A DNA stretch of 64,000 nucleotides from Flammeovirga sp. SJP92 (GTDB taxonomy: Bacteria; Bacteroidota; Bacteroidia; Cytophagales; Flammeovirgaceae): positions 372,001 to 436,000 of the forward strand of contig NZ_LQAQ01000015.1 of the NCBI RefSeq assembly GCF_001583495.1, given 5' to 3'. The position numbers and the translations under genes are program-made. The notes beneath the pieces are model-generated. The model did no database searches. It saw only the letters and a list, made by a program, of their open reading frames with translations, and was not told the origin of the DNA. Below are positions 1 to 64,000 of the stretch, in pieces. Within the stretch, counting starts at the first letter, position 1; each line of letters opens with the position of its first letter.

Positions 1-1
1 T

Positions 2-1300
2 GCTGTGGCATTGGCTACTTTAAGAGGACACTCTTTTGTCAATAAACAAACTCTAGATGAAGCGGTTTTGTCTGTCATGTGCATGGGAGATGAAATCAAA
101 ATGGAATTGATAAAGGAAAAATTAGTGCTCGCTGAGAAAATTGGTGAAGTTCCGGATTCCGTTCCTAAAGTTCCATTGCAAGAGGATTTTGAGAAGTGGG
201 TGAAGAAATTCAGGCTGAAATTAAATACGCTTGCCAAAGAAGTAAAACTTGATCTCCGTAAAGAAAATGATCTAAATAAAAGTATCTTTTTCCACCGTTT
301 AGAATTACTGGAAGTCCCTTGGGCCAAAAAAACGCACGCCACATCAAAGGGTACTTTTAAGGAATTATGGTTACTGGACTGGGAGCCAGAGATCATGGTC
401 AAAATAATTGAGCATGCTTACTTAGGTAATTCGATTGAAACGGCCACTCAAAGTAAAGTGATTGAAGACGGCAAACAGATCAATGAAATTTCCAATGCGG
501 CTTCATTACTCAAGGCTTGTATACCTGCCGAACTTTTCAAAGCCATTGAATTTATACTGGATCGCATCAATGAGCTTTCCGCTATTTCTTCTGATGTCAA
601 GGATTTGATGTCTGCCTTACCACAGTTAGTGGATCTAAGCAGATATGGTAATGTGAGAAAATCAGACTTGACGGTGTTGAGTAATATCGTTGATAATCTA
701 TTGATCAAAGTTTACATCAACCTGCCGAATGCTTGTTATCAATTGGATGAGGAGAATTCCAATAAGATGTTCAAATTGATTTTAGATGTCAATAATGCAG
801 TAAGAATCTATCAAGATAAAGAATTAACGGCACAGTGGTATCAGGCATTGCACAAAGTAATGCAATCATCTGGAGTTCACGCTATTATCAGAGGTTGTAC
901 TTGCCGTTTGCTTTCAGATGCTCAATTCCTCACACAAGAAGTAACTGAAAAAGAGATTTCCACCAATTTATCTGTGGGTAATCCTCCTCAAGAAGTTGCA
1001 TCTTGGATTGAAGGTTTTTTAAGAGGCAATGCCAGTATTCTTATTTACGACAACCACTTATGGAACTTGCTTTATACTTGGGTTGGGTCTTTAGCCAAAG
1101 ACATTTTTATTGAAATGTTGCCGATGTTAAGAAGAGCCTTTTCTCAATTTGAACCTGAAGACCGTCTCCAAATAGGTCAAAAAGCCAAAAGAGGTTTAGT
1201 CACTTCAGATGCATTTACTGATAATAATGAAGACAGTGATTTTGATACAGAAAGAGCAAGTCAAATCCTTCCAGTGTTAAGTGAATTGATGGGAATTTAA
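2..1300 (+). CDS. DUF5682-like protein, C-terminal part (5' end outside window)
   Basis: The frame is already open at the window edge (codon GCT at 2-4, then GTG), so this is the last ~433 codons of a longer gene. The visible part is soluble and mostly helical, with no signal peptide or membrane segment. It resembles the C-terminal part of DUF5682 proteins, which in many bacteria sit between a MoxR-type AAA ATPase gene and a VWA gene. A VWA gene follows here by 10 nt (or 1 nt if a TTG start is used), which supports that assignment. The family's molecular role is unknown; the association suggests a partner of an AAA/VWA remodelling machine. The acidic tail around residues 400-415 (NNEDSDFD) may be a flexible linker. 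The family call is from memory of resemblance and context, not from a profile search. Confidence 0.6.
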   Translation, partial: AVALATLRGHSFVNKQTLDEAVLSVMCMGDEIKMELIKEKLVLAEKIGEVPDSVPKVPLQEDFEKWVKKFRLKLNTLAKEVKLDLRKENDLNKSIFFHRLELLEVPWAKKTHATSKGTFKELWLLDWEPEIMVKIIEHAYLGNSIETATQSKVIEDGKQINEISNAASLLKACIPAELFKAIEFILDRINELSAISSDVKDLMSALPQLVDLSRYGNVRKSDLTVLSNIVDNLLIKVYINLPNACYQLDEENSNKMFKLILDVNNAVRIYQDKELTAQWYQALHKVMQSSGVHAIIRGCTCRLLSDAQFLTQEVTEKEISTNLSVGNPPQEVASWIEGFLRGNASILIYDNHLWNLLYTWVGSLAKDIFIEMLPMLRRAFSQFEPEDRLQIGQKAKRGLVTSDAFTDNNEDSDFDTERASQILPVLSELMGI

Positions 1301-1310
1301 ATTGAAAAAC

Positions 1311-2534
1311 ATGAATCAAAATAATGATATAGTAATGGAAACTCCCGAAAGCAAGCAACAGAACTTGGAAAGATGGAGATTGATGTTAGGTGGTGAAGAT
1401 GCTGATGGCACAGGTCACCAATTATCTGAAGAACTTACTGAATTAGATCAAACTTTGAGTGCGTTGTATGAATTTGAACGCAAAGGAAGTTTTGATTATG
1501 GTCCTGATGGAAAAAAGAAAAGCAGTAAAGGAGGAAGAGGAAAAGGTACTCCTTCTATTGCGAGGTGGTTGGGTGACATCCGAAAATATTTCCCTCAGTC
1601 TGTGGTGAATGTCATGCAGGCAGATGCGATGAAAAATGAGCGTCTGAAAGAAAAAATGATCATGGAGCCTGAGATTTTAGAAAAGGCGGAAGCTGATGTT
1701 CATTTAGTGGCTTCCTTAATGGAAATGGGCAAATTGATTCCTGAAAAAACCAAAGAAACCGCTAGAATGGTGGTCAAAAAAGTAGTGGATGAGCTGATGG
1801 ATAAATTGGAGCAGAAGACCATTGCTAGTTTATCAGGTGCTTTGGATAAAAGTGCTAGAAGTTTCAGACCAAGACACAATGAAATCAACTGGTCGGCTAC
1901 TATCAAAAAGAACTTGAAGCACTATCAGCCGGAATACAAAACGATCATTCCTGAAGTGAAAGTGGGTTATGGAAAGAAATCAAAACGCTCTTTAAAAGAC
2001 ATCATCTTATGTCTTGACCAAAGTGGTTCAATGGGTGAATCCGTGATTTACTCTGGCATTTTCGGAGCTGTGATGGCTTCTCTTCCAAATGTAAAAACCA
2101 AAATGGTGGTATTTGACACTCAGATCGCTGACTTGACTGAAGAATTAGAAGACCCTGTTGATTTACTTTTTGGCGTGCAATTAGGCGGAGGTACAGACAT
2201 CAATAAAGCACTACAGTACTGTGAAACATTAGTCGAAAAACCGGATGATACAATTTTGGTTTTAGTCACTGACTTATGTGAGGGTGGAGATCTGCAACAA
2301 ATGAAAAAACGTGCTTTATCACTAGTAGAATCAGGTGTTCAAGTAATTTGCCTTTTAGCTTTAGATGACAATGGCACTCCTTGGTACGATAAACAAAACG
2401 CCACATTTTTTGCCAATAACAACATTCCTGTTTTTGCCTGCACTCCAGATTTGTTCCCTGATATGATGGCGTCAGCAATACAGAAAAATGACATTAAAAC
2501 TTGGGCTTCAGAACACGACATTGTACTTCAATAA
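1311..2534 (+). CDS. VWA-domain protein (YehP/CoxE-like) of a MoxR-type operon
   Basis: A 407-aa cytoplasmic protein with a C-terminal von Willebrand A domain. The MIDAS metal site is intact: DQSGS near residues 235-239, the threonine in GGGTDI near 293 and the aspartate in VTDLCEGG near 320. The N-terminal half (1-200) is charged and helical, with a Lys/Gly-rich stretch (GKKKSSKGGRGKG) near residue 70. VWA proteins of this kind work with MoxR AAA ATPases, the VWA domain binding a client through its metal ion. ATG at 1311 is preferred over the in-frame TTG at 1302 because it is the first ATG and lies just after the upstream stop. The gene is the last of its operon, with a hairpin terminator at 2561. 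Confidence 0.85.
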   Translation: MNQNNDIVMETPESKQQNLERWRLMLGGEDADGTGHQLSEELTELDQTLSALYEFERKGSFDYGPDGKKKSSKGGRGKGTPSIARWLGDIRKYFPQSVVNVMQADAMKNERLKEKMIMEPEILEKAEADVHLVASLMEMGKLIPEKTKETARMVVKKVVDELMDKLEQKTIASLSGALDKSARSFRPRHNEINWSATIKKNLKHYQPEYKTIIPEVKVGYGKKSKRSLKDIILCLDQSGSMGESVIYSGIFGAVMASLPNVKTKMVVFDTQIADLTEELEDPVDLLFGVQLGGGTDINKALQYCETLVEKPDDTILVLVTDLCEGGDLQQMKKRALSLVESGVQVICLLALDDNGTPWYDKQNATFFANNNIPVFACTPDLFPDMMASAIQKNDIKTWASEHDIVLQ

Positions 2535-2560
2535 ATTTCAATACCCTTGTATAAAAAACA

Positions 2561-2589
2561 AGAAGCCACCTCAAAATAGGGTGGCTTCT
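2561..2589. terminator. Bidirectional intrinsic terminator
   Basis: A perfect 10-bp stem (AGAAGCCACC / GGTGGCTTCT) with a 9-nt loop lies between the convergent VWA gene and the minus-strand gene ending at 2651. Read on the minus strand it is followed by TGTTTTTTAT, a good U tract. On the plus strand the tail is weak. Confidence 0.8.
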
Positions 2590-2650
2590 GTAGTTTATGT
2601 TAATGGGCTAATACAATTAGGTAAATCTCAAAATAGGCAAACTATACACA

Positions 2651-4186
2651 CTATAATATTTCTTTATTGATTTCGACTGTAATGATGTTTCTTATGGTCT
2701 TCTTATCGAGAAAATCTGATTTAGAATAAATTTCACCGATTCCAATATCACGCCCCATAATATCACCTTGAAGTTTTGCTACTAATGTTGTTTTGCTACC
2801 TGAAAGTTCAGGGTTCTTCTTCAACATTTTCTTACTTTTCTTTCTCAATTGTCTAGGTGTTTGAGTACCGAAAATCCAAACATTTCCTTCAATCACTAAA
2901 TAGGTTGTATCATTTAAACCTGAATAAGTAATAAGGTAATCTTCTTGGCTTTCATCAACCTTTTGGATATAATCAAATTCACTCAACAACTTCAATAACT
3001 GCTTCCCTTTTTTCTCATTTGGCATTTTAAAAGCTGCCTTAAGTATGAATTCTTGATCAAGACTATTAGGTTCCATATCAAAAGCTATCATCCCTGATTG
3101 GAAAAAGTTAAGAAAGTCATCATCCAGCATCAAAAAGCCTAGCTTCATCTCTGATAAAGTTCTATCAACATCGTAATTGATATGATCCATTATTTTATCT
3201 CTAAACATACCCAAATCCGCCCCGTAACATATAAAACTTGACACTTGCTCTGGCATATATTGTACTAAATCCATGTCAATCCCTACTTTCTTAGGTTCCT
3301 CTTTTGAAGAAGTCACACTGACAATTGACAATTTATTTTTTTCAAAATCACATCCAATCCAAGATGTTTCATATAAATGAAACTTTTGAAACTGCTCTAA
3401 AATTTCAAAAAAGTCATTGGATTTTGGTTTAAGTATAAAGTCGAATACTGAATTGTCATACCCTATGATTGTGATTAAAGAAAAAAAGGTTTTTTCATTA
3501 AAATGGAGAATAAAAGGTGAACCTGATAAATCACTTGGAATCTGTGCCTGCTTCTTAAATACTTTCTGCTCTGAAATTACTTTTTCATCGTTAGCAATCA
3601 GTTTATTGAAATAAGGTACAATGTTTACTTCATCTAAAGCATGAAGTGAATCTCTTACCGTAGAATACTCATCATAAGTGATTTTATTTAATCTAAACTC
3701 TTGATAAACTTCATAAGACTGCTCACTGTATTTTTTATCAATGATACCTTTATTGTAAAAAATCTTTACAATAAGATATTCTTCCCCTTTCATTACATAA
3801 CCAAATTGAGAATTCTGTTCTTCTTTTAAGTAAATAAAGTTTCCTTTCGTACTACTCACCTGCAATTTAGAAGATTCTATCACTTCATGAATCTTATTAA
3901 AATCGACTCCTTCATTTAACTTAAAACGTATTGTCAAACCACAATAAGCATCAACATCTTGTACAAAGACGACTGCTTCTTTGCTAATTTCAAAAATTTC
4001 TTTAAAATCAGACGAGAATACATCTTTCAAATATTCTTGTTCAAGAAGGCGGTTTGCATCATAATAAAATAAGAATGATAAACCTTCTGATGGAATATTG
4101 TTTAACAGCTGACTTGGATTATTTTTCGCATTAGTATTTATAGCTGATAGGAATAAAAAAATCAATAAAAAGTATCTGTTGATCAT
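2651..4186 (-). CDS. Secreted protein of unknown function (511 aa)
   Basis: It begins with a typical Sec signal peptide (MINRYFLLIFLFLSAINTNA, probable cut before KN near residue 20). There is no lipobox and no later membrane segment, so a periplasmic or exported protein is expected. The mature N-terminus (IPSEGLSFLFYYDANRLL) and the alternating strand/helix layout recall Bacteroidota DUF4836-type proteins, but I am not sure of the family. No catalytic motif is visible. There is no T9SS sorting domain at the C-terminus, which ends in a charged strand. The gene lies 134 bp downstream of the LytTR regulator on the same strand, so it could be co-transcribed with it or be a target of it; this is inference. 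Confidence 0.75.
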   Translation of the reverse strand: MINRYFLLIFLFLSAINTNAKNNPSQLLNNIPSEGLSFLFYYDANRLLEQEYLKDVFSSDFKEIFEISKEAVVFVQDVDAYCGLTIRFKLNEGVDFNKIHEVIESSKLQVSSTKGNFIYLKEEQNSQFGYVMKGEEYLIVKIFYNKGIIDKKYSEQSYEVYQEFRLNKITYDEYSTVRDSLHALDEVNIVPYFNKLIANDEKVISEQKVFKKQAQIPSDLSGSPFILHFNEKTFFSLITIIGYDNSVFDFILKPKSNDFFEILEQFQKFHLYETSWIGCDFEKNKLSIVSVTSSKEEPKKVGIDMDLVQYMPEQVSSFICYGADLGMFRDKIMDHINYDVDRTLSEMKLGFLMLDDDFLNFFQSGMIAFDMEPNSLDQEFILKAAFKMPNEKKGKQLLKLLSEFDYIQKVDESQEDYLITYSGLNDTTYLVIEGNVWIFGTQTPRQLRKKSKKMLKKNPELSGSKTTLVAKLQGDIMGRDIGIGEIYSKSDFLDKKTIRNIITVEINKEIL

Positions 4187-4320
4187 AATTTATATTTAAA
4201 TAGAATCTGTTTGTGTTTAGTTGATGATTCGAAATTGACAGTTCTATATTTATATCCCAAAACCAATTGATAAATGCAGAGGTATAATTAATAAATGATC
4301 AAATACGCTTTCTATTGAAA

Positions 4321-5055
4321 TTAAGTTGTTTTCAATTGTTGGACTACTTGTGAGTATTTTCTAGTCGAAACTTTTGCCATATACCCCTCTGTCAAGCTTA
4401 TTCCTGTTTTGGAAATATTGATTACATGTGATGGATTTATTAAAAAAGAATGATGTACTCTAATAAAGGCATTTAGTTCTTCAATGTTCTCAAAATACTT
4501 CAAATGCTTTGAAGCCAGAATGGTTTGATCTAGGCAAACAATCTTGGTATACGCTCCTTCTGACTCAAAGAGAATAATGCTATTGACTTCTATGAAATGA
4601 GTATTATCAGCCGTTTTTACAATGATTTTTTGCTCCTTTTCCTTCTGTTCTTCTTCAAACTGAGAGATAATGGCTGTTGCTTTTTTCTGTTCTTCAATTT
4701 GAACAAAAGCTTTATCTACTGCAATTTTTAATTCATTTGGGTCAATTGGTTTTAATAAGTAATCTACGGCATTTCGCTTGATGGCATCAATAGCATAATT
4801 TTCCAATCCAGTGGTAAAAATAATTTTAAAATGAATGGAAGACAACTGGTTCAACAGCTCAAAACTATTCCCATCTTCAAGCTCAACATCTAAAAAGATA
4901 AGATCCACATCTTTATTTTGATTTAAGAAAGCACCCCCCTCATGGATGGAAGGAAAGATTCCTATAATTTCAATAGATTGATAAAGTAGTTTGAGCATCT
5001 TACTTAATGCCTCTTGAGCGTTAAACTCATCTTCTATGATCACTATCTTATACAT
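4321..5055 (-). CDS. LytTR-family response regulator
   Basis: Residues 1-120 form a receiver domain with acidic pocket E8/D9, phospho-acceptor D56 (LIFLDVE) and the lysine of LLKPID. A helical linker (about 125-150) leads to a LytTR DNA-binding domain (about 150-244) with the family pattern of an internal ESEGAYTKI strand and IRVHHSFLINPSHV. LytTR domains bind DNA through a beta fold rather than a helix-turn-helix. The start lies 5 nt after the stop of the upstream kinase gene (5061-6905), so the two are one operon and almost certainly a cognate pair. Regulated targets are unknown; the secreted protein directly downstream is the obvious candidate. Confidence 0.93.
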   Translation of the reverse strand: MYKIVIIEDEFNAQEALSKMLKLLYQSIEIIGIFPSIHEGGAFLNQNKDVDLIFLDVELEDGNSFELLNQLSSIHFKIIFTTGLENYAIDAIKRNAVDYLLKPIDPNELKIAVDKAFVQIEEQKKATAIISQFEEEQKEKEQKIIVKTADNTHFIEVNSIILFESEGAYTKIVCLDQTILASKHLKYFENIEELNAFIRVHHSFLINPSHVINISKTGISLTEGYMAKVSTRKYSQVVQQLKTT

Positions 5056-5060
5056 ATCAT

Positions 5061-6905
5061 TTAGTTTAGTGTGAGTGAAAAGCTGACAACAGCTCCAGTG
5101 CTGTCATCTCTATTATTAATTGAAAGTGTATGTTCATCACCATTACCCATAATGGCCAATCGAGCTTTTAATACAGAAAGCGAATGTTCTTTTTTATCGT
5201 CAGAAACTCCCTGAAGACCAATGCCATTATCAATGACTTCAAAATATAATTTCCCCTCATTTTTAGTCACTTTCACTTCTAGAAAACCATCTTTTTTGAT
5301 CTTACGAAGTCCGTGTTCAATGGCATTTTCACAAAGTGGCTGTAGCATCATTGGAGGTATTTCTGAATACTCTAAATCCACTTGCTCTTCTACTGATATT
5401 CTATAATTAAATTTATGTCCAAAACGAATCCGTTGCGTTTCTATATAATTGGTCAACGCACTCAAATCCTCTGACAAGGTGATTTTTTCTTTATGTGTCA
5501 AATCAAAATTTTGCCTAATCAACTTTGAAAAACGTGAGATATACGAAGAAGTAGTCAAAGGGTCATTATCAAATAATGTATTTTGTATTGCAGTAAGTAC
5601 ATTGAAAATGAAATGTGGATTCATCTGATTCCTCAATATTGTATTTTTTAACTGAGTACGTTCTTGCTCATTTTTATGCTGAATATTCTTGTAATAAAGC
5701 AGGAACAGTAAAAATAAAATTACGACTATGACAGTAACCGCCGTTAGTGTTAGAATAATTCTCTCAAATTCTCTTTCAGCCTCTAATCGCTTTTCCTCTT
5801 CTTCTTGCTTGATTTTCTCTTTCTCTCTTTCCGATTTAAAAAGTTGGTCTTGTGTATTCAACATCTGTTCGAAATCATAGGAAATCTTTTCTTTCAGAAT
5901 ATTTTCTACAGAATCCAACTTAGAATAATACATTAAAGCTTTCTTTGTCTGCTTGTTCTGAATAGCATATTTCAAACTCTTCTCATAGATCACTTTCATG
6001 TATTTGGGAGAATTGTAAGTATGCTTTATTAATTCCTTATCATACTTCACTGCAAGATCTCCCTCCCCCATCGCATTGTAAACTTCTTCCAAGTTCGCCA
6101 GTGCATTATTCCATTTGTGAGGATATAGTTTTTTTAATTTTGCGGATTTATTATAATACCAAATTGCAATATCTGCATAATACAAACTATCCGTCTCTAA
6201 AAACATATTGAGGTAATTGGTCCCGATATTATTATAAGACTGAGAGATCTCCCACTTATTACTGTAAGAAATTCCATACTCTAGCGACCGCACATTATAA
6301 GCTATTGCTTTTTGATAAGCGCCTTGGTTTTTATACAATACAGCTAGGTTATTACACACTCTAGAGAGTTTCACACTATCATCAAACTCCACATAATAAG
6401 GAATAATTTTTTCCAATTCAATTAAAGCATGTGTCAAATCTCCCTTTTTATAATATAAATGGGCAAGACTTTCAATGATTTTAGCGGTCAGCACTTTATC
6501 ATCCACTTCAATTGCATTTTTTCTTGCTTTGAAAAGCTCCGTACAAGACTCTACAAAAAGATTATCATCAGCATAAATTCTTGACAAGCCCAAACGTATC
6601 CTCGCTTCAAAAGTCAAGTCTCCCTCTTTTATAAAATAATTAAGTGACTTTTTGAAAAGTATAATTGCTTCATGTGAATTTTCAATATCAGCATAATAGA
6701 TTGCCTTTAAATAATACAATCTTGCTTTATCACGTTCTGTATTCTCATTATTTTTAAATAGACTGTCAATTTTATGAACGACAGTTCCATCAGCTGATCC
6801 TTTACGGATTAAATCATTTAGTGTATCAAATTGAGAATCACTTAGTGTTTGTCCTGAGAGACTCAATACAAAACACATTTGCAATACAGTTAAAAAAATT
6901 CTCAT
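5061..6905 (-). CDS. TPR-containing sensor histidine kinase, LytS/YehU type
   Basis: Layout of the 614 residues: signal peptide 1-19 (LSLSGQ), a periplasmic helical array of TPR-like repeats to about 360, a charged coiled coil rich in EKEKIKQEEEEKRLEAE, one transmembrane helix near 383-403, then a His_kinase domain with LRNQMNPHFIFN (phospho-accepting His near 432) and a GHKL ATPase (NAIEHGL N-box; DNGIGL G1 box). This is the standard Bacteroidota architecture in which periplasmic TPRs sense a signal or partner. The paired LytTR regulator begins 5 nt downstream. The signal sensed cannot be told from the sequence. Confidence 0.93.
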   Translation of the reverse strand: MRIFLTVLQMCFVLSLSGQTLSDSQFDTLNDLIRKGSADGTVVHKIDSLFKNNENTERDKARLYYLKAIYYADIENSHEAIILFKKSLNYFIKEGDLTFEARIRLGLSRIYADDNLFVESCTELFKARKNAIEVDDKVLTAKIIESLAHLYYKKGDLTHALIELEKIIPYYVEFDDSVKLSRVCNNLAVLYKNQGAYQKAIAYNVRSLEYGISYSNKWEISQSYNNIGTNYLNMFLETDSLYYADIAIWYYNKSAKLKKLYPHKWNNALANLEEVYNAMGEGDLAVKYDKELIKHTYNSPKYMKVIYEKSLKYAIQNKQTKKALMYYSKLDSVENILKEKISYDFEQMLNTQDQLFKSEREKEKIKQEEEEKRLEAEREFERIILTLTAVTVIVVILFLLFLLYYKNIQHKNEQERTQLKNTILRNQMNPHFIFNVLTAIQNTLFDNDPLTTSSYISRFSKLIRQNFDLTHKEKITLSEDLSALTNYIETQRIRFGHKFNYRISVEEQVDLEYSEIPPMMLQPLCENAIEHGLRKIKKDGFLEVKVTKNEGKLYFEVIDNGIGLQGVSDDKKEHSLSVLKARLAIMGNGDEHTLSINNRDDSTGAVVSFSLTLN

Positions 6906-7332
6906 ATATAATTTAGATCTTCAATCGTATCTGTAGTTAGTTGTACTTCATCAACTAATATCACAGGCTTATTTTTGATTAAAAAATATGTTATGAGTTA
7001 TTGACATTAGACTTTATTAAGTGCATTATTATGGCGGAAAAAGTAGGTATTTGATTGAAAAGGTATTCATTCTTAGCTATCACAGATCAAAAAAAGAGAT
7101 ACAACTTCTATTTTTTAATAGACATGTCTTATTGAAAACTCAACTAGATTAAACTTTCATTATTTCTAAATATTTAAATACATCCAAAAGCTTTTTCTAC
7201 TAACATTAATTAGGTCTTCAACGCACTTATCAATTTTTAAAATACACTTATCAATTATAATTCAACACTTGCACATAACATTATAAATTCACTCCCACAT
7301 TAAATAAATAACATCTGAAAAAATAAATTACA
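6906..7332. other. Intergenic region between divergent kinase and giant-gene operons
   Basis: This 427-bp gap is very AT-rich and should contain the promoters of the divergent units. I see no open frame of coding character and no RNA gene. The one clear structure is the pair of 12-bp direct repeats at 7224-7256, listed separately. Confidence 0.6.
7224..7256 (+). promoter_or_regulatory. Direct-repeat operator candidate upstream of the 1383-aa gene
   Basis: The 12-mer CACTTATCAATT occurs at 7224-7235 and again, identically, at 7245-7256. The repeat period is 21 bp, i.e. two helical turns, so both copies would face the same side of the DNA. It lies 77-109 bp before the start codon at 7333. This spacing suits a dimeric activator or repressor, but no binding protein can be named. 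Confidence 0.4.
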
Positions 7333-10300
7333 GTGGGAGAATACACCAAAAACCAAGTTATCTACCTACAGAAAGATAACGTTGCATCAATCAAAAATGC
7401 TCTACAGAAATATCAAGTAGTATTAAATAACCGAACGGCTATCTCGAATAAAGGATTTCACATGGAAATGGATGTGAAATTTATGGAAGATTCTGGTGAT
7501 GAACCAAGAAACCTGAAAACATCAGATATTAAGGATTTTGAAACCTTTAAAAAAGCCTTTGCTGTACGAAGCCCTTCTTTTGATCAAATGAAACAAGAGG
7601 ACTCTTATAGAGATGACTTTGAAGCTTCACTTCTCTCTGAACCTCTATTATTTTCTCTTGCTTTGGAACACGAAGAACTTAAAGAAGAGGTTATCAAAAC
7701 AGCAAAAGGAATTGCTGAAATCAGTCGTCATTATAACAATAGTGAGTCCATGTGGACCTACAATTCTAGTGCTTATGGTGCTGTTGCCTTGTATATATTA
7801 ACCTGTAATGACATCAATTATGCTTATATACTTGCTCAATACCTTATTCCGTATTGGGATGAACGCTATACTTGTGATTATGATTGCTATCTCTTTGAAT
7901 TAGTGAAGCAACACGGTTGGATTCGCCCATTAATCAAAGCCTATTTGTATTGTGACAACCCTAATTTCAGGGCTGGAATGATGAGAATAGGGTATTATCA
8001 TGGCAACCTCCCACAAGATGAAAATCCTACTTTGTTTCATTTCTTAAAAGAAAATCCAGAAGAATATGCTTGGTTCAAAGAAAGTATAAAAGAGAGGTTA
8101 TTAGATGAACCTATGCTGTACTATAAAGGGGAAGACGATAGTGAGAATCCCGTACTAAGCCTTTATTATACATTAAATGGAAGTGTAGATGCTATCCATG
8201 ATGAGGAGGATGAATTTATCTCTGAATTCTTTATTTCTGATACAATAGAAAACGAAGCTACCGATCTTTACAATTCCATCCTTAATAGTACCGACCAGCC
8301 ATTAATGCGATTGGATGGTGAGGGAGAACTAGAAAAAGAGGCAAGACAATATACTGACAAAGACACCTATACTCCAGGTGAAGGCATTATGGATTTTAGG
8401 GCATTTGTGATGGCCTTAGAATATGGTGCTCAAATATGGCAGTACGTGGAGAATGGAGAGAATGCGGAGCTTATTAATTCATTGGACAAAGTGGATGTGA
8501 TGGGGTTAGCATTAGAAAGTAGTCCTGCACTTTATCACAAGATCAGTTATCACCTCCCTGGTGTAGATCTTGATGATGATTGCAACCCAATGAATAAAAA
8601 CAAAGGGTTGGTGGATGAAATGGATCATTGTCTACGAGAAATCATTGATGACCTTACATTATTTAATGATGAATCTCTTTACGCAGATGACATCCCTCAA
8701 GCTTTCAATCCACTACCTGAACATAGAGGTGAAGTAAGATATCAGCAACTAATCAGAGTGTTGGATGTCTTCTATGTGTTGTTGGGTAAACCCACTTTTG
8801 TAGATGATGTATGTGAACGTATCATTGAAGATAAGGAAGAGTATTGTCTCTCCACCGCAGAGTTTTATGATCGATATAGCGAGGAAAATTATGCAGAAAA
8901 TGGCAAATTACCTCCCCTTTTGGTGAAACAAATGGCCTCTATTGTGGAAGAGTTTTCCACTCCATATGACAGAGATTCAATCGATACTGATCTATTAAAA
9001 AAACTAGATTATTGTCTTTCTACATCAAGAGGATGTTATAATACCGATCATTTAGGTAAGCATAATGCAGGTGATATAGCCCTTGCCAGCTATATGCTAA
9101 AAATGGATGAGCAAAATGGAATCGAAGATCAATACACCTTACAACTAAAAGAATATTTACAGGCATTTCAGTGGGAAAAAGTAGCTTCTATTTTTACTGA
9201 AAGAGACCGTTTTTCAGATCTTATTTCTGAAGACACCAAAGAGAAAATCAACAATTATATCACTGCTATAGATACTCCTCTACTAAGTCAAGAGGAAATG
9301 ATGGCGCTCTTAAATGATACACTTGTTCCTTATGAAGAAGAGTATAATGGAGCTAGAGTACATCATTTTTCAAAAACGCAAAGAAGCTATTACATTTTAA
9401 GATTCGATGACAATATATCAAAGGTTCTAATTTTCTCTTTCTGGGCTCAAACACTTTCATACTCTAAAGATGATCCAAGAGCCAAAAGATTTTGGAATTT
9501 GATGTTGGCACTTTCACCTTTTTGGGTATTGAATAAAATACTTAAAACTGCTTCTTCCTCTTATGGTGATTTGGAATTTGAATCTCCTCAAAAAGAAAAA
9601 GCGTTCTTCCAATCTCTCTCTGAAGTAGGCGTTCCCGACTCTCTCCTATTTGCATTTGAAATCGTCAAATCTCAGAATAGTTATGGAAAAGGAACAGTAA
9701 AAGATCTCAAAAGATATTTACCTTGGATCAATACATTTAAGCTGGTCCAGCAAATGGATAAAAACGATGCAATGTTTGATATGCTTCATTACAGAGTGGA
9801 ACAATTGAAAGAGGGCTTGAAATCTGCAGATGATATTAATGTAGTTCAATTCCATCGTGATCTGTCAGCTTCTGATGAGGGGTATAATTTTGACAAGGAA
9901 ACGGAAAGTTTATTTCATGATTATCTACATGTTTTTTTTACATTAAACTGGAAAGACGATTCCAAAGAGGGCATTGCTGATATGGTCGCAAAAATGATAG
10001 ACTACATAGAAGGCAATTTGGATTACGATACTTTTGCTCCTCTTTTCTGGTCAAAAATTAAAGGCAAGAGATTTCATACTTATGTGGATAGCTATAAATC
10101 TTATTCTTTTGAACAATTTTTCTGGGGACTTCGCGAAAGTAAACAAGATCGTTTGATCAAATTATTATCGAATGGCACTTCTGCCTCTTTCTCCATTTTG
10201 TTTAATGGTTTAGAAAGAGGTTATAAAGAAAAGTTAGTCAGAGAAGGACAGCTTAAATTCAAAGATATCATTGATCTTGACTTTAAAGATGATGAAATAA

Positions 10301-11484
10301 AAGAGCAAGCACATGCCTACTATATTAATAGAGTTTTCTCGTTAGGTGCTGATAAAATTCGTTTGATAAAATACTGTATTGATCAGGAGGAAAAAGCTTA
10401 TGGTAATTATCTAGGGAAACTTGGAAGAAGAGGTGAATTAGATGATGTCGTTTCTGAATTGAATAAATCTAGGAAGAATAGTCTGATTGATCATTTTAAA
10501 GACCAATCAGGTGCAGAACAGCTTATAGGTCTTTTCAAAGATGATTCTTCTAGAAAAATTAAAGACAAAGCTCGTCATATTCTTCAAAAACTCAAGGTGC
10601 AAGAACCTGTTGAAGAAGAATGCGAAAACCTCTATGACTTTGGGGTATACGATTATTGTGCTTCTGAAATAAATCTTCAGAATCAAACTGATAAGATTGT
10701 TGCTATCATAGGAACTACATTTGGTCTTCGTTTTGTCGTCGGCAAAAATGATGATAGAGATATTATAAATCACACTGTATATGTTCAACATCCAATTATA
10801 AAAGATGGTGCCAAAACATCGGAACGCAGTGAATGGACACAACAAGGGAAAAATGGACAAGCAATTTTTGCAGGTTGGACTTTTGAGACTGCAGATGAAT
10901 TAATCTCTGGTGAGTATAGTTTTAAAATCTATGATTGGCGAAGAAATCTTATCGCTGAAAAGTCATTTTTAATAGAATCTGAAGTGCTTACTCAACTTAA
11001 ACAAGTTCATAATGAGGAAGAGCAAAGTGATGGTTACTACACTTTCTGTAGTCCAAAAACAGAAGGAATTGTAATAGAGGAAGGAGAGCAACTATTAAGA
11101 AATAATCAACCCATTGTACCTAATAAAGCTGTTGAATTTGATGGTTATGGAGTTTCAGAAAGTGACCTTAACAATATCATTATTTGTGATTATGTTTTGG
11201 TTTCTGAAAAAGTAGCAAAAGCAATTGGTAAGCATCATCCATTTGGATGTTTCTTCATCCCTGCCCTCATCAATACTTCAGATGGCAAATCGATTCCTTA
11301 TTACCTTATAAAACCCACTATTTATTTCGGTTCGGAGGAAACGGAAGTTCATCAAAACACACTCATTTTCACTATTGAAAATCAAACTTCCAATTTAATA
11401 TTTAAGAAAGTGATCAGAGATGAACTACAAGAAATCATTGGTTCGGAAATCCTAGAAAAACTGGAAGTGGTAACATCAAACTAA
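7333..11484 (+). CDS. Giant DUF3859-like-domain protein A (1383 aa, unknown function)
   Basis: A very large, soluble, acidic protein without signal peptide or membrane helices. Residues 1-1090 look like a long helical scaffold; a HEAT-like helix pair (SRKIKDKARHILQKL) precedes a beta domain at about 1100-1215 that resembles DUF3859 (YDFGVYDY, GLRFVVG, VQHPI, AGWTFE, SGEYSFKIYDW). About 150 further residues (1233-1383) follow that are absent from the paralogue at 12030. It is homologous along its whole length to that paralogue: IPYWDE/IPYWDD, KAYLYCDN/KAYCYCDN, QIWQYVENGE/QIWNYIKTGE. GTG at 7333 is the only plausible start: an in-frame stop lies at 7324 and the N-terminus aligns with the ATG-started paralogue. 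Operon head; the 148-aa gene follows after 8 nt. Function unknown. Confidence 0.88.
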   Translation: MGEYTKNQVIYLQKDNVASIKNALQKYQVVLNNRTAISNKGFHMEMDVKFMEDSGDEPRNLKTSDIKDFETFKKAFAVRSPSFDQMKQEDSYRDDFEASLLSEPLLFSLALEHEELKEEVIKTAKGIAEISRHYNNSESMWTYNSSAYGAVALYILTCNDINYAYILAQYLIPYWDERYTCDYDCYLFELVKQHGWIRPLIKAYLYCDNPNFRAGMMRIGYYHGNLPQDENPTLFHFLKENPEEYAWFKESIKERLLDEPMLYYKGEDDSENPVLSLYYTLNGSVDAIHDEEDEFISEFFISDTIENEATDLYNSILNSTDQPLMRLDGEGELEKEARQYTDKDTYTPGEGIMDFRAFVMALEYGAQIWQYVENGENAELINSLDKVDVMGLALESSPALYHKISYHLPGVDLDDDCNPMNKNKGLVDEMDHCLREIIDDLTLFNDESLYADDIPQAFNPLPEHRGEVRYQQLIRVLDVFYVLLGKPTFVDDVCERIIEDKEEYCLSTAEFYDRYSEENYAENGKLPPLLVKQMASIVEEFSTPYDRDSIDTDLLKKLDYCLSTSRGCYNTDHLGKHNAGDIALASYMLKMDEQNGIEDQYTLQLKEYLQAFQWEKVASIFTERDRFSDLISEDTKEKINNYITAIDTPLLSQEEMMALLNDTLVPYEEEYNGARVHHFSKTQRSYYILRFDDNISKVLIFSFWAQTLSYSKDDPRAKRFWNLMLALSPFWVLNKILKTASSSYGDLEFESPQKEKAFFQSLSEVGVPDSLLFAFEIVKSQNSYGKGTVKDLKRYLPWINTFKLVQQMDKNDAMFDMLHYRVEQLKEGLKSADDINVVQFHRDLSASDEGYNFDKETESLFHDYLHVFFTLNWKDDSKEGIADMVAKMIDYIEGNLDYDTFAPLFWSKIKGKRFHTYVDSYKSYSFEQFFWGLRESKQDRLIKLLSNGTSASFSILFNGLERGYKEKLVREGQLKFKDIIDLDFKDDEIKEQAHAYYINRVFSLGADKIRLIKYCIDQEEKAYGNYLGKLGRRGELDDVVSELNKSRKNSLIDHFKDQSGAEQLIGLFKDDSSRKIKDKARHILQKLKVQEPVEEECENLYDFGVYDYCASEINLQNQTDKIVAIIGTTFGLRFVVGKNDDRDIINHTVYVQHPIIKDGAKTSERSEWTQQGKNGQAIFAGWTFETADELISGEYSFKIYDWRRNLIAEKSFLIESEVLTQLKQVHNEEEQSDGYYTFCSPKTEGIVIEEGEQLLRNNQPIVPNKAVEFDGYGVSESDLNNIIICDYVLVSEKVAKAIGKHHPFGCFFIPALINTSDGKSIPYYLIKPTIYFGSEETEVHQNTLIFTIENQTSNLIFKKVIRDELQEIIGSEILEKLEVVTSN

Positions 11485-11492
11485 ACATCGAA

Positions 11493-11939
11493 ATGAGAAA
11501 ATTAATCAAAATAAATAAAGAGAACTGGTCCAATTTCTATGATGATGCAACGCAAAGAATGTTTGGTTGTGAACCTGAAATGTTGATCAATTTCACTCCA
11601 TACATTAATCTTTTTGTATTTGATTATGGAAGGTTAAAGCAGAATATTCACTTCTATGTCGGTTGCGAACTCACCCCTGCAAAAGTGGAAGATAGAGATG
11701 GAGATATTGTGGATAAAGTAAGCCATGCTTATATGAATTTCAATCTTTCTGAAGACAATTTACAATCTGATGGTTCTGATGAAAACACTTTTATTCTTGA
11801 AGGAAAACCTGAACTAAACGAAATCCATTTCTTTCGTAATGAAAGTGATCTTTACAGCTTTTTTATATCAGAAGAAGCACTTCAGGGTTTGAGAGTTAGT
11901 GAGGATTGTAAAGAAGATATGGAATGTAGGACCTATTAA
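11493..11939 (+). CDS. Small unknown protein linked to giant protein A (148 aa)
   Basis: An acidic soluble protein beginning 8 nt after the stop of the 1383-aa gene, so translationally linked to it. No signal peptide or membrane segment. Hydrophobic strands (INLFVFDYG, IHFYVGCEL) alternate with acidic loops, suggesting a small alpha/beta fold. It has no counterpart after the second giant gene, whose protein also lacks the C-terminal extension of protein A. That co-occurrence suggests this protein pairs with the extension. I do not recognise the family. An immunity- or chaperone-like role would fit the size and position but is speculation. Confidence 0.75.
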   Translation: MRKLIKINKENWSNFYDDATQRMFGCEPEMLINFTPYINLFVFDYGRLKQNIHFYVGCELTPAKVEDRDGDIVDKVSHAYMNFNLSEDNLQSDGSDENTFILEGKPELNEIHFFRNESDLYSFFISEEALQGLRVSEDCKEDMECRTY

Positions 11940-12029
11940 ATCGAGAGATTTTTAGAAGACATCCAACAAATAATTAAATTCTAATCATGAGGCTTATTTC
12001 TCTACGCCTCAAATTATTACTCCATCAAA

Positions 12030-15000
12030 ATGTACGAAGAATACGAGGCAAAATATGTCCTAGATTATAACCCAAATGATATTGAATCTATCATTGAGGC
12101 ATCAAAAAAATATGCAAACTTGGTCCTTTCAAAAAGAGGATTTAGGGACGACTATTGTGTGATTCAATTCAAACCTTCAGAAGCAATTACAAAAGACGTA
12201 TTTGCGGAGCATGCCAAATTGAATAAACTTGTAAAGTCAAAGTACGATACAACAACTGAAAACTTAGAAGATTCAATGTTGACCGAGACACTATTCTTTG
12301 CCAATGCATTACGATTTCCGGAACTTGAAGAAGTTGTAAAATCTGTAGCAGAAGATGTAGTGACTTTCTCAAGGGAAACGAATGATTCTTCTGAAATGTG
12401 GATCAATTGTGAAGAGCCTTTTGCTTTAGAATGGTTGATGCTATTTGCGTCAGTTTATCCAAAATACGGTTATCTGTTGGGAAGCTTTTTTATTCCTTAT
12501 TGGGATGATGAACATATGCCTGATTCACTTGAATCACTTTCTTCATGGAGTGATCAATTCGGCATTAATTCAGATACCATCAAAGCTTACTGTTACTGTG
12601 ACAACAGTTCTGCAAGAAAGGTGATGCTAGGATTTGACATCTATGGTTATTCTTTTGAAAAAGTGGATTGTCATTTCGATTTAATTACTCATTTCAGAAA
12701 TGATCCTTCCTCTTATGATTTTTTCAAAAAGACATTAGCAGAAAGATTTAAAACTCTTCCCTTTTTACAACATACTGATGATGAACGCTATTATATTGAA
12801 AATCCAATTAAGGAAATCGTCATTGAACTCCTCATGGTTCATCATCCTGAAGAGGGAGATGATTTCGATGAAATAGAATACCTAGAGCACACTTTTATCC
12901 ATAAATCAGCGAGAGAGGAAATTGATGAAATCACAAAATACATCGAAGATGTCAATCAGCAACCTATTGTCCCTAGTCACAAAGAATATGTAGCCTACAT
13001 TCAATCCATCAAAGAAAAACGTGCACCTAAAACCGATTTAGAAGGATGCTGGAAACCTTTTATTCTAGACTCCTTTTCTAATGGAATACAAATTTGGAAC
13101 TACATCAAAACGGGTGAGCAGGTGTTTAATTTTTCTGAAGTTGAAGCAATTGATCTGTATCAAAAAATCGATGCTCATGATGCTGATTTGATCTTACTGT
13201 TTGAGCAAGAATACATTCATAGTAATGGTGATTTATATGAAGACCTTGATCGAGTTTTAAAGGCTCACTTTATTCATTGGACAAAAGAAGGAAACATCAA
13301 AAACGCTGAAAAACAAATGGCTCTTCGACTCTTAGATCTTATTTTTAGATGGTTAAATAGAAAGCCTTTTGAAAATGATACACAAACAATTTTAGCAAAG
13401 CATCAGATTTGTTCTGATTCAGAGTTTCAATCGAGATACAAAGCGCATTGGTTTTCAGAACTAGAGTTTGTATTAAATGAATTTGGTGGCTATTCAAGTA
13501 CTGTTACAAGGGAACAACTTGAGAAAGGTTATTTATTAATCGAAGAAAATCGTCAAGAGGCAATTTCACTTTTAAATCAATCTTTATTTCATCAGAAAAA
13601 AAGTCGCTCACACAAAAGTTATGGCAATGTAGAAGTATTAGTGCTTGCCTCTTATTTAGTTCATAATGACAGAAAAAAGAAATATCAAGATGCTTTGACT
13701 ATAAATGCTATTGATTTCATTAAAAAGCACTTATATGATTCAGTAGTGAGTGATTTAATTCGATCTATGACATTCTCTGATTTGATTATTAAAAAAGGGG
13801 TAGTTCAAAAAGCACCAGATTACTATCAAGAAAAACAAAGATTGGAATATGAAGTTTTAGCAAATGATTATCACCTTTTTATAGATCATTTAAAATCTGA
13901 AAATTTAGGTATTGAGACTTTTCAATTGTTAGAGAAACATCTAAAAACAGAGGAAGACAGCCCTATTTCAAAAGAGCAACCTCATATTGAATGGATGGAT
14001 AATTTTTCTGATAAAACGCAAAAGTTATTAGTGGCTATTCATTATATTTTTAATGAAAAAGAAATCCATCAAATTAAGGCTTTACGTTTTGTATTAAAAT
14101 CAGCTTTTCAAATTGCCCCAGTAAAAACAGTTCATTTCCTAGATAAGGTTTATAAAGAACATCCCTATCGATACGACACTCCTCAGCAGTTTTTGAATAT
14201 GCTCGATTTATTGCTCCAATTTGGTCTTACAGAAGAAGGGTATTGGGGTTATGCAATGGAACAATTTTACCATACTTCAAACCCTGAAGATAGCATTGAG
14301 TACAAGGAAATGTTGTGCATTTGGCAGGGTACAAGAAACATGGCATTCAGTGTAAAATGTGAGTGTACACCCAATCAATCTAGCCTTACTAAAGGTATTC
14401 AAAAACTACCTTTTAGACTTCAAAACAAATTATTAGCTGAAGCAAAGAAGGTAGTAGGAGTCGCTCCCTTAGAGGTGAATTATAAAAAGTCGATTGTAGA
14501 ATACTTTGATCGCAAACTTCGAAAGGAGTTTATCTTCGAGGACAACCCTATTTATCTAAAGAATAGACTTGAAGGTGAAAAAATCTTTTGTGAATACATC
14601 AAATGGGACACTTGGCAACATCATAAGGAGTTGTTACAAACCATTATTAAAGATATCAAAGTCGAACATGAGGATGAGCTTAACCCAAAAGAAGCCCAAG
14701 AGGAATTATGGAAGATCAAGGGGTGGCGTTACATTATTCTTCAAAAAAATGGAGAAAAATTAACGCCTATTTATGGTGAGCGAGTGTTATCGTTATTGCA
14801 ACAAGGGTTTGATCAAGAGAATATTTATTATGCTCACACGCATTGTATTATCATAGATCAAAATTGCCCTGCCGATTATCTAAAGGAATTACTATCTTCT
14901 GACATGAGATTCAATTATAAAGAGATTTGGAGAAACAGCATCAAGTCATTTTTACTTTACGGCGGTGACAAAGAAAAAGTGGAACTGATTAGTCAATATG

Positions 15001-15860
15001 GAATCGATAAATGGAGATTTAATCAAGAGGATGATTATTCTGAAACTTCAATTAAAGACCTTTTTGATCATCTCCCTGATGCTTTACAAAAAAGGGTACT
15101 CTACTTACTAGGCTGTATTTCTGAGGAGGCTTTAGTTCTTAACTTAAAAAAATCACCTCAAGAATACTTCGAATTACTAGAAATAAGTAAGGTAGATTAT
15201 TCAACCATTTTCAGATACTTTTTATCTCAAACCAAACTCTCCAATCCGAATATTTATCTACAGATATTCAAAGAAACAGATGGTGCTCCATTAATAGAAA
15301 GTGAAAAAACAGAGATTAAAATCCCTATGCTTTCCATCATGGCCCACCTTCCAAAGTACTATCAATATATCATTTCTTTGGAAAATAGTAGCTCTGCTAA
15401 AATCAAAGAACATGTGAAAATGTTGATTGAAAAATATCAATTGAAAGAGAAGGTCATTGAATACGTTATTGTGGATTTTGGGATCTATAAGATGCTAGGC
15501 AATACTGATGAAGGTGGAGAACGTAAAATAGCTAATGAACCAGTTCTATTAGAAGAAACTGACCAAATATCAGCTAAAATCAATCAGTATATCGGTCTAC
15601 GTTTTACAGTAAAAAATCATGATAAAGCTCCAAAGGTTTGTCAGCATATGGTTCGCATTGATCATCCAATTAAAGATGAGAATGGAGCAATTTCCTACAC
15701 TCAATCTTCATGGAGGCAAAACGGATTAAGCAATTCTAATATTTTCTTAGGATGGCATTTTGAAAGTGAAGAGGAACTGATTGCAGGGGAATATAAAATG
15801 AGTGCTTTTGATGAAGAGGGGAATTTGTTGGTGAGGAAGAGTTTTAAGGTAATAGTGTAA
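12030..15860 (+). CDS. Giant DUF3859-like-domain protein B (1276 aa, paralogue of A)
   Basis: A 1276-residue soluble protein homologous from end to end to the 1383-aa protein at 7333. Shared landmarks in order: EYxAKYVL N-terminus, LTETLFFANAL, IPYWDDE (about residue 157), KAYCYCDN (about 189), QIWNYIKTGE (about 355), LVLASYLVHND (about 545), a helical pair, and a C-terminal DUF3859-like domain at about 1145-1276 (VDFGIYKM, GLRFTVKN, RIDHPI, LGWHFES, AGEYKMSAF). It stops at the end of that domain, without A's extra tail. It starts with ATG 90 bp after the 148-aa gene; a weak hairpin (TGAGGC/GCCTCA, 11988-12011) lies in that gap. The divergence from A shows an old duplication. Function unknown; a scaffold or adaptor role is inference. 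Confidence 0.9.
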   Translation: MYEEYEAKYVLDYNPNDIESIIEASKKYANLVLSKRGFRDDYCVIQFKPSEAITKDVFAEHAKLNKLVKSKYDTTTENLEDSMLTETLFFANALRFPELEEVVKSVAEDVVTFSRETNDSSEMWINCEEPFALEWLMLFASVYPKYGYLLGSFFIPYWDDEHMPDSLESLSSWSDQFGINSDTIKAYCYCDNSSARKVMLGFDIYGYSFEKVDCHFDLITHFRNDPSSYDFFKKTLAERFKTLPFLQHTDDERYYIENPIKEIVIELLMVHHPEEGDDFDEIEYLEHTFIHKSAREEIDEITKYIEDVNQQPIVPSHKEYVAYIQSIKEKRAPKTDLEGCWKPFILDSFSNGIQIWNYIKTGEQVFNFSEVEAIDLYQKIDAHDADLILLFEQEYIHSNGDLYEDLDRVLKAHFIHWTKEGNIKNAEKQMALRLLDLIFRWLNRKPFENDTQTILAKHQICSDSEFQSRYKAHWFSELEFVLNEFGGYSSTVTREQLEKGYLLIEENRQEAISLLNQSLFHQKKSRSHKSYGNVEVLVLASYLVHNDRKKKYQDALTINAIDFIKKHLYDSVVSDLIRSMTFSDLIIKKGVVQKAPDYYQEKQRLEYEVLANDYHLFIDHLKSENLGIETFQLLEKHLKTEEDSPISKEQPHIEWMDNFSDKTQKLLVAIHYIFNEKEIHQIKALRFVLKSAFQIAPVKTVHFLDKVYKEHPYRYDTPQQFLNMLDLLLQFGLTEEGYWGYAMEQFYHTSNPEDSIEYKEMLCIWQGTRNMAFSVKCECTPNQSSLTKGIQKLPFRLQNKLLAEAKKVVGVAPLEVNYKKSIVEYFDRKLRKEFIFEDNPIYLKNRLEGEKIFCEYIKWDTWQHHKELLQTIIKDIKVEHEDELNPKEAQEELWKIKGWRYIILQKNGEKLTPIYGERVLSLLQQGFDQENIYYAHTHCIIIDQNCPADYLKELLSSDMRFNYKEIWRNSIKSFLLYGGDKEKVELISQYGIDKWRFNQEDDYSETSIKDLFDHLPDALQKRVLYLLGCISEEALVLNLKKSPQEYFELLEISKVDYSTIFRYFLSQTKLSNPNIYLQIFKETDGAPLIESEKTEIKIPMLSIMAHLPKYYQYIISLENSSSAKIKEHVKMLIEKYQLKEKVIEYVIVDFGIYKMLGNTDEGGERKIANEPVLLEETDQISAKINQYIGLRFTVKNHDKAPKVCQHMVRIDHPIKDENGAISYTQSSWRQNGLSNSNIFLGWHFESEEELIAGEYKMSAFDEEGNLLVRKSFKVIV

Positions 15861-15869
15861 AACTTATTT

Positions 15870-15906
15870 CAGTGGTTTGATGGAAAGCTTATTCATTGAA
15901 CCACTG
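15870..15906. terminator. Bidirectional terminator between convergent genes
   Basis: A 13-bp stem with two G-T wobbles (15870-15882 with 15894-15906) and an 11-nt loop lies exactly between the stop of giant gene B and the stop of the minus-strand gene at 15908. The plus-strand tail is TTTAATTTA. Confidence 0.7.
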
Positions 15907-15907
15907 T

Positions 15908-16594
15908 TTAATTTATAATTTCAGCTAATACCTTCTCAAACTTCTCTTCACAAACATCACATCTTATGGTTAAAATTTCATGATTTAGCTCTAAATAGAT
16001 AGTTTGTGAGGAAGTACTTCCACAATTATCCCCTTTATGTTTCTCGATATATTTGATAGACTTTAATAGGTTTATTGAGACTTGTCTTTCGGTTTGCTTT
16101 TTACGGTCAATCTTCAATATGGTATCATTTTCAAAATCGATTACTAACCCTATCCCCTTTTCACTTGAATGAAAACACCCCGTTACTCTTATATGTATGT
16201 TTATTGTATCGACATGTTGGATTTTATCGCTTAAAAAGGTATTCTCTTCTATAGGTTTATAAAAATATTTCATAGCAGTAAAATTCATTTCATGAAGATT
16301 ACTATGATAAGCAACAGAGATTGTATCATTAAAAACGGATGCAAATTGTAAGTTTTTAATTGTTGAGTTTAATGTAGCAGAATGATAAGTTGCAGGAAAA
16401 TCACCTTCAAAATTACTGTTAGATTCAAATTTAAAGTCATGACCTGAGACAGTTTCTCCTCCAATCAGTTTCCATATCATAGGGTCAAAAAAATCATTAG
16501 AATAGAGAGAGTCATACTGAATCACAATGGTATTTTGTCCCAAAGTGAAAGAAGAAATCAATAAAAGTACCGTTGTAATTAATTTAGTTTTCAT
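15908..16594 (-). CDS. Exported protein of unknown function (228 aa)
   Basis: A signal peptide occupies residues 1-19 (MKTKLITTVLLLISSFTLG, cut before Q). The mature protein is beta-rich and has several cysteines (near TGCFHSS, GDNCGS and RCDVCEE) that could form disulfides or a metal site in the periplasm. No membrane helix, lipobox or sorting domain. It is convergent with giant gene B and separated from acs by a strong terminator, so it is its own unit. I do not recognise a family. Confidence 0.72.
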   Translation of the reverse strand: MKTKLITTVLLLISSFTLGQNTIVIQYDSLYSNDFFDPMIWKLIGGETVSGHDFKFESNSNFEGDFPATYHSATLNSTIKNLQFASVFNDTISVAYHSNLHEMNFTAMKYFYKPIEENTFLSDKIQHVDTINIHIRVTGCFHSSEKGIGLVIDFENDTILKIDRKKQTERQVSINLLKSIKYIEKHKGDNCGSTSSQTIYLELNHEILTIRCDVCEEKFEKVLAEIIN

Positions 16595-16632
16595 GGAAGT
16601 AAGTTACTTAGAAAAGGGTAAAAACATAAAAA

Positions 16633-16664
16633 AAAGGATCGAACATTTAACCGTTCGATCCTTT
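16633..16664 (-). terminator. Intrinsic terminator of acs
   Basis: A perfect 12-bp stem (AAAGGATCGAAC / GTTCGATCCTTT) with an 8-nt loop lies 26 bp after the acs stop. On the minus strand it runs into an unbroken T tract (CCTTTTTTTT). It ends acs and isolates it from the exported-protein gene. Confidence 0.9.
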
Positions 16665-16689
16665 AAATTATATATTCGTCTTGTGTTAA

Positions 16690-18615
16690 TTACACCTTAA
16701 CTGCATCATCCTTTACCACACCCTCTTTAATTGCTTCCACAATTGAAGGATCTAATAAAGTAGAAGTATCACCGAAGTTGTCAGTCTGACCTTCAGCAAC
16801 TTTTCTTAAAATACGACGCATGATTTTACCCGACCTTGTCTTTGGTAAACCTCTTACGATTTGTACTTTATCTGGTCTTGCAATCTTACCGATTTTGTCA
16901 ATCACCACTTCTAGAATTTGTTCTTTCAATTCTGAAATAGTGCTCACTTCCAATTCCGCAGAATCACAAACCACATAAGCATAGATACCTTGACCTTTGA
17001 TATCATGTGGATAACCCACTACTGCAGATTCTACCACTGCATTGTGCATGTTGATGGCATTTTCTACTTCTGCAGTTCCTAATCTGTGACCTGATACGTT
17101 CATTACATCATCCACACGACCAAGAATTCTGTAGTAACCATCCTCATCACGACGACAACCGTCACCTGTAAAGTATAATCCTTTGAAAGTAGAGAAGTAA
17201 GTCGACTTACAACGTTCGTGATCACCCCAAGTGGTTCTCAACATTGAAGGCCAAGGATATTTCACACAAAGGTTTCCTTCCACTCCTTTTCCTTCAATCT
17301 CATTACCTTCACCATCTACCAAGACAGGTTGAATACCTGGTAATGGAAGAGTTGCATAAGTTGGTTTGGTCGGAATAACGCCTGCTATAGGTGATATCAT
17401 GATGCCACCCGTTTCCGTTTGCCACCAAGTATCCACAATCGGGCATCTTCCTTTACCAATATGTTGGTGATACCACTCCCAAGCTTCACGGTTGATAGGT
17501 TCCCCTACCGTACCTAAAACTCTCAAGCTATCCAATTTATATAACTCTACATATTCCAAACCTTGAGCCATCAACGCTCTGATTGCTGTTGGAGCTGTGT
17601 AGAAAATATTTACTTTCAAACGGTCAACTACTCTCCAGAAACGTCCGGCATCAGGGAAAGTCGGCACACCTTCAAACATCACTGAAGTGGCTCCTTCCAA
17701 CAATGGTCCGTATACAATATAAGAGTGACCTGTAATCCAACCGATATCTGCTGTACACCAATACACATCATTTTCTTGGTATTGGAATACATTTCTGAAT
17801 GAATACCAAGTGTAAACCATGTACCCACCTGTTGAGTGCACTACACCTTTAGGCTTTCCTGTTGATCCTGAGGTATATAGAATAAATAAAGGATCTTCTG
17901 AATCCATCACTTCTGGATCACAAACTGTTGGTACAGATTTGATTTCATCGTGCCAATATACATCACGTTCAGGATCCATTTTCACGTCACCTCCCGTACG
18001 TTGGTACACAATTACTTTGTCCACATCAGGACATTGGAATAAAGCTTCATCTGCAATATTCTTCAATTCAACTACTTTGTTACCACGAGGGCCTTGATCC
18101 GCTGTGATCAAGATTTTTGCACCAGCGTCATTGATTCTGTCTGCTAATGCTTGAGCCGAGAATCCTCCAAAAATTACAGAGTGAATGGCTCCGATTCTAG
18201 CACATGCCAATACAGCAATCGCCAGTTCTGGTACCATCGGCATGTAAAGACAAACTCTATCGCCTTTTCCTACGCCATTTCTCTTTAAAACATTGGCAAA
18301 AAGACATACTTGTTCGTGCAGTTCACGATAAGAGAAAATTCTGTCTTTTTCATGAGGATCATTGGCTACCCAATGAATGGCTGTCTTGTCACCTCTAGAA
18401 AGTAAGTGACGGTCCAAGCAGTTTTCGGTGATGTTGAGTTTACCATTTGTAAACCAACTGACATTGTAATTATCGAAATCAAATTCGACAGTTTTGTCCC
18501 ATTTCTTTCTCCATACAAATTGTTCCGCTACTTCTGACCAAAAGCGTTCAGGTTCGCTCACACTGCGTCTATAGGCTACAGCGTAGTCTTCCAAGTTGTT
18601 AATTCTGCTAATCAT
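16690..18615 (-). CDS. acs: Acetyl-CoA synthetase (AMP-forming)
   Basis: Activates acetate to acetyl-CoA via acetyl-AMP in the cytoplasm, using ATP and CoA; it feeds scavenged acetate into central metabolism. The length of 641 aa is normal for the family. Visible motifs: the AMP-binding loop YTSGSTGKPKGVVH, the acetyl-pocket WWQTETGG, the hinge/A8 region GRVDDVMNVSGHR, and the C-terminal KTRSGKIMRR whose last lysine before IMRR (about residue 597) is the catalytic lysine that is acetylated for control in other bacteria. The gene is monocistronic with a strong terminator. Upstream, 145-175 bp before the start codon, lies a repeat also present before the InsA-like gene, which may link the two. 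Confidence 0.97.
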   Translation of the reverse strand: MISRINNLEDYAVAYRRSVSEPERFWSEVAEQFVWRKKWDKTVEFDFDNYNVSWFTNGKLNITENCLDRHLLSRGDKTAIHWVANDPHEKDRIFSYRELHEQVCLFANVLKRNGVGKGDRVCLYMPMVPELAIAVLACARIGAIHSVIFGGFSAQALADRINDAGAKILITADQGPRGNKVVELKNIADEALFQCPDVDKVIVYQRTGGDVKMDPERDVYWHDEIKSVPTVCDPEVMDSEDPLFILYTSGSTGKPKGVVHSTGGYMVYTWYSFRNVFQYQENDVYWCTADIGWITGHSYIVYGPLLEGATSVMFEGVPTFPDAGRFWRVVDRLKVNIFYTAPTAIRALMAQGLEYVELYKLDSLRVLGTVGEPINREAWEWYHQHIGKGRCPIVDTWWQTETGGIMISPIAGVIPTKPTYATLPLPGIQPVLVDGEGNEIEGKGVEGNLCVKYPWPSMLRTTWGDHERCKSTYFSTFKGLYFTGDGCRRDEDGYYRILGRVDDVMNVSGHRLGTAEVENAINMHNAVVESAVVGYPHDIKGQGIYAYVVCDSAELEVSTISELKEQILEVVIDKIGKIARPDKVQIVRGLPKTRSGKIMRRILRKVAEGQTDNFGDTSTLLDPSIVEAIKEGVVKDDAVKV

Positions 18616-18759
18616 TAGTGTCGTAAAGTTTGAGTAATAGACGGTGTATCAAGCATCAATTCAGCTTAAATACATTACTATTAAAGTCTTAAGTGTTTAA
18701 AATATTACTGAAGTTTTCGAATTTGAATATAGAGACTGAGAAATAAAAAAAAGAGATTT

Positions 18760-18788
18760 AACTATACTTACGCTAATTTAGTATAGTT
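18760..18788 (-). promoter_or_regulatory. Inverted-repeat element between acs and the InsA-like gene
   Basis: A 9-bp palindrome (AACTATACT / AGTATAGTT, 11-nt loop) overlaps the stop codon of the InsA-like gene and on the minus strand is followed by a run of eight T, so it can act as its terminator. Its right half (GCTAATTTAGTATAGTT, 18772-18788) is also an inverted copy, 15 of 17 bases, of a sequence upstream of that gene (19259-19275). It may therefore be an operator serving acs as well. Confidence 0.5.
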
Positions 18789-19209
18789 ATTTTTTCATTT
18801 GCCATGAGATGACCATATACTTATCTCCCACTTGTGTGATGACGGAGGAAGATGTTTTCAGATTTTCCCTATTGATAATATAGGTCAATAATTCACTGTG
18901 ATTCATCAATTGATAAGAAGGTGCGTAGGCATCGGTTTCCAAACGCGGAATATTATATTTCTTCACCCAGTTCATCACTGAGACATGACTAACCCCTAAA
19001 ATTCTTTCAATCTCTCTATAACTCACCCCTTCTAAATACAATTGCAATGCTTTGATCACATACTTCCGTTCTACCTCCCTTCCTTTTTTGGCAACGGAAA
19101 AATTATAGTGACAGTTCTTGCATTTATAACGTTGCTTTCCTTTCACAAAGCCACTCTTTATAAAGCTATTACTTTCACATTTCGGACAGGATAATTCTGA
19201 TATTGTCAT
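18787..19209 (-). CDS. InsA-like zinc-ribbon/HTH protein, possible domesticated transposase subunit
   Basis: 140 residues: an IS1 InsA-type zinc ribbon (C8-x2-C11 and C30-x2-C33) and a helix-turn-helix at about 47-82 (VSYREIERILGVSHVSVMNWV), then about 45 residues unlike InsA that end in a beta hairpin (VITQVGDKYMVISW). In IS1, InsA binds the element ends while InsB carries the DDE nuclease. No InsB reading frame or remnant lies on either side, and there is no clear target duplication, so this is not a complete insertion sequence. An intact frame, a specific C-terminus and flanking copies of a TATACTTA motif suggest a transcription factor derived from a transposase. Its location just upstream of acs in the same direction makes acs a candidate target; this is inference. 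Confidence 0.8.
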   Translation of the reverse strand: MTISELSCPKCESNSFIKSGFVKGKQRYKCKNCHYNFSVAKKGREVERKYVIKALQLYLEGVSYREIERILGVSHVSVMNWVKKYNIPRLETDAYAPSYQLMNHSELLTYIINRENLKTSSSVITQVGDKYMVISWQMKK

Positions 19210-19258
19210 AAAAATGAATAAGTACTTCTGTATTTCTGATAAATAGAATAGTACAATA

Positions 19259-19292
19259 AAGTATACTTAATTAGCATATATATACTTAATTA
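19259..19292 (-). promoter_or_regulatory. Direct and inverted repeat upstream of the InsA-like gene
   Basis: TATACTTAATTA occurs at 19262-19273 and 19281-19292, 19 bp apart, 50-85 bp before the minus-strand start at 19209, i.e. in its promoter. AAGTATACTTAATTAGC (19259-19275) is the inverted partner of 18772-18788 on the other side of the gene. An autoregulatory operator fits; element ends are the alternative. Confidence 0.5.
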
Positions 19293-19450
19293 CCAATATT
19301 CATGTAATAAATACACTTTTTCTAAGTTTTTAACATTTTTAAACGAGATCACACTTTACACAGAAGCATTTACAATTGATGGGATTTTTAGATTAAAAAT
19401 AGCACAACTCTAAAAAAAGCTTAATTTTACAATTCAATTACTTTTTAAAT

Positions 19451-21052
19451 ATGAAGTTAACTCAACTAATAAAGTTACTGTTCATTGTACTGTGCATGTC
19501 TTGTGGTTTTGATCCCAATGATTTTAACGACGTTGGTGTTAAACCCTTAGAATCTAAATCTGTCGCAGTTCCTTTACTGGATGGAAATGTAGAATTACAG
19601 GATTTACTGTCAAGAGCTGACCGTACTCACCTTAATACTGATGAAGTTCCGTGGTATCTAGAGTATAGATCTTGGAACACACAGGCCCAAAAAGACACCG
19701 TAACTCCTCTCGTAACGGGGACAGAAATATTAAACGATGAGTATTTTAAACTTCAAACGAGCCTTGCCGTTCCTCTTCTTAATTCATTTGAAAACATCAT
19801 TATTCAAAAAGAGATCATGGTGCCCGTCACTACTGTCAATCCTTTTTTTGAAGTCAATACCATAACAGTTGCAACTGGAGAATTCAAGGCCTCTTTTATC
19901 AATAAAGCACTCACTGCCACTACATTCACCATGGAATTGATTCAATTCAATGACAAGGATACCACCATCATTGAAAAAGCAGAATACTTTATTCAACCCA
20001 ATGTCAGCAATGAATTAAAACTGAACATCAGAAATGCTGTTGTGCATAGTTCAGATAATCTAAAAACAGCATTACGTTTTAGAAATATAATCAGAGGTAA
20101 AAATGCTCCTTATCAGATAGATCCATCGCCTGATCAAGGCATTCATATTAAAGAAGTGGGTGGCTTGCATTTTACTCCTTATGCAGATGTGGACCTTGAT
20201 ATTCCAATCAATGAGCGTTTTATGAATATCAGTATTTTTGACAATTCCCTTGAAAATGGGGGGGTTACATTATCGGATTTTCAATTGGACGTTATTTCTT
20301 ACAACACATTTGGTTTAGATATTTTTGCAGGTAATATTGAAGTGTTTGCACAAAGTTCAATTGATAGTGCACTGACACCCATCATTTTCACTTCTTCTCA
20401 AATAGGCAGACCTAGAAATGAATTCAATGAGAAAATAGACACTTTATCGGTTTTGAAGCCTGAAGCGGCATTAACGCTTAAACCTAATAAACTGATTATG
20501 AATGGTCAACTTCAAATCAAGATGAAGAGGGGAACTGATTATTATATTGAATCAGACTCCTATATCAAAGAGCAATTTATACTCAAGATACCATTTGAAA
20601 TTGGTATGGATAATGTAGCTTTTTCAACTACAATAGTCAGACAACAGGATTTTCAAGAAAGTATTTCAGCGTTAGACTCTGCATCCATTCGCCTAGAACT
20701 CGAAAATCATTTTCCTATGGATGGTGTTTTATCGATTTATACTAAAGAAAGCATGGAAGATGAAGCTCCGTTTCAGATTGATTTGAGTTCTGAAATAAAT
20801 CAGAATGATTTTGTATTTATGAAAGCTGCAGAATTGGATGAAAATGACAATGTTGTCAACCCGACCACCATACAAAGTGCTTTCAGAATTACGCAAGAAG
20901 ATGCACAAAGAATCCTCAAAGCCAACTATCTTTATGTAGAAGGAAGGTTCAGTACTCCTAACGGGAAAGTTGTTCCTTTTGTCCCTGGACAAAAATTATT
21001 GATTAAAGCAGGTATTTTTGCTTCAGTAACTCTATCGCCTGATGACTTATAA
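19451..21052 (+). CDS. Predicted lipoprotein, 533 aa, partner of DUF5723 barrel
   Basis: A short signal peptide ends in a lipobox (LCMSC, lipidated Cys at residue 18), followed by an acidic stretch (DPNDFND) of the kind that sends Bacteroidota lipoproteins to the outer membrane or cell surface. The rest is beta-rich with no recognised motif. Its last 11 bp overlap the start of the outer-membrane barrel gene at 21042, so the two are translationally coupled and probably form a complex. I do not know the function; surface anchoring or cell-envelope export are possibilities only. Confidence 0.8.
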   Translation: MKLTQLIKLLFIVLCMSCGFDPNDFNDVGVKPLESKSVAVPLLDGNVELQDLLSRADRTHLNTDEVPWYLEYRSWNTQAQKDTVTPLVTGTEILNDEYFKLQTSLAVPLLNSFENIIIQKEIMVPVTTVNPFFEVNTITVATGEFKASFINKALTATTFTMELIQFNDKDTTIIEKAEYFIQPNVSNELKLNIRNAVVHSSDNLKTALRFRNIIRGKNAPYQIDPSPDQGIHIKEVGGLHFTPYADVDLDIPINERFMNISIFDNSLENGGVTLSDFQLDVISYNTFGLDIFAGNIEVFAQSSIDSALTPIIFTSSQIGRPRNEFNEKIDTLSVLKPEAALTLKPNKLIMNGQLQIKMKRGTDYYIESDSYIKEQFILKIPFEIGMDNVAFSTTIVRQQDFQESISALDSASIRLELENHFPMDGVLSIYTKESMEDEAPFQIDLSSEINQNDFVFMKAAELDENDNVVNPTTIQSAFRITQEDAQRILKANYLYVEGRFSTPNGKVVPFVPGQKLLIKAGIFASVTLSPDDL

Positions 21053-22469
21053 TTGTAAGAAATATATTTTTTTAATAGGCTTGCTTTTAAGCACTTTGGT
21101 CTGTTTTGGACAGCAGGAAACTATGCTTTATTTTATGAAAGACATGCCTCAGTCTTTACAGCTCAACCCTGCCCATAAAAGTGTTTATAAAACCTCTATA
21201 ATTTTGCCTTCAGTCTACATGAATGCAGAATCTACTACCTTCTCTTACAATAACATATTTACAGAAGATTTGGATGGGACCAATGTTGATTTAGAAAAAT
21301 TATTTGAAAAACTGCAAGATCAAAATATAATGGAATCTACTGCTGTAGTGGATCTTGTGGGGCTAACGATTACTTCAGATAAAATCAGTTTTAGCTTATT
21401 TGTCAGAGAACGAATTTCAAGTGTAATGCAAATTAAAGAGGATGTAGGAGAACTCTTTGCCAAAGGTACTGCCCATCCTGATAACCTTAATAAAGAATTC
21501 AATGTTGCTCCTTCTTTCAATCTAAGTCATTACAGAGAATATGGTTTTGGTTTTAATTATAATATCAAAGACCGGTGGACTTTTGGTGTCAATGCCAAAT
21601 ACCTTTCGGGCCTGATGAACATCAGTATGCAGGATGCTAAAATCACTTTGCAAACTGAAGATGCAGCCAACTACCCCATCACTGTTTCAATGGGAGATAC
21701 ACCTATCAGAACTGCTGGTTTTAATAAGCTATTGACATCAGATAAAAATATCTCCACTGCCGAACTGGGTTCTTATTTAGCAGGAGGCGCCGGTAATGGT
21801 TTTGCTTTTGACTTTGGATTAACGTATCAATTAACCGATAGAGTTTTACTTGAATTGACTGCCACCAATATCGGTCAGATCATTTGGAGTAACTCCAGAC
21901 AAGATTATAAGCTTGGGGCTGAGAACTATAACACTGTGGTGCTTACTGGGTCGAACCCCCAAGATGTTTTCAACAGCGAAAACTTTGATGAGCCCAATCC
22001 TCAATACGACTCTTTAGTTAAACTATTTGATTTCCATGAATTGGAAAATAGTGAGGGAGGAACATACACCACCACACTTCCAATGTATACGAACGTAGCA
22101 GCAAGTATAGATTTGGGGCATAAATTTATTGTGGGTTGTACTGCGGGTTTTAGCTATATAGAAAATTATTTCAACCCTAGAGTCTCTTTCAGCATGAATA
22201 AAAGATTTGCAGATTTCTTAGGATTGGGATTGAATTACACTGCAGATAAAAGTGGAATTTCCCGCATTGGTGGTGCTATATCTATTGGGTTTCCAGGAAT
22301 AAAAGTATATGCTATTTCAGATGATTTGGTTAAAAATATTACAAACTGGAAAGACTCTCAATCTCTTGGCATTCGATTTGGTGTCAACCTTAATTTCGGT
22401 TATGTAAAGCAAAACTACCTCAACAAAAGGCAAACTCGAGCTAGTCAAATTATGGAATGGGAAAGGTAA
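21042..22469 (+). CDS. DUF5723-family outer-membrane beta-barrel protein
   Basis: A signal peptide (LIGLLLSTLVCFGQ, residues ~9-23) is followed by a beta-rich protein with many aromatic, alternating strands (FGFNYNIKDRWTFGVNAKYL; FDFGLTYQLTDRVLLEL), typical of a 14- to 16-stranded PorV/FadL-like barrel. The early LNPAHKSV segment is the DUF5723 hallmark (LNPA after the signal peptide). Such proteins sit in the outer membrane; their transported substrate is unknown. The ATG overlaps the end of the lipoprotein gene by 11 bp. A MITE-like element is inserted immediately after the stop codon, so any native terminator has been displaced. Confidence 0.85.
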   Translation: MTYNCKKYIFLIGLLLSTLVCFGQQETMLYFMKDMPQSLQLNPAHKSVYKTSIILPSVYMNAESTTFSYNNIFTEDLDGTNVDLEKLFEKLQDQNIMESTAVVDLVGLTITSDKISFSLFVRERISSVMQIKEDVGELFAKGTAHPDNLNKEFNVAPSFNLSHYREYGFGFNYNIKDRWTFGVNAKYLSGLMNISMQDAKITLQTEDAANYPITVSMGDTPIRTAGFNKLLTSDKNISTAELGSYLAGGAGNGFAFDFGLTYQLTDRVLLELTATNIGQIIWSNSRQDYKLGAENYNTVVLTGSNPQDVFNSENFDEPNPQYDSLVKLFDFHELENSEGGTYTTTLPMYTNVAASIDLGHKFIVGCTAGFSYIENYFNPRVSFSMNKRFADFLGLGLNYTADKSGISRIGGAISIGFPGIKVYAISDDLVKNITNWKDSQSLGIRFGVNLNFGYVKQNYLNKRQTRASQIMEWER

Positions 22470-22470
22470 A

Positions 22471-22882
22471 TACTCTGTAAACTAAATTATCGTCAACTTT
22501 CAATCGATTTTTCTGCAAGCTTTTTATGTCCTACTTCCAAGCTTACTTCCTCTTCATTTTTCCATTGATGAAAAACGAAGCAAAAAATCTAGGCTTAGAA
22601 GTCAAAAGCTAAATTCCACTCCTCTCGCCTAAATGATTTTAAACTCGATCAAAACTATGTCGTTTTGAGATGCTCAAACAAGAAAATCATTTTTAACGGC
22701 TCAATATATGGAATTCTTAACGCTTTTCCCTTCAAGGCCGGGGGAAGCACTACCAAACTAAAAATGGTAGAAAGCCCACTAGTGTGAATGTTAAGCGTTA
22801 GCATCATTTGTGTCCTACAGATCATCAGAAATCTCCTAATTTCTAAATACCATAAATATTCGAAAACTTAGTTTACAGTGTA
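22471..22882. mobile_element. MITE-like structured element with 22-bp TIRs and 5-bp TSD
   Basis: Terminal inverted repeats at 22471-22492 and 22861-22882 match at 19 of 22 positions (ends TACnCTGTAAACTAA). They are bounded by an identical 5-bp direct repeat, GTAAA, at 22466-22470 and 22883-22887. The 412-bp element has no usable ORF. Inside are nested stems: AAATGATTTT/AAAATCATTT (22631-22640 with 22683-22692) enclosing CAAAAC/GTTTTG, and TAACGCTT/AAGCGTTA (22718-22725 with 22793-22800) enclosing two smaller hairpins. It is a non-autonomous element inserted at the stop codon of the barrel gene. The remaining 168 bp up to 23050 show nothing recognisable beyond AT-rich promoter-like sequence. 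Confidence 0.75.
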
Positions 22883-23050
22883 GTAAATCATAAAAGTGCG
22901 TCATTATGGAGCACTTTGTTACTTTCAAATACATTATTCCTTTCTTTTATAAATAGAAAAACAAACTTAACTCACTCATTTACAACAACAAAACATTCTA
23001 CGGCTTATTCTTTTCATTAATAATGGTGCATCACATTAAAAGCATCAAAA

Positions 23051-24298
23051 ATGGACAGAATAATTACAAAAGAAGAGAAACAAAAAGACCAAAAGAAGAA
23101 ATATTTTAAAATTGGTATTGGGTTAATCCTTGGGTTAGGAATACTTTATTTAGTAAATAGTTATTTAACTAAAAAAATTGACCGAAAAGACATCTCTATT
23201 GGTATTGTTGAGAGAGGAAATGTGGCCTTGACTATTTCCGGAAGTGGAAAAATTGAGCCTACACTTCAAAAAGCAATTACATCTCCTTTTTCATCATTTA
23301 TTGAAGCCACTCATAAAGGAATTGGTGATTACGTAAAAAGTGATGAAGCCCTTTTACAAATCAATGTTGCTGAAGCAGAAAATAAGCTTTCATCAATGAA
23401 AGATGAGGCGGAAATGAAACGTGTAGAAATCAATAAAGAAAAGCTAAGATTGAATAAAGAACTTTTCGATCTTAAAAAGGAAACGGAAATTAACAACCTT
23501 CAATTACGCAGCAGAGAAGAAGCACTGAAAAGTGAAACGAAGCTCCTGGAAATTGGTGGTTCTACTGAAGAAAAAGTAAAGCAAGCAAAAACGTTATTAG
23601 AAGTTGAAAAACTAAAGCAAGAGCAATTAAATCATAACCTTAAAATCAAAGAGCAAGGGATTCTTCAAGAAATTAAATCATTAGAATTGTCCTTATCTAT
23701 CCAATTAAAGAGTATAAAAGAACAGGAAAGGAAATTAGAGAAAGCCAAAACAAAAACTGGAATGGACGGAGTCATCACCTTCATCAAAGATAAAGTGGGT
23801 GCTTCAATTACTGAAGGTGAAGTATTGGCAAGAGTGGCCAATATGGATCAGTTTAGAATCCGTGGAAAAGTATCTGAACAATATGTGGCTTCGCTTTCTA
23901 TTGGAATGGATGTTTTGGCCAAAACTTCCAAATCCAATTACACTGGAAGTGTAACAAGTATCTCTCCTTCTTCTGACAATGGCATGATCACTGTTTTAGT
24001 ACAGATTGATGAACAAGAAGGCCTAGATTTATTACGTCCTGACATGATTGTAGACCTTTCCATCATCAGAGAGCAACATGAAAATGTATTAAGAATTAGA
24101 AATCGTGGAGCATTCAAAGGTGTGAAGAATGAAAAAGTATTTATCATCAAAAATGGCAAGGCTGAAAAAGTAACGATCAACACTGGATTCAGAAATTCTG
24201 ATTGGGTGGAATTAAAAAATGTTGTGCAAGAGGGTGACTCCATCATAATCTCCCCTACAGATAAGTTTATCAATTCACCGCAAATTGAATTAAAATAA
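23051..24298 (+). CDS. HlyD/MacA-type periplasmic adaptor protein
   Basis: 415 residues with one N-terminal transmembrane anchor (about 21-40), a barrel-sandwich start (VALTISGSGKIEP), a long coiled-coil hairpin (about 105-235, rich in K/E/L), the second sandwich half (TGMDGVITFIKDKVGASITEGE), a beta-barrel domain and a membrane-proximal end. Adaptors of this family join an inner-membrane pump to a TolC channel. TolC follows after 14 bp. The matching pump is most likely the ABC set at 27968-31091, although two minus-strand genes lie in between. No RND pump gene is present in the window. Confidence 0.9.
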   Translation: MDRIITKEEKQKDQKKKYFKIGIGLILGLGILYLVNSYLTKKIDRKDISIGIVERGNVALTISGSGKIEPTLQKAITSPFSSFIEATHKGIGDYVKSDEALLQINVAEAENKLSSMKDEAEMKRVEINKEKLRLNKELFDLKKETEINNLQLRSREEALKSETKLLEIGGSTEEKVKQAKTLLEVEKLKQEQLNHNLKIKEQGILQEIKSLELSLSIQLKSIKEQERKLEKAKTKTGMDGVITFIKDKVGASITEGEVLARVANMDQFRIRGKVSEQYVASLSIGMDVLAKTSKSNYTGSVTSISPSSDNGMITVLVQIDEQEGLDLLRPDMIVDLSIIREQHENVLRIRNRGAFKGVKNEKVFIIKNGKAEKVTINTGFRNSDWVELKNVVQEGDSIIISPTDKFINSPQIELK

Positions 24299-24312
24299 TT
24301 TTTGACAGATAA

Positions 24313-25782
24313 ATGAATTTCAGAATGAAAAACCTATCATTATTGAGCCTTCTGCTTTTTATAACTTCCTCTTTATTTGGTCAAAAAGTATTGAGCCTTA
24401 AACAAGCTATCGACCTTGCTCAAGCCAATTCAAACTATGTAAAAATTGCTGGAAAAACATTAGAAATTGAAAGAGCAAACTTCAAATCTTTCCAGACCGA
24501 TTTAAGACCACAAATGATGTTACAAGGCACTCCTACTTCTTATGGTAAAAACTACAATCCCATTACACAACCTGATGGAAGTGTGGTCTACCAAGCTGTG
24601 GAACAAAACAATATCAACATGCAATTGAATCTTACACAACAAATTGCAGCAACAGGTGGATCCGTTTTTGTTGGTAGTCAGATCAACCGTTTTGATGATT
24701 TCCAAAGTGATGTTCATCAATACCAAGCTCAACCTTTTTATGTGGGGTACAATCAACCTATTTTCCAATACAACCAATTGAAATGGCAAAAAAAGTTGGC
24801 TCCTCTACAACTTCAGGAAGCTGAAAAACAATTTATTGAGGACATGGAATGGATTGCGGTTCAGACTACACAGTTTTATTTTGATGCTTTAGTTTCACAA
24901 TTGAATAGTGAAATTGCACTTCAAAATGTGGAAGACAATAAAAAGATTGTGAGAATCACGAAAGCAAAAAAAGAAATGGGCAGGGCGTCTGAAAGTGAGG
25001 TGTTACAAGTGGAATTAAATGTAATTTCAGCAGAACAAACTTTTGCTTCGGCCAACCTTAATTACAGAACAGCTATGAGGGCGTTGTTGAATTACTTGCA
25101 GGTAGATTCTTACAACGAAGTAGACATTCAATTATTGGTTCCTGCTAGTTTTAACCTTAGTCAAATTAATACCGATAAAGCATGGGAATTTGCCAAAAGA
25201 AATCGTAAGGATTTTATCAATTACCAGAGAAGAACGGTAGAGGGTGAAAGTCAAATTGCAAAAGCTAAACGAGATAACCGATTCCAAGCTAATGTCGAAG
25301 TCGCATTTGGTTTGAGTAATCAGTCCAACGATATCAGCCAGGCTTACAGTAATAATATTCAATCACAACAATTCAATGTTACATTGGCTGTACCGGTATT
25401 GGACTGGGGAAGAGCAAGAGCAAGAATCCACTCTGCCGTTACTAGTTACGAACTCACACAGGCTCAAATCGAACAAGATAAACTAGATTTTCATCGAGAA
25501 GTCATCAATGCCAGTGAGCAATTGGAAACGATGGCAGAACAAGTGAATTATATTCAAAAAGCCGATGAGGTAGCACAAAAGAAATACTCTATTGCTTTGC
25601 AACGCTATGAATTAGGAGATATCAATATTCGTGAATTGGTTTGGTCAACTGATGAAAAAGATCAGGCAAAAAATGCTTATATCAATACTTTGAAATCGTA
25701 TTGGGTGAGTTATTATCAGTTGAGAACCGTTACGTTATATGATTTTGAAACGGAAGAGAACATTAGATATGTGATACAGTAA
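24313..25782 (+). CDS. TolC-family outer-membrane efflux channel
   Basis: Signal peptide (LSLLSLLLFITSSLFG, residues ~7-23) then two homologous outer-membrane efflux domains with long helices (e.g. QAIDLAQANSNYVKIAGK; AEQTFASANLNYRTAMRALL) and a central VPVLDWGRARARI, typical of the second repeat. It forms a trimeric channel across the outer membrane and periplasm and works with the adaptor encoded immediately upstream. A second ATG at 24325 would give a more compact signal peptide. The gene ends 1 bp before a strong bidirectional terminator, so the adaptor-TolC pair is a two-gene unit. Confidence 0.92.
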   Translation: MNFRMKNLSLLSLLLFITSSLFGQKVLSLKQAIDLAQANSNYVKIAGKTLEIERANFKSFQTDLRPQMMLQGTPTSYGKNYNPITQPDGSVVYQAVEQNNINMQLNLTQQIAATGGSVFVGSQINRFDDFQSDVHQYQAQPFYVGYNQPIFQYNQLKWQKKLAPLQLQEAEKQFIEDMEWIAVQTTQFYFDALVSQLNSEIALQNVEDNKKIVRITKAKKEMGRASESEVLQVELNVISAEQTFASANLNYRTAMRALLNYLQVDSYNEVDIQLLVPASFNLSQINTDKAWEFAKRNRKDFINYQRRTVEGESQIAKAKRDNRFQANVEVAFGLSNQSNDISQAYSNNIQSQQFNVTLAVPVLDWGRARARIHSAVTSYELTQAQIEQDKLDFHREVINASEQLETMAEQVNYIQKADEVAQKKYSIALQRYELGDINIRELVWSTDEKDQAKNAYINTLKSYWVSYYQLRTVTLYDFETEENIRYVIQ

Positions 25783-25818
25783 TTTTAAGGATAATCTAAA
25801 TCTGGATTATCCTTAAAA
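25783..25818. terminator. Bidirectional terminator after tolC-like gene
   Basis: A perfect 14-bp stem (TTTTAAGGATAATC / GATTATCCTTAAAA) with an 8-nt loop lies between the TolC-like gene and the convergent gene ending at 25833. The terminal A/T pairs provide a short U tract in either direction. Confidence 0.88.
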
Positions 25819-25832
25819 TAGAAATTCAATTA

Positions 25833-26990
25833 TTAGAAATACTTGATCCACTTCGAGGTACTTTCCCTTTTATACTCAGAAAACTTCTTTGCAGGTAAAT
25901 ATAAAATTAATGAAAGTGCAATGGTACATAACCAAATTTGCCAAAGGTGATCAAAGCCAAAGTATTCCCCTTGGTTTGTTCCGTAGATATTGACTAAGAT
26001 TTTATAGGCAACTAATAGTACATAAAGGTGGAGTATATAGAAAAACATGGGGGCTGATCCATACGTCCTTAGAAACTCAGTAAAACGGTTTTCTACTTTT
26101 TCAAAAAGACATAATAAGAAACAGCCTACTCCAATCGTCAAAAGAATAAAATCCAATGAAGGAGGATACTTTTTGAAATTAAGAAATGACATCAAAGATT
26201 GTATAAAAGTATCTCGCACTTCCCAAGGTAAAGTCTCTCCATAGATATTAAAACCTCTTATTACCAACAGTAAACCTAAGCTACTGCAACCAATTTTTAC
26301 TAAGGCTCTCAACCTAGCTTCAGCATTGAACTTCTCACCAAAAAGAGGCCCAGTACAATACCCCAACAGAATTACTCCTATCCAAGGCAAAACAGGGTAA
26401 GAAGCTTTTATAGCGATAAAATCATTTGGAAGAATAAATCCTCTCTGATATAAAACGGACCAAATAGTGTAACCTATCTGATCTTCATTGAGATGAATTG
26501 AAGTCAGTAAGTTGTGGCCAAAAACAATCAAAAAGCCTAACACTCCAACCCACTCATGCTTCAACTTACTCAAGAATGCAAGACTAATCATACTCACACC
26601 AATAGCCCAAATCACCTGTAAATAGAGCGTTTGATAATTCCCAAACCAAGAGAAATTAATCAATGTGATTTCAATTAGAATAAGAAACAAACCTCTTTTC
26701 CATAAAAAGCTACTTGCTGAACGTGGAGCCTTTCCTTTTGGGTGAGCATATAACCATGCCGATAAACCCGTTAAAAACACAAAGATTGGTGCACACAAAT
26801 GAGCCAAAATCCTAGAAAAGAATAATCCAACGGATATATCATCTATATTAATAGGGTCTGATACGGGCATATGATAAAAGAATCTTTCTCTCACATGATC
26901 CAACAACATTATTAACATTACTAGACCTCTTAATATATCAATAGAAGATATTCTTTTTTTAGCAGTGGGATTCAATTGGTTTGTACTCAT
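25833..26990 (-). CDS. DUF1624/HGSNAT-like integral membrane protein
   Basis: 385 residues with about 10 transmembrane helices. The N-terminus carries the family signature of membrane acyltransferases (RISSIDILRGLVMLIMLLDH), with the conserved H of LDH and later F-L-TGLSAWLY. The family includes heparan-alpha-glucosaminide N-acetyltransferase and bacterial DUF1624 proteins, thought to move acyl groups across the membrane onto sugars; the substrate here is unknown. It lies on the minus strand inside the efflux/ABC region, 103 bp downstream of the FCP1-like gene, and is unlikely to belong to the transport system. Confidence 0.85.
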   Translation of the reverse strand: MSTNQLNPTAKKRISSIDILRGLVMLIMLLDHVRERFFYHMPVSDPINIDDISVGLFFSRILAHLCAPIFVFLTGLSAWLYAHPKGKAPRSASSFLWKRGLFLILIEITLINFSWFGNYQTLYLQVIWAIGVSMISLAFLSKLKHEWVGVLGFLIVFGHNLLTSIHLNEDQIGYTIWSVLYQRGFILPNDFIAIKASYPVLPWIGVILLGYCTGPLFGEKFNAEARLRALVKIGCSSLGLLLVIRGFNIYGETLPWEVRDTFIQSLMSFLNFKKYPPSLDFILLTIGVGCFLLCLFEKVENRFTEFLRTYGSAPMFFYILHLYVLLVAYKILVNIYGTNQGEYFGFDHLWQIWLCTIALSLILYLPAKKFSEYKRESTSKWIKYF

Positions 26991-27093
26991 TTTATTTTTT
27001 AATTGCGACCTTATCGCATATTCATTACCTCAAAAATAATAAACACATTTCTTTTCGAGCATAAGACAGATATAATAATTTCTAATGAAAAAT

Positions 27094-27672
27094 TCAGAGC
27101 CTCTCCCTCCAATCTCTTTTCTCAATAGCTCTAAAATTCTCCACATCTTTTATTTTCTTGAGGTACAAAGCTACTTTTTGAAGTTCATTATCGATTTCAT
27201 GTCCAAAATAGGGTGCAGGGTAAATTGCATTTCCATAATTTTCTTCAGACTTTCTAAATGTATCATCAAGAATTAATATTCTTTCTAAAGAGTACCCTTT
27301 TCGTTTTACTTTTTTGAGTGGTTTCACAAAGTAATAATGACTTTTGGGATCTGTATCATAATAGCCATCTTCATCCATTTGTGGAACATATTTTCTTTTA
27401 CATTTACTTCTTGCCCACACAAACTCTAATTGATTGTCTAAAACTTTCAATTGACTTACAATCTCATGCACATAATCATCTCCGGCAGAAGACCATACTG
27501 CCAATCTATAATCATTTTTGACCTCATTGATAAATTCTTCTAAAAATGGTCTAATGTACACAAAGTACTTGTCCATTGTAAAATGGGCAGGGTGTTCTAA
27601 TTCTTCTTTCGTGGCAAAAATTAATGTTTCATCAATGTCTAAAATAAGGAGAGGCTTGGAGGTAGTTTGCAT
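27094..27672 (-). CDS. FCP1/NIF-like HAD-family phosphatase
   Basis: 192 residues with the complete HAD core: catalytic LDIDETL (nucleophile D12, acid D14), motif II AVWSSAGDDY, and the C-terminal ILILDD acid pair. The DxDET form and FVYIRPFLEEF following the motif are typical of the FCP1-like (NLI-interacting factor) branch, which in eukaryotes removes phosphates from protein serines. Bacterial substrates are unknown. It is a cytoplasmic protein, transcribed on the minus strand and divergent from the ABC operon at 27968. The 295-bp gap between them contains a 7-bp inverted repeat CAAAGTG/CACTTTG (27768-27794). Confidence 0.85.
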   Translation of the reverse strand: MQTTSKPLLILDIDETLIFATKEELEHPAHFTMDKYFVYIRPFLEEFINEVKNDYRLAVWSSAGDDYVHEIVSQLKVLDNQLEFVWARSKCKRKYVPQMDEDGYYDTDPKSHYYFVKPLKKVKRKGYSLERILILDDTFRKSEENYGNAIYPAPYFGHEIDNELQKVALYLKKIKDVENFRAIEKRDWRERL

Positions 27673-27967
27673 AAATAGTTTAATTCTTCTTATGATTCAT
27701 ATGATCTGAATGATAATATCAATTTAGCAGAATTAAAATCACAAACCAATAAAAGAAACCCAATTCACAAAGTGCTACAAAACGGAACACTTTGCAATTA
27801 ATCGAATCATTCCTAATCTACTCAAAACACCTACAACACAACTCAAACATCTACTAATCAGTATCTTAATTATTTTTGAATACTTTTTTCATAAGTAATA
27901 GTGAACTTTGGTACAGTTCGTTTGAGTTTTCTACTCGTGTCAAATTAAAAACTAAAAGATTACCATC

Positions 27968-28660
27968 ATGATCGAATTAAAAAATATCAGTAAAGTATTT
28001 AAAACAGATGCCGTTGAAACTTGGGCATTAGAGAATATATCATTGAAGATTGAGAAAGGTGAATTTATTTCTATCATGGGACCTTCAGGTTGTGGCAAGT
28101 CAACGCTCTTAAGTATTATGGGTTTATTGGATTTACCTTCTGATGGAACAATTGAGATTAATGGAAATAATCCATTACAACTATCGGATAAGAAACTGGC
28201 TAAATTTAGAAACGAACATTTAGGTTTTGTATTCCAATCGTTCCACTTGATCAACGATTTGAGTGTAAGAGAAAACGTAGCAATGCCTTTATTATATAGA
28301 AGTATCTCTTCTAAAGAAACAAAGAAAAGAGTGGAGGAAGCGTTAGAGCGTGTGGGATTATCACATCGTATGGATCACAAACCTACTCAACTTTCTGGTG
28401 GTCAACGTCAGAGAGTAGCAATCGCAAGAGCAATTGTTGGAAATCCTTCTCTCATTTTTGCTGATGAGCCTACAGGTAACTTAGACTCTGTAATGGGGGA
28501 AGAAGTAATGCAAATGTTGATGAAACTCAATAAAGAGGGAGCTACCATCGTGATGGTTACGCACGACGAGCAACAAGCTAAAATGACGGATAGAATTGTA
28601 AGAATTTTTGATGGCCGTCAAGTATCTGTTCAAGCTAAAAACAACTTTGAAACTGCATAA
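27968..28660 (+). CDS. ABC transporter ATP-binding protein (MacB/LolD type)
   Basis: 230 residues with all nucleotide-binding motifs: Walker A GPSGCGKST, Q-loop VFQSFHL, signature LSGGQRQRVAIARA, Walker B LIFADEPTGNLD and the H-loop VTHD. It energises a non-canonical, mechanotransmission-type ABC transporter at the inner membrane. The two permease genes follow directly (2-bp gap, then a 1-bp overlap), so one ATPase pair serves a heterodimer. A MacAB-like role with the adaptor/TolC pair at 23051-25782 is likely but unproven. Confidence 0.95.
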   Translation: MIELKNISKVFKTDAVETWALENISLKIEKGEFISIMGPSGCGKSTLLSIMGLLDLPSDGTIEINGNNPLQLSDKKLAKFRNEHLGFVFQSFHLINDLSVRENVAMPLLYRSISSKETKKRVEEALERVGLSHRMDHKPTQLSGGQRQRVAIARAIVGNPSLIFADEPTGNLDSVMGEEVMQMLMKLNKEGATIVMVTHDEQQAKMTDRIVRIFDGRQVSVQAKNNFETA

Positions 28661-28662
28661 TT

Positions 28663-29901
28663 ATGGTAACGTATATAAAACTCGCTTGGTACTCTTTGAA
28701 GAAAAATCCCTTCTTCTCTTTTATCATCCTTTTTGGGATTAGCATGACCATTATGGTAATCATGTTTGTCGGATCTATTTTAGATACATCTTATGGAGCA
28801 AACGGTACTTACAAAGACATCGATAGAATATTAATCGCATCAAACTTAAAAGTTATTAGAAGTGGAGAAAACGGTTACTCCAACTCCTCTTTTTCTTACA
28901 ATGCTTACAAGGATTACTTTTCGAAAATGAAAACCCCTGAAGTCAGCTCAGTCAGCGAAAGCCACTGGTTTGCCAATGTGTATTATAAAGAATTAGGAAA
29001 GAAAGTTTCAAGAGAAGATATCGATCACAACTTCACGAAGATATTCCCATTAGAATTTGTAAAAGGTCGTGCATTTACTTTAGAAGATTTAGAGCAAAGA
29101 AAACAAGTAGCCATTATTACTGATCAGCTTGCTGATGAATTATTTGGGGATGAAGAGCCTTTAGGAAAGAAAATCAAGACTAAGTCAAGATACTATGAAG
29201 TGGTTGGTGTGGTTAAAAAAGAAAATAAATTAAGGAGAAGAGTGTTTGCTGATATTTACACGCCTTATAACATTCATCAAAAACCTGATCAAGAATGGCA
29301 CGTGTTCTTAGGTTCAAGTGTATTCTATATGAAATTTAAAAATCAGGAAGACCTGGTTAGAGGACAGAATGAGTTCCAAGAAATAGTAGCCTCACTCCCA
29401 ATCGATGCTTCAAAAAATGAAGTGAAAAATGAAGCTAAAGCTTTAACGGAGAAGGCATTATTATTTTGGAATATGCTTGATGTAGATGATGAGAGAATGT
29501 TTGGAGTTTACCTAAGTCTCATTGCTTTCATATGTATGTTTATTCCAGCCCTTAGTTTGATTAATCTAAATATCACTCGTATCTCAGAAAGAACCTCAGA
29601 AATGGGGATTAGAAAAGCATTTGGAGCTTCCTCTTCTGATCTATTAAAACAGCTATTAGTAGAAAATGTATTTACAACGCTCATTGGTGGAGTGATTGGA
29701 ATGATCATGACGTTCGGAGTTGTAGCCTTATTCAATCATTACAGTTGGATGGGTGAGGATGAAAGGCTTGAAATTCACTTCATTTTATTAGGGTATGGAT
29801 TTACCTGTACATTATTCTTCAGTATCCTATCGGGTTTCTACCCTGCCCTCAAAATTTCCAATTTCGGTATTATTTCTTCACTTAAAAACGACAAGCAATA
29901 A
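28663..29901 (+). CDS. MacB/FtsX-type ABC permease, subunit 1
   Basis: 412 residues: one N-terminal transmembrane helix (about 19-40), a large periplasmic MacB-PCD domain (about 50-270), then three C-terminal helices of the FtsX domain. The RTSEMGIRKAFGAS segment is the conserved coupling region that contacts the ATPase. With only four helices it must pair with a second subunit, presumably the permease encoded next, whose start overlaps this stop by 1 bp (TAATG). Such transporters extrude lipoproteins or toxic compounds, or transmit force across the periplasm. Confidence 0.92.
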   Translation: MVTYIKLAWYSLKKNPFFSFIILFGISMTIMVIMFVGSILDTSYGANGTYKDIDRILIASNLKVIRSGENGYSNSSFSYNAYKDYFSKMKTPEVSSVSESHWFANVYYKELGKKVSREDIDHNFTKIFPLEFVKGRAFTLEDLEQRKQVAIITDQLADELFGDEEPLGKKIKTKSRYYEVVGVVKKENKLRRRVFADIYTPYNIHQKPDQEWHVFLGSSVFYMKFKNQEDLVRGQNEFQEIVASLPIDASKNEVKNEAKALTEKALLFWNMLDVDDERMFGVYLSLIAFICMFIPALSLINLNITRISERTSEMGIRKAFGASSSDLLKQLLVENVFTTLIGGVIGMIMTFGVVALFNHYSWMGEDERLEIHFILLGYGFTCTLFFSILSGFYPALKISNFGIISSLKNDKQ

Positions 29902-31091
29902 TGATAAAGCATTCACTTCAGATCCTTTGGACAAGAAAAAAGAAAAACGCACTAATGGTAGTTGAGATTGCTTTTTCTTTCATCATCTTATTTTTACTTT
30001 TCTCACTTCTTTACAATAAGTTTCAAAACTATGCTCATCCAGTAGGTTTTAAAACTGAAAATGTGATGATTGTGAAACTAGACTTAAGTCAACTACCCGA
30101 AGAAAATACTTCTAAAGAGGGACAACATGCTCTTTATGATGCCGTAAAGCAGGTTATTGCTCAAAATACAGAAGTAAAAGAAATTGCAGAGATGGATTAT
30201 GCACACCCCTACTCGGGCAGTACCAATTCAACTCGATGGAAATTAGACGATGGGGTGACTTTCTGGCCTATTGAACAAAACCTTAGACCAAGTGCTGTGA
30301 AGTTTATGGACTTCAATTATATAAAAGGTGGACCTTTTACTTTTGAAGATGCTCAACACGATTATGAACCCGTTATTGTTACCAATTACTTCTATGAAAA
30401 ACTTAAGCCTTATCTCAATGAAGAGGACATGTTGATTAGTGAGGAAGTAAAAATTAAAATCTTTGGAGTCATCGATTATTATAACCGAAGTAGTGACTTT
30501 GAGGATCAAGAGGATCTTGCTATTAGATGTTTTGATCATTATGATTGGTTCAAAGACGGTCACCAAAGCAATATTTTTGTAAAAACTAAAAATGATCCTA
30601 GAAAGATTGAAGCTAGTATTGTTAATTCATTAGAAAGGTTAAACCCTGATTTAAAAATAGGAATTGACTATTTTGAAGATCTTCAAGCAGAAAAAAATCA
30701 ATGGGAAATTTTACCTCTTTTCTTGATATCCTTTGTTGCCTTTTTCTTAGTGATTAATATCGCTTTAGGATTATACGGTGTACTTTGGTACAACATCACA
30801 AAAAGAAAAAGTGAAATCGGAATCCGCAGAGCGATGGGTGCATCTAAACAAGACATCTTCTTACAGATGTTTAGCGAAGTGATATTATTATTTATCATTG
30901 GAGTAATCCTTGGAGGAGTTTTCGCTATTCAATTCCCAATACTAGGTGCATTTAACTATAGTAATACAGAATATTTTATGGGAGCTTTATTATCTTTAGG
31001 TTTCGTACTACTCATTACGGTTGCTTGTGGGTACTATCCAAGTAAACTAGCCACGAAAGTAACGCCGAATGAGGCATTACATGAACTCTAA
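29901..31091 (+). CDS. MacB/FtsX-type ABC permease, subunit 2
   Basis: 396 residues with the same four-helix MacB layout as the preceding gene: N-terminal helix near 17-38, periplasmic domain to about 270, and three C-terminal helices. The coupling motif reads KSEIGIRRAMGASKQDI. The two permeases are diverged paralogues, and their 1-bp overlap implies strict co-translation, consistent with a heterodimer. The gene following by 15 bp encodes a transglutaminase-like lipoprotein, which suggests a specific envelope substrate. Confidence 0.92.
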   Translation: MIKHSLQILWTRKKKNALMVVEIAFSFIILFLLFSLLYNKFQNYAHPVGFKTENVMIVKLDLSQLPEENTSKEGQHALYDAVKQVIAQNTEVKEIAEMDYAHPYSGSTNSTRWKLDDGVTFWPIEQNLRPSAVKFMDFNYIKGGPFTFEDAQHDYEPVIVTNYFYEKLKPYLNEEDMLISEEVKIKIFGVIDYYNRSSDFEDQEDLAIRCFDHYDWFKDGHQSNIFVKTKNDPRKIEASIVNSLERLNPDLKIGIDYFEDLQAEKNQWEILPLFLISFVAFFLVINIALGLYGVLWYNITKRKSEIGIRRAMGASKQDIFLQMFSEVILLFIIGVILGGVFAIQFPILGAFNYSNTEYFMGALLSLGFVLLITVACGYYPSKLATKVTPNEALHEL

Positions 31092-31106
31092 AAACAAACT
31101 CCAATT

Positions 31107-32252
31107 ATGAATCATTTATCGAACTTCAATTTATTCTTCATTTTATTAATCCTAAATATTGGTTGTTCTACCTCTAAAAAACAAACGACCAATGAGAAAC
31201 TAGTGATTCACACTAAATCCGGCCAACTTACCGCTTTTATCAACGAAGGTGTTGATAGTCATTTTAACTGGCTGAAAGTAGATACACTAGCAAAAGAAGT
31301 TGATTGGGTATTGAATTGCTATGCTCAATCGGAAAAACTTAAAATTAAGTCCGATACTGATTCTGTTGAGTATGATTTAGTGCAAAACACTAATCAGATA
31401 ATTGAGGTGGTTTTTGAAACCGACTCTATAGTGAGGTTAAATATTCAGGCGAAACCTTTTACGTTTAAAAAGATCGAATATGATCAGAAAAACGGATTGG
31501 GATATGAAATCAAATACCAAAGTAAGCCAAATGAATACCTAAAGCAGTTGGCTCAAAAGTATCCTCTAGATTTTCTTGACCACTCTAAATCAGATACTGA
31601 AGTTGTATTAGAAGTCTTAAACTGGGTGGCAACAAGATGGAATCATAATGGAAATAATTCTCCATCAAAAAATGATGCGATTACTATCTTGGATGAAGCT
31701 AATGAAGGGAAACAATTTCCATGTTTTGCTTATGCCATTGTACTCAAAGATCAATTACAAACTTTAGGATATACAGCTAGAACAGTTTATTTAAAAACGA
31801 ACGATGCTGCTACAAGTAAGAATGCTTGTGGACATGTAATCACTGAAGTTTATCTTAATGATTTACAAAAATGGGTTTTCCTCGATGGACAAATGAATAC
31901 TATGCCTATGCTAAACGGTATTCCATTAAATTCTGTTGAATTTCAAAATGCACTAACACATCATTACGATGAAGTAGAATTAAAAACACTTCACCCTGAA
32001 TCTAGATATAAGAATATTTATAATGATTTCATCTATAATTATCTGTATCATTTAGATATCAGTCTAGATCAGTGCTATAATAAAAGTCAAACCTATAAAA
32101 TTAATGGGATGAGGAGCTTGATGTTGCTTCCTTTAGGTGCTGAAGAATTAAAACGAGTTCCGTTTTATAATTCAAATATCGATTACTGTTTATATACAAA
32201 TTCTCTGGAAGATTTTTACGCAAAGCCAAACTTTCAGAATAAGGACTTATAG
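31107..32252 (+). CDS. Transglutaminase-like lipoprotein in the ABC operon
   Basis: Signal peptide with lipobox (LILNIGCST, Cys near residue 20), so a membrane-anchored lipoprotein. The central part (about 170-275) carries a transglutaminase-like cysteine-protease fold with the full Cys-His-Asp triad: FPCFAYAIVL, GHVITEVY and WVFLDGQM. Bacterial members cleave or cross-link peptides or simply bind them. The N-terminal 130 residues are beta-rich. It begins 15 bp after the second permease, so it belongs to that operon. Acting on a peptide or lipoprotein handled by the transporter is inference from position. Confidence 0.8.
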   Translation: MNHLSNFNLFFILLILNIGCSTSKKQTTNEKLVIHTKSGQLTAFINEGVDSHFNWLKVDTLAKEVDWVLNCYAQSEKLKIKSDTDSVEYDLVQNTNQIIEVVFETDSIVRLNIQAKPFTFKKIEYDQKNGLGYEIKYQSKPNEYLKQLAQKYPLDFLDHSKSDTEVVLEVLNWVATRWNHNGNNSPSKNDAITILDEANEGKQFPCFAYAIVLKDQLQTLGYTARTVYLKTNDAATSKNACGHVITEVYLNDLQKWVFLDGQMNTMPMLNGIPLNSVEFQNALTHHYDEVELKTLHPESRYKNIYNDFIYNYLYHLDISLDQCYNKSQTYKINGMRSLMLLPLGAEELKRVPFYNSNIDYCLYTNSLEDFYAKPNFQNKDL

Positions 32253-32402
32253 TTTACAAAGTATCAGTTTTTGAATTTACTGAAACTCTCCAATCACCTC
32301 AAGATAAATTACATAGCACTTAATCCTTTTATATTTCAATCAATAATTCCAGTGTCAAATATATTGGGAGTAGTATCTCCTATACCTTAAATGTTAAAAC
32401 TT

Positions 32403-32786
32403 ATGAGAACTAAATTAATTTTAATCATCGCATTTACAGCACTTACTTCATGTGCTACCACAGCTTCTCTTATATCAGGAGCGAATTATAGAAACGTCAA
32501 ATTAAATCAAACTGATGAGAACATCGATATGAAATTTAAATCCTTTTCAGGGAAAGACAATTTCAAAATCAACTGCAGTGAGAGTTCAACAGCATTAATG
32601 CTAAAGTCTTCCCATTCAAAAGGAGAATTTAATATTGTCATCAAAAATGAAAAGGGTCAGGTGATCGGACAAACCGATAATTCCGAATTTGTTGAACAAA
32701 AAATTAATCTGGATGGAACAAAAAGAGTAGCAATAGAAATCCAAGGCAAGGAAAGCAGTGGTGACCTCAACTGTTCTTGTATTTAA
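32403..32786 (+). CDS. Small predicted lipoprotein (127 aa)
   Basis: ATG at 32403 gives a well-formed lipoprotein signal (MRTKLILIIAFTALTSC, Cys 17); an in-frame ATG at 32391 would add four residues. The mature part is about 110 residues of alternating strands (EFNIVIKNEKGQVIG), compatible with a small beta-sandwich, and ends with a cysteine pair (LNCSCI). No family recognised. It stands alone between the ABC operon (150 bp upstream) and the regulator gene (214 bp downstream); both gaps are AT-rich without clear terminator or sigma-54 site. Confidence 0.75.
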   Translation: MRTKLILIIAFTALTSCATTASLISGANYRNVKLNQTDENIDMKFKSFSGKDNFKINCSESSTALMLKSSHSKGEFNIVIKNEKGQVIGQTDNSEFVEQKINLDGTKRVAIEIQGKESSGDLNCSCI

Positions 32787-33000
32787 TTCAGCAAAATTAG
32801 TGTTGGTGAGGGAAAAGCACTTCCTTTTAAAACAAGAATTTCATGATAATCTAATTTTATTAACCTACCATTATTTTCTTATGCTTCATTAGTACAATGA
32901 TGAGCAAATTGATAATAAAATTAAAAAACGATAAATCACATTCTTAATATAGTATAAAACAAAGATCTACTTTATCTTTAAAGATTAACAAATTTTCAAG

Positions 33001-34404
33001 ATGACCAATTCCTATATACTAATTATTGACGACGACGAAGCTGTTCGTAAATCCATCGGTTTGTTCCTTAAAATGAATGGATTCAAACCTATTCTTGCAC
33101 CCCATCCCAAAGAAGCTTATCCTCTGCTTTCTGAGTTCAAATTTTCATGTGTTCTATTGGATATGAACTTCAAAGTGGAGACCACAGGTGATGAAGGCCT
33201 TACTGCTTTAAAAAAGATAAAGAAGACCAACCCGAGCCTTCCCGTTATCTTATTTACAGGATGGGGAAGTATGCAATTGGCTATCGAAGGAATGAAATTG
33301 GGGGCATCTGACTTTATAAATAAACCGTGGGATAATGACAACTTATTAAAGTGCATCAAGGATGCCATTGCGGTAGAAAAAAATAAAGCAAAAGCTCAAC
33401 CTACAGAGAAAACTTCTAGTAGGAAGAAAATCGAAAGTCAATACAATATTTCTAATATTATTGGGCAAGATCCTAAGTTACTGCAAGTACTGGAGACAGT
33501 TGGCAGGGTAGCCAAAACCAATGCTCCTATTTTGATTATGGGAGAAAGCGGTACAGGTAAGGAACTGATTGCGGAAGCGGTACATAATAATAGTCCTAGG
33601 AACGAAAATGAATTTGTGAAGGTCAATCTTGGTGGTATTTCTCAGTCTCTGTTTGAATCTGAAATGTTTGGTCATAAAAAAGGGTCCTTTACTGGAGCTT
33701 ATACAGATCGTGAAGGACGTTTTGCTGTTGCTGATCAAGGGAGTATTTTTCTGGATGAAATGGGTGAATTGGATCTTTCTTCTCAGGTGAAACTATTGAG
33801 AGTTTTGCAGGAGAGAAAGTTTGAACCTTTAGGGTCTTCTAAAACACAAACAGCAGATTTCAGAGTAATATCGGCAACCAATAAGACTTTACCAGAATTA
33901 GTAAAAGAAGGAAAATTCAGAGAAGATCTTTTCTTTAGAATTAATTTGATTACAGTTGTACTTCCTCCTTTGAGAGAACGTAAGGGAGATATTCCTTTAT
34001 TGGCTGAACATTTCTTGGTTCAATTGGAAACTTCTTATGGTATCACAGGAAAAGCATTTGCTCCTGACACTTTGAAATGGTTACAGAAACAACCGCTGAA
34101 AGGAAATATCAGAGAATTGAAAAACTGGGTGGAAAGTTCTGTTTTGATGAGTACAAGTGATGTACTCCAAATCAGTGATTTTGAAAACAACCCCACTAAT
34201 ATTCATGCATTTCAAAATGACGAAATCAAAGAAGAGATCGTACCTAATGGAATGACACTTGAGGAAATGGAAATTTTGATGATCAAAAATGCTTTGGAAG
34301 ATAACCGTTATAAAATTGCTCCTTCCGCCAAGCAATTGGGAATCTCAAGAAATGCACTTTATAGAAAAATAGAAAAATACGAAATTACGGATGCTCAAGA
34401 TTGA
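33001..34404 (+). CDS. NtrC-type sigma-54-dependent response regulator
   Basis: 467 residues. Receiver domain (1-120) with D10-D12 acidic pocket and phospho-acceptor D54; AAA+ sigma-54 activator domain (about 145-380) with Walker A GESGTGKE (181-188), the sigma-54-contacting GSFTGA loop (about 227-232), Walker B SIFLDEMGEL and arginine finger region; Fis-type HTH at the C-terminus (APSAKQLGISRNALYRKI). It activates sigma-54 RNA polymerase when phosphorylated. The stop overlaps the kinase gene by 14 bp, so they are a cognate pair. In Bacteroidota such pairs commonly sit next to MacB-type ABC genes, the probable targets, but I find no convincing -24/-12 site in the nearby gaps. Confidence 0.95.
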   Translation: MTNSYILIIDDDEAVRKSIGLFLKMNGFKPILAPHPKEAYPLLSEFKFSCVLLDMNFKVETTGDEGLTALKKIKKTNPSLPVILFTGWGSMQLAIEGMKLGASDFINKPWDNDNLLKCIKDAIAVEKNKAKAQPTEKTSSRKKIESQYNISNIIGQDPKLLQVLETVGRVAKTNAPILIMGESGTGKELIAEAVHNNSPRNENEFVKVNLGGISQSLFESEMFGHKKGSFTGAYTDREGRFAVADQGSIFLDEMGELDLSSQVKLLRVLQERKFEPLGSSKTQTADFRVISATNKTLPELVKEGKFREDLFFRINLITVVLPPLRERKGDIPLLAEHFLVQLETSYGITGKAFAPDTLKWLQKQPLKGNIRELKNWVESSVLMSTSDVLQISDFENNPTNIHAFQNDEIKEEIVPNGMTLEEMEILMIKNALEDNRYKIAPSAKQLGISRNALYRKIEKYEITDAQD

Positions 34405-35695
34405 ATATAGCTTACTATCGTTACTTATCGTTGGAACACTTTTAGGCGTTACTTATACAAACAGACTAGAGAGTCCTTTACTTTTTTTGACTGCTGAAGT
34501 GGTATCAGTCATTGTGGTATTATGGCTGATCAGACTCTATTTATTTGTGAGCAAACCCCTCAAAGAGCTAAATAATGCCTTAAGGTTACTGACCAACAAC
34601 GATTTTCAATCAAGGTTACTCCCTACTCCTCACCCCATTGTCAATAAATTAGTGACAGTGTTTAACAAGATGATTGATAGAATACATCAAGAGAGAGTAG
34701 AACAAAGAGAGCAAAGTTATTTCTTGGAGCATTTAATTAAAGCTACTCCACATGGCATTATAATTTTAGACTACGATCAAAAAATCATTAAGTCTAACCC
34801 TACTGCTATCAATATGCTGGAAATGGATTTTGATACTCTTCTACTTAAAGGATTAGATGAATTGGACTCTCCTCTTTTAAATGTCATTCATAAATTACCA
34901 CTTGAAGTAGCAGAGGACATTCAATTTTCAGGTGGAAGAAAATTCAGGTGCCATAAATCATCATTTATCTTCCAAGGCTTCCAACAGCAGTTTATCATTA
35001 TTCAAGATCTTTATCTAGAAGATATAAAAAAGGAAAAGCAAGCCTACAGTAAAGTAATCCGTATGATGAGTCATGAAGTCAATAATTCAGTAGGTGCTAT
35101 CAATTCTTTTGTAGATACTTTGAAAATGTTCGCCCCAACTGATGAAGAAATCAAGGAAGACTATATGGATGCTTTAAGCATTATCAAAGATAGAAATGAG
35201 GCTATGGCATTATTTATGAAAAATTTTGCTTCAGTTGTAAAAGTGCCGGAACCGGATTTTGAATCGATTGATCTAGGTAAACTTATGACCTACCTCACAG
35301 ATATTTATAAAGCAGATTTTAAGAAGCATCAAATTGAATTTGAATTAAATATTCCAACCAATACTTTCGTCTCTGCAGACAAGAGTTTACTGGAACAGCT
35401 TTTTATCAATATCATCAAAAACGCCAAAGAAGCACTATTGGAAACGGAAGACCAAAGAAAGATAAAGATCGACTTCAACGTAAAAGATAAAGAACTGGAA
35501 ATATGGAACTCCGGTCCTTCTATACCAAAAGAAGTTGAAGAAAAACTATTTACTCCATTTTATAGCAGTAAGCCTACCGGTCAAGGTATTGGGTTAATGC
35601 TTTGCAGAGACATTTTGGTAAAACACCAATGGGATTTTGGACTATTCAGTGATGAAAGAGGTGGTGCTACTTTTGTAATAAAACAATTAAAATAG
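34391..35695 (+). CDS. Sensor histidine kinase paired with the NtrC regulator
   Basis: 434 residues: two transmembrane helices with almost no periplasmic loop (about 5-50), a HAMP-like linker, a PAS-like domain (about 110-200; HGIIILDYDQKIIKSNPTA), a HisKA region with MMSHEVNNSVGAI, where the His of SHE is phosphorylated, and a GHKL ATPase domain (IIKNAKEAL; GQGIGLMLCRDI). The short outer loop suggests sensing within the membrane or cytoplasm rather than in the periplasm. The HEVNN box is typical of kinases that partner NtrC regulators. Its start lies within the last 14 bp of the regulator gene. Confidence 0.93.
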   Translation: MLKIEYSLLSLLIVGTLLGVTYTNRLESPLLFLTAEVVSVIVVLWLIRLYLFVSKPLKELNNALRLLTNNDFQSRLLPTPHPIVNKLVTVFNKMIDRIHQERVEQREQSYFLEHLIKATPHGIIILDYDQKIIKSNPTAINMLEMDFDTLLLKGLDELDSPLLNVIHKLPLEVAEDIQFSGGRKFRCHKSSFIFQGFQQQFIIIQDLYLEDIKKEKQAYSKVIRMMSHEVNNSVGAINSFVDTLKMFAPTDEEIKEDYMDALSIIKDRNEAMALFMKNFASVVKVPEPDFESIDLGKLMTYLTDIYKADFKKHQIEFELNIPTNTFVSADKSLLEQLFINIIKNAKEALLETEDQRKIKIDFNVKDKELEIWNSGPSIPKEVEEKLFTPFYSSKPTGQGIGLMLCRDILVKHQWDFGLFSDERGGATFVIKQLK

Positions 35696-35910
35696 TCTCA
35701 AAACGTCTAAAAACATACGCTTAGGAATATTCTAATATCATTTATTCATTTTTTTAATAAAACTCTCTAAACCTACGTAAGTATCACTTTACCAACATAA
35801 TAGTGCATTATACAAGATTGTAGATTTGATATAAGGTTATTTTTGATTAGCTTTTTGATACATTACATGCTCGAAACACTCCAATTCACATCTATAACCC
35901 GAAAAACTAT

Positions 35911-37062
35911 ATGCACGATATTGATCAGATAACGAATTTAAAATCAGAACTTACCCACGTTCAAAATCAGCTAAAACAAAAAGAAATAATCATTGATAGT
36001 ATTCTTGAAGGTACAATGGCTGGATTTTGGGATTGGTACATTCAGGATAATTATGAGTACCTGAGCCCCACCTTCAAAAAAATGTTTGGGTATGAGGACC
36101 ATGAAATGGAGAATTCTCCCGAGTCTTGGATGAAAATCATGCATCCAGACGACCTGAATATGGTAAAGGAAAATTTTGATCATTATATCAAAGGCAGAGG
36201 ACAGGAACCCTACATCACTGAAGTACGCTTTTTTCATAAAAACGGTTCAATTATATGGGTGCAATGTGAGGGAAAAGTGATTGAATGGGATGAAGACTGG
36301 AATCCAATCCGGATGGTGGGTTATCATATTGACATTACCAAAAGAAAAAAAATAGAAAAAGAGAGAAAGTATACGGCACAGCTGGAAAAGAAAAATCAAG
36401 AGCTGGAGAAATTTGCCTATGTGGCCTCTCATGACCTCCAAGAACCCATTAACAGCATTAAGAGTTTCGCGGATTTATTGAGTGATGATCGAGCAAATCA
36501 ACTTTCTGAAACCTCCAAGCAAATGTTAGGTTTTATTTCCGAATCGGCTGACCGAATGGGAAAACTGATTTTAGGGCTCCTAGAACATTCTAACATTGGG
36601 CTGGACAGAAAAATAGAAACTGTGGATTGCAACCATCTTATTCAAGATGTACTACAGGATCTTGATAAAATAATTCACGATACGGGTGCGACTTTCAAAA
36701 TTGACACTTTGCCCAAACACCTTAAGGGGAATGAAACAGAGTTGAGAATTTTGTTTCAGAACATTATCAGCAATGGTGTCAAATTTCACGTTAAAGGACA
36801 TCCGCCTCGTATCACCATCACTTGTAATCTACAACCACAGCACTACCTCTTTGAAATAACAGATAACGGAATTGGTATTGAAAAGAAGAACTACGAAAAA
36901 ATATTTGACATTTTCACAAAACTCAACATTTACAGTAAATACGAAGGAACCGGAATTGGTCTAGCACATTGCAAAAAAATAATGGATTTGCATCAAGGCA
37001 AAATATGGCTGGACTCCACTCAAGGAGAAGGAACAACTTTTTACTTAAAACTACCCAAATGA
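35911..37062 (+). CDS. Cytoplasmic PAS sensor histidine kinase
   Basis: 383 residues without membrane helices. A short coiled coil (8-30), a PAS/PAC domain (about 30-150; FKKMFGYEDHEMENSPESW, VGYHIDITKRKKIE), a HisKA helix with FAYVASHDLQEP (H174), and a GHKL ATPase (NIISNGVKFH; DNGIGI; GTGIGLAHCKK). The PAS domain suggests a ligand or redox signal inside the cell. The stop overlaps the start of a single-domain receiver (37059), its presumed phosphate acceptor. A TAGATTTG box at 35821-35828 fits a Bacteroidota -7 element 83 bp upstream. Closely related to the kinase at 42026 in its C-terminal half. Confidence 0.93.
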   Translation: MHDIDQITNLKSELTHVQNQLKQKEIIIDSILEGTMAGFWDWYIQDNYEYLSPTFKKMFGYEDHEMENSPESWMKIMHPDDLNMVKENFDHYIKGRGQEPYITEVRFFHKNGSIIWVQCEGKVIEWDEDWNPIRMVGYHIDITKRKKIEKERKYTAQLEKKNQELEKFAYVASHDLQEPINSIKSFADLLSDDRANQLSETSKQMLGFISESADRMGKLILGLLEHSNIGLDRKIETVDCNHLIQDVLQDLDKIIHDTGATFKIDTLPKHLKGNETELRILFQNIISNGVKFHVKGHPPRITITCNLQPQHYLFEITDNGIGIEKKNYEKIFDIFTKLNIYSKYEGTGIGLAHCKKIMDLHQGKIWLDSTQGEGTTFYLKLPK

Positions 37063-37463
37063 TGAAAGATCTAAAAAAAGTAATGCTTATTGATGACGAA
37101 GAAATGTCTATTTTCATCAATAAATTGATATTAAATAAAATGGAAGACATCAATAAAGACATTATTGTTTTTAATGAAGCCAAAAGTGCCCTCTTCTATT
37201 TGATGAATATAGACAATGAAGAAAATATTCCCGATTTAATTTTACTCGACATTAATATGCCAGATATGAACGGTTGGGAATTTACAGAGATTTACGAGGC
37301 GATTCAATTTAAATTCAAGCAACCTCAATTGGCAATTTTAACAACCTCATTGAACCCCAAAGACAAACAGAAAGCAGAAAACCTTACTGTAGTTGACTTT
37401 TTTGTCAACAAACCTTTGAGCAAAGAAAAAGTCAATTCACTACTCAATGTGGTAAGATCTTAA
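37059..37463 (+). CDS. Single-domain receiver (CheY-like) response regulator
   Basis: 134 residues consisting only of a receiver domain: acidic pair D12/D13, phospho-acceptor D64 in LLDINMP, the TTS switch threonine region and the KPLSKEK lysine. No output domain, so it acts by protein contact or as a phosphorelay step. The frame is open upstream to 36969 inside the kinase gene, but the receiver fold begins at the ATG-ATG at 37059/37062, which overlaps the kinase stop in the common ATGA arrangement. That coupling fixes the pairing. Related to the receivers at 39695 and 43305. Confidence 0.9.
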   Translation: MMKDLKKVMLIDDEEMSIFINKLILNKMEDINKDIIVFNEAKSALFYLMNIDNEENIPDLILLDINMPDMNGWEFTEIYEAIQFKFKQPQLAILTTSLNPKDKQKAENLTVVDFFVNKPLSKEKVNSLLNVVRS

Positions 37464-37588
37464 GCTGAATTACAATTATCTCTCTGCAAATCATAAAGTT
37501 TGTATTTCAATAGGAAAAACTCAAAATTGACCTAAGTAACAGGCCTTCATTGCTTTGTTATCATCAATTTTTAAAGTTGATAAAATTC

Positions 37589-37644
37589 ATTAAGTTTTAC
37601 TGTCAAAAAACAACTTAATAAATTCATCAGAAAGTCTATATTTG
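37589..37644 (+). promoter_or_regulatory. Promoter with overlapping palindrome, nupG-like gene
   Basis: TATATTTG at 37637-37644 is an exact Bacteroidota -7 box (TAnnTTTG), 41 bp before the ATG at 37686. About 18 bp upstream, where TTG is expected, lies TTA inside the right arm of an 8-bp palindrome ATTAAGTT (37589-37596) / AACTTAAT (37612-37619). A repressor bound there would block the -33 region. Confidence 0.5.
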
Positions 37645-37685
37645 TATCCAATACAATTATTTAATTCATTATATCAAATATAGAT

Positions 37686-38939
37686 ATGAGTTTAAAACTA
37701 CGTCTAACCATAATGAACTTCTTACAGTTCTTTATTTGGGGAGCATGGTTGATTACTATTGGAGGCTACTGGTTTAAAACTAAGCAGTGGTCCGGAACAG
37801 AATTTGGGGCTATCTTCTCTACCATGGGCATTGCGTCCATATTTATGCCCGCCCTTTCTGGCATCATCGCTGACAGATATATTAATGCAGAAAAACTATT
37901 AGGTATTTTCCATATCATTGGAGCTGGAATTTTATGTTACCTCCCGCAGGTCAACGATCCTTCTACTTTCTTTGTAGTCATGCTGATCAATATGATCTTC
38001 TACATGCCTACCATTTCACTGTCAATTACAGTAGCCTACTCGGCACTTCAAAAAGCAAACTTAGACATTGTAAAAGTCTACCCTCCAATAAGAGTTTGGG
38101 GTACAATTGGATTCATTGTAGCCATGTGGGTGGTAAGTTTACTTAAAATAGAAACTTCTCCCGCTCAATTTTATGTTGCCGCTATTGCTTCAATCAGTTT
38201 AGGTTTATACGCATTGACGTTGCCTAAATGTGACACCAACAAAGGTGAAAACAACAAAACTTGGATTGAAGCACTTGGTTTAGACGCCTTCAAGTTATTC
38301 AAGCAAAGAAAAATGGCATTGTTTTTTATCTTCTCAATGCTTTTAGGCGCTGCATTACAACTTACCAATGCATATGGAGATATTTTCTTACATGAATTTG
38401 ACAGCAACCCTCTTTTTGCAGACAGTATAGCTGTGAAATATCCTGCTATCATCATGTCAATCTCACAAGTTTCTGAAACTTTATTTATCCTAGCCATCCC
38501 ATTCTTCTTAAAACGTTTCGGTATTAAAAATGTAATGCTGATGAGTATGTTTGCCTGGGTATTGCGTTTCGGATTATTCGGTATTGGTGATCCAGGTTCT
38601 GGTTTAGTATGGATTATCATTTCGTGTATCGTATACGGTATGGCGTTTGACTTTTTCAACATTTCAGGTTCACTGTATGTAGAGTCGCAAACAGATCAAA
38701 GTATCAGAGCTTCTGGTCAAGGTTTATTTATGATGATGACCAACGGTTTTGGTGCTGTACTAGGTTCTTCGGTATCGGGTGTAATGATTGATCAATTCTT
38801 TACCAGTGCTGATGGAGTACGTGACTGGCCAAATATCTGGTTCGCATTTGCCGCCTATTCTTTAGTTGTAGCATTACTGTTTGCTGTCTCTTTCAAGCAC
38901 AAACATGATCCTAAAGACGTAGAGAGCTTCAGCCATTAG
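37686..38939 (+). CDS. NupG-type nucleoside transporter (MFS)
   Basis: 417 residues with 12 predicted transmembrane helices and the nucleoside:proton symporter signature near the start (MNFLQFFIWGAWLITIGGY), the conserved YPPIRVWGTIGFI segment in helix 5 and SGSLYVESQTD near the C-terminal half. The family takes up nucleosides with protons across the inner membrane. Monocistronic: its own promoter upstream and a strong terminator at 38985. In Bacteroidota these carriers often accompany nucleoside hydrolases, but none is in this window. Confidence 0.88.
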   Translation: MSLKLRLTIMNFLQFFIWGAWLITIGGYWFKTKQWSGTEFGAIFSTMGIASIFMPALSGIIADRYINAEKLLGIFHIIGAGILCYLPQVNDPSTFFVVMLINMIFYMPTISLSITVAYSALQKANLDIVKVYPPIRVWGTIGFIVAMWVVSLLKIETSPAQFYVAAIASISLGLYALTLPKCDTNKGENNKTWIEALGLDAFKLFKQRKMALFFIFSMLLGAALQLTNAYGDIFLHEFDSNPLFADSIAVKYPAIIMSISQVSETLFILAIPFFLKRFGIKNVMLMSMFAWVLRFGLFGIGDPGSGLVWIIISCIVYGMAFDFFNISGSLYVESQTDQSIRASGQGLFMMMTNGFGAVLGSSVSGVMIDQFFTSADGVRDWPNIWFAFAAYSLVVALLFAVSFKHKHDPKDVESFSH

Positions 38940-38984
38940 AAAGATTTACCATCCCATTCATAAATTGATGGGGTAATAATATAC

Positions 38985-39021
38985 AACAGCTATTGTATCA
39001 GTGTATGATACAGTAGCTGTT
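38985..39021 (+). terminator. Intrinsic terminator of the nucleoside transporter gene
   Basis: A 16-bp stem with one T-G wobble (38985-39000 with 39006-39021), 5-nt loop GTGTA, directly followed by TTTATTTAT. Confidence 0.92.
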
Positions 39022-39357
39022 TTTATTTATATAAAAATATTAGATTAATACAATTTTATTTTGTTTATCGAAACAGAGAACCCATATAACCCCAACCTCT
39101 CCCTAAAACTCAATAAATCAACATATTAAACTGTCAACTCATAAAATTGCACTCTCATAACAATCTGAATAAATATTTTTATTCTTTGTATTAATTAATA
39201 GATTTCATACTTATCTTGAATAAGTATCAAAATAAAAAATACCCAGATTTACAATATAACCCTTTAACCAATGAGTACCCTTAAATAATTAGACCATTAA
39301 ATAATAATCTTCAATTAATCGTAAAAAATTAAAACAGTATTTAATCAATTATTAAAA
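39022..39357. other. AT-rich intergenic region without recognised content
   Basis: 336 bp of strongly AT-rich sequence between the transporter terminator and the PAS-like gene. I see no coding frame, RNA gene or repeat. It should contain the promoter of the gene at 39358, but no clear -7 box stands out (TATTCTTTG near 39180 is only an approximate match). Confidence 0.55.
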
Positions 39358-39714
39358 ATGGTAATCCAATCCAAGGTAGATAATCTTGAACAACGCCTCT
39401 CTAGTATTAATAAGGCACTTCTTAATAAACAATTAGTATACGCTTCATTCAATGATGACCTCGTATTATTCAGTTGTTCTGAAATGTTTTCTTCAAAATA
39501 TACAACACACAGTGAGAGCTATTTACATCTTTTTGATCTTTTCCCTGTTGAAATCAATGGTGCATTAGAATCAGCTATCTTCGAGAGGAAAACCAAGGCT
39601 ATAATTGATTGTAAAATTCTTGCACCCAATAACAACGTATATTCCTCCAAAATAGGAATCTCTTTTATTAACAATAGAATTCAAATTGCTATTTATGATG
39701 ACCCACAACTATGA
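39358..39714 (+). CDS. Small PAS-like protein coupled to a receiver (118 aa)
   Basis: A soluble 118-residue protein: an N-terminal coiled coil (KVDNLEQRLSSINKALLNK) and a single domain whose strand order (LVYASFNDDLVLFSCSEMF ... IQIAIYDDP) resembles a PAS fold. No kinase or membrane part follows. Its end overlaps the start of the receiver gene at 39695 by about 20 bp, so both are made together. It could sense a ligand and control the receiver by contact, without phosphotransfer of its own. The PAS call is by eye only. Confidence 0.65.
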   Translation: MVIQSKVDNLEQRLSSINKALLNKQLVYASFNDDLVLFSCSEMFSSKYTTHSESYLHLFDLFPVEINGALESAIFERKTKAIIDCKILAPNNNVYSSKIGISFINNRIQIAIYDDPQL

Positions 39715-40114
39715 AATTATCCTGGTAGATGATGATGCTATTGCCAATCAAATCTCTAAAATTTATCTTCAAAGATGTAAAGAAGATGTGAGTATTCAAG
39801 AGTTCAACAAGAGTGCTAACTTCCTGCATTTTCTAAGAAAAAACCGTGAGTGTAACAACATTTTACTAGATATCAATATGCCTCTTGTAAGCGGATGGGA
39901 TATTCTGGATGAAATAGATATTGTAGGCCTCAGTGACACTTATAATATCATTGTTTTAAGCAACTCTGACTTGGCACAAGATCGAATTCGATCTAAATCC
40001 TATGAATCTGTAAAAGCTTATATTTCTAAACCTCTGAACAAGGATAAAACGCAAAAAATTTTCCAGATCTTTGACAATTGCAACAAAGAGTACACCAACC
40101 AAAATGCTTCTTAA
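39695..40114 (+). CDS. Single-domain receiver (CheY-like)
   Basis: 139 residues, receiver domain only: acidic D12/D13, phospho-acceptor D59 (ILLDINMP), SNSD switch region and the conserved lysine in YISKPLNKDK. The open frame extends to a TTG at 39686, but ATG at 39695 (or 39698) is the natural start and overlaps the preceding PAS-like gene. No kinase is encoded next to it; the kinases at 35911 or 42026, whose own receivers are similar, could supply phosphate. Confidence 0.88.
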   Translation: MMTHNYEIILVDDDAIANQISKIYLQRCKEDVSIQEFNKSANFLHFLRKNRECNNILLDINMPLVSGWDILDEIDIVGLSDTYNIIVLSNSDLAQDRIRSKSYESVKAYISKPLNKDKTQKIFQIFDNCNKEYTNQNAS

Positions 40115-40284
40115 GCACTTTTACTTTACTAAAATCAGCATTAAAAGACCTCCACAAAATAGTGTCATTTTAGTCTACATTACGTGACCTTATTTTTCAA
40201 GTTTTTGGACTTTTTCTCCAATAGTTTCCAGGTAGTAACCATGATCTTTGTATCATATCAATTACTAAAAAATAAGTCTCTACT

Positions 40285-40650
40285 ATGGAAACTATTACAT
40301 TAAAATCAGATCTTAAAAAGCCTGTTGCTCTTCGTATCATTATGGTTTCTTTCTTATTGAAAGTATTTATAGCATTTGGACTTTACTTTGCTATCAGCAC
40401 TGGAAAATTAGAAATACCGAATGCCAATCCTCAGTATATTTTATACACTGCATTTATCTATGTGGTAAATCTGATAGGGTTGATTGCAACAGCTTTAAAC
40501 GGAAAGCTACAATTATACAGGGCCATTATAGTCTTTGACTTCATTGTCTCTATTCCAGCCAAAGCAATGATTGGTTTTATCGTTGCCGGATATTCATTTG
40601 CTTTAAGTTTTCATCCAAAAGTAAAAGAATTCATTTTATCTAAAAGCTAG
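40285..40650 (+). CDS. Small integral membrane protein of unknown function
   Basis: 121 residues with three probable membrane helices (about 18-37, 50-70, 80-110) and a basic cytoplasmic end (HPKVKEFILSKS). No family recognised. It lies alone between the receiver gene and the metallo-beta-lactamase gene, with its own terminator at 40684, so it is probably monocistronic. Real coding is supported by the ATG, the well-formed hydrophobic segments and the terminator right after. Confidence 0.7.
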   Translation: METITLKSDLKKPVALRIIMVSFLLKVFIAFGLYFAISTGKLEIPNANPQYILYTAFIYVVNLIGLIATALNGKLQLYRAIIVFDFIVSIPAKAMIGFIVAGYSFALSFHPKVKEFILSKS

Positions 40651-40683
40651 GAATAGATCGGAATAATGCTGAAATTTATTGTC

Positions 40684-40709
40684 AACTCAGAGGTACAAAC
40701 TTCTGAGTT
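40684..40709 (+). terminator. Intrinsic terminator of the small membrane-protein gene
   Basis: A 10-bp stem with one wobble (AACTCAGAGG / CTTCTGAGTT), 6-nt loop, followed by TTCTAATTTTTT. It ends 26 bp before the start of the beta-lactamase gene, so that gene needs its own promoter or readthrough. Confidence 0.82.
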
Positions 40710-40735
40710 TTCTAATTTTTTAAAATCATTATTCG

Positions 40736-41476
40736 ATGAGATCTTTTTACTTTTTAACCTTGTTATTACCTCTCTTATTTGTATCCTGTTCACAAGAAAA
40801 AGAACAAGATGAAGAGCCGGAAGCTTATGTTTCAAAAACCCTAGTCATAAGACCACTTACGGAACATGTATTATTACACACTTCATTTTTAGAAACACAA
40901 AGTTTTGGAAGAGTACCCTGTAACGGCGTTGTGGTGTTAGACGATGGTGAAGCTATAATCATTGACTCCCCCACTACAGAAGAAAGTGCCATTGAACTAC
41001 TCGATTGGCTTAACAAACAAGATGTAAAAGTAAAAGGCGTAGTACCAACTCATTTTCATATCGACTGTCTTGCAGGGCTGAAGTATTATCATTCCCAAAA
41101 CATTCCTTCCTTCAGTGCTCAACTAACAGCACAGTTAGCCGCTGAAAACAATCAAGCTGTTCCTCAAAATACATTTACAGATACGTTAACGCTTCATGTG
41201 GATGATCATCCAATTCTCCTAAAGTATGAAGGTGCGGGGCATACGCACGACAATATCGTTGCGTATATTCCTGGCGATAAAGTACTGTTTGGTGGCTGTT
41301 TGATCAAAGCCAAAGGATGGGGAAAAGGAAATCTAGAAGATGCTGATACAACTGAATGGTCTAACTCTGTGATGAAAACGATGCTGGATTTTCCTGAAGT
41401 GGAAGTTGTAGTTCCAGGACATGGAGGTGTAGGAGATATTACTTTATTAAAAAATACGGTGAAGATGTTTAAGTAA
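40736..41476 (+). CDS. Subclass B1 metallo-beta-lactamase, predicted lipoprotein
   Basis: 246 residues: lipoprotein signal (LPLLFVSC, Cys 18) and a B1 metallo-beta-lactamase domain with every zinc ligand present: H106-x-H108-x-D110 (THFHIDC), H169 (GAGHTHDN), C188 (FGGCLIK) and H229 (PGHGG). The TH-F-H-x-D-C and GHTxDN spacing is that of CcrA/IND-type enzymes, which hydrolyse penicillins, cephalosporins and carbapenems in the periplasm. Lipidation would tether it to a membrane. Lys at the substrate-carboxylate position is plausible in CLIKAKGWGKGN. It overlaps the end of the convergent receiver gene by 8 bp. No mobile element or transfer signs nearby, so it looks chromosomal and intrinsic. 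Confidence 0.9.
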   Translation: MRSFYFLTLLLPLLFVSCSQEKEQDEEPEAYVSKTLVIRPLTEHVLLHTSFLETQSFGRVPCNGVVVLDDGEAIIIDSPTTEESAIELLDWLNKQDVKVKGVVPTHFHIDCLAGLKYYHSQNIPSFSAQLTAQLAAENNQAVPQNTFTDTLTLHVDDHPILLKYEGAGHTHDNIVAYIPGDKVLFGGCLIKAKGWGKGNLEDADTTEWSNSVMKTMLDFPEVEVVVPGHGGVGDITLLKNTVKMFK

Positions 41477-42002
41477 GTTGGTCTCTGTTGAGACCTGCTT
41501 TTTTTAAAACTTCATCCTGATAGAGTTTACTCTTATGAGCCAGTTGTCCAAGTTTTGTCATTACATCATCAAGTTGAGACTTCAACTCAACATCCTCCGT
41601 TTCTTCTAAATCCATTCTTTTGAAGACTTCATTGAAGTAAGGCTGTAATTTTTCGAATAAACTTGACATATTTTTCTTAAGAATATACCCTGAGGCACCG
41701 GCTAGAATAGTCTGTGCCGCCAACTCCTCATCATTGATTTGACCAGTCACAAAAATCAACCTGATAAAACTATTTGTATTCCTCAAGTGCTCTAAAACGT
41801 CTAATCCCGTGAACCCATTTAAATGATAATCACAAAGTATTATATTCGGGTTAAAATCATTGATTAACTCTTTAGTGGCATCAAAATCATCCGTCACCCT
41901 GATCACAGCTTTTGAAGATGCTTTATTGATATGGTAAGAAATCAACCGAATATCAGCAGGGTTATTTTCAATGAGTAATATTTTTAGTCTTCGCTCTTTC
42001 AT
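41469..42002 (-). CDS. Receiver-domain protein with C-terminal helical extension
   Basis: 177 residues. A receiver domain (1-125) with phospho-acceptor D58 (ILCDYHLNG), T/G switch (FVTGQ) and the lysine pair GYILKKN. The first acidic site reads LLIENNPAD, so the second metal-binding acid is Asn (N13). A C-terminal helical segment (about 130-177) has no recognisable output fold. It is divergent from the kinase at 42026 with only 23 bp between the start codons, which suggests shared control, and convergent with the beta-lactamase gene (8-bp overlap). Confidence 0.85.
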   Translation of the reverse strand: MKERRLKILLIENNPADIRLISYHINKASSKAVIRVTDDFDATKELINDFNPNIILCDYHLNGFTGLDVLEHLRNTNSFIRLIFVTGQINDEELAAQTILAGASGYILKKNMSSLFEKLQPYFNEVFKRMDLEETEDVELKSQLDDVMTKLGQLAHKSKLYQDEVLKKAGLNRDQLT

Positions 42003-42025
42003 GCTTACTTTTTTACAAATTTACG

Positions 42026-43324
42026 ATGAAAAAATATCTTATTAAATTTATTGAATTAGGAATACATCCCAAAACCAGTTTAGAAAGAAGTAGAAGAATT
42101 CGGTTTGCCAACTCCATGTCATTAATGGGGATTTTGACCTCAATTTTGTTTCTCTTGATTTTCTTTTTCACTCAATGGTCTGATTTAATTGGATTTATAA
42201 TTGGAATTACTGTTGTTTCCACCTTTGTTCCCCCAATTTTAAACTTTTATCAAAAAACGACTTTATCAAGAGTTGTATTTGTACTTGCAGCGGCTTTTGA
42301 TGTAATATTACTAACGCTGTATTTTGGACCAAAACTGCATATTCAATACTTTTTATTTGCTTTAACGGGGTATCCTCTTATATTATTTGGCAAAGAATTG
42401 AAAAAATGGAAGTATCTTCTTTCTAGTTTAATGTTAGTTTTTTATATTCTACTCTATTTTTACTTTATTAAAAATAGACCTTTTATATCTATTGATGTAA
42501 ATGATGATACTTTTCTACTTATTGATTGTTTAATATTCTTACTGATTTACGCTCTTTATTTCTTTTTCGAGAGAGAAACCGATTATTATTCCAATCACCT
42601 AAGTCTAAAAACACAACAGCTTGAAGAAAAAAATATAGAATTAGAACAATTTGCTTCCATTGCCTCTCATGATTTGCACGAACCTTTACGTACGGTGGAT
42701 AACTTTGTAGAAATCATCAAAGAAGAATATCATGATGATTCTAATGAAAACGCTAAGGAATACTTCCATTTTATTCATGATGCCTTGAAAAGAATGCAAG
42801 ACATGATTGATAATTTGTTGGAGTATACGCGTTTAGGAAAGGGTAAACAATTTGAGGTCACTGACATTAATAAAGTGCTTGATGAAGTGCAATTAGACCT
42901 TCATAATTTGATTCAGAATAAGAAAGTCATCATTAATTGTACTGTAATGCCTCAGATTTTTGGTTTGAAATCAGAACTCAAACAGGTCTTTCAAAACTTA
43001 ATTTCTAATGGAATCAAATTTCAAGACAATACTAAACCACCTGAATTATGGATTACAGACCACTATGACGCCAATTCATGGATATTTTGCATTGCTGACA
43101 ATGGAATAGGAATTGACCATAAAAAGCACCATGAAATATTTCAGATGTTCAATAAGCTACACTCTGACAAATTATACAAAGGTCAAGGAATAGGCCTGGC
43201 ATTTTGTAAAAAGATTATAGAATTACACCAAGGAAAAATATGGGTTGAATCAGAAAAAGGAATGGGAAGCCGTTTCTATTTCAGTATAAACAAGAACTTA
43301 ACAAATGAAGAAAAAGCTAGATAA
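42026..43324 (+). CDS. Membrane-bound sensor histidine kinase
   Basis: 432 residues with about six transmembrane helices in the first 180 residues and no sizeable outer loop, then a coiled coil (LKTQQLEEKNIELEQ), a HisKA helix with FASIASHDLHEP (H215) and a GHKL ATPase (NLISNGIKFQ; DNGIGI; GQGIGLAFCKK). The membrane module may sense hydrophobic or membrane signals. The kinase core is close to that at 35911. Its last 20 bp overlap the receiver gene at 43305, giving a coupled pair. Confidence 0.93.
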   Translation: MKKYLIKFIELGIHPKTSLERSRRIRFANSMSLMGILTSILFLLIFFFTQWSDLIGFIIGITVVSTFVPPILNFYQKTTLSRVVFVLAAAFDVILLTLYFGPKLHIQYFLFALTGYPLILFGKELKKWKYLLSSLMLVFYILLYFYFIKNRPFISIDVNDDTFLLIDCLIFLLIYALYFFFERETDYYSNHLSLKTQQLEEKNIELEQFASIASHDLHEPLRTVDNFVEIIKEEYHDDSNENAKEYFHFIHDALKRMQDMIDNLLEYTRLGKGKQFEVTDINKVLDEVQLDLHNLIQNKKVIINCTVMPQIFGLKSELKQVFQNLISNGIKFQDNTKPPELWITDHYDANSWIFCIADNGIGIDHKKHHEIFQMFNKLHSDKLYKGQGIGLAFCKKIIELHQGKIWVESEKGMGSRFYFSINKNLTNEEKAR

Positions 43325-43721
43325 AATATTGATTATTGATGATTCTGAAGCAGATGTATTCATTATGAAAAGAATTATCAACAAAGCAGAAGTGACCAAT
43401 AATATAATTACTGCGTTTGGAGCACAGGAAGCATTGGAATATTTATCCCAAAAAATAGAAGGTTGTTATCCAAAGCCCAATATTGTGCTGTTGGATATCA
43501 ATATGCCTAATATGTCTGGATGGGAGTTTTTAGATGAGTATGAAAAGCTGGACAAGGAAATGAAAGCTGGTGAAATCATCTGTATGATTACAACTTCAAA
43601 AGATCCATCAGAAAGAGACAGAGCAAAAAGGTTCAATATTGTAGACGATTTTACGCACAAGCCTCTGACAAAAGAAAAACTCATGGAAATCATCGAAGAG
43701 AACTTTCCTCAATATGTATAG
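43305..43721 (+). CDS. Single-domain receiver (CheY-like) paired with the membrane kinase
   Basis: 138 residues, receiver only: D12/D13 acidic pair, phospho-acceptor D64 (LLDINMPNMSGW), ITTSKD switch and KPLTKEK lysine. It starts 20 bp inside the kinase gene, so it is co-translated and the presumed direct acceptor. The LLDINMP and KPL-KEK segments match the receiver at 37059 closely, so the two kinase/receiver pairs are paralogous modules. It is convergent with the gene at 43727 (5 bp between stop codons). Confidence 0.92.
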   Translation: MKKKLDKILIIDDSEADVFIMKRIINKAEVTNNIITAFGAQEALEYLSQKIEGCYPKPNIVLLDINMPNMSGWEFLDEYEKLDKEMKAGEIICMITTSKDPSERDRAKRFNIVDDFTHKPLTKEKLMEIIEENFPQYV

Positions 43722-43726
43722 AATAG

Positions 43727-44266
43727 TTAAGAATTAATTTTCGCTTCTTGTATTTTTTGTTGCATTTGATCCGCAATAGCTTTCAATTCCTCCACTGACA
43801 AACTAGCTTGAGGAAATAACTTTATGATTCCTTCTTTATTTTTTAAGGTTACACATAAATGGTAGGCATACTCCTTTCCTGTTAACATACTTAAAAGCGG
43901 GTCCATTAATTTATCTCCAAAAGAGGCTCCAGTTTTGGCTAGAGTCAAGGACTTCAATGAAGTTATCTCAAATTCAACATCTTCCTTATAACCTAGACTT
44001 CTGTTCTTTATTAGAACTTTTTCACGGTCTATTATGATATCAGAACTTCCTTTTTTGGCTTTTAAAAGGTTCCAAAGCGATGCAAAAGAAGCAAAACCAC
44101 CAAGAATGGTCAGCAAACTGTAAGAAAATTTGACATTGGTATTCAAACCTTCTGCATTGCTGAATAAGTGTCCTAGGGTAATTGTAAACAGGAGAGATAA
44201 AACCAGGTAAATACCATTTGAAATGATATTTTTAGTCCCCCATTGTATTGTCATTGTGGAATTCAT
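43727..44266 (-). CDS. Small membrane protein with PH-like cytoplasmic part
   Basis: 179 residues: two N-terminal transmembrane helices (about 14-34 and 45-65), then a charged domain of alternating strands (DIIIDREKVLIKNRSLGYKEDVEFEI; YHLCVTLKNKEGIIKLFPQA) that recalls the bacterial PH-like fold, and a C-terminal amphipathic helix. No family certain. The minus-strand start lies 15 bp after the serC-like terminator. Confidence 0.7.
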   Translation of the reverse strand: MNSTMTIQWGTKNIISNGIYLVLSLLFTITLGHLFSNAEGLNTNVKFSYSLLTILGGFASFASLWNLLKAKKGSSDIIIDREKVLIKNRSLGYKEDVEFEITSLKSLTLAKTGASFGDKLMDPLLSMLTGKEYAYHLCVTLKNKEGIIKLFPQASLSVEELKAIADQMQQKIQEAKINS

Positions 44267-44280
44267 AAACTAAAAATAAG

Positions 44281-44315
44281 AATCCCCAATTGATTGAAAG
44301 TACCAATTGGGGATT
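44281..44315 (-). terminator. Intrinsic terminator of the SerC-like gene
   Basis: A perfect 12-bp stem (AATCCCCAATTG / CAATTGGGGATT) with an 11-nt loop, 20 bp after the stop at 44336; on the minus strand it is followed by CTTATTTTTAG. Confidence 0.9.
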
Positions 44316-44335
44316 GACATATGATTATTGAAAGA

Positions 44336-45418
44336 TTACCAAGCTTCTATCAAATCAACCAATCTAAAGTAAACCTCTTTAGAAATAGTTGGGAAGTTGG
44401 CAATACGTACTTGAGTCGCTTTTTTAGGACCATATCCAGTACTGACTTCCAAGCCTTGCACTGAAAGGTAAGCCATTAAGTCTTTGGCATCACGGCCTTC
44501 TTTCACTTCTATGACAATTACCGTTTTAGAACGAACTCTTTCTTCTTTTACGGCATAGTCTAAATCCTTATGTGCACCTACTGCGGCATAAAGTAATGAA
44601 GATTTATAATCTGATTCGCTTCTGATAATTTTCATTTCTCTGCGGATCATATCTTCACAAACTTTACCTAAAGTATAAATAGCAATAGCATTTGGTGTAG
44701 CTGGCGTCATGTTTTTTGATGCATTTTTCAACAACGTAAACATATCATGGTAACCACCCATCAGTCTGCCTTCTGCTTTTAGTGTTTTTGCTCTGTCAAC
44801 ACATTTCTCATTGAAGATCCAAACACCTAAACCTGCAGGGCAACCCATTCCTTTCTGCACAGAGAAATATAAACTATCGATTTTAGTGAAATCGATCTCT
44901 AAATATGGAATAGAAGAAACGGCGTCCACCGTAATCAAAGCCTCAGGATTTTCTTCTCTGATTTTATAAATATCTTCTACAGGAAATTGAACACCTGTAC
45001 TTGTCTCATTTTGAGTAATAGAGATCAGATCTACATCAACGTCAATTTTAAAATCTTCCTCAGAAAAACCTTCACCTAAAGGTTTTTCAATTTTTTGAGT
45101 TTGATGTCCCCAAGCTTCCGCAAAAGCGTGAAAACGTTCAGAAAAGGAGCCATTTACAAAATGAGCACTTTTTTGAGCAATGCAGTCCTGCGCTAGTCTT
45201 TCCCATACTTCTGTTGCCGAACCTGTGAAAACTACATGGTAATCTTCTGGTACGCCCAACATTTCTTTCACCTGCTTTACTGTAAAAGAAAAGATCTCTT
45301 GGAAGGCACCGCTACGGTGGGAGATGACAGCAACATTTTCCTTTAAGGCTTGTTGAATATGCTGTTCTACAGTAAAATACAGCTCACTTGGTCCTGCTGT
45401 TAGATGAAACTTTTTCAT
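44336..45418 (-). CDS. serC: Class V aminotransferase, probable phosphoserine aminotransferase
   Basis: 360 residues of a PLP-dependent class V aminotransferase: N-terminal LTAGPSELYF, phosphate cup FTGSATEVWE, cofactor Asp in TVDAVSSIPYLEI, the Schiff-base lysine in SVQKGMGCPAG, and a C-terminal RIANFPTI. SerC converts 3-phosphohydroxypyruvate and glutamate to phosphoserine. The GPS and NET-STG motifs and length fit the SerC-like branch found in many Bacteroidota, but alanine-glyoxylate-type activity cannot be excluded by eye. No serA follows in the window. It is co-directional with the heptosyltransferase-family gene, 36 bp downstream of it. Confidence 0.8.
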   Translation of the reverse strand: MKKFHLTAGPSELYFTVEQHIQQALKENVAVISHRSGAFQEIFSFTVKQVKEMLGVPEDYHVVFTGSATEVWERLAQDCIAQKSAHFVNGSFSERFHAFAEAWGHQTQKIEKPLGEGFSEEDFKIDVDVDLISITQNETSTGVQFPVEDIYKIREENPEALITVDAVSSIPYLEIDFTKIDSLYFSVQKGMGCPAGLGVWIFNEKCVDRAKTLKAEGRLMGGYHDMFTLLKNASKNMTPATPNAIAIYTLGKVCEDMIRREMKIIRSESDYKSSLLYAAVGAHKDLDYAVKEERVRSKTVIVIEVKEGRDAKDLMAYLSVQGLEVSTGYGPKKATQVRIANFPTISKEVYFRLVDLIEAW

Positions 45419-45454
45419 ATTAGTCTGTTTAGTTAGGGTTTAAGTACTGAGTAC

Positions 45455-46462
45455 TTATGCCTCTTTTATTTTCCAATCGGAAATGAGTAATTCATTTGTA
45501 TCTATATCCATAGAACACTTAAAGTGCCCCTTTGGACATTTTTTATGCCCGTGAATGCCACAAGGTCTACAACTTAAATCTTCTTTGACTTCAACAATTC
45601 TTGAATTAGTCGAAAGCGGTCCGAACCCAAACTCAGGAATTGTAGAGCAGAAAATTGCTGTAACAGGAGCATTCATTGAAGAAGCCATGTGTTGAGGAGC
45701 AGAATCGTTGACATAATTCATTACAGCTCCTTTCATCAATGCGGCAGACTGTAAAAACGAAAGTTTCCCCGCCCAATTCCACATATTTTCTCGATCTACT
45801 TTTTCCACAATCTCATCACACAGATCTCGGTCACCAGGACCTCCAATCAATATCACGGCAGTATCTTCAGGTACTTTATTGATAAACTCCACCCACTTGT
45901 CTTTATGGTGTTGTTTGGTGTACCACACAGAACTTGGTCCCATAGTAACGTATTTCCCGTCGAATTTTGCTTTCTCATAGTCAATTTCTCTAGGGTATAG
46001 TTTTGGTCCCACAAATTCCGCGTCCGTTATATCTTCTACCAAAGAAAGATAACGGCTCACTTCATGATGCTCTTTTTCTCTTCCCAATCCCACTTCATGT
46101 GTTTTTTTGATGGAGAAAAATGCACTCAATGGATTCTTATCAAAACCTGCAGTAGATTTTGCAGATGATAAAAAGGTCATTAATCCTGTAGAAAAAAAGC
46201 GTTGCAAATTGATTACTCGATCATATTTACGACGTCTTATTTCTGCAGAAACCTTCAAGAGGTTTTTATTTTTATCTACTTTTTTATTCCAAATTATAAC
46301 TTCGTTGATATGAGGATTGTTTCTCAATAATCCCTCATTTCCATTTCTTACCACAAAATCAATTGTCGCATCTGGGTAAAACTTAATTAACTTCTCCACA
46401 ACAGCTGTAGCCATAATGACATCTCCGATAAATGCCGTCTGGATCACTAAGAATTTTTTCAT
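45455..46462 (-). CDS. Glycosyltransferase family 9 (heptosyltransferase-like)
   Basis: 335 residues with the GT9 pattern: N-terminal LVIQTAFIGDVIMATAVVE (phosphate-binding start of ADP-heptose transferases), central GPSSVWYTKQ, GGPGDRDL and AGKLSF, and the donor-site MNYVNDSAPQHMASSMNAPV. Cysteines cluster near the C-terminus (SCRPCGIHGHKKCPKGHFKC), as in many Bacteroidota members. It transfers a heptose-like sugar onto the lipopolysaccharide core at the inner face of the membrane. It is the first gene of the unit containing serC. Confidence 0.9.
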   Translation of the reverse strand: MKKFLVIQTAFIGDVIMATAVVEKLIKFYPDATIDFVVRNGNEGLLRNNPHINEVIIWNKKVDKNKNLLKVSAEIRRRKYDRVINLQRFFSTGLMTFLSSAKSTAGFDKNPLSAFFSIKKTHEVGLGREKEHHEVSRYLSLVEDITDAEFVGPKLYPREIDYEKAKFDGKYVTMGPSSVWYTKQHHKDKWVEFINKVPEDTAVILIGGPGDRDLCDEIVEKVDRENMWNWAGKLSFLQSAALMKGAVMNYVNDSAPQHMASSMNAPVTAIFCSTIPEFGFGPLSTNSRIVEVKEDLSCRPCGIHGHKKCPKGHFKCSMDIDTNELLISDWKIKEA

Positions 46463-46659
46463 GCCGTAAAAATCTCATTTCATAATGAATATTGCAATAA
46501 TTGAAGTCTATATCTACAAAATTTATAGTTATCCTTTGGTTCTTCAATTATTAGTCTCAAAAAGAATAGATTAATAAAGCGAGATTGAAAACTTCTTTTT
46601 TAATCCTTTTTTACTCCCTATCTTCATATTGGATTTAGGTAAAAAGTAAGTACCCATTC

Positions 46660-47931
46660 ATGAAGTCATTCGAAGAATTTAAAAATCATTTCAAAGAAAA
46701 CATTGCAGGTCAGTTAGATCAGATTGAAGACAAACGCTTTTATATGCACAACAAGCGTCTTCAGTTTGGTGGCTTAACAATGTTGATGATTTCATTTTCT
46801 TTGATGTTGCTGTACTTGGATCAAATCAATGAATACGGCGTTTACTTTATGTGTATTTTCGCTCCACTTACGTCTATGAATTATTTCAATAATAATTTTC
46901 AAGACGACACCATAGAAGAGGAATACAAAGAGTTGGTAGTTAGAGAAATGATCCGGTTTATGGACAATAGTTTAAGGTACTCTCCACAAGATTACATTCC
47001 ACTGAAACAATGGATAGAAAGTGGTGTAAATCCCACTATTCCTGACGATTACACTGGCGATGACTTAATCGAGGGTTCTATTGAAGGAACCTCACTCCAA
47101 ATGTCAGAAGTTATGGTCAGCCACCTTCAGCCCCCAAAATCCAATTGGTATCTCAATAAGAAAAAACAACAGAAAGAAAAATATAAAAAAGAATTCCATG
47201 GCTTCTTCATGATTGTGGATTTGGATGATCCGCCATCTACTGAGATCTATATCTTTGAAGATCACATTCAAAAAAACTGGGGACATGTAGGGCGTTTGAT
47301 TGAAGAAAAAGATGACCGCTACGGTACTTATGTGCCAATTAAAGATCCAGAATTCAGAAAGTACTTCAAAGTGTATGCAACCAACAGAGCTGATGCAGAG
47401 AAATCTCTGAAAGATGATTTTATCAAAAGACTTTATAAAATCAGAAAACACTTCAATGCCAGAGTAAATTGTGTAATGAAAGGAGGCAAGCTTTATGTTT
47501 TTCTTGATGTCCGCAAAGAACTCTTTAAAGTCGACACCACGCACTCTCTAAAACGCTCATTCATCCTGAAGGAATTATACCGTGATATGGAAATGATCCT
47601 AACAGTAGCACACACTCTGAATGACCCTGTTCCAGAAGAGGCACCACCAACACAGATCAATAACAACTTCGGTGATTCTACGGAAGATGATCATGTGTAT
47701 GAGAATGCTCCAGTGCAAGAAGAAGCTTTTGTTCATGACAATGAATCACACTTGGAAGAAGATGAGCAATTTGGAGAAGACTCAGATTTTGAAGAGGAGG
47801 ACGAATTTGACGGCGACTCCTATGCTGCTTCTCAACAACAGCTTTTTGGAGCTGATGAAGACGGCGAAACCCCTCAATTCAATTTGAACGACTTTGAAAA
47901 TGATAATTATTATGAAGAGGAAGATGACTAA
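46660..47931 (+). CDS. DUF3137-like membrane protein with acidic tail
   Basis: 423 residues. Two closely spaced hydrophobic segments (about 35-52 and 58-75) put the rest in the cytoplasm. The central part (about 180-310) matches the DUF3137 layout (FHGFFMIVDLD, DPEFRKYFKVYATN, LKDDFIKRLYKI, KLYVFLDVRKELF). The last 80 residues are extremely acidic (EEDEQFGEDSDFEEEDEFDGD) and probably disordered. DUF3137 function is unknown. The gene is separate from its neighbours; an inverted repeat (CCTCATTTT / AAAATGAGG, 47933-48028) follows. Confidence 0.78.
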   Translation: MKSFEEFKNHFKENIAGQLDQIEDKRFYMHNKRLQFGGLTMLMISFSLMLLYLDQINEYGVYFMCIFAPLTSMNYFNNNFQDDTIEEEYKELVVREMIRFMDNSLRYSPQDYIPLKQWIESGVNPTIPDDYTGDDLIEGSIEGTSLQMSEVMVSHLQPPKSNWYLNKKKQQKEKYKKEFHGFFMIVDLDDPPSTEIYIFEDHIQKNWGHVGRLIEEKDDRYGTYVPIKDPEFRKYFKVYATNRADAEKSLKDDFIKRLYKIRKHFNARVNCVMKGGKLYVFLDVRKELFKVDTTHSLKRSFILKELYRDMEMILTVAHTLNDPVPEEAPPTQINNNFGDSTEDDHVYENAPVQEEAFVHDNESHLEEDEQFGEDSDFEEEDEFDGDSYAASQQQLFGADEDGETPQFNLNDFENDNYYEEEDD

Positions 47932-48057
47932 ACCTCATTTTAAGTATGGCATCTCTTATTTTTTTCCGAAATTTGCAAGATACGAAAGTATAAAAAGTCT
48001 CTCACCCTATTTTCACTAGAAAATGAGGCTTCTAAAATAAATTAGATCACAAGGAAA

Positions 48058-48450
48058 ATGGACAGTAAAAGACAACATAAATTTTCTCGTTTAATCCAGA
48101 AAGATCTAGGTGAAATTTTCCAACAGAACTCAGTTTCTATGTTCGGAGGTGCTTTTATCTCTGTAACGCATGTTGAAATTTCTCCTGACTTAGGTTTGGC
48201 GAAAGTATATTTAAGCTTTTTGTTAACAAAAGATCCTGAAGGTAAAATTGAGGAGATTGAAGAACAAAATAAATCTATTCGTAACCTCTTGGCGCAACGT
48301 ATCCGTCATCAAGCAAGAGTAATTCCTGAATTACGCTTCTATCATGACAATACTGCAGAGGAAGCAGAGAAAATTGACAAGTTATTTGAAAACATCGACA
48401 TCCCTGAAAAGAAGGAAGATGACGATGATGACGATATCTACACACGTTAA
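48058..48450 (+). CDS. rbfA: Ribosome-binding factor A
   Basis: 130 residues with the KH-like RbfA fold: HKFSRLIQKDLGEIF, ISVTHVEISPDLGLAKVYLSF, and LLAQRIRHQARVIPELRFYHD, the last being the most conserved stretch. RbfA binds the 30S subunit to help mature the 16S rRNA 5' end, and matters in the cold. The acidic tail (KKEDDDDDDIYTR) is an extra common in Bacteroidota. Followed by a long hairpin terminator. Confidence 0.95.
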   Translation: MDSKRQHKFSRLIQKDLGEIFQQNSVSMFGGAFISVTHVEISPDLGLAKVYLSFLLTKDPEGKIEEIEEQNKSIRNLLAQRIRHQARVIPELRFYHDNTAEEAEKIDKLFENIDIPEKKEDDDDDDIYTR

Positions 48451-48456
48451 TTTTTG

Positions 48457-48497
48457 AAGAGCATGTTTGAGCAACTTCATTGTTCAGACATGCTCTT
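48457..48497 (+). terminator. Hairpin terminator after rbfA
   Basis: An 18-bp stem with two wobbles (48457-48474 with 48480-48497) and loop CTTCA starts 6 bp after the rbfA stop. The tail is only TGTGTTG, so termination may be partial. Confidence 0.72.
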
Positions 48498-48561
48498 TGT
48501 GTTGTAATCACAATAGCAACACCTACTTTTTTTTGAATTTATAGGATATACTTAGCAGAAC

Positions 48562-49974
48562 ATGCTGGCATTTTTTAAGATCAACGATCCCCTACGTTTA
48601 ATCATTCTTTTATTCCTTTTGGTCATCATTCGCCTTCCAATCTGGATTGGTGATATTCCATTGCTTTCTGATGAAATTCATTGGTTTACTTTGGGCGATA
48701 AATTAGCCGAAGGTAATAGTATGTATGTGGACATTTGGGATAATATTGCACCACTTTCAGCTGGTGTGTATTGGATGATTGCCTCAATATTTGGCACTTC
48801 CCAAGTCGTTTATTTTGGCTTTGCCGCTTTTCTCACATTAGTTCAATCCTATTTATTCAACCTGATGATGAATAGAAGTGAGGCCTATAAACAAAAAACA
48901 TTTGTTCCTGGGTTGATGTATCTTCTTTTCTCCAATATCAGTTATGATTTCATGACGCTTTCCCCCACCCTCATTTCTCTTACATTCCTGTTGTTTGGTT
49001 TGAGGAATTTATTAAGAATGGAAAGAACTGATGTTGAACAAAGTATCTTAAATACAGGTATCTTTTTTGGCTTAGCATCATTGGCTTATATGCCTTCTTT
49101 CTCTTTCCTTCTGATGGGTATTTTTGCATTGGCCACATTCAGAGTCTCTTCTTTTAATCGACTTTTTCTAGCCTTTGTTGGTTTTACCATCGTTTGGGGA
49201 AGCTACTTGGTTTACCTCTATTATATTGATGGATTAGAAGAGTTTGTCAATTTGTGTATGCTTGCTATACCAGATCTTCAACATGATTTCCAATTAACAT
49301 GGGAACAAATGCTGATGCTTTCTGTGATTCCTGCTTTTATTTTGCTGATGGGGATGTTCAAAACATTCAGTTATAATGCTTTCATCAATTCTCAGCAAAA
49401 CATACAACAAGTAATGCTGATTTGGGTAATTACTGCCACATTAAGTATTGTGTTCTCTTCCTTTACCATATCCTACCAATTGATTCTTTACGTTCCTGCA
49501 TTGAGCTTTTTCAGTGCTCATCAATTGTTGATTATTAGAAAACGTCTAATGGCTGAAATTACCTTGTGGACCTACAGTCTTCTTTTTATTGCATTAATGA
49601 TGGGTACAGCATTTGACATTTTGCCAAAAAAAATAGAATCTCCTTATACAAATGCTTGGGCTATTGATGTGCCAAATCTAAACGAATATGGAGATAAAAT
49701 GCTGGTTTTCGGAATGGATTATAAATACTACCAAACCCACAACCTCGCTACACCTTACCTTAATTATAACGTAAGCCGTCAGTTCTTTAAGAAGATTGAC
49801 AACTATGATGAAATCCGTCAAATCTATAATGCTTTTGAAAAAGATATGCCTGATGTGATTGTAGATCTTAATGGTGATGGACAAAAGCTACTGGACTATA
49901 TTACAATCATTCAAAAGCAATATGAAAAAGTAGAACTAGAAAACGGTTTAATTATATTCTCAAAAATAAAATAG
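48562..49974 (+). CDS. GT-C-like polytopic membrane protein
   Basis: 470 residues with about 10-12 transmembrane helices. After the first helix comes a loop with acidic residues (DIPLLSDEIHW) and a second with YVDIWDNIAPLS, resembling the catalytic first loop of GT-C-type glycosyltransferases and of Bacteroidota DUF6427 proteins. A C-terminal soluble part (about 375-470) ends in KYEKVELENGLIIFS, typical of the periplasmic tail of such enzymes. It probably transfers a sugar from a lipid carrier outside the membrane. The assignment is by layout only. Confidence 0.65.
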   Translation: MLAFFKINDPLRLIILLFLLVIIRLPIWIGDIPLLSDEIHWFTLGDKLAEGNSMYVDIWDNIAPLSAGVYWMIASIFGTSQVVYFGFAAFLTLVQSYLFNLMMNRSEAYKQKTFVPGLMYLLFSNISYDFMTLSPTLISLTFLLFGLRNLLRMERTDVEQSILNTGIFFGLASLAYMPSFSFLLMGIFALATFRVSSFNRLFLAFVGFTIVWGSYLVYLYYIDGLEEFVNLCMLAIPDLQHDFQLTWEQMLMLSVIPAFILLMGMFKTFSYNAFINSQQNIQQVMLIWVITATLSIVFSSFTISYQLILYVPALSFFSAHQLLIIRKRLMAEITLWTYSLLFIALMMGTAFDILPKKIESPYTNAWAIDVPNLNEYGDKMLVFGMDYKYYQTHNLATPYLNYNVSRQFFKKIDNYDEIRQIYNAFEKDMPDVIVDLNGDGQKLLDYITIIQKQYEKVELENGLIIFSKIK

Positions 49975-50494
49975 TCACATTTTATTTATCAAAGTAAAAG
50001 ACAATCAACCTTTTACTTCATATTGAAGTAATAAACAGCAGGAATTCAAACTATCATAACATCTTCATAAAGAGTAAAATACTCTTCTATTTTCACACTC
50101 TTCTTGATAAAAGCTTCTTTATTGAAAGAACTAATTTTCGTTAGCTCAAATTGAGGATTATTTTCTTTCAAATTCTATTCATTTTATCATAACAGTATTC
50201 TATTCTGTAATGCTAATTTCCTCAATTATTTCTCATTTGAAAGAAGAAAGTCACTCTTTCTATTTAATATTCATATATAAATTTCTCATTCATTAATGAT
50301 TTATTTTTATTGATTTAACGAATTATATATTACTTTGCGCACAGTTTCTAAATAAGAACTCTCTTTTCACATTACGATCTAAATAATTTTAAAAAACCAA
50401 TTAAATAATTCCAGCGAAATTTTTTTATCATCATACCTGTGAGGGAGAGGTAGATAATGGAAACCTAATAAAACTATATATTTCAAACACAACA
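49975..50494. other. Intergenic region with hairpins and a long leader for the phosphatase gene
   Basis: This 520-bp AT-rich gap begins with a 9-bp hairpin AAGTAAAAG/CTTTTACTT (49992-50018) that overlaps a second one (ACTTCA/TGAAGT, 50015-50029), probably the end of the upstream unit. The promoter lies at 50310-50337, leaving a leader of about 150 nt. Near its end is an unusual purine-rich segment GAGGGAGAGG (50441-50450) followed by a three-codon frame ATG-GAA-ACC-TAA (50457-50468). Nothing else is recognisable. Confidence 0.6.
50310..50337 (+). promoter_or_regulatory. Probable promoter of the secreted phosphatase gene
   Basis: TTG at 50310-50312 and TTACTTTG at 50330-50337, 17 bp apart, fit the Bacteroidota -33/-7 pattern with one mismatch in the -7 box. 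It would give a leader of about 150 nt. Confidence 0.5.
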
Positions 50495-53400
50495 ATGAGA
50501 AATTTTCTATTACGCTCAACCTGTATTGCTACATCAATACTGTTCGGGATTTCTTTGGCTTCTTATGCCAACACCGAAAAATACCGTCTTACACTAAGAG
50601 ACAATCCAGCTACAACAATCACAATTGGATGGAACCAAGTTTCAGGCAGTAACCCAGTTGTTTACTATGGCACAACAGATTACGGCACCAACTACAGCTA
50701 CTATTCAAACAGCAAAACAGTGGACAGATCCGTGTATTACAAAGGAATGAACAACCAATTTGCTCGTCTCACAGGACTAAAACCTAACACAGCGTACTAC
50801 TTTGTAATTAGAGATAGTCAAGGTACAAGTAAGCGTTACTGGTTTAAAACTGCACCTTCCTCTTCTTCCGAGAAGCTTTCTTTCGTGGCAGGAGGTGATT
50901 CTAGAAACAACCGTACACCTCGTCAAAATGCCAATAGGATTGTGGCAAGACTTCGCCCTCATGCGGTATTATTTGGAGGTGATATGACATCTTCGGGAAC
51001 AGAATCAGAATGGCAAGACTGGTTTGATGACTGGCAACTGACCATTGGCAGTGATGGACGAATGATTCCAATCATCGCCGCTCGTGGTAACCACGAAAGT
51101 TCTAACAGCATGGTTTACACCTTATTTGATACTCCATCAAGTGATGTTTATTATGCCATCACTTTCGGTACAGATCTTTTCAGAGCCTACACGCTTAATA
51201 CTGAAATGTCAATCAGCGGTAATCAGACATCGTGGCTTGCTAATGACCTGGCTAGAAATTCCAATGTCACTTGGAAATCTGCTCAGTACCACAAACCAAT
51301 GCGCCCGCATGTAAGCAGTAAGTCTGAAGGAAACACACAATACAGTAGCTGGGCCAATTTATTTTATCAGAACAATGTAAAGCTTGTAGTGGAATGTGAT
51401 GCTCACACTGTAAAAACAACATGGCCCGTTAGACCATCTACAAGCAGTGGAAGCGATGAAGGTTTCGTTAGAGATGATGTAAATGGTACAGTATATACTG
51501 GTGAAGGATGTTGGGGTGCTCCTTTACGTTCTAACAACGATAACAAAGCATGGACAAGAAACAGTGGTATGTTCAATCAAGTCAAATGGATATTCATTGA
51601 AAAATCAAAAATTGAAGTGAGAACCGTCAGAGTAGACAACGCTTATTACGTTGGCACTGTAAGTGATAATAATATTTTTACAGCACCATCTAACCTTGAT
51701 ATCTGGTCTCCATCAAATGGCTCAGTGGTCACTATCCGAAATGCTAATGCGGGCCTTCCTGATATTGGTTTGATTTCACCTGCTGATCAACAATACTACA
51801 CTTCTCCACAAACTATTACACTTAGTGCTTCAGCAAGTGACAGTGATGGTAGCATTTCTAGCGTTCGATTTTATATCAATGGAAATTATGTAGGACAAGA
51901 TTACACTACTCCTTACCAAGTAAATTACGCTATTCCTTCAGATGGAAATTATACATTTACTGCTATTGCAGAGGACAACGAGGGTAATTCTAAAACTTCT
52001 GAAACGAGAACATTTAATGTTGGCGTAGTTCAAAATACAATCAACGTCCGTATCAGTTCAGGAGATGATGACGTTGAAGAAAGCAGTGGAGGAACTATGT
52101 ATACTAACAGTTCAGATATTGAACTTGTATACGACGGAAGTAATCAGACTGTCGGTTTACGTTTCCAAGATTTAGCTATTCCACAAGGTGCTACGATTAA
52201 CACGGCCTACATTCAATTCACTACAGATGAAACGGGCGGGTCTTCTGGAACACTAACAATAAGAGCAGAAGATGTTAGTAATTCTTCAGCATTTAGTACT
52301 TCAAGCTACAATGTTTCTGGCAGATCAAAAACATCAGCATCTGTCAATTGGTCTCCTTCAAGCTGGTCTTCTGTTGGTCAGTCAAGTACTTCTCAACGTA
52401 CTCCAAATTTAAAAACATTAATACAAGAAGTCGTGGACCGTTCTGGATGGTCAAGTGGTAACAACATGACTTTTATTATTAATGGTACTGGAGAAAGAAC
52501 TGCAGAAGCTTATGAAGGTTCAAGTTCTAGTGCAGCGCTTTTAACAGTAAGCTACACTTATGGCAATACAACTACTCCTCCAGACTTCCATACGCTTTCC
52601 ATAAGTGCATCCAATGGCATTGTTTCAAAATCACCTAATCAAAACAGTTTTGAAGATGGAACAAATGTGACTTTATCTGCTACTCCAAATAACGGTTATG
52701 AATTTATTGGATGGTCAGGAAGTTTATCAGGAAGTCAAAACCCTGTTACGGTGACAATGAATGCTGACAAATCAATCACAGCCAACTTCAGAACTATTGA
52801 TAATGATACAGACCCTGTAGAAGTTACTATTTCAAAACGAGTAATTTCTAGTTATGATGATGCAGAAGAAGCTGAAAACGGTACAATGTACCTCAACAGT
52901 TCAGATTTGGAATTAGTTTATGATTCTCATAATTCTGCTGGTTATCAAAAAGTAGGCATCCGTTTCCAATCACTTAATATCCCAAATGGAGCAAATATCA
53001 CGGGTGCTTATATTCAATTCACAGTCGATGAGAATATCAATAACTCTGGTACACTTAGCATTTATGCTCAAGACCAAAGTAATGCAGATTATTTTTCTTC
53101 TTCTAGTTATGATATTTCATACAGACCAAAAACATCTGCTTATGTCAATTGGAACCCATCAACTTGGTCAACAGTAGGTAGTTCTGGTTCAGCACAGAGA
53201 ACTCCTGATCTAAAATCGTTGGTACAAGAAGTCGTTAACCGTTCAGCTTGGACAGCAGGTAATCCAATGGCATTCATTATTGAAGGATACGGCAGAAGAG
53301 TAGCAGAATCATATGATGGTTCATCGAGTGCAGCGCCACTACTTGTGGTTACCTATGAAAGTGCTCCAGGTTCAAATGCTAGAAAATTTGTAGAATTTGA

Positions 53401-53653
53401 AGAAGCGAAGGAGTTCATAGCTTATCCAAACCCAATGAGCCATGTCTTAAACTTAGAGTTTGAAGCCATAATTCCAGGTCAGGTTCAAATCTCATTCTTT
53501 GATGCTTCAGGCAAACTTGTCAAAAATCATGGGGCAACAATTACAGTGGGTCACAATAAGGTCAAAGTGGTAACAGAGGGTTTGAAAGCAGGTACTTACA
53601 CTGCTCAAATCATCGGGGCAGGAATTTCTAAAACGATCAAGTTGATAAAATAG
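50495..53653 (+). CDS. T9SS-secreted purple acid phosphatase-like protein (1052 aa)
   Basis: Domain order: signal peptide 1-25; FN3-like N-terminal domain of purple acid phosphatases (27-125); metallophosphoesterase core (about 128-400) with GGDSRNN, FGGDMTS, RGNHES, YHKPMRP and ECDAHTVKTTW; a bacterial Ig-like domain (421-508); a 175-residue beta domain (514-688); a divergent InlB-type repeat (697-768); a second copy of the beta domain (776-954); and a T9SS type A sorting domain (about 975-1052; AYPNPMSHVLNLEF, GTYTAQI). It should be exported and attached at the cell surface to cleave phosphate esters. The last metal motif normally reads GHxH; here it is AHTV, losing the second His. Solo gene with own promoter and terminator. 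Confidence 0.9.
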   Translation: MRNFLLRSTCIATSILFGISLASYANTEKYRLTLRDNPATTITIGWNQVSGSNPVVYYGTTDYGTNYSYYSNSKTVDRSVYYKGMNNQFARLTGLKPNTAYYFVIRDSQGTSKRYWFKTAPSSSSEKLSFVAGGDSRNNRTPRQNANRIVARLRPHAVLFGGDMTSSGTESEWQDWFDDWQLTIGSDGRMIPIIAARGNHESSNSMVYTLFDTPSSDVYYAITFGTDLFRAYTLNTEMSISGNQTSWLANDLARNSNVTWKSAQYHKPMRPHVSSKSEGNTQYSSWANLFYQNNVKLVVECDAHTVKTTWPVRPSTSSGSDEGFVRDDVNGTVYTGEGCWGAPLRSNNDNKAWTRNSGMFNQVKWIFIEKSKIEVRTVRVDNAYYVGTVSDNNIFTAPSNLDIWSPSNGSVVTIRNANAGLPDIGLISPADQQYYTSPQTITLSASASDSDGSISSVRFYINGNYVGQDYTTPYQVNYAIPSDGNYTFTAIAEDNEGNSKTSETRTFNVGVVQNTINVRISSGDDDVEESSGGTMYTNSSDIELVYDGSNQTVGLRFQDLAIPQGATINTAYIQFTTDETGGSSGTLTIRAEDVSNSSAFSTSSYNVSGRSKTSASVNWSPSSWSSVGQSSTSQRTPNLKTLIQEVVDRSGWSSGNNMTFIINGTGERTAEAYEGSSSSAALLTVSYTYGNTTTPPDFHTLSISASNGIVSKSPNQNSFEDGTNVTLSATPNNGYEFIGWSGSLSGSQNPVTVTMNADKSITANFRTIDNDTDPVEVTISKRVISSYDDAEEAENGTMYLNSSDLELVYDSHNSAGYQKVGIRFQSLNIPNGANITGAYIQFTVDENINNSGTLSIYAQDQSNADYFSSSSYDISYRPKTSAYVNWNPSTWSTVGSSGSAQRTPDLKSLVQEVVNRSAWTAGNPMAFIIEGYGRRVAESYDGSSSAAPLLVVTYESAPGSNARKFVEFEEAKEFIAYPNPMSHVLNLEFEAIIPGQVQISFFDASGKLVKNHGATITVGHNKVKVVTEGLKAGTYTAQIIGAGISKTIKLIK

Positions 53654-53674
53654 AAATCACCATAATGTAATTCT

Positions 53675-53717
53675 CCATCTCTGAGGGAATCATTTCAAAT
53701 GCTTTTCTCGGAGATGG
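53675..53717 (+). terminator. Probable terminator of the secreted phosphatase gene
   Basis: An 11-bp stem with one wobble (CCATCTCTGAG / CTCGGAGATGG) encloses a 21-nt loop, followed by TCATTGTTTT. The large loop makes it less certain than the other terminators. Confidence 0.6.
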
Positions 53718-53738
53718 TCATTGTTTTAAAATAGACAT

Positions 53739-54638
53739 ATGAAATCGAAAATAAATATTTATATCGCTATAAGTGCTTTTTGTGTTTTCCTTGGAAGAGC
53801 AATACAGCACTTAGTTTGGGATGCTCCTTTTAGAACATTGCTTTGGGACGAACAATTATTGAAAGGCCCTGTGGAAAATATATTGGGTATTGATTGGTTT
53901 GATTACGTTACAAGTCCTATTGCTGACCAATGGATCAATACTAGTGTGACTGCTTTTGGAATACTTTATCTATTGGCTGCTTTCTCTATCTTACTACTTC
54001 ATAAAGGTGGTTTTTTCAAAAGCGTTGGCTTAAAACTTCAAGTTGTCGGTGCAATAGGCCTTCTCTTTCTGGCTTTTTTATATTCAAAAGAAAAGTTCAT
54101 GCAAATTGGACAATTGCTGGAATATTCAGCGCAGTTCACAGCTCCTGTTTTTCTTTGGTATGTGATTTCTAATAAAGAAAAAGAGTTTCCGGTATTCTTT
54201 GCAAAATGTGTTATTGCTTTGACATTTATTTGTCACGGGCTCTACGCAGTTGGCTTTTATCCTGTACCCGGAAAGTTCATTGATATGACCATTGCAACAT
54301 TAGGCGTTTCCGAAAACACCTCTAAAGATCTACTTTTTGCAGCAGGAGTTATTGATTTTATTGTTGCTGCCGGAATATTTCTTCCAAAAATCCAAAAGCC
54401 AATGTTAGCCTATATGATCGTTTGGGGAACTCTAACATCTGTAGCTAGACTAACAGGACATTTCCATTTGGACTTTCTTGGCAATACACTTTTACAATGG
54501 CTACCAGCTGTAATTTTAAGAGCACCACATGCCCTACTACCCCTAGTTATTTTCCTTCAAGTGAATGATTCAAAGGAAAGTAAGTCATTAAAACTTTCTC
54601 TCCCAAAATTAAAAGGCGGTGTTGAAGTAGCTCACTAA
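53739..54638 (+). CDS. Polytopic membrane protein of unknown function (299 aa)
   Basis: About seven to eight transmembrane helices; charged residues in loops (LLWDEQLLKGPVENI, FYPVPGKFIDM) and a basic C-terminal tail (LKLSLPKLKGGVEVAH). The helix following CHGLYAVGFYPVPGKF recalls DoxX-like proteins, but I cannot assign a family. It is framed by a hairpin upstream and a strong terminator downstream, so it is a single-gene unit. Confidence 0.75.
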   Translation: MKSKINIYIAISAFCVFLGRAIQHLVWDAPFRTLLWDEQLLKGPVENILGIDWFDYVTSPIADQWINTSVTAFGILYLLAAFSILLLHKGGFFKSVGLKLQVVGAIGLLFLAFLYSKEKFMQIGQLLEYSAQFTAPVFLWYVISNKEKEFPVFFAKCVIALTFICHGLYAVGFYPVPGKFIDMTIATLGVSENTSKDLLFAAGVIDFIVAAGIFLPKIQKPMLAYMIVWGTLTSVARLTGHFHLDFLGNTLLQWLPAVILRAPHALLPLVIFLQVNDSKESKSLKLSLPKLKGGVEVAH

Positions 54639-54654
54639 TATCACGTTTTTCTAT

Positions 54655-54690
54655 ACTACCTGTATGTTTTTAAAAACTCATACAGGTAGT
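54655..54690 (+). terminator. Intrinsic terminator of the membrane-protein gene
   Basis: A perfect 12-bp stem (ACTACCTGTATG / CATACAGGTAGT), 12-nt loop, followed directly by TTTTTAG. Confidence 0.93.
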
Positions 54691-54781
54691 TTTTTAGCTC
54701 TTTTCTACACATTTTACCCTTCAGAAACCAGAATTATATACTCAAAATTTTAATCTGAAATAAAATATTTCATTTTTTTCT

Positions 54782-54810
54782 TTGCCTGATAAATATGATT
54801 TGTATATTTG
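54782..54810 (+). promoter_or_regulatory. Promoter of the DUF1338 gene
   Basis: TTG at 54782-54784 and TATATTTG at 54803-54810, 18 bp apart, match the Bacteroidota -33/-7 consensus exactly. It lies 63 bp before the ATG at 54874. Confidence 0.7.
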
Positions 54811-54873
54811 CACTACCAATAAACGTATTTTTTACATTTATATAAATAAACCAAACACAACCAATTTAAACAC

Positions 54874-55677
54874 ATGAAAAATATCCTTGAGAAGCTTTGG
54901 GATCAGTACGTGGAAATTACTCCTTCCGCAGCTAAGATCCAGTCCATTTTTGAGGACAAAGGCGAAAAAATCGAAAACGATCATATTGCTATTCGTACAT
55001 TCAACAATCCTTTAGTGAATGTTGACCGCCTATCAGAACCTTTTATTCGTATGGGATATGAAAAAAAGGGTGAATATGTTTTTGAGGCAAAAAAATTAAA
55101 AGCAGCACACTTCCAACACCGTTCAGACAAGGACGCTCCAAAAATCTTCATTTCTGAATTACGTTTAGAACTTTGTAGTGAGTTTGTTCAGGATGTTGCA
55201 GATTCAATTATCGCAACTTCAGGAATTGAACATATGGATATTGAGGAATTACTTCTAAGTGGTTGTCTTTGGGAAAAACCTTCTTACAAAATCTATGAGA
55301 GATTAGTAGAAGAATCTGAATACGCTGGTTGGATGTATGTATTTGGTTTCAGAGCCAATCACTTCACAATCCACTGCAACAAATTGAATAATTTTGATAC
55401 ACTTGAAGATGTTAATCAATTCTTGAAAGATAATGGATTTAAGATGAATACTTCTGGCGGTGAAATCAAAGGAAGCAAGGAACAGCTTTTAGAGCAATCA
55501 AGTATCCTTGCTGACAAAGTAAAAGTACATTTCCAAGAAGGTGAATATGAAGTTCCTTCTTGCTATTATGAATTTGCTAAAAGATACGAAGGCAATACTG
55601 GAGAACTTTTCGAAGGCTTCATCGCTTCTTCTGCAGATAAAATATTTGAAAGTACAGACACTGCACTTTCGAAATAA
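54874..55677 (+). CDS. DUF1338 / HglS-like 2-oxoadipate dioxygenase family protein
   Basis: 267 residues of the DUF1338 fold (VOC-like). The presumed metal ligands are visible: H37 (NDHIAIRTFN), H163 (ANHFTIH) and a glutamate near 244-247 (GELFEGFIAS). The founding enzyme HglS is an iron(II) dioxygenase that turns 2-oxoadipate into 2-hydroxyglutarate in lysine breakdown. HglS is longer (about 460 aa); this is the short Bacteroidota form, so the same reaction is plausible but unproven. No other lysine-degradation genes are adjacent. Good promoter and terminator make it a single-gene unit. Confidence 0.85.
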   Translation: MKNILEKLWDQYVEITPSAAKIQSIFEDKGEKIENDHIAIRTFNNPLVNVDRLSEPFIRMGYEKKGEYVFEAKKLKAAHFQHRSDKDAPKIFISELRLELCSEFVQDVADSIIATSGIEHMDIEELLLSGCLWEKPSYKIYERLVEESEYAGWMYVFGFRANHFTIHCNKLNNFDTLEDVNQFLKDNGFKMNTSGGEIKGSKEQLLEQSSILADKVKVHFQEGEYEVPSCYYEFAKRYEGNTGELFEGFIASSADKIFESTDTALSK

Positions 55678-55782
55678 CGATTTATACAGACATGAACATT
55701 TCTAAAGTTATACGTTATAGAACATTTGATTATCGAACACCTTTTTCTAACCAATTCAGGATTATCTAGAACTTAGAGAATT

Positions 55783-55813
55783 AAAGAAACCCTACATATT
55801 GTGGGGTTTCTTT
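55783..55813 (+). terminator. Terminator between DUF1338 and ubiA-like genes
   Basis: A 13-bp stem with one wobble (AAAGAAACCCTAC / GTGGGGTTTCTTT) and 5-nt loop, followed by TTTTATA on the plus strand; it may also stop minus-strand transcripts of the gene ending at 55838. Confidence 0.9.
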
Positions 55814-55837
55814 TTTTATACAGCCTTAAGGATAATT

Positions 55838-56716
55838 TTAGATAAAAAACATACCTAATATTCCTGCTACCATATAGTATTTTATAAAAGAACTGATATT
55901 GCCATAATCTTTACTTGATACAGCTTTCACCAGCTTATACATCATCGTAAATGCAGGAAGAGATAGTATACAAAAATAATATTGGATGTATGGCTCTTCC
56001 ATCTCATAGACGATCACAAACGAAATTCCAATAAATAAAGCGAATAGCAAGTAAATCAGCTTCTTTGTCTTTTGATCACCCCAAATGATAGGTAACGTTT
56101 TACATCCAAACTTCATATCACCTTCTTTATCCTCTAGATCCTTGATAATTTCACGAATCAGAGAAACAAAGAATGAAAAAATACCAAATTCATAGACTGC
56201 TCTATTGTGCTCAGCAAAATAAATATTGATCAAAAAGATGGATAAAGCTGTTATTGCCGCCACACTCACATTACCAATAAAAGCTCTTCTTTTCAATTCA
56301 TTGGAATAAAGCCAAAGCCAGAAGGAAGCAATAAAGCATACAATCCCTACTTCTTTTGACAAATAAAATCCTATAAAAATACCCGTAAAATTAAACACGG
56401 TATGGGTGAGTATGGCTACTCTTCTTTTCATTACTTTCCCAATAACCTGCTTGTTTGGACGATTGACAGCATCAATTTTTATATCATAATAATCATTGAT
56501 GATGTAGCCCGAGGCAGCAATCAGTAATGTGGAAAGCGTCAATAACCAAAATGAAACATCTTGCAGAAGATATTTCCAGTCGGCACTTGGCCCTACCAAG
56601 AAAATCCTTCCCATCCATTGTGTAAACAATATGATGAGAAGGTTATTCGCTCTTATGAGACTCAAAAAGTCTTTAAAGTTGATAAAAAAAGTTTGTTCTG
56701 TTTGTGGTTTACTCAT
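55838..56716 (-). CDS. UbiA-family prenyltransferase
   Basis: 292 residues with about eight to nine transmembrane helices and both aspartate-rich motifs: NDYYDIKIDAVNRPNK after helix 2 and DLEDKEGDMKFGCKTLP after helix 6. These bind Mg2+ and the prenyl diphosphate. The length and motifs fit the Bacteroidota geranylgeranylglycerol-phosphate geranylgeranyltransferase-like group, though menaquinone- or heme-pathway prenyl transfer is also possible. It starts 4 bp after the polA stop and is probably read from the polA promoter. Confidence 0.88.
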   Translation of the reverse strand: MSKPQTEQTFFINFKDFLSLIRANNLLIILFTQWMGRIFLVGPSADWKYLLQDVSFWLLTLSTLLIAASGYIINDYYDIKIDAVNRPNKQVIGKVMKRRVAILTHTVFNFTGIFIGFYLSKEVGIVCFIASFWLWLYSNELKRRAFIGNVSVAAITALSIFLINIYFAEHNRAVYEFGIFSFFVSLIREIIKDLEDKEGDMKFGCKTLPIIWGDQKTKKLIYLLFALFIGISFVIVYEMEEPYIQYYFCILSLPAFTMMYKLVKAVSSKDYGNISSFIKYYMVAGILGMFFI

Positions 56717-56720
56717 TGTA

Positions 56721-59528
56721 TTAATGGGCTTCTAACCAATTTATGCCTTTACCAACTTCTACTTCTAAAGGAACTCCAATGTCATATGCATTTTCCATCA
56801 TTTCCTTTATTTTAGAAGTCATTAATTCTAATTCATCATTATGAACATCAAAAATCAATTCATCATGTACCTGAAGAATCATTTTTGATTTCAAATCTTG
56901 TCCATTCATCCATTCCTGAATTTCAATCATCGCTTTCTTGATGATATCCGCTGCAGTACCCTGAATTGGTGCATTGATGGCATTTCGTTCTGCCATTCCT
57001 CTCACCGTGAAATTACGTGAATTGATATCTCTTAAGTATCTTCTTCTTCCCATCAACGTCTCTACATATTCGTTGTCTCTTGCTTTCGCAATCACATCAT
57101 CCATGTATTTCTTGATGGCAGGAAACTCTACAAAATAATTATCAATCAATTCCTTCGCCTCACTTCTAGCGATATTCAATTGCTGAGAAAGACCAAATGC
57201 TGAAACACCATAAATAATACCGAAGTTGGCCGTTTTAGCTCTTCTTCTCATTTCCGGTTCAACGTCTTTTTCATCTACTTTAAAGACTTTAGCAGCTGTA
57301 GCAGTGTGAATGTCTCTCCCTTCCTTGAAAGCATTGAGCATTTCTTCATCTTTACTGAACGCTGCCATAATTCTCAATTCTACCTGAGAATAATCCGCTG
57401 CAACAAATGTGTAGTTTTCATCTCTCGCTACAAAAGCCTTTCTGATCTCTCTACCTCTTGAAGTCTTAATCGGAATGTTCTGCAAATTAGGATCTGTAGA
57501 ACTTAAACGGCCTGTTGCTGCCACCGCCTGATTGTAAGTAGTATGTACTCTTCCATCTGCCTTGATCAACTTTGGAAGGGCATCTACATACGTACTCTTC
57601 AACTTCGCTAACTGTCTGAAATCTAAAATCTTTTCAACGATTTCATGTTGCTTCAAACCTTGAAGAATTTCTTCCCCTGTAGCATATTGACCCGTTTTTG
57701 TCTTTTTTGGTTTATCAACCAGTTTCATTTTTTCAAAAAGAATCACACCTAATTGTTTAGGAGATGAAATGGTAAACTCTTCACCTGCCAAGGCATAAAT
57801 ATCTTTTTCTAACTGCTCAACTTCTTTACCAATTTGAATGGAATAGTGTTCTAAAGAGGGTACATCTAAATTCACCCCTTCTTTTTCCATATCTTTCAAC
57901 GTTTCCAACAATGGCATTTCAAGATTTTCGAATAACTCTTTCAAGCCTTTTTCTTCCAATATTGGCAAGAATTTCTCTTTCAACTGAAGTGTAACATCAG
58001 CATCCTCACACGCATATTCATAAATTTCCGAAGCAGGCAAATCTTTCATATTTTTCTGCTTCTTCCCTTTTTTACCTAATACAGTCTCGATCGAAACCGG
58101 AACATAATTTAAATATGTTTCTGAAAGGCTGTCCATACCATGACGTTTGTCTGGCTCTATTAAGTAATGGGCCAACATTGTATCAAAGAATGGTCCTTGC
58201 ACTTTTACACCGGCCGTATCCATCACCTGAAGGTCATACTTCAAGTTTTGACCAATTTTCAAGATTTCTTTATTCTCAAACAATGGCTGAAAGTGAGCTA
58301 AAACTTTATCCGCTTCTTCTTTTTCCAACGGAACGGGAACATAGTAAGCCTCATCTTTTTGAGCAGAAAAAGACATTCCTACAATCTGAGCTTCCAAAGC
58401 ATCTAAAGAAGATGTTTCAGTATCAAAGGCAAATTCCTTTTGTCTTGAAAGGTAATTGATCAATTCAGCATAACGCTCCTCTGAATCAATCATTCTATAA
58501 TTCTTGTCCAATGAACCAATGGTATCAGGCCCTTTCAACTCCTCTTCTTCTACAACCTCTTCTATCATCTCAACTTTTGAGGCAGATGAAGATGAAGCTG
58601 GAGCACCGAACAATGAAGCTTGCTCCCCTGCTTTCACTACTTTTTTAGCAGGAGCAGGTTTTGCATCAGGGAATAACCTTCCTAATAAGGTCTTAAATTC
58701 AAGATCATTGAAAATCTTAATGATTTCCTCTTTATTAGGTTCCTGCACTAAAAGTTTATCTTCTTCAAATGCAATCGGTACATCTATTTTAATGGTCGCT
58801 AATTCTTTAGAAAGAATGGCTTGCTCTTTATTACCTTCTACTCTTTCCTTCAGTTTCCCTTTTAACTCCGAAGAATGCTCAAGAATGCCTTCTACAGTAC
58901 TGTATTGTTTCAATAACTTCACAGCAGTTTTAGGGCCAACACCCGGAATACCTGGAATATTATCAACAGCATCACCTTGCAAACCTAAAAGATCAATTAC
59001 TTGGTCGATTCTATCCAGGTCAAACTTTTCTAAGACTTCCTTTTCACCTAAAATCTCAATTCCACCCTTCGTAGAAGGTCGGTATAAGAAAGTATTCTCA
59101 TCCACTAATTGAGCATAATCTTTATCAGGCGTCATCATAAACGTCTGAAAGCCTTGTTTTGAAGCTTCTTTTGCCAAAGTACCAATCACATCATCAGCCT
59201 CATAACCTTCCACTTCTAATCTTGGAATATTAAACGCATCAACGATTTTCTTGACGATTGGAATAGCAATAGAAATATCTTCGGGCGTTTCTTGTCTATT
59301 GGCTTTGTACTCTTTGTACATTTCATGTCTAAAAGTAGGGCCAGATAAATCAAATGAAACACCAATATGTGTAGGATTCTGCTTCTTAAGTATCTCCAAT
59401 AATGAGTTGACAAAACCCATTGGAGCACTCGTATTTACTCCTTTAGAATTGATACGCGGATTACGTATTAAGGCAAAATGGGCACGGAAAATTAGGGCCA
59501 TGCCATCAAGCAGAAATAATTTTTTCAT
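56721..59528 (-). CDS. polA: DNA polymerase I
   Basis: 935 residues with all three activities. 5'-nuclease domain (1 to about 290; LDGMALIFRAHFAL, DDVIGTLA, GIPGVGPKTA); a linker with an Ala/Ser/Glu-rich stretch (about 295-345); a 3'-5' exonuclease with intact DTETSSLD (about 372) and YACEDADVT; and a family A polymerase with motif A (AADYSQVELR, about 709), motif B (RRRAKTANFGIIYG, about 763) and motif C (QVHDELIFD, about 886). It fills gaps and removes RNA primers in repair and replication. Proofreading residues are kept, unlike in some family members. Divergent from the type ISP-like gene. Confidence 0.98.
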   Translation of the reverse strand: MKKLFLLDGMALIFRAHFALIRNPRINSKGVNTSAPMGFVNSLLEILKKQNPTHIGVSFDLSGPTFRHEMYKEYKANRQETPEDISIAIPIVKKIVDAFNIPRLEVEGYEADDVIGTLAKEASKQGFQTFMMTPDKDYAQLVDENTFLYRPSTKGGIEILGEKEVLEKFDLDRIDQVIDLLGLQGDAVDNIPGIPGVGPKTAVKLLKQYSTVEGILEHSSELKGKLKERVEGNKEQAILSKELATIKIDVPIAFEEDKLLVQEPNKEEIIKIFNDLEFKTLLGRLFPDAKPAPAKKVVKAGEQASLFGAPASSSSASKVEMIEEVVEEEELKGPDTIGSLDKNYRMIDSEERYAELINYLSRQKEFAFDTETSSLDALEAQIVGMSFSAQKDEAYYVPVPLEKEEADKVLAHFQPLFENKEILKIGQNLKYDLQVMDTAGVKVQGPFFDTMLAHYLIEPDKRHGMDSLSETYLNYVPVSIETVLGKKGKKQKNMKDLPASEIYEYACEDADVTLQLKEKFLPILEEKGLKELFENLEMPLLETLKDMEKEGVNLDVPSLEHYSIQIGKEVEQLEKDIYALAGEEFTISSPKQLGVILFEKMKLVDKPKKTKTGQYATGEEILQGLKQHEIVEKILDFRQLAKLKSTYVDALPKLIKADGRVHTTYNQAVAATGRLSSTDPNLQNIPIKTSRGREIRKAFVARDENYTFVAADYSQVELRIMAAFSKDEEMLNAFKEGRDIHTATAAKVFKVDEKDVEPEMRRRAKTANFGIIYGVSAFGLSQQLNIARSEAKELIDNYFVEFPAIKKYMDDVIAKARDNEYVETLMGRRRYLRDINSRNFTVRGMAERNAINAPIQGTAADIIKKAMIEIQEWMNGQDLKSKMILQVHDELIFDVHNDELELMTSKIKEMMENAYDIGVPLEVEVGKGINWLEAH

Positions 59529-59828
59529 AATTTAGTTGGTCAAAAAGACGCTATATTCAGTTTCTAATATTAAAATCACGAAATCAATCTCTGATCTTGC
59601 TTAGCATTCGTGATTTTGCAGTTATATCTTAATTTTTGTACGAATATACTAATCGGATTTCGAAGATTTATATTCTTGTTGTACGTTTGCAATAATATTT
59701 GCAATTCAATTGACAATTTGAAGCAGATGATGAATCAAAATCCATTATTTGATTTTAAAAAAGGTATTTCAATACCATTGGTGTACTGATTCATCTGTTC
59801 TAGTTTGAACTTAAAAAAGTAAAGAGGT
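59529..59828. other. Divergent intergenic region between polA and the type ISP-like gene
   Basis: 300 AT-rich bp. Features: a 9-bp inverted repeat GATGAATCA (59729-59737) / TGATTCATC (59787-59795) enclosing GGTAT/ATACC (59763-59776), and a repeated TTTGCAAT near 59687-59705. A 19-codon frame from the ATG at 59730 (ending in the TGA at 59787) lies inside the repeat and is not convincing. No RNA gene is seen. Confidence 0.55.
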
Positions 59829-62303
59829 TTGGTAGGAGAAGCGATACAGAACTTACAACAGCAACTTTTATATGCTGGTAATTATAAATCATTAATTCAA
59901 GAAAATAGCACTGGATTAATTAAAGTCTTTAAGAAGTCTTTCTTTCCCACTTTTGAAGTGGAAGACCTTTTGAGATTTGTAAGCGAGCATATTGTAAGTA
60001 AACATATCATCTCTATTCTATTAGACAGCGACCATTTAAATGACCTCTTAAATGACTCCATTTATAATGCTTTTGAAGAACTCGTTTCAAAAACAATTGA
60101 CGAAGAACTGTTTCAGAAAACATTTCAAACTGTCTCAGAAAATATAAACCATCTATTTGCTGAACAAGATAACAAAGAGGCACTCTTTACCACTCTAATG
60201 GCAAGAGAAGAAGGAGAACCTCTGCCCAATTACTTTTTGGGAATGTTCCGGTCACTGATGAAAAAGCATTTGAATAATTCTGGAACAAATGCTCAGTATC
60301 TTTACCCTTCTTTTACATTGCCTCCATTCTTAGATATTGAAGCAAAATCCAATACTATAGTCTGTTATGATTTACTGGCTTATTATTGGAGTGCTATTAT
60401 AATCCCAGCAAGTACACGTTCTTTTGGTAACAGTTTATGTTTTGTCAACATAAAACCTCAAGGACAAAAGCATTTAGATTTCATTGAAGATGATAGCAAT
60501 CTCAATAAACTGATCAACTTGAATAGAGATCCTGTTCAGATTGTCTTTGGGACGATTCAACAAATGTCTTTGGGCAATAGAACAGCACATAAAGATTGGG
60601 TCAACAAGGTAAAAAAGACTTTCAAAAATGATTCTCATAGAAATCCTGTTTCTTATTGGTTTTTATGGGCTAAAGAACGATTGGGCAATAATGGTATTTT
60701 GGTTATTAGAGGGGATCACTCTTTAGCAGCCGCACCTGAATACAAAAATTGGAGAAAAACAGTTGCTAAGATTTGCCAAAGAGTTTATATACAAGCACAA
60801 CAATATTCTTCTCAAGTCATTTATTGTTTTATTTTCAGTAAAGAAGATGAAAAAGAAGGTGTTTTTTATGCTCCAAGTTATTTGGAAGACTTTGCCCATG
60901 TGCATGAAGACTCAGACGATTGGATCACATTATCTTCTGATGAATATAAGAACTTCTTATGTTTGATCTCTGACAAGGAGAAAAGTATTTTCAATCAGAC
61001 TCTTCCTACATTAAACCTTAAAAATAAATCTTGGCATACTGATTTCAACAAAAAACAGTTGATTCAAAAAGTCAATCTCTATTATAAAAATCAAAAGAAA
61101 AAAGAGACACTTGATTTAGATGAGGACACTGTTGTTTCTGACGCTCAGTTAAGTCGAATTTATATAAAACCGTTTTTAAAAAAATGGGCTTATGTCTCTA
61201 AAAGGGATGTTGAGAACTGGGATACACTACAGCATCATGGTTTTCAATTGGAGAATCCTACTTTTGCTCTTTCAATGCATAAAGACCTAGGACTTGAGGT
61301 AACACCTACTAATCAAGCATTGCTTTCTACTTATTATAGCAGAAATCAATATTCTACAATATTACCTCTCAATATCTATAAAGAAGATCATTCTTATAAT
61401 AGTAATATTAGTGACTGGGCGCTGGACCGCTTTAAACAATATTATGTTTCAAGACTTCCTAAGGTAGAATTGAATAATTCTGTGGGTTCTATTCAGGAAC
61501 TTCTAGAAAGTGAAATCAAATTGATTGAACGACAAACAAATAGACTTCCTGTACTCCATAAATTCACAAAACAACTTTCTGTTCTCACAGAAGATAAGGA
61601 AAACAGCCTAGATGATGTAACAAAACTACTGCATCAACTCACACAAAAGATGTATCAACTTTTCAGAGGTTCTACTGAGAAAAAAGTCATGATGCAGGAA
61701 ATCAATAAATCTTCTCAAAAAATCATTAGCACTATCGGCGAACTGGAAAAAGGCAAGATTGAAAATGATACGAAAGTAAAAGCCTTATCAAAAGAGAACA
61801 TTTTCTATTATTGCTTTGCCATCTTGAACCATCCTCTTTATCAAAACGATTTTGAAAAAGAACTCAAAGCCTTACCGCCTAGAATTCCGTTATTAAATGA
61901 CTTTTGGTCTTGGGCTAAAATGGGTAAAGAAATATTCCAAGCAGGTACAACTGCTATTGAAGATATTCATTTTACGTTTAGTGAAATCACTGAGGAAAGT
62001 GAGGAAAGCGACATTGCAATCAATACTACTCAAAAAATTGCCGGTTTAACTGACGAACAAAAAGTGGGTACATGGGATAAACAAAAGGTTTTCCAACTCA
62101 TACTTCAAGAGTATAGAGAAAGAAAACCTCTAAATAAAGACTTGCAGAAATATTATAGATCTGAAATAGCGGTAATCAATAGATTGGATTTGCTAAAAAG
62201 TATCCAATTTCAAGCACAGTTTTTTACAAAAGTGATAAATACTCTCCCGGATCAATTATTTGAAAATGCGGGACCGAAATTTAGATTAAAACGTAGAAAT
62301 TAA
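59829..62303 (+). CDS. Orphan protein derived from type ISP restriction enzyme, catalytic motifs lost
   Basis: 824 residues. By eye it aligns with the methyltransferase plus specificity half of type ISP restriction-modification enzymes: linker SEHIVSKHIISILL (52-65), post-motif-I segment VCYDLLAYYW (178-187; cf. GFELMMAPY), the region normally bearing NPPY (V239-FGTIQQ), VSYWFLWAKERLGNNGILVI (cf. RWASDRI..GIVAFVT), then the C-terminal specificity domain: YIKPFLKKWAYV (445), NQALLSTYYSRNQ (495), IFYYCFAILNHPLYQ and LPPRIPL (658-690). The SAM motif I and NPPY are absent, and there is no nuclease or helicase part. The start is a TTG just after an in-frame stop, with no in-frame ATG for over 100 codons, so the 5' end may be truncated. 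Intact for 824 codons, hence possibly repurposed for DNA binding. Confidence 0.75.
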   Translation: MVGEAIQNLQQQLLYAGNYKSLIQENSTGLIKVFKKSFFPTFEVEDLLRFVSEHIVSKHIISILLDSDHLNDLLNDSIYNAFEELVSKTIDEELFQKTFQTVSENINHLFAEQDNKEALFTTLMAREEGEPLPNYFLGMFRSLMKKHLNNSGTNAQYLYPSFTLPPFLDIEAKSNTIVCYDLLAYYWSAIIIPASTRSFGNSLCFVNIKPQGQKHLDFIEDDSNLNKLINLNRDPVQIVFGTIQQMSLGNRTAHKDWVNKVKKTFKNDSHRNPVSYWFLWAKERLGNNGILVIRGDHSLAAAPEYKNWRKTVAKICQRVYIQAQQYSSQVIYCFIFSKEDEKEGVFYAPSYLEDFAHVHEDSDDWITLSSDEYKNFLCLISDKEKSIFNQTLPTLNLKNKSWHTDFNKKQLIQKVNLYYKNQKKKETLDLDEDTVVSDAQLSRIYIKPFLKKWAYVSKRDVENWDTLQHHGFQLENPTFALSMHKDLGLEVTPTNQALLSTYYSRNQYSTILPLNIYKEDHSYNSNISDWALDRFKQYYVSRLPKVELNNSVGSIQELLESEIKLIERQTNRLPVLHKFTKQLSVLTEDKENSLDDVTKLLHQLTQKMYQLFRGSTEKKVMMQEINKSSQKIISTIGELEKGKIENDTKVKALSKENIFYYCFAILNHPLYQNDFEKELKALPPRIPLLNDFWSWAKMGKEIFQAGTTAIEDIHFTFSEITEESEESDIAINTTQKIAGLTDEQKVGTWDKQKVFQLILQEYRERKPLNKDLQKYYRSEIAVINRLDLLKSIQFQAQFFTKVINTLPDQLFENAGPKFRLKRRN

Positions 62304-62328
62304 CAGCAGTACAAAATATCAACAGTAT

Positions 62329-62697
62329 CTAAATTGTTTCTTCGTAGTGGTAATTCCAAATTCGAAAGAACACTTTTTTCTGGTCAGGTGCAGAAGGATC
62401 TACCTCAACAAGTTCGGCTTCGATTACTTCTTCGCTTTCCAATTTTTCAGCAATTGATTTACTCACTTCTCTTGGAACATAACCAATCATTCTGTTTCCA
62501 GCGAAAACGGCGGTTGCAAACTCATCGTATTCATTGGCAGAATTTCTGACTAATTTAATAGGTTGTCGCATAATTCCCCATTCCGTATCTTTATCAGAAT
62601 AGTACTGAAAACCTGCAACAAAACCTTCAAAGAGAAGTGTTCTACTTAGATTAGATAGTAAATCTTTTTCTTCGCTGTGAGTAAAAGGTTTAACCAT
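62329..62697 (-). CDS. Stand-alone HIRAN-domain protein
   Basis: About 122 residues from ATG at 62697; an in-frame ATG at 62733 would add 12 residues from AT-rich, leader-like sequence, so the shorter form is preferred. A HIRAN domain fills residues ~20-105 of the short form (FVAGFQYY, IKLVRNSANEYDEFATAVFAGNRMIGYVPREVSKSIAEKL). HIRAN domains bind DNA ends or damaged DNA and are usually fused to helicases or nucleases; here the domain is alone. It is convergent with the type ISP-like gene (25 bp between stop codons). Confidence 0.85.
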   Translation of the reverse strand: MVKPFTHSEEKDLLSNLSRTLLFEGFVAGFQYYSDKDTEWGIMRQPIKLVRNSANEYDEFATAVFAGNRMIGYVPREVSKSIAEKLESEEVIEAELVEVDPSAPDQKKVFFRIWNYHYEETI

Positions 62698-62838
62698 AGA
62701 ATCATTATTATAACATTTAGTAATTATTAGCAATATACAATATTTTATAATAATATTCCTATAAAACTAAACTAGGTTTTATTTTTTCTTAAAAAAATCA
62801 TATATTTAAATTCATAAAAAAGTCTTAAGATAAATATT

Positions 62839-63477
62839 ATGAAACTGTCTCAAATCATAAAAATTGCTTTATTTGCCCTAATAGCTGTGGTCATTGCTTA
62901 TACTTATCTTTCTTCCAACTCCAATTTGGATCAAGGTAAGTATCTTGAAAAAATGAATATTGAAAGAGCAGAGAAAAATGAAGAATTTAAGGATGAAAAG
63001 ACCTCTCCATTAAAAGAAGAAGAACTAAAAAGCTTCACTTCATTGAATTATTATTCGCCTGACAAGCAATATATCATCAATGCAAAACTGGAATGGGCAG
63101 AAAAACCTGAATCCATCAAAATTGCCTCTACAAATGGGGAACCTAGAACCTACAAAAAAGTTGCTTGGGCCTCTTTCAAAATCGATAATCAGGAACAAAA
63201 ATTAGTTTTACTTCAAAACGCTTTTCCAAATCCCCTCACAAAAGGTCTAACAATGGTACTTTTCCGTGATCAGACTTCTGGAAAAACAACCTATGGCGCT
63301 GGTCGTTACATAGAACTAAGAGGGCTTAAAAAAGGATCTATGCAAACTGTTATAGACTTTAATAGAGCTTACAATCCTTACTGTGCTTATAATGACAGTT
63401 ATGATTGCCCTCTACCTCCATTAGAAAATCAGATGACTGTAGAAATTAATGCCGGAGAGAAAAAATACCACCTCTAA
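62839..63477 (+). CDS. DUF1684-family exported protein
   Basis: 212 residues with an N-terminal membrane anchor or uncleaved signal (about 7-24). The C-terminal part carries the DUF1684 hallmark: GAGRYIEL, VIDFNRAYNPYCAY, YDCPLPPLEN and INAGEK, with two conserved cysteines. The fold is a small beta domain; function unknown. A TATATTTA sequence lies about 37 bp upstream, near to a -7 box. Single gene; I see no terminator directly after it. Confidence 0.88.
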   Translation: MKLSQIIKIALFALIAVVIAYTYLSSNSNLDQGKYLEKMNIERAEKNEEFKDEKTSPLKEEELKSFTSLNYYSPDKQYIINAKLEWAEKPESIKIASTNGEPRTYKKVAWASFKIDNQEQKLVLLQNAFPNPLTKGLTMVLFRDQTSGKTTYGAGRYIELRGLKKGSMQTVIDFNRAYNPYCAYNDSYDCPLPPLENQMTVEINAGEKKYHL

Positions 63478-63720
63478 CAGAAAAGCCAAATAGAAAACTT
63501 CATTATCTATAGCTATTGCTCTCACTATTGACAAGGTTTAAAAGGAGGAAATTCTCGGTAAAATGATTTAATGATAAGGACTTTTGAACTTATAAATAGA
63601 TCAATAAGTGATAAAATATTATTATCATCATATTTAAGAGGCCTACCAAGAAGCTTATTAGGGATAGTTAAAAATTAATGGTAATTTGGAAGTTGATATC
63701 ATTCATTTTTTTATTGCTCA

Positions 63721-64000
63721 ATGTCACTTGATAAAATTATTAATAAACTCGCAACTACTGATAATAAGCGTGCTTATTTAGAGTTGCACTTTTGGATATT
63801 GTGTTCTAGTACCATTCCAATTATTAATATCTACATATCCCTTTCTTCTGTTGAAATTGTTTTCCTCAGAACGATGACTGCTTTTGTAATGATATTTTTC
63901 TTTCTGATGATAAAGAAAATACCTATAAAAGTAAAAACGTCGCATATGCTTCTGCTCGTATTTACAGGCATGCTCACATCAATTTATTGGGTATTGTTTG
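63721..64000 (+). CDS. EamA/DMT-type transporter, N-terminal part (runs off window)
   Basis: The ATG at 63721 opens a frame of 93 codons to the window edge without a stop. It contains two to three hydrophobic helices (HFWILCSSTIPIINIYI, IVFLRTMTAFVMIFFFLM, HMLLLVFTGMLTSIYWVLF). The arrangement xxHFxIL...VFLRTM...G..TS.YW matches the start of EamA-type drug/metabolite transporters in Bacteroidota. The 243 bp before it hold an AGGAGG at 63543 without a convincing gene behind it. Confidence 0.7.
   Translation, partial: MSLDKIINKLATTDNKRAYLELHFWILCSSTIPIINIYISLSSVEIVFLRTMTAFVMIFFFLMIKKIPIKVKTSHMLLLVFTGMLTSIYWVLF

Follow-up and report, generated by a model that had tools for sequence, protein, structure and literature searches.

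A tandem pair of giant DUF3859-containing paralogs in Flammeovirga and its possible relation to a MoxR-vWA gene cluster

Two giant genes side by side

The window, a stretch of 64,000 nucleotides from Flammeovirga sp. SJP92, contains two neighboring genes for very large proteins, and the question it raises is whether these proteins form a system of their own and, if so, what that system might do. An earlier note on this DNA had described them as tandem giant paralogs, and both open reading frames proved intact: giant A (1383 amino acids, GTG start) is encoded at 7333 to 11484 and giant B (1276 amino acids) at 12030 to 15860, both on the forward strand. Between them, on the same strand and 8 bases 3' of A, is an open reading frame for a protein of 148 amino acids (11493 to 11939). 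The reverse strand at 2651 to 6905 carries genes for a 511-amino-acid protein, a LytTR response regulator and a TPR-histidine kinase (open reading frames and Pfam matches), which sit between the giants and a neighboring MoxR-vWA cluster. Two genes of this cluster reach into the window on the forward strand and were identified with Pfam, the C-terminal part of a DUF5682 gene (5 to 1300) and a vWA (VWA_CoxE) gene (1302 to 2534); its remaining genes lie to the left. The largest 19-residue mean hydropathy is 1.25 in A and 1.07 in B; thus, neither protein has a strongly hydrophobic stretch.

The giants had been thought homologous along their full length. BLASTP aligns them in two blocks, one of 574 columns with 24% identity (from residues 90-631 of A; E 7e-29) and one of 166 columns with 36% identity (residues 1063-1214 of A against the C-terminal end of B; E 3e-22). 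Homology therefore holds for these two blocks, but residues 632-1062 of A remain unaligned in the pairwise comparison, family profiles reach into part of this region but have A itself among their sequences, and B lacks the C-terminal extension of A (approximately residues 1214-1383). In a tree of the giants with 12 rows, where the sequences from V. coralliilyticus, Photobacterium and genome G010 (C9) form long branches, the B clade has support of 100/100 and the A clade 86/87, and each contains members from Flammeovirga and from G665, a genome of another Cytophagales family. On this sequence evidence, the two giants represent sister lineages that separated long ago.

Domain composition

The bodies of the giants were said to match no known family, and this still stands after searches of Pfam, NCBIfam, PADLOC and PDB. 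No family scored above cut-off in Pfam or NCBIfam, PADLOC-DB 2.0.0 returned no family at E values up to 1 for A, B, the 148-amino-acid protein or a 228-amino-acid protein, and a sequence search of PDB together with profile searches against PDB, Pfam, NCBIfam and PADLOC gave only DUF3859 and 3n6y above chance. Placement of the bodies in a known family by profile search had been named beforehand as a possible refutation; they were placed in none. The Pfam search also gave a weak, sub-threshold match to ULD_2 (E 0.075). No relationship of the body to DUF4132/MolR/YehI or to DUF5691 was found: it had no Pfam match to DUF4132 or DUF5691, and profile comparisons with three proteins of each kind gave a probability of 0.2 out of 100. 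Neither giant has an AAA+ MoxR or vWA domain by Pfam, and self-comparison of the family profile listed no internal repeats.

The description of the bodies as helical fared less clearly. In the structural model of residues 77-1276 of B, every block of ten residues in the body, as far as model residue 1000, has a pLDDT between 21 and 49, which makes this part of the model unusable, probably because the input consisted of eight sequences in two clusters; judged from this low-confidence model, the bodies of A and B are probably alpha-rich. The C-terminal extension of A (residues 1214-1383; 10972 to 11481, forward strand) belongs to no Pfam family, is modeled with block pLDDT values of 24-37, and shows no similarity to a 238-amino-acid protein adjoining a V. 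coralliilyticus member.

The predicted beta domain resembling DUF3859 (PF12975) is found in both giants above the curated Pfam cut-off of 24 bits, at residues 1115-1212 of A (10675 to 10968, forward strand; 26.6 bits) and residues 1148-1274 of B (15471 to 15851, forward strand; 29.0 bits). Both domains were modeled confidently, with a predicted Ig-like beta-sandwich fold as in PA1606 (PDB 3n6y); the two are likened by fold, with membership of 3n6y itself in PF12975 being assumed. PA1606 is a small stand-alone protein of 137 residues, whereas the domain of the giants follows a body of more than 1000 residues. DUF3859 is not mentioned in the literature searched, and this, together with the lack of a family for the body, agrees with the system being undescribed.

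The DNA glycosylase AlkC combines HEAT-like repeats with an Ig-like domain, which brings up the idea that the giants bind nucleic acid in a similar fashion, for example in DNA repair or in sensing foreign DNA. The modeled Ig-like fold is common to both. On the other hand, the AlkC chain has 361 residues, the giants are more than three times longer, and no catalytic domain is evident in them. We find this reading improbable.

Distribution and selection

The A and B pair is present in four of nine Flammeovirga genomes, plus one with a remnant; across 18 genomes from the Flammeovirga family, 7 have any member at all, one of these being a remnant only. An invariant set of housekeeping genes, the other refutation named beforehand, is thus not what is seen. 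Tandem order, A then B on one strand, is shared by the four Flammeovirga and G665, where 7 bases separate the two genes. Unpaired giants were found elsewhere, including in Vibrionaceae; a tblastn search with B detected none in 50,697 phage records. Judged by this distribution, the pair is accessory, and it seems to move between strains. For an old, adjacent pair of giant paralogs, accessory status and such movement are in our judgment uncommon, given how large the genes are.

Among the four Flammeovirga, dN/dS is 0.10-0.12 for A and B and 0.11-0.20 for the 148-amino-acid gene, no window exceeds 0.27 in any of the three, and there are only 2 gap columns in all; sequence comparison thus indicates that A and B are under purifying selection in Flammeovirga. 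Together with the early separation of A and B and their shared tandem arrangement in another family, this bears out the view of a maintained system. No hypervariable or diversifying region was found in the three genes of these four genomes, and the proposal that A and B are self and non-self versions is therefore unsupported. The 148-amino-acid gene, which had been taken as a linked part of the system, matches 5 of 390 genomes (the four Flammeovirga, plus a fifth that retains a broken trace), is not found between A and B in G665, and its protein has no match in a plasmid collection. This gene, the constancy of which had been put forward as a check, is thus not a general part of the system, having been found in Flammeovirga only.

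These results bear directly on the idea of a conflict system in which the 148-amino-acid gene would encode an immunity protein or antitoxin. The patchy distribution, with one decayed copy, is in its favor, as are the two Vibrio giants located within integron-like arrays and an Imm51 gene near a G010 member (C8). However, this Imm51 gene is oriented convergently with the giant and shares no operon with it, selection is uniformly purifying, the A/B split is old, the 148-amino-acid gene was found in Flammeovirga only, and none of the three proteins matched a toxin or immunity family in Pfam or PADLOC. We therefore consider such a system very unlikely.

A possible link to the MoxR-vWA cluster

The explanation that we tentatively favor, at rather less than an even chance, is that A and B are the two subunits of a scaffold or receptor that serves an accessory module for stress or conflict and is possibly a client of the MoxR-vWA cluster. 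The two proteins would join in a single cytosolic complex, neither able to replace the other, and would probably be translated from a shared transcript; their bodies would be long helical scaffolds, probably alpha-solenoids, with a DUF3859 Ig-like domain of putative binding role at the end of each. This is consistent with the presence of both Flammeovirga and G665 sequences in the A clade and in the B clade alike, the tandem order and purifying selection on both genes, the absence of strongly hydrophobic stretches, and the confidently modeled Ig-like domain in both giants. In tandem-pair bacteria, the giants would probably partner the chaperone cluster and may be assembled or remodeled by its MoxR-vWA pair.

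On the one hand, genes for SWIM, DUF5691, MoxR, DUF5682 and vWA form one run in the four Flammeovirga and G665, and this cluster adjoins the giants in four of four pair-bearing Flammeovirga. DUF5682 and DUF5691 occur in 5/5 tandem-pair genomes and in 0/14 other genomes of the Flammeovirga family, in a test of 21 genomes where the tandem pairs represent two lineages, one Flammeovirga group and one other genome; that there are two lineages counts against the explanation, as do G040 and G055, genomes selected for their stand-alone DUF3859 gene, in which DUF5682 and DUF5691 are present without any giant. Also in its favor are a diverged G010 giant followed on its own strand by an array that includes DUF4132 genes, and the Photobacterium giant, which lies 396 bases before a same-strand series of two TelA and then two TerD genes (TelA-TelA-TerD-TerD). 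On this explanation, the giants would belong to a horizontally moving accessory stress or conflict repertoire. The association with Ter genes was seen once; none was found by BLAST near members in G010, G012, G665, V. campbellii and V. coralliilyticus, nor in the Flammeovirga stretches.

On the other hand, at least three oppositely directed genes lie between the pair and the cluster in Flammeovirga, and in G665 the two are on different contigs. The cluster genes have mosaic histories that do not track those of the giants, and G005 and G665 have intact giants but a cluster that lacks DUF4132. DUF5682 is absent from G010 and G012, which have giants, and from G008, which has the remnant; BLAST found no cluster genes near members in G010 (C8), G012, G665, V. 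campbellii and V. coralliilyticus. All of this counts against a cluster client, and the differing histories, intervening genes, lack of linkage in G665, members without the cluster (G010, G012) and cluster without giants (G040, G055) speak for A and B being a two-subunit scaffold or receptor unrelated to the cluster, with position and lineage shared by chance. The 5/5 versus 0/14 co-occurrence of DUF5682 and the DUF4132 array beside the G010 member argue against that alternative, which we regard as a serious possibility that nevertheless falls short of even probability.

Stand-alone DUF3859 genes offer a further view of the suggested client relationship. DUF3859 matches were found in 21 genomes, in 6 of them within giants and in 15 outside; 14 of the 15 stand-alone loci (13 plus L049) were read, with G718 dropped as below cut-off. 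In 2/14, both from one genus, the gene has a SWIM gene on one side and a DUF5691 gene on the other, which favors the relationship; the other 12, against it, have no such neighbors within flanks of up to approximately 8 kb, some cut by a contig end. The neighbor listing kept the longest of overlapping open reading frames, and the DUF3859 frame of G629 is therefore absent from it. DUF3859 as a general marker of the MoxR cluster is ruled out by these counts. The DUF3859 tree (20 rows; G629, G529, G718 and two Flammeovirga left out) has a very long Photobacterium branch, the placement of which is untrustworthy.

Comparison with the E. coli system

MoxR-vWA ternary systems (Kaur et al. 2020, PMC7159879) serve as the comparison case; SWIM, MolR and YehI do not occur in the main text of that paper. 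In E. coli, yehI-yehK-yehL-yehM-yehP-yehQ is a MoxR-vWA system with SWIM, DUF5682 and DUF4132. The K-12 strain has DUF4132, MoxR, vWA and SWIM genes in one run, in which yehL carries a putative annotation and both yehM and yehK are listed as uncharacterized, and no such giant is annotated within the 26 kb viewed. The genes beside the giants in Flammeovirga are alike, with DUF5691 and DUF5682 in addition; G665 has the same kinds of genes, also with DUF5691 and DUF5682, but without DUF4132. Unlike the proteins of the MoxR-vWA system, the giants have no MoxR, vWA or DUF4132 domain. In its boldest form, the client reading would make A and B a new mobile two-subunit machine and the dedicated client or output arm of the yeh-type SWIM-DUF5691-MoxR-DUF5682-vWA cluster, on which little work exists; we think this doubtful. 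If true, however, the yeh-type cluster would gain a candidate substrate outside its own operon, and a pair that is a client would allow substrate tests for a type of cluster also present in E. coli K-12.

A pair of homologous giants whose bodies match no known family

The window encodes, on one strand, a 1383-aa protein (A, 7333-11484), a 148-aa protein (11493-11939) and a 1276-aa protein (B, 12030-15860). DUF3859 scores above the Pfam cut-off in both giants, which align with 24% identity across 574 alignment columns (E 7e-29) and 36% across 166 columns (E 3e-22). Judged by this similarity, A and B are homologues, and the pair of related giants with DUF3859-like domains proposed in the earlier note is real. 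No family besides DUF3859 was detected in their bodies by family, defence, structure-sequence and profile searches, and no Pfam family covers the extra 170 residues in A; this agrees with the earlier note, which likewise had no match for the bodies. DUF3859 itself was present in 6 of the 11 family members scanned; searches did not detect it in genome G012's A-type protein or in the member on contig C9 of genome G010. In a domain tree, A's DUF3859 groups with the domains of other giants, apart from stand-alone ones, with modest support. None of DUF3859, DUF5682, DUF5691 and DUF7737 is mentioned in the literature searched; DUF4132 is, in three papers. As far as these searches reach, the giants are undescribed.

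Distribution and ancestry

A family profile found members in 7 of 18 genomes of the Flammeovirga family (one as a remnant only) and in 10 of 390 genomes of the order (two via DUF3859 alone); among 395 genomes sampled from the phylum, no member was found apart from that of the window's own genome. In tblastn searches of 72,556 plasmid-collection records, four Vibrionaceae records matched altogether: B as the query hit V. campbellii and Photobacterium sp. GJ3, and A hit both of these as well as two V. coralliilyticus plasmids. The V. campbellii member (L032:14920-19034) is split into two ORFs of 836 and 524 aa, and so may be decaying or hold a sequence error.

Within Flammeovirga, the block with the pair occurs in four of nine genomes, and a fifth (G008) retains a remnant of B's C-terminal part, along with a broken trace of the 148-aa gene. 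The block is therefore accessory in this genus, not an invariant housekeeping pair, the case that the earlier note named as a refutation. The tandem pair was seen in four Flammeovirga genomes and in G665, from another family of the order, and members seen elsewhere are unpaired. The same-strand order A then B is common to these five genomes, and in G665 the gap between A and B is only 7 bases. In the tree, one clade holds Flammeovirga A, G012 and the first G665 protein, with V. coralliilyticus and the G010 C9 member placed there less certainly; the other holds Flammeovirga B, the G010 C8 member and the second G665 protein, followed by Photobacterium and V. campbellii. Because these clades separate, the A/B split predates the divergence between the pairs.

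Selection and possible exchange

A and B both have a dN/dS of 0.10-0.12 among the four Flammeovirga genomes, and the 148-aa gene one of 0.11-0.20; in none of the three does a window of 80 codons (50 for the 148-aa gene) exceed 0.27. A and B are both retained by selection and neither is diversifying; the idea of a maintained system is supported, and that of self/non-self versions is not. Across all six genome pairs the giants' dS is similar (A, 0.24-0.33; B, 0.34-0.46), and that of neighbouring genes is mosaic (vWA, 0.23-1.11; LytTR, 0.56-1.36; SWIM, 0.18-0.76). DNA identity changes sharply near 7300 against locus L023 only, and beyond 15,860 the window is unlike all three relatives. Exchange of the giant block between strains fits these dS and identity patterns. 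The window encodes a 228-aa protein 3' of B (15908-16594, minus strand). A 286-aa gene takes its place in the three other pair-bearing Flammeovirga; the one copy scanned (L028:3067-3927, plus strand) is PD-(D/E)XK transposase-like (PF12784).

The adjoining MoxR-vWA cluster

A run of SWIM, DUF5691, MoxR AAA+, DUF4132, DUF5682 and vWA genes occupies the DNA to the left of the window and the window's own first 2.5 kb, separated from A by three oppositely directed genes. It resembles the single run of E. coli K-12 comprising yehI (DUF4132), yehK, yehL (MoxR), yehM, yehP (vWA) and yehQ (SWIM). The layout recurs in the three other pair-bearing Flammeovirga, with one additional copy of the 511-aa gene, one of those three, in G004. 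In a search of 21 chosen genomes, made up of the family's 18, G665 and the two in which DUF3859 lies next to SWIM, DUF5682 and DUF5691 occurred together in seven, namely the five tandem-pair genomes and G040 and G055, both without a giant; neither was found in the remaining 14. Phylogenetically, this co-occurrence of pair and cluster is two observations. In G665 the cluster (SWIM, DUF5691, MoxR, DUF5682, vWA, without DUF4132) is on a different contig from the giants. Between the window's genome (G000) and G004, dS is 0.13-0.23 for SWIM, MoxR, DUF4132 and vWA and 1.27 for DUF5691; between G003 and G005 it is 0.19 for SWIM, 0.36 for DUF5691, 0.47 for MoxR and 0.90 for vWA. The cluster genes' histories thus differ from those of the giants, which argues against a close tie, as does the absence of DUF4132 where the giants are intact: measured against the copy in the window's genome, identity is 94% in G004 and 53% in G003, and G005 lacks the gene.

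The DUF4132 position (L031:13998-17042, L115:7823-10864, L116:7444-10488 and L114) is the variable slot of the cluster, with a dN of 0.39 between G000 and G003, compared with 0.009 for MoxR. The 511-aa protein (2651-4186, minus strand), present in two copies in G004, has no Pfam match and evolves fast (35-69% identity among the four Flammeovirga). The cluster in Flammeovirga is adjoined by genes for a LytTR regulator and a histidine kinase (4321-6905), and btsR/btsS lie near the yeh run of E. coli (L113:14244-16645); this likeness is probably due to chance, since such kinases are frequent in the genus, with 9-19 matches in each genome.

Possible function

What we infer about the function of A and B starts from two anciently distinct, adjacent giants under purifying selection, for which a heteromeric A-B complex is the least demanding reading. 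The large bodies would act as its scaffolds, a role raised in the earlier note, and the Ig-like tails as binding modules. According to Kaur et al. 2020 (PMC7159879), the MoxR-vWA couple captures a substrate peptide and remodels complexes, which makes A-B as its client a natural hypothesis that can be tested.

Family members in other contexts

The Photobacterium member lies upstream of two TelA and two TerD genes. The Ter system is described as acting against incoming phages and xenobiotics (PMC7824862), which agrees with a stress or conflict setting for this member. BLAST with cluster, Ter and Flammeovirga-neighbour proteins matched only the giants at the G010 C8, G012 and G665 (C11) loci and at those of V. 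campbellii and V. coralliilyticus. Close to the G010 C8 member, and converging on it, there is an Imm51 gene.

The diverged G010 C9 member lies upstream of, and on the same strand as, small genes and DUF4132 genes. Proteins of 127-142 aa encoded directly 5' of DUF4132 genes in G010 and G008 (L025:1518-1910 and 4819-5247, minus strand; L117:2800-3183, plus strand) share the C-terminal motif FIKLTPL(V/I)GG, and the two from G010 match no Pfam family over cut-off. We take their C-terminal Gly-Gly to be reminiscent of MoaD/ubiquitin-like proteins.

The V. coralliilyticus members sit inside arrays of small genes, most on one strand. In the one array scanned (L046), nine short repeats, similar in look to integron (VCR-type) repeats, flank the member on both sides, and none was detected in the 7.6-15.2 kb span of the locus that holds it. 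On both plasmids (L046 and L047, 11425-14568), the 803-aa member has a 238-aa neighbour.
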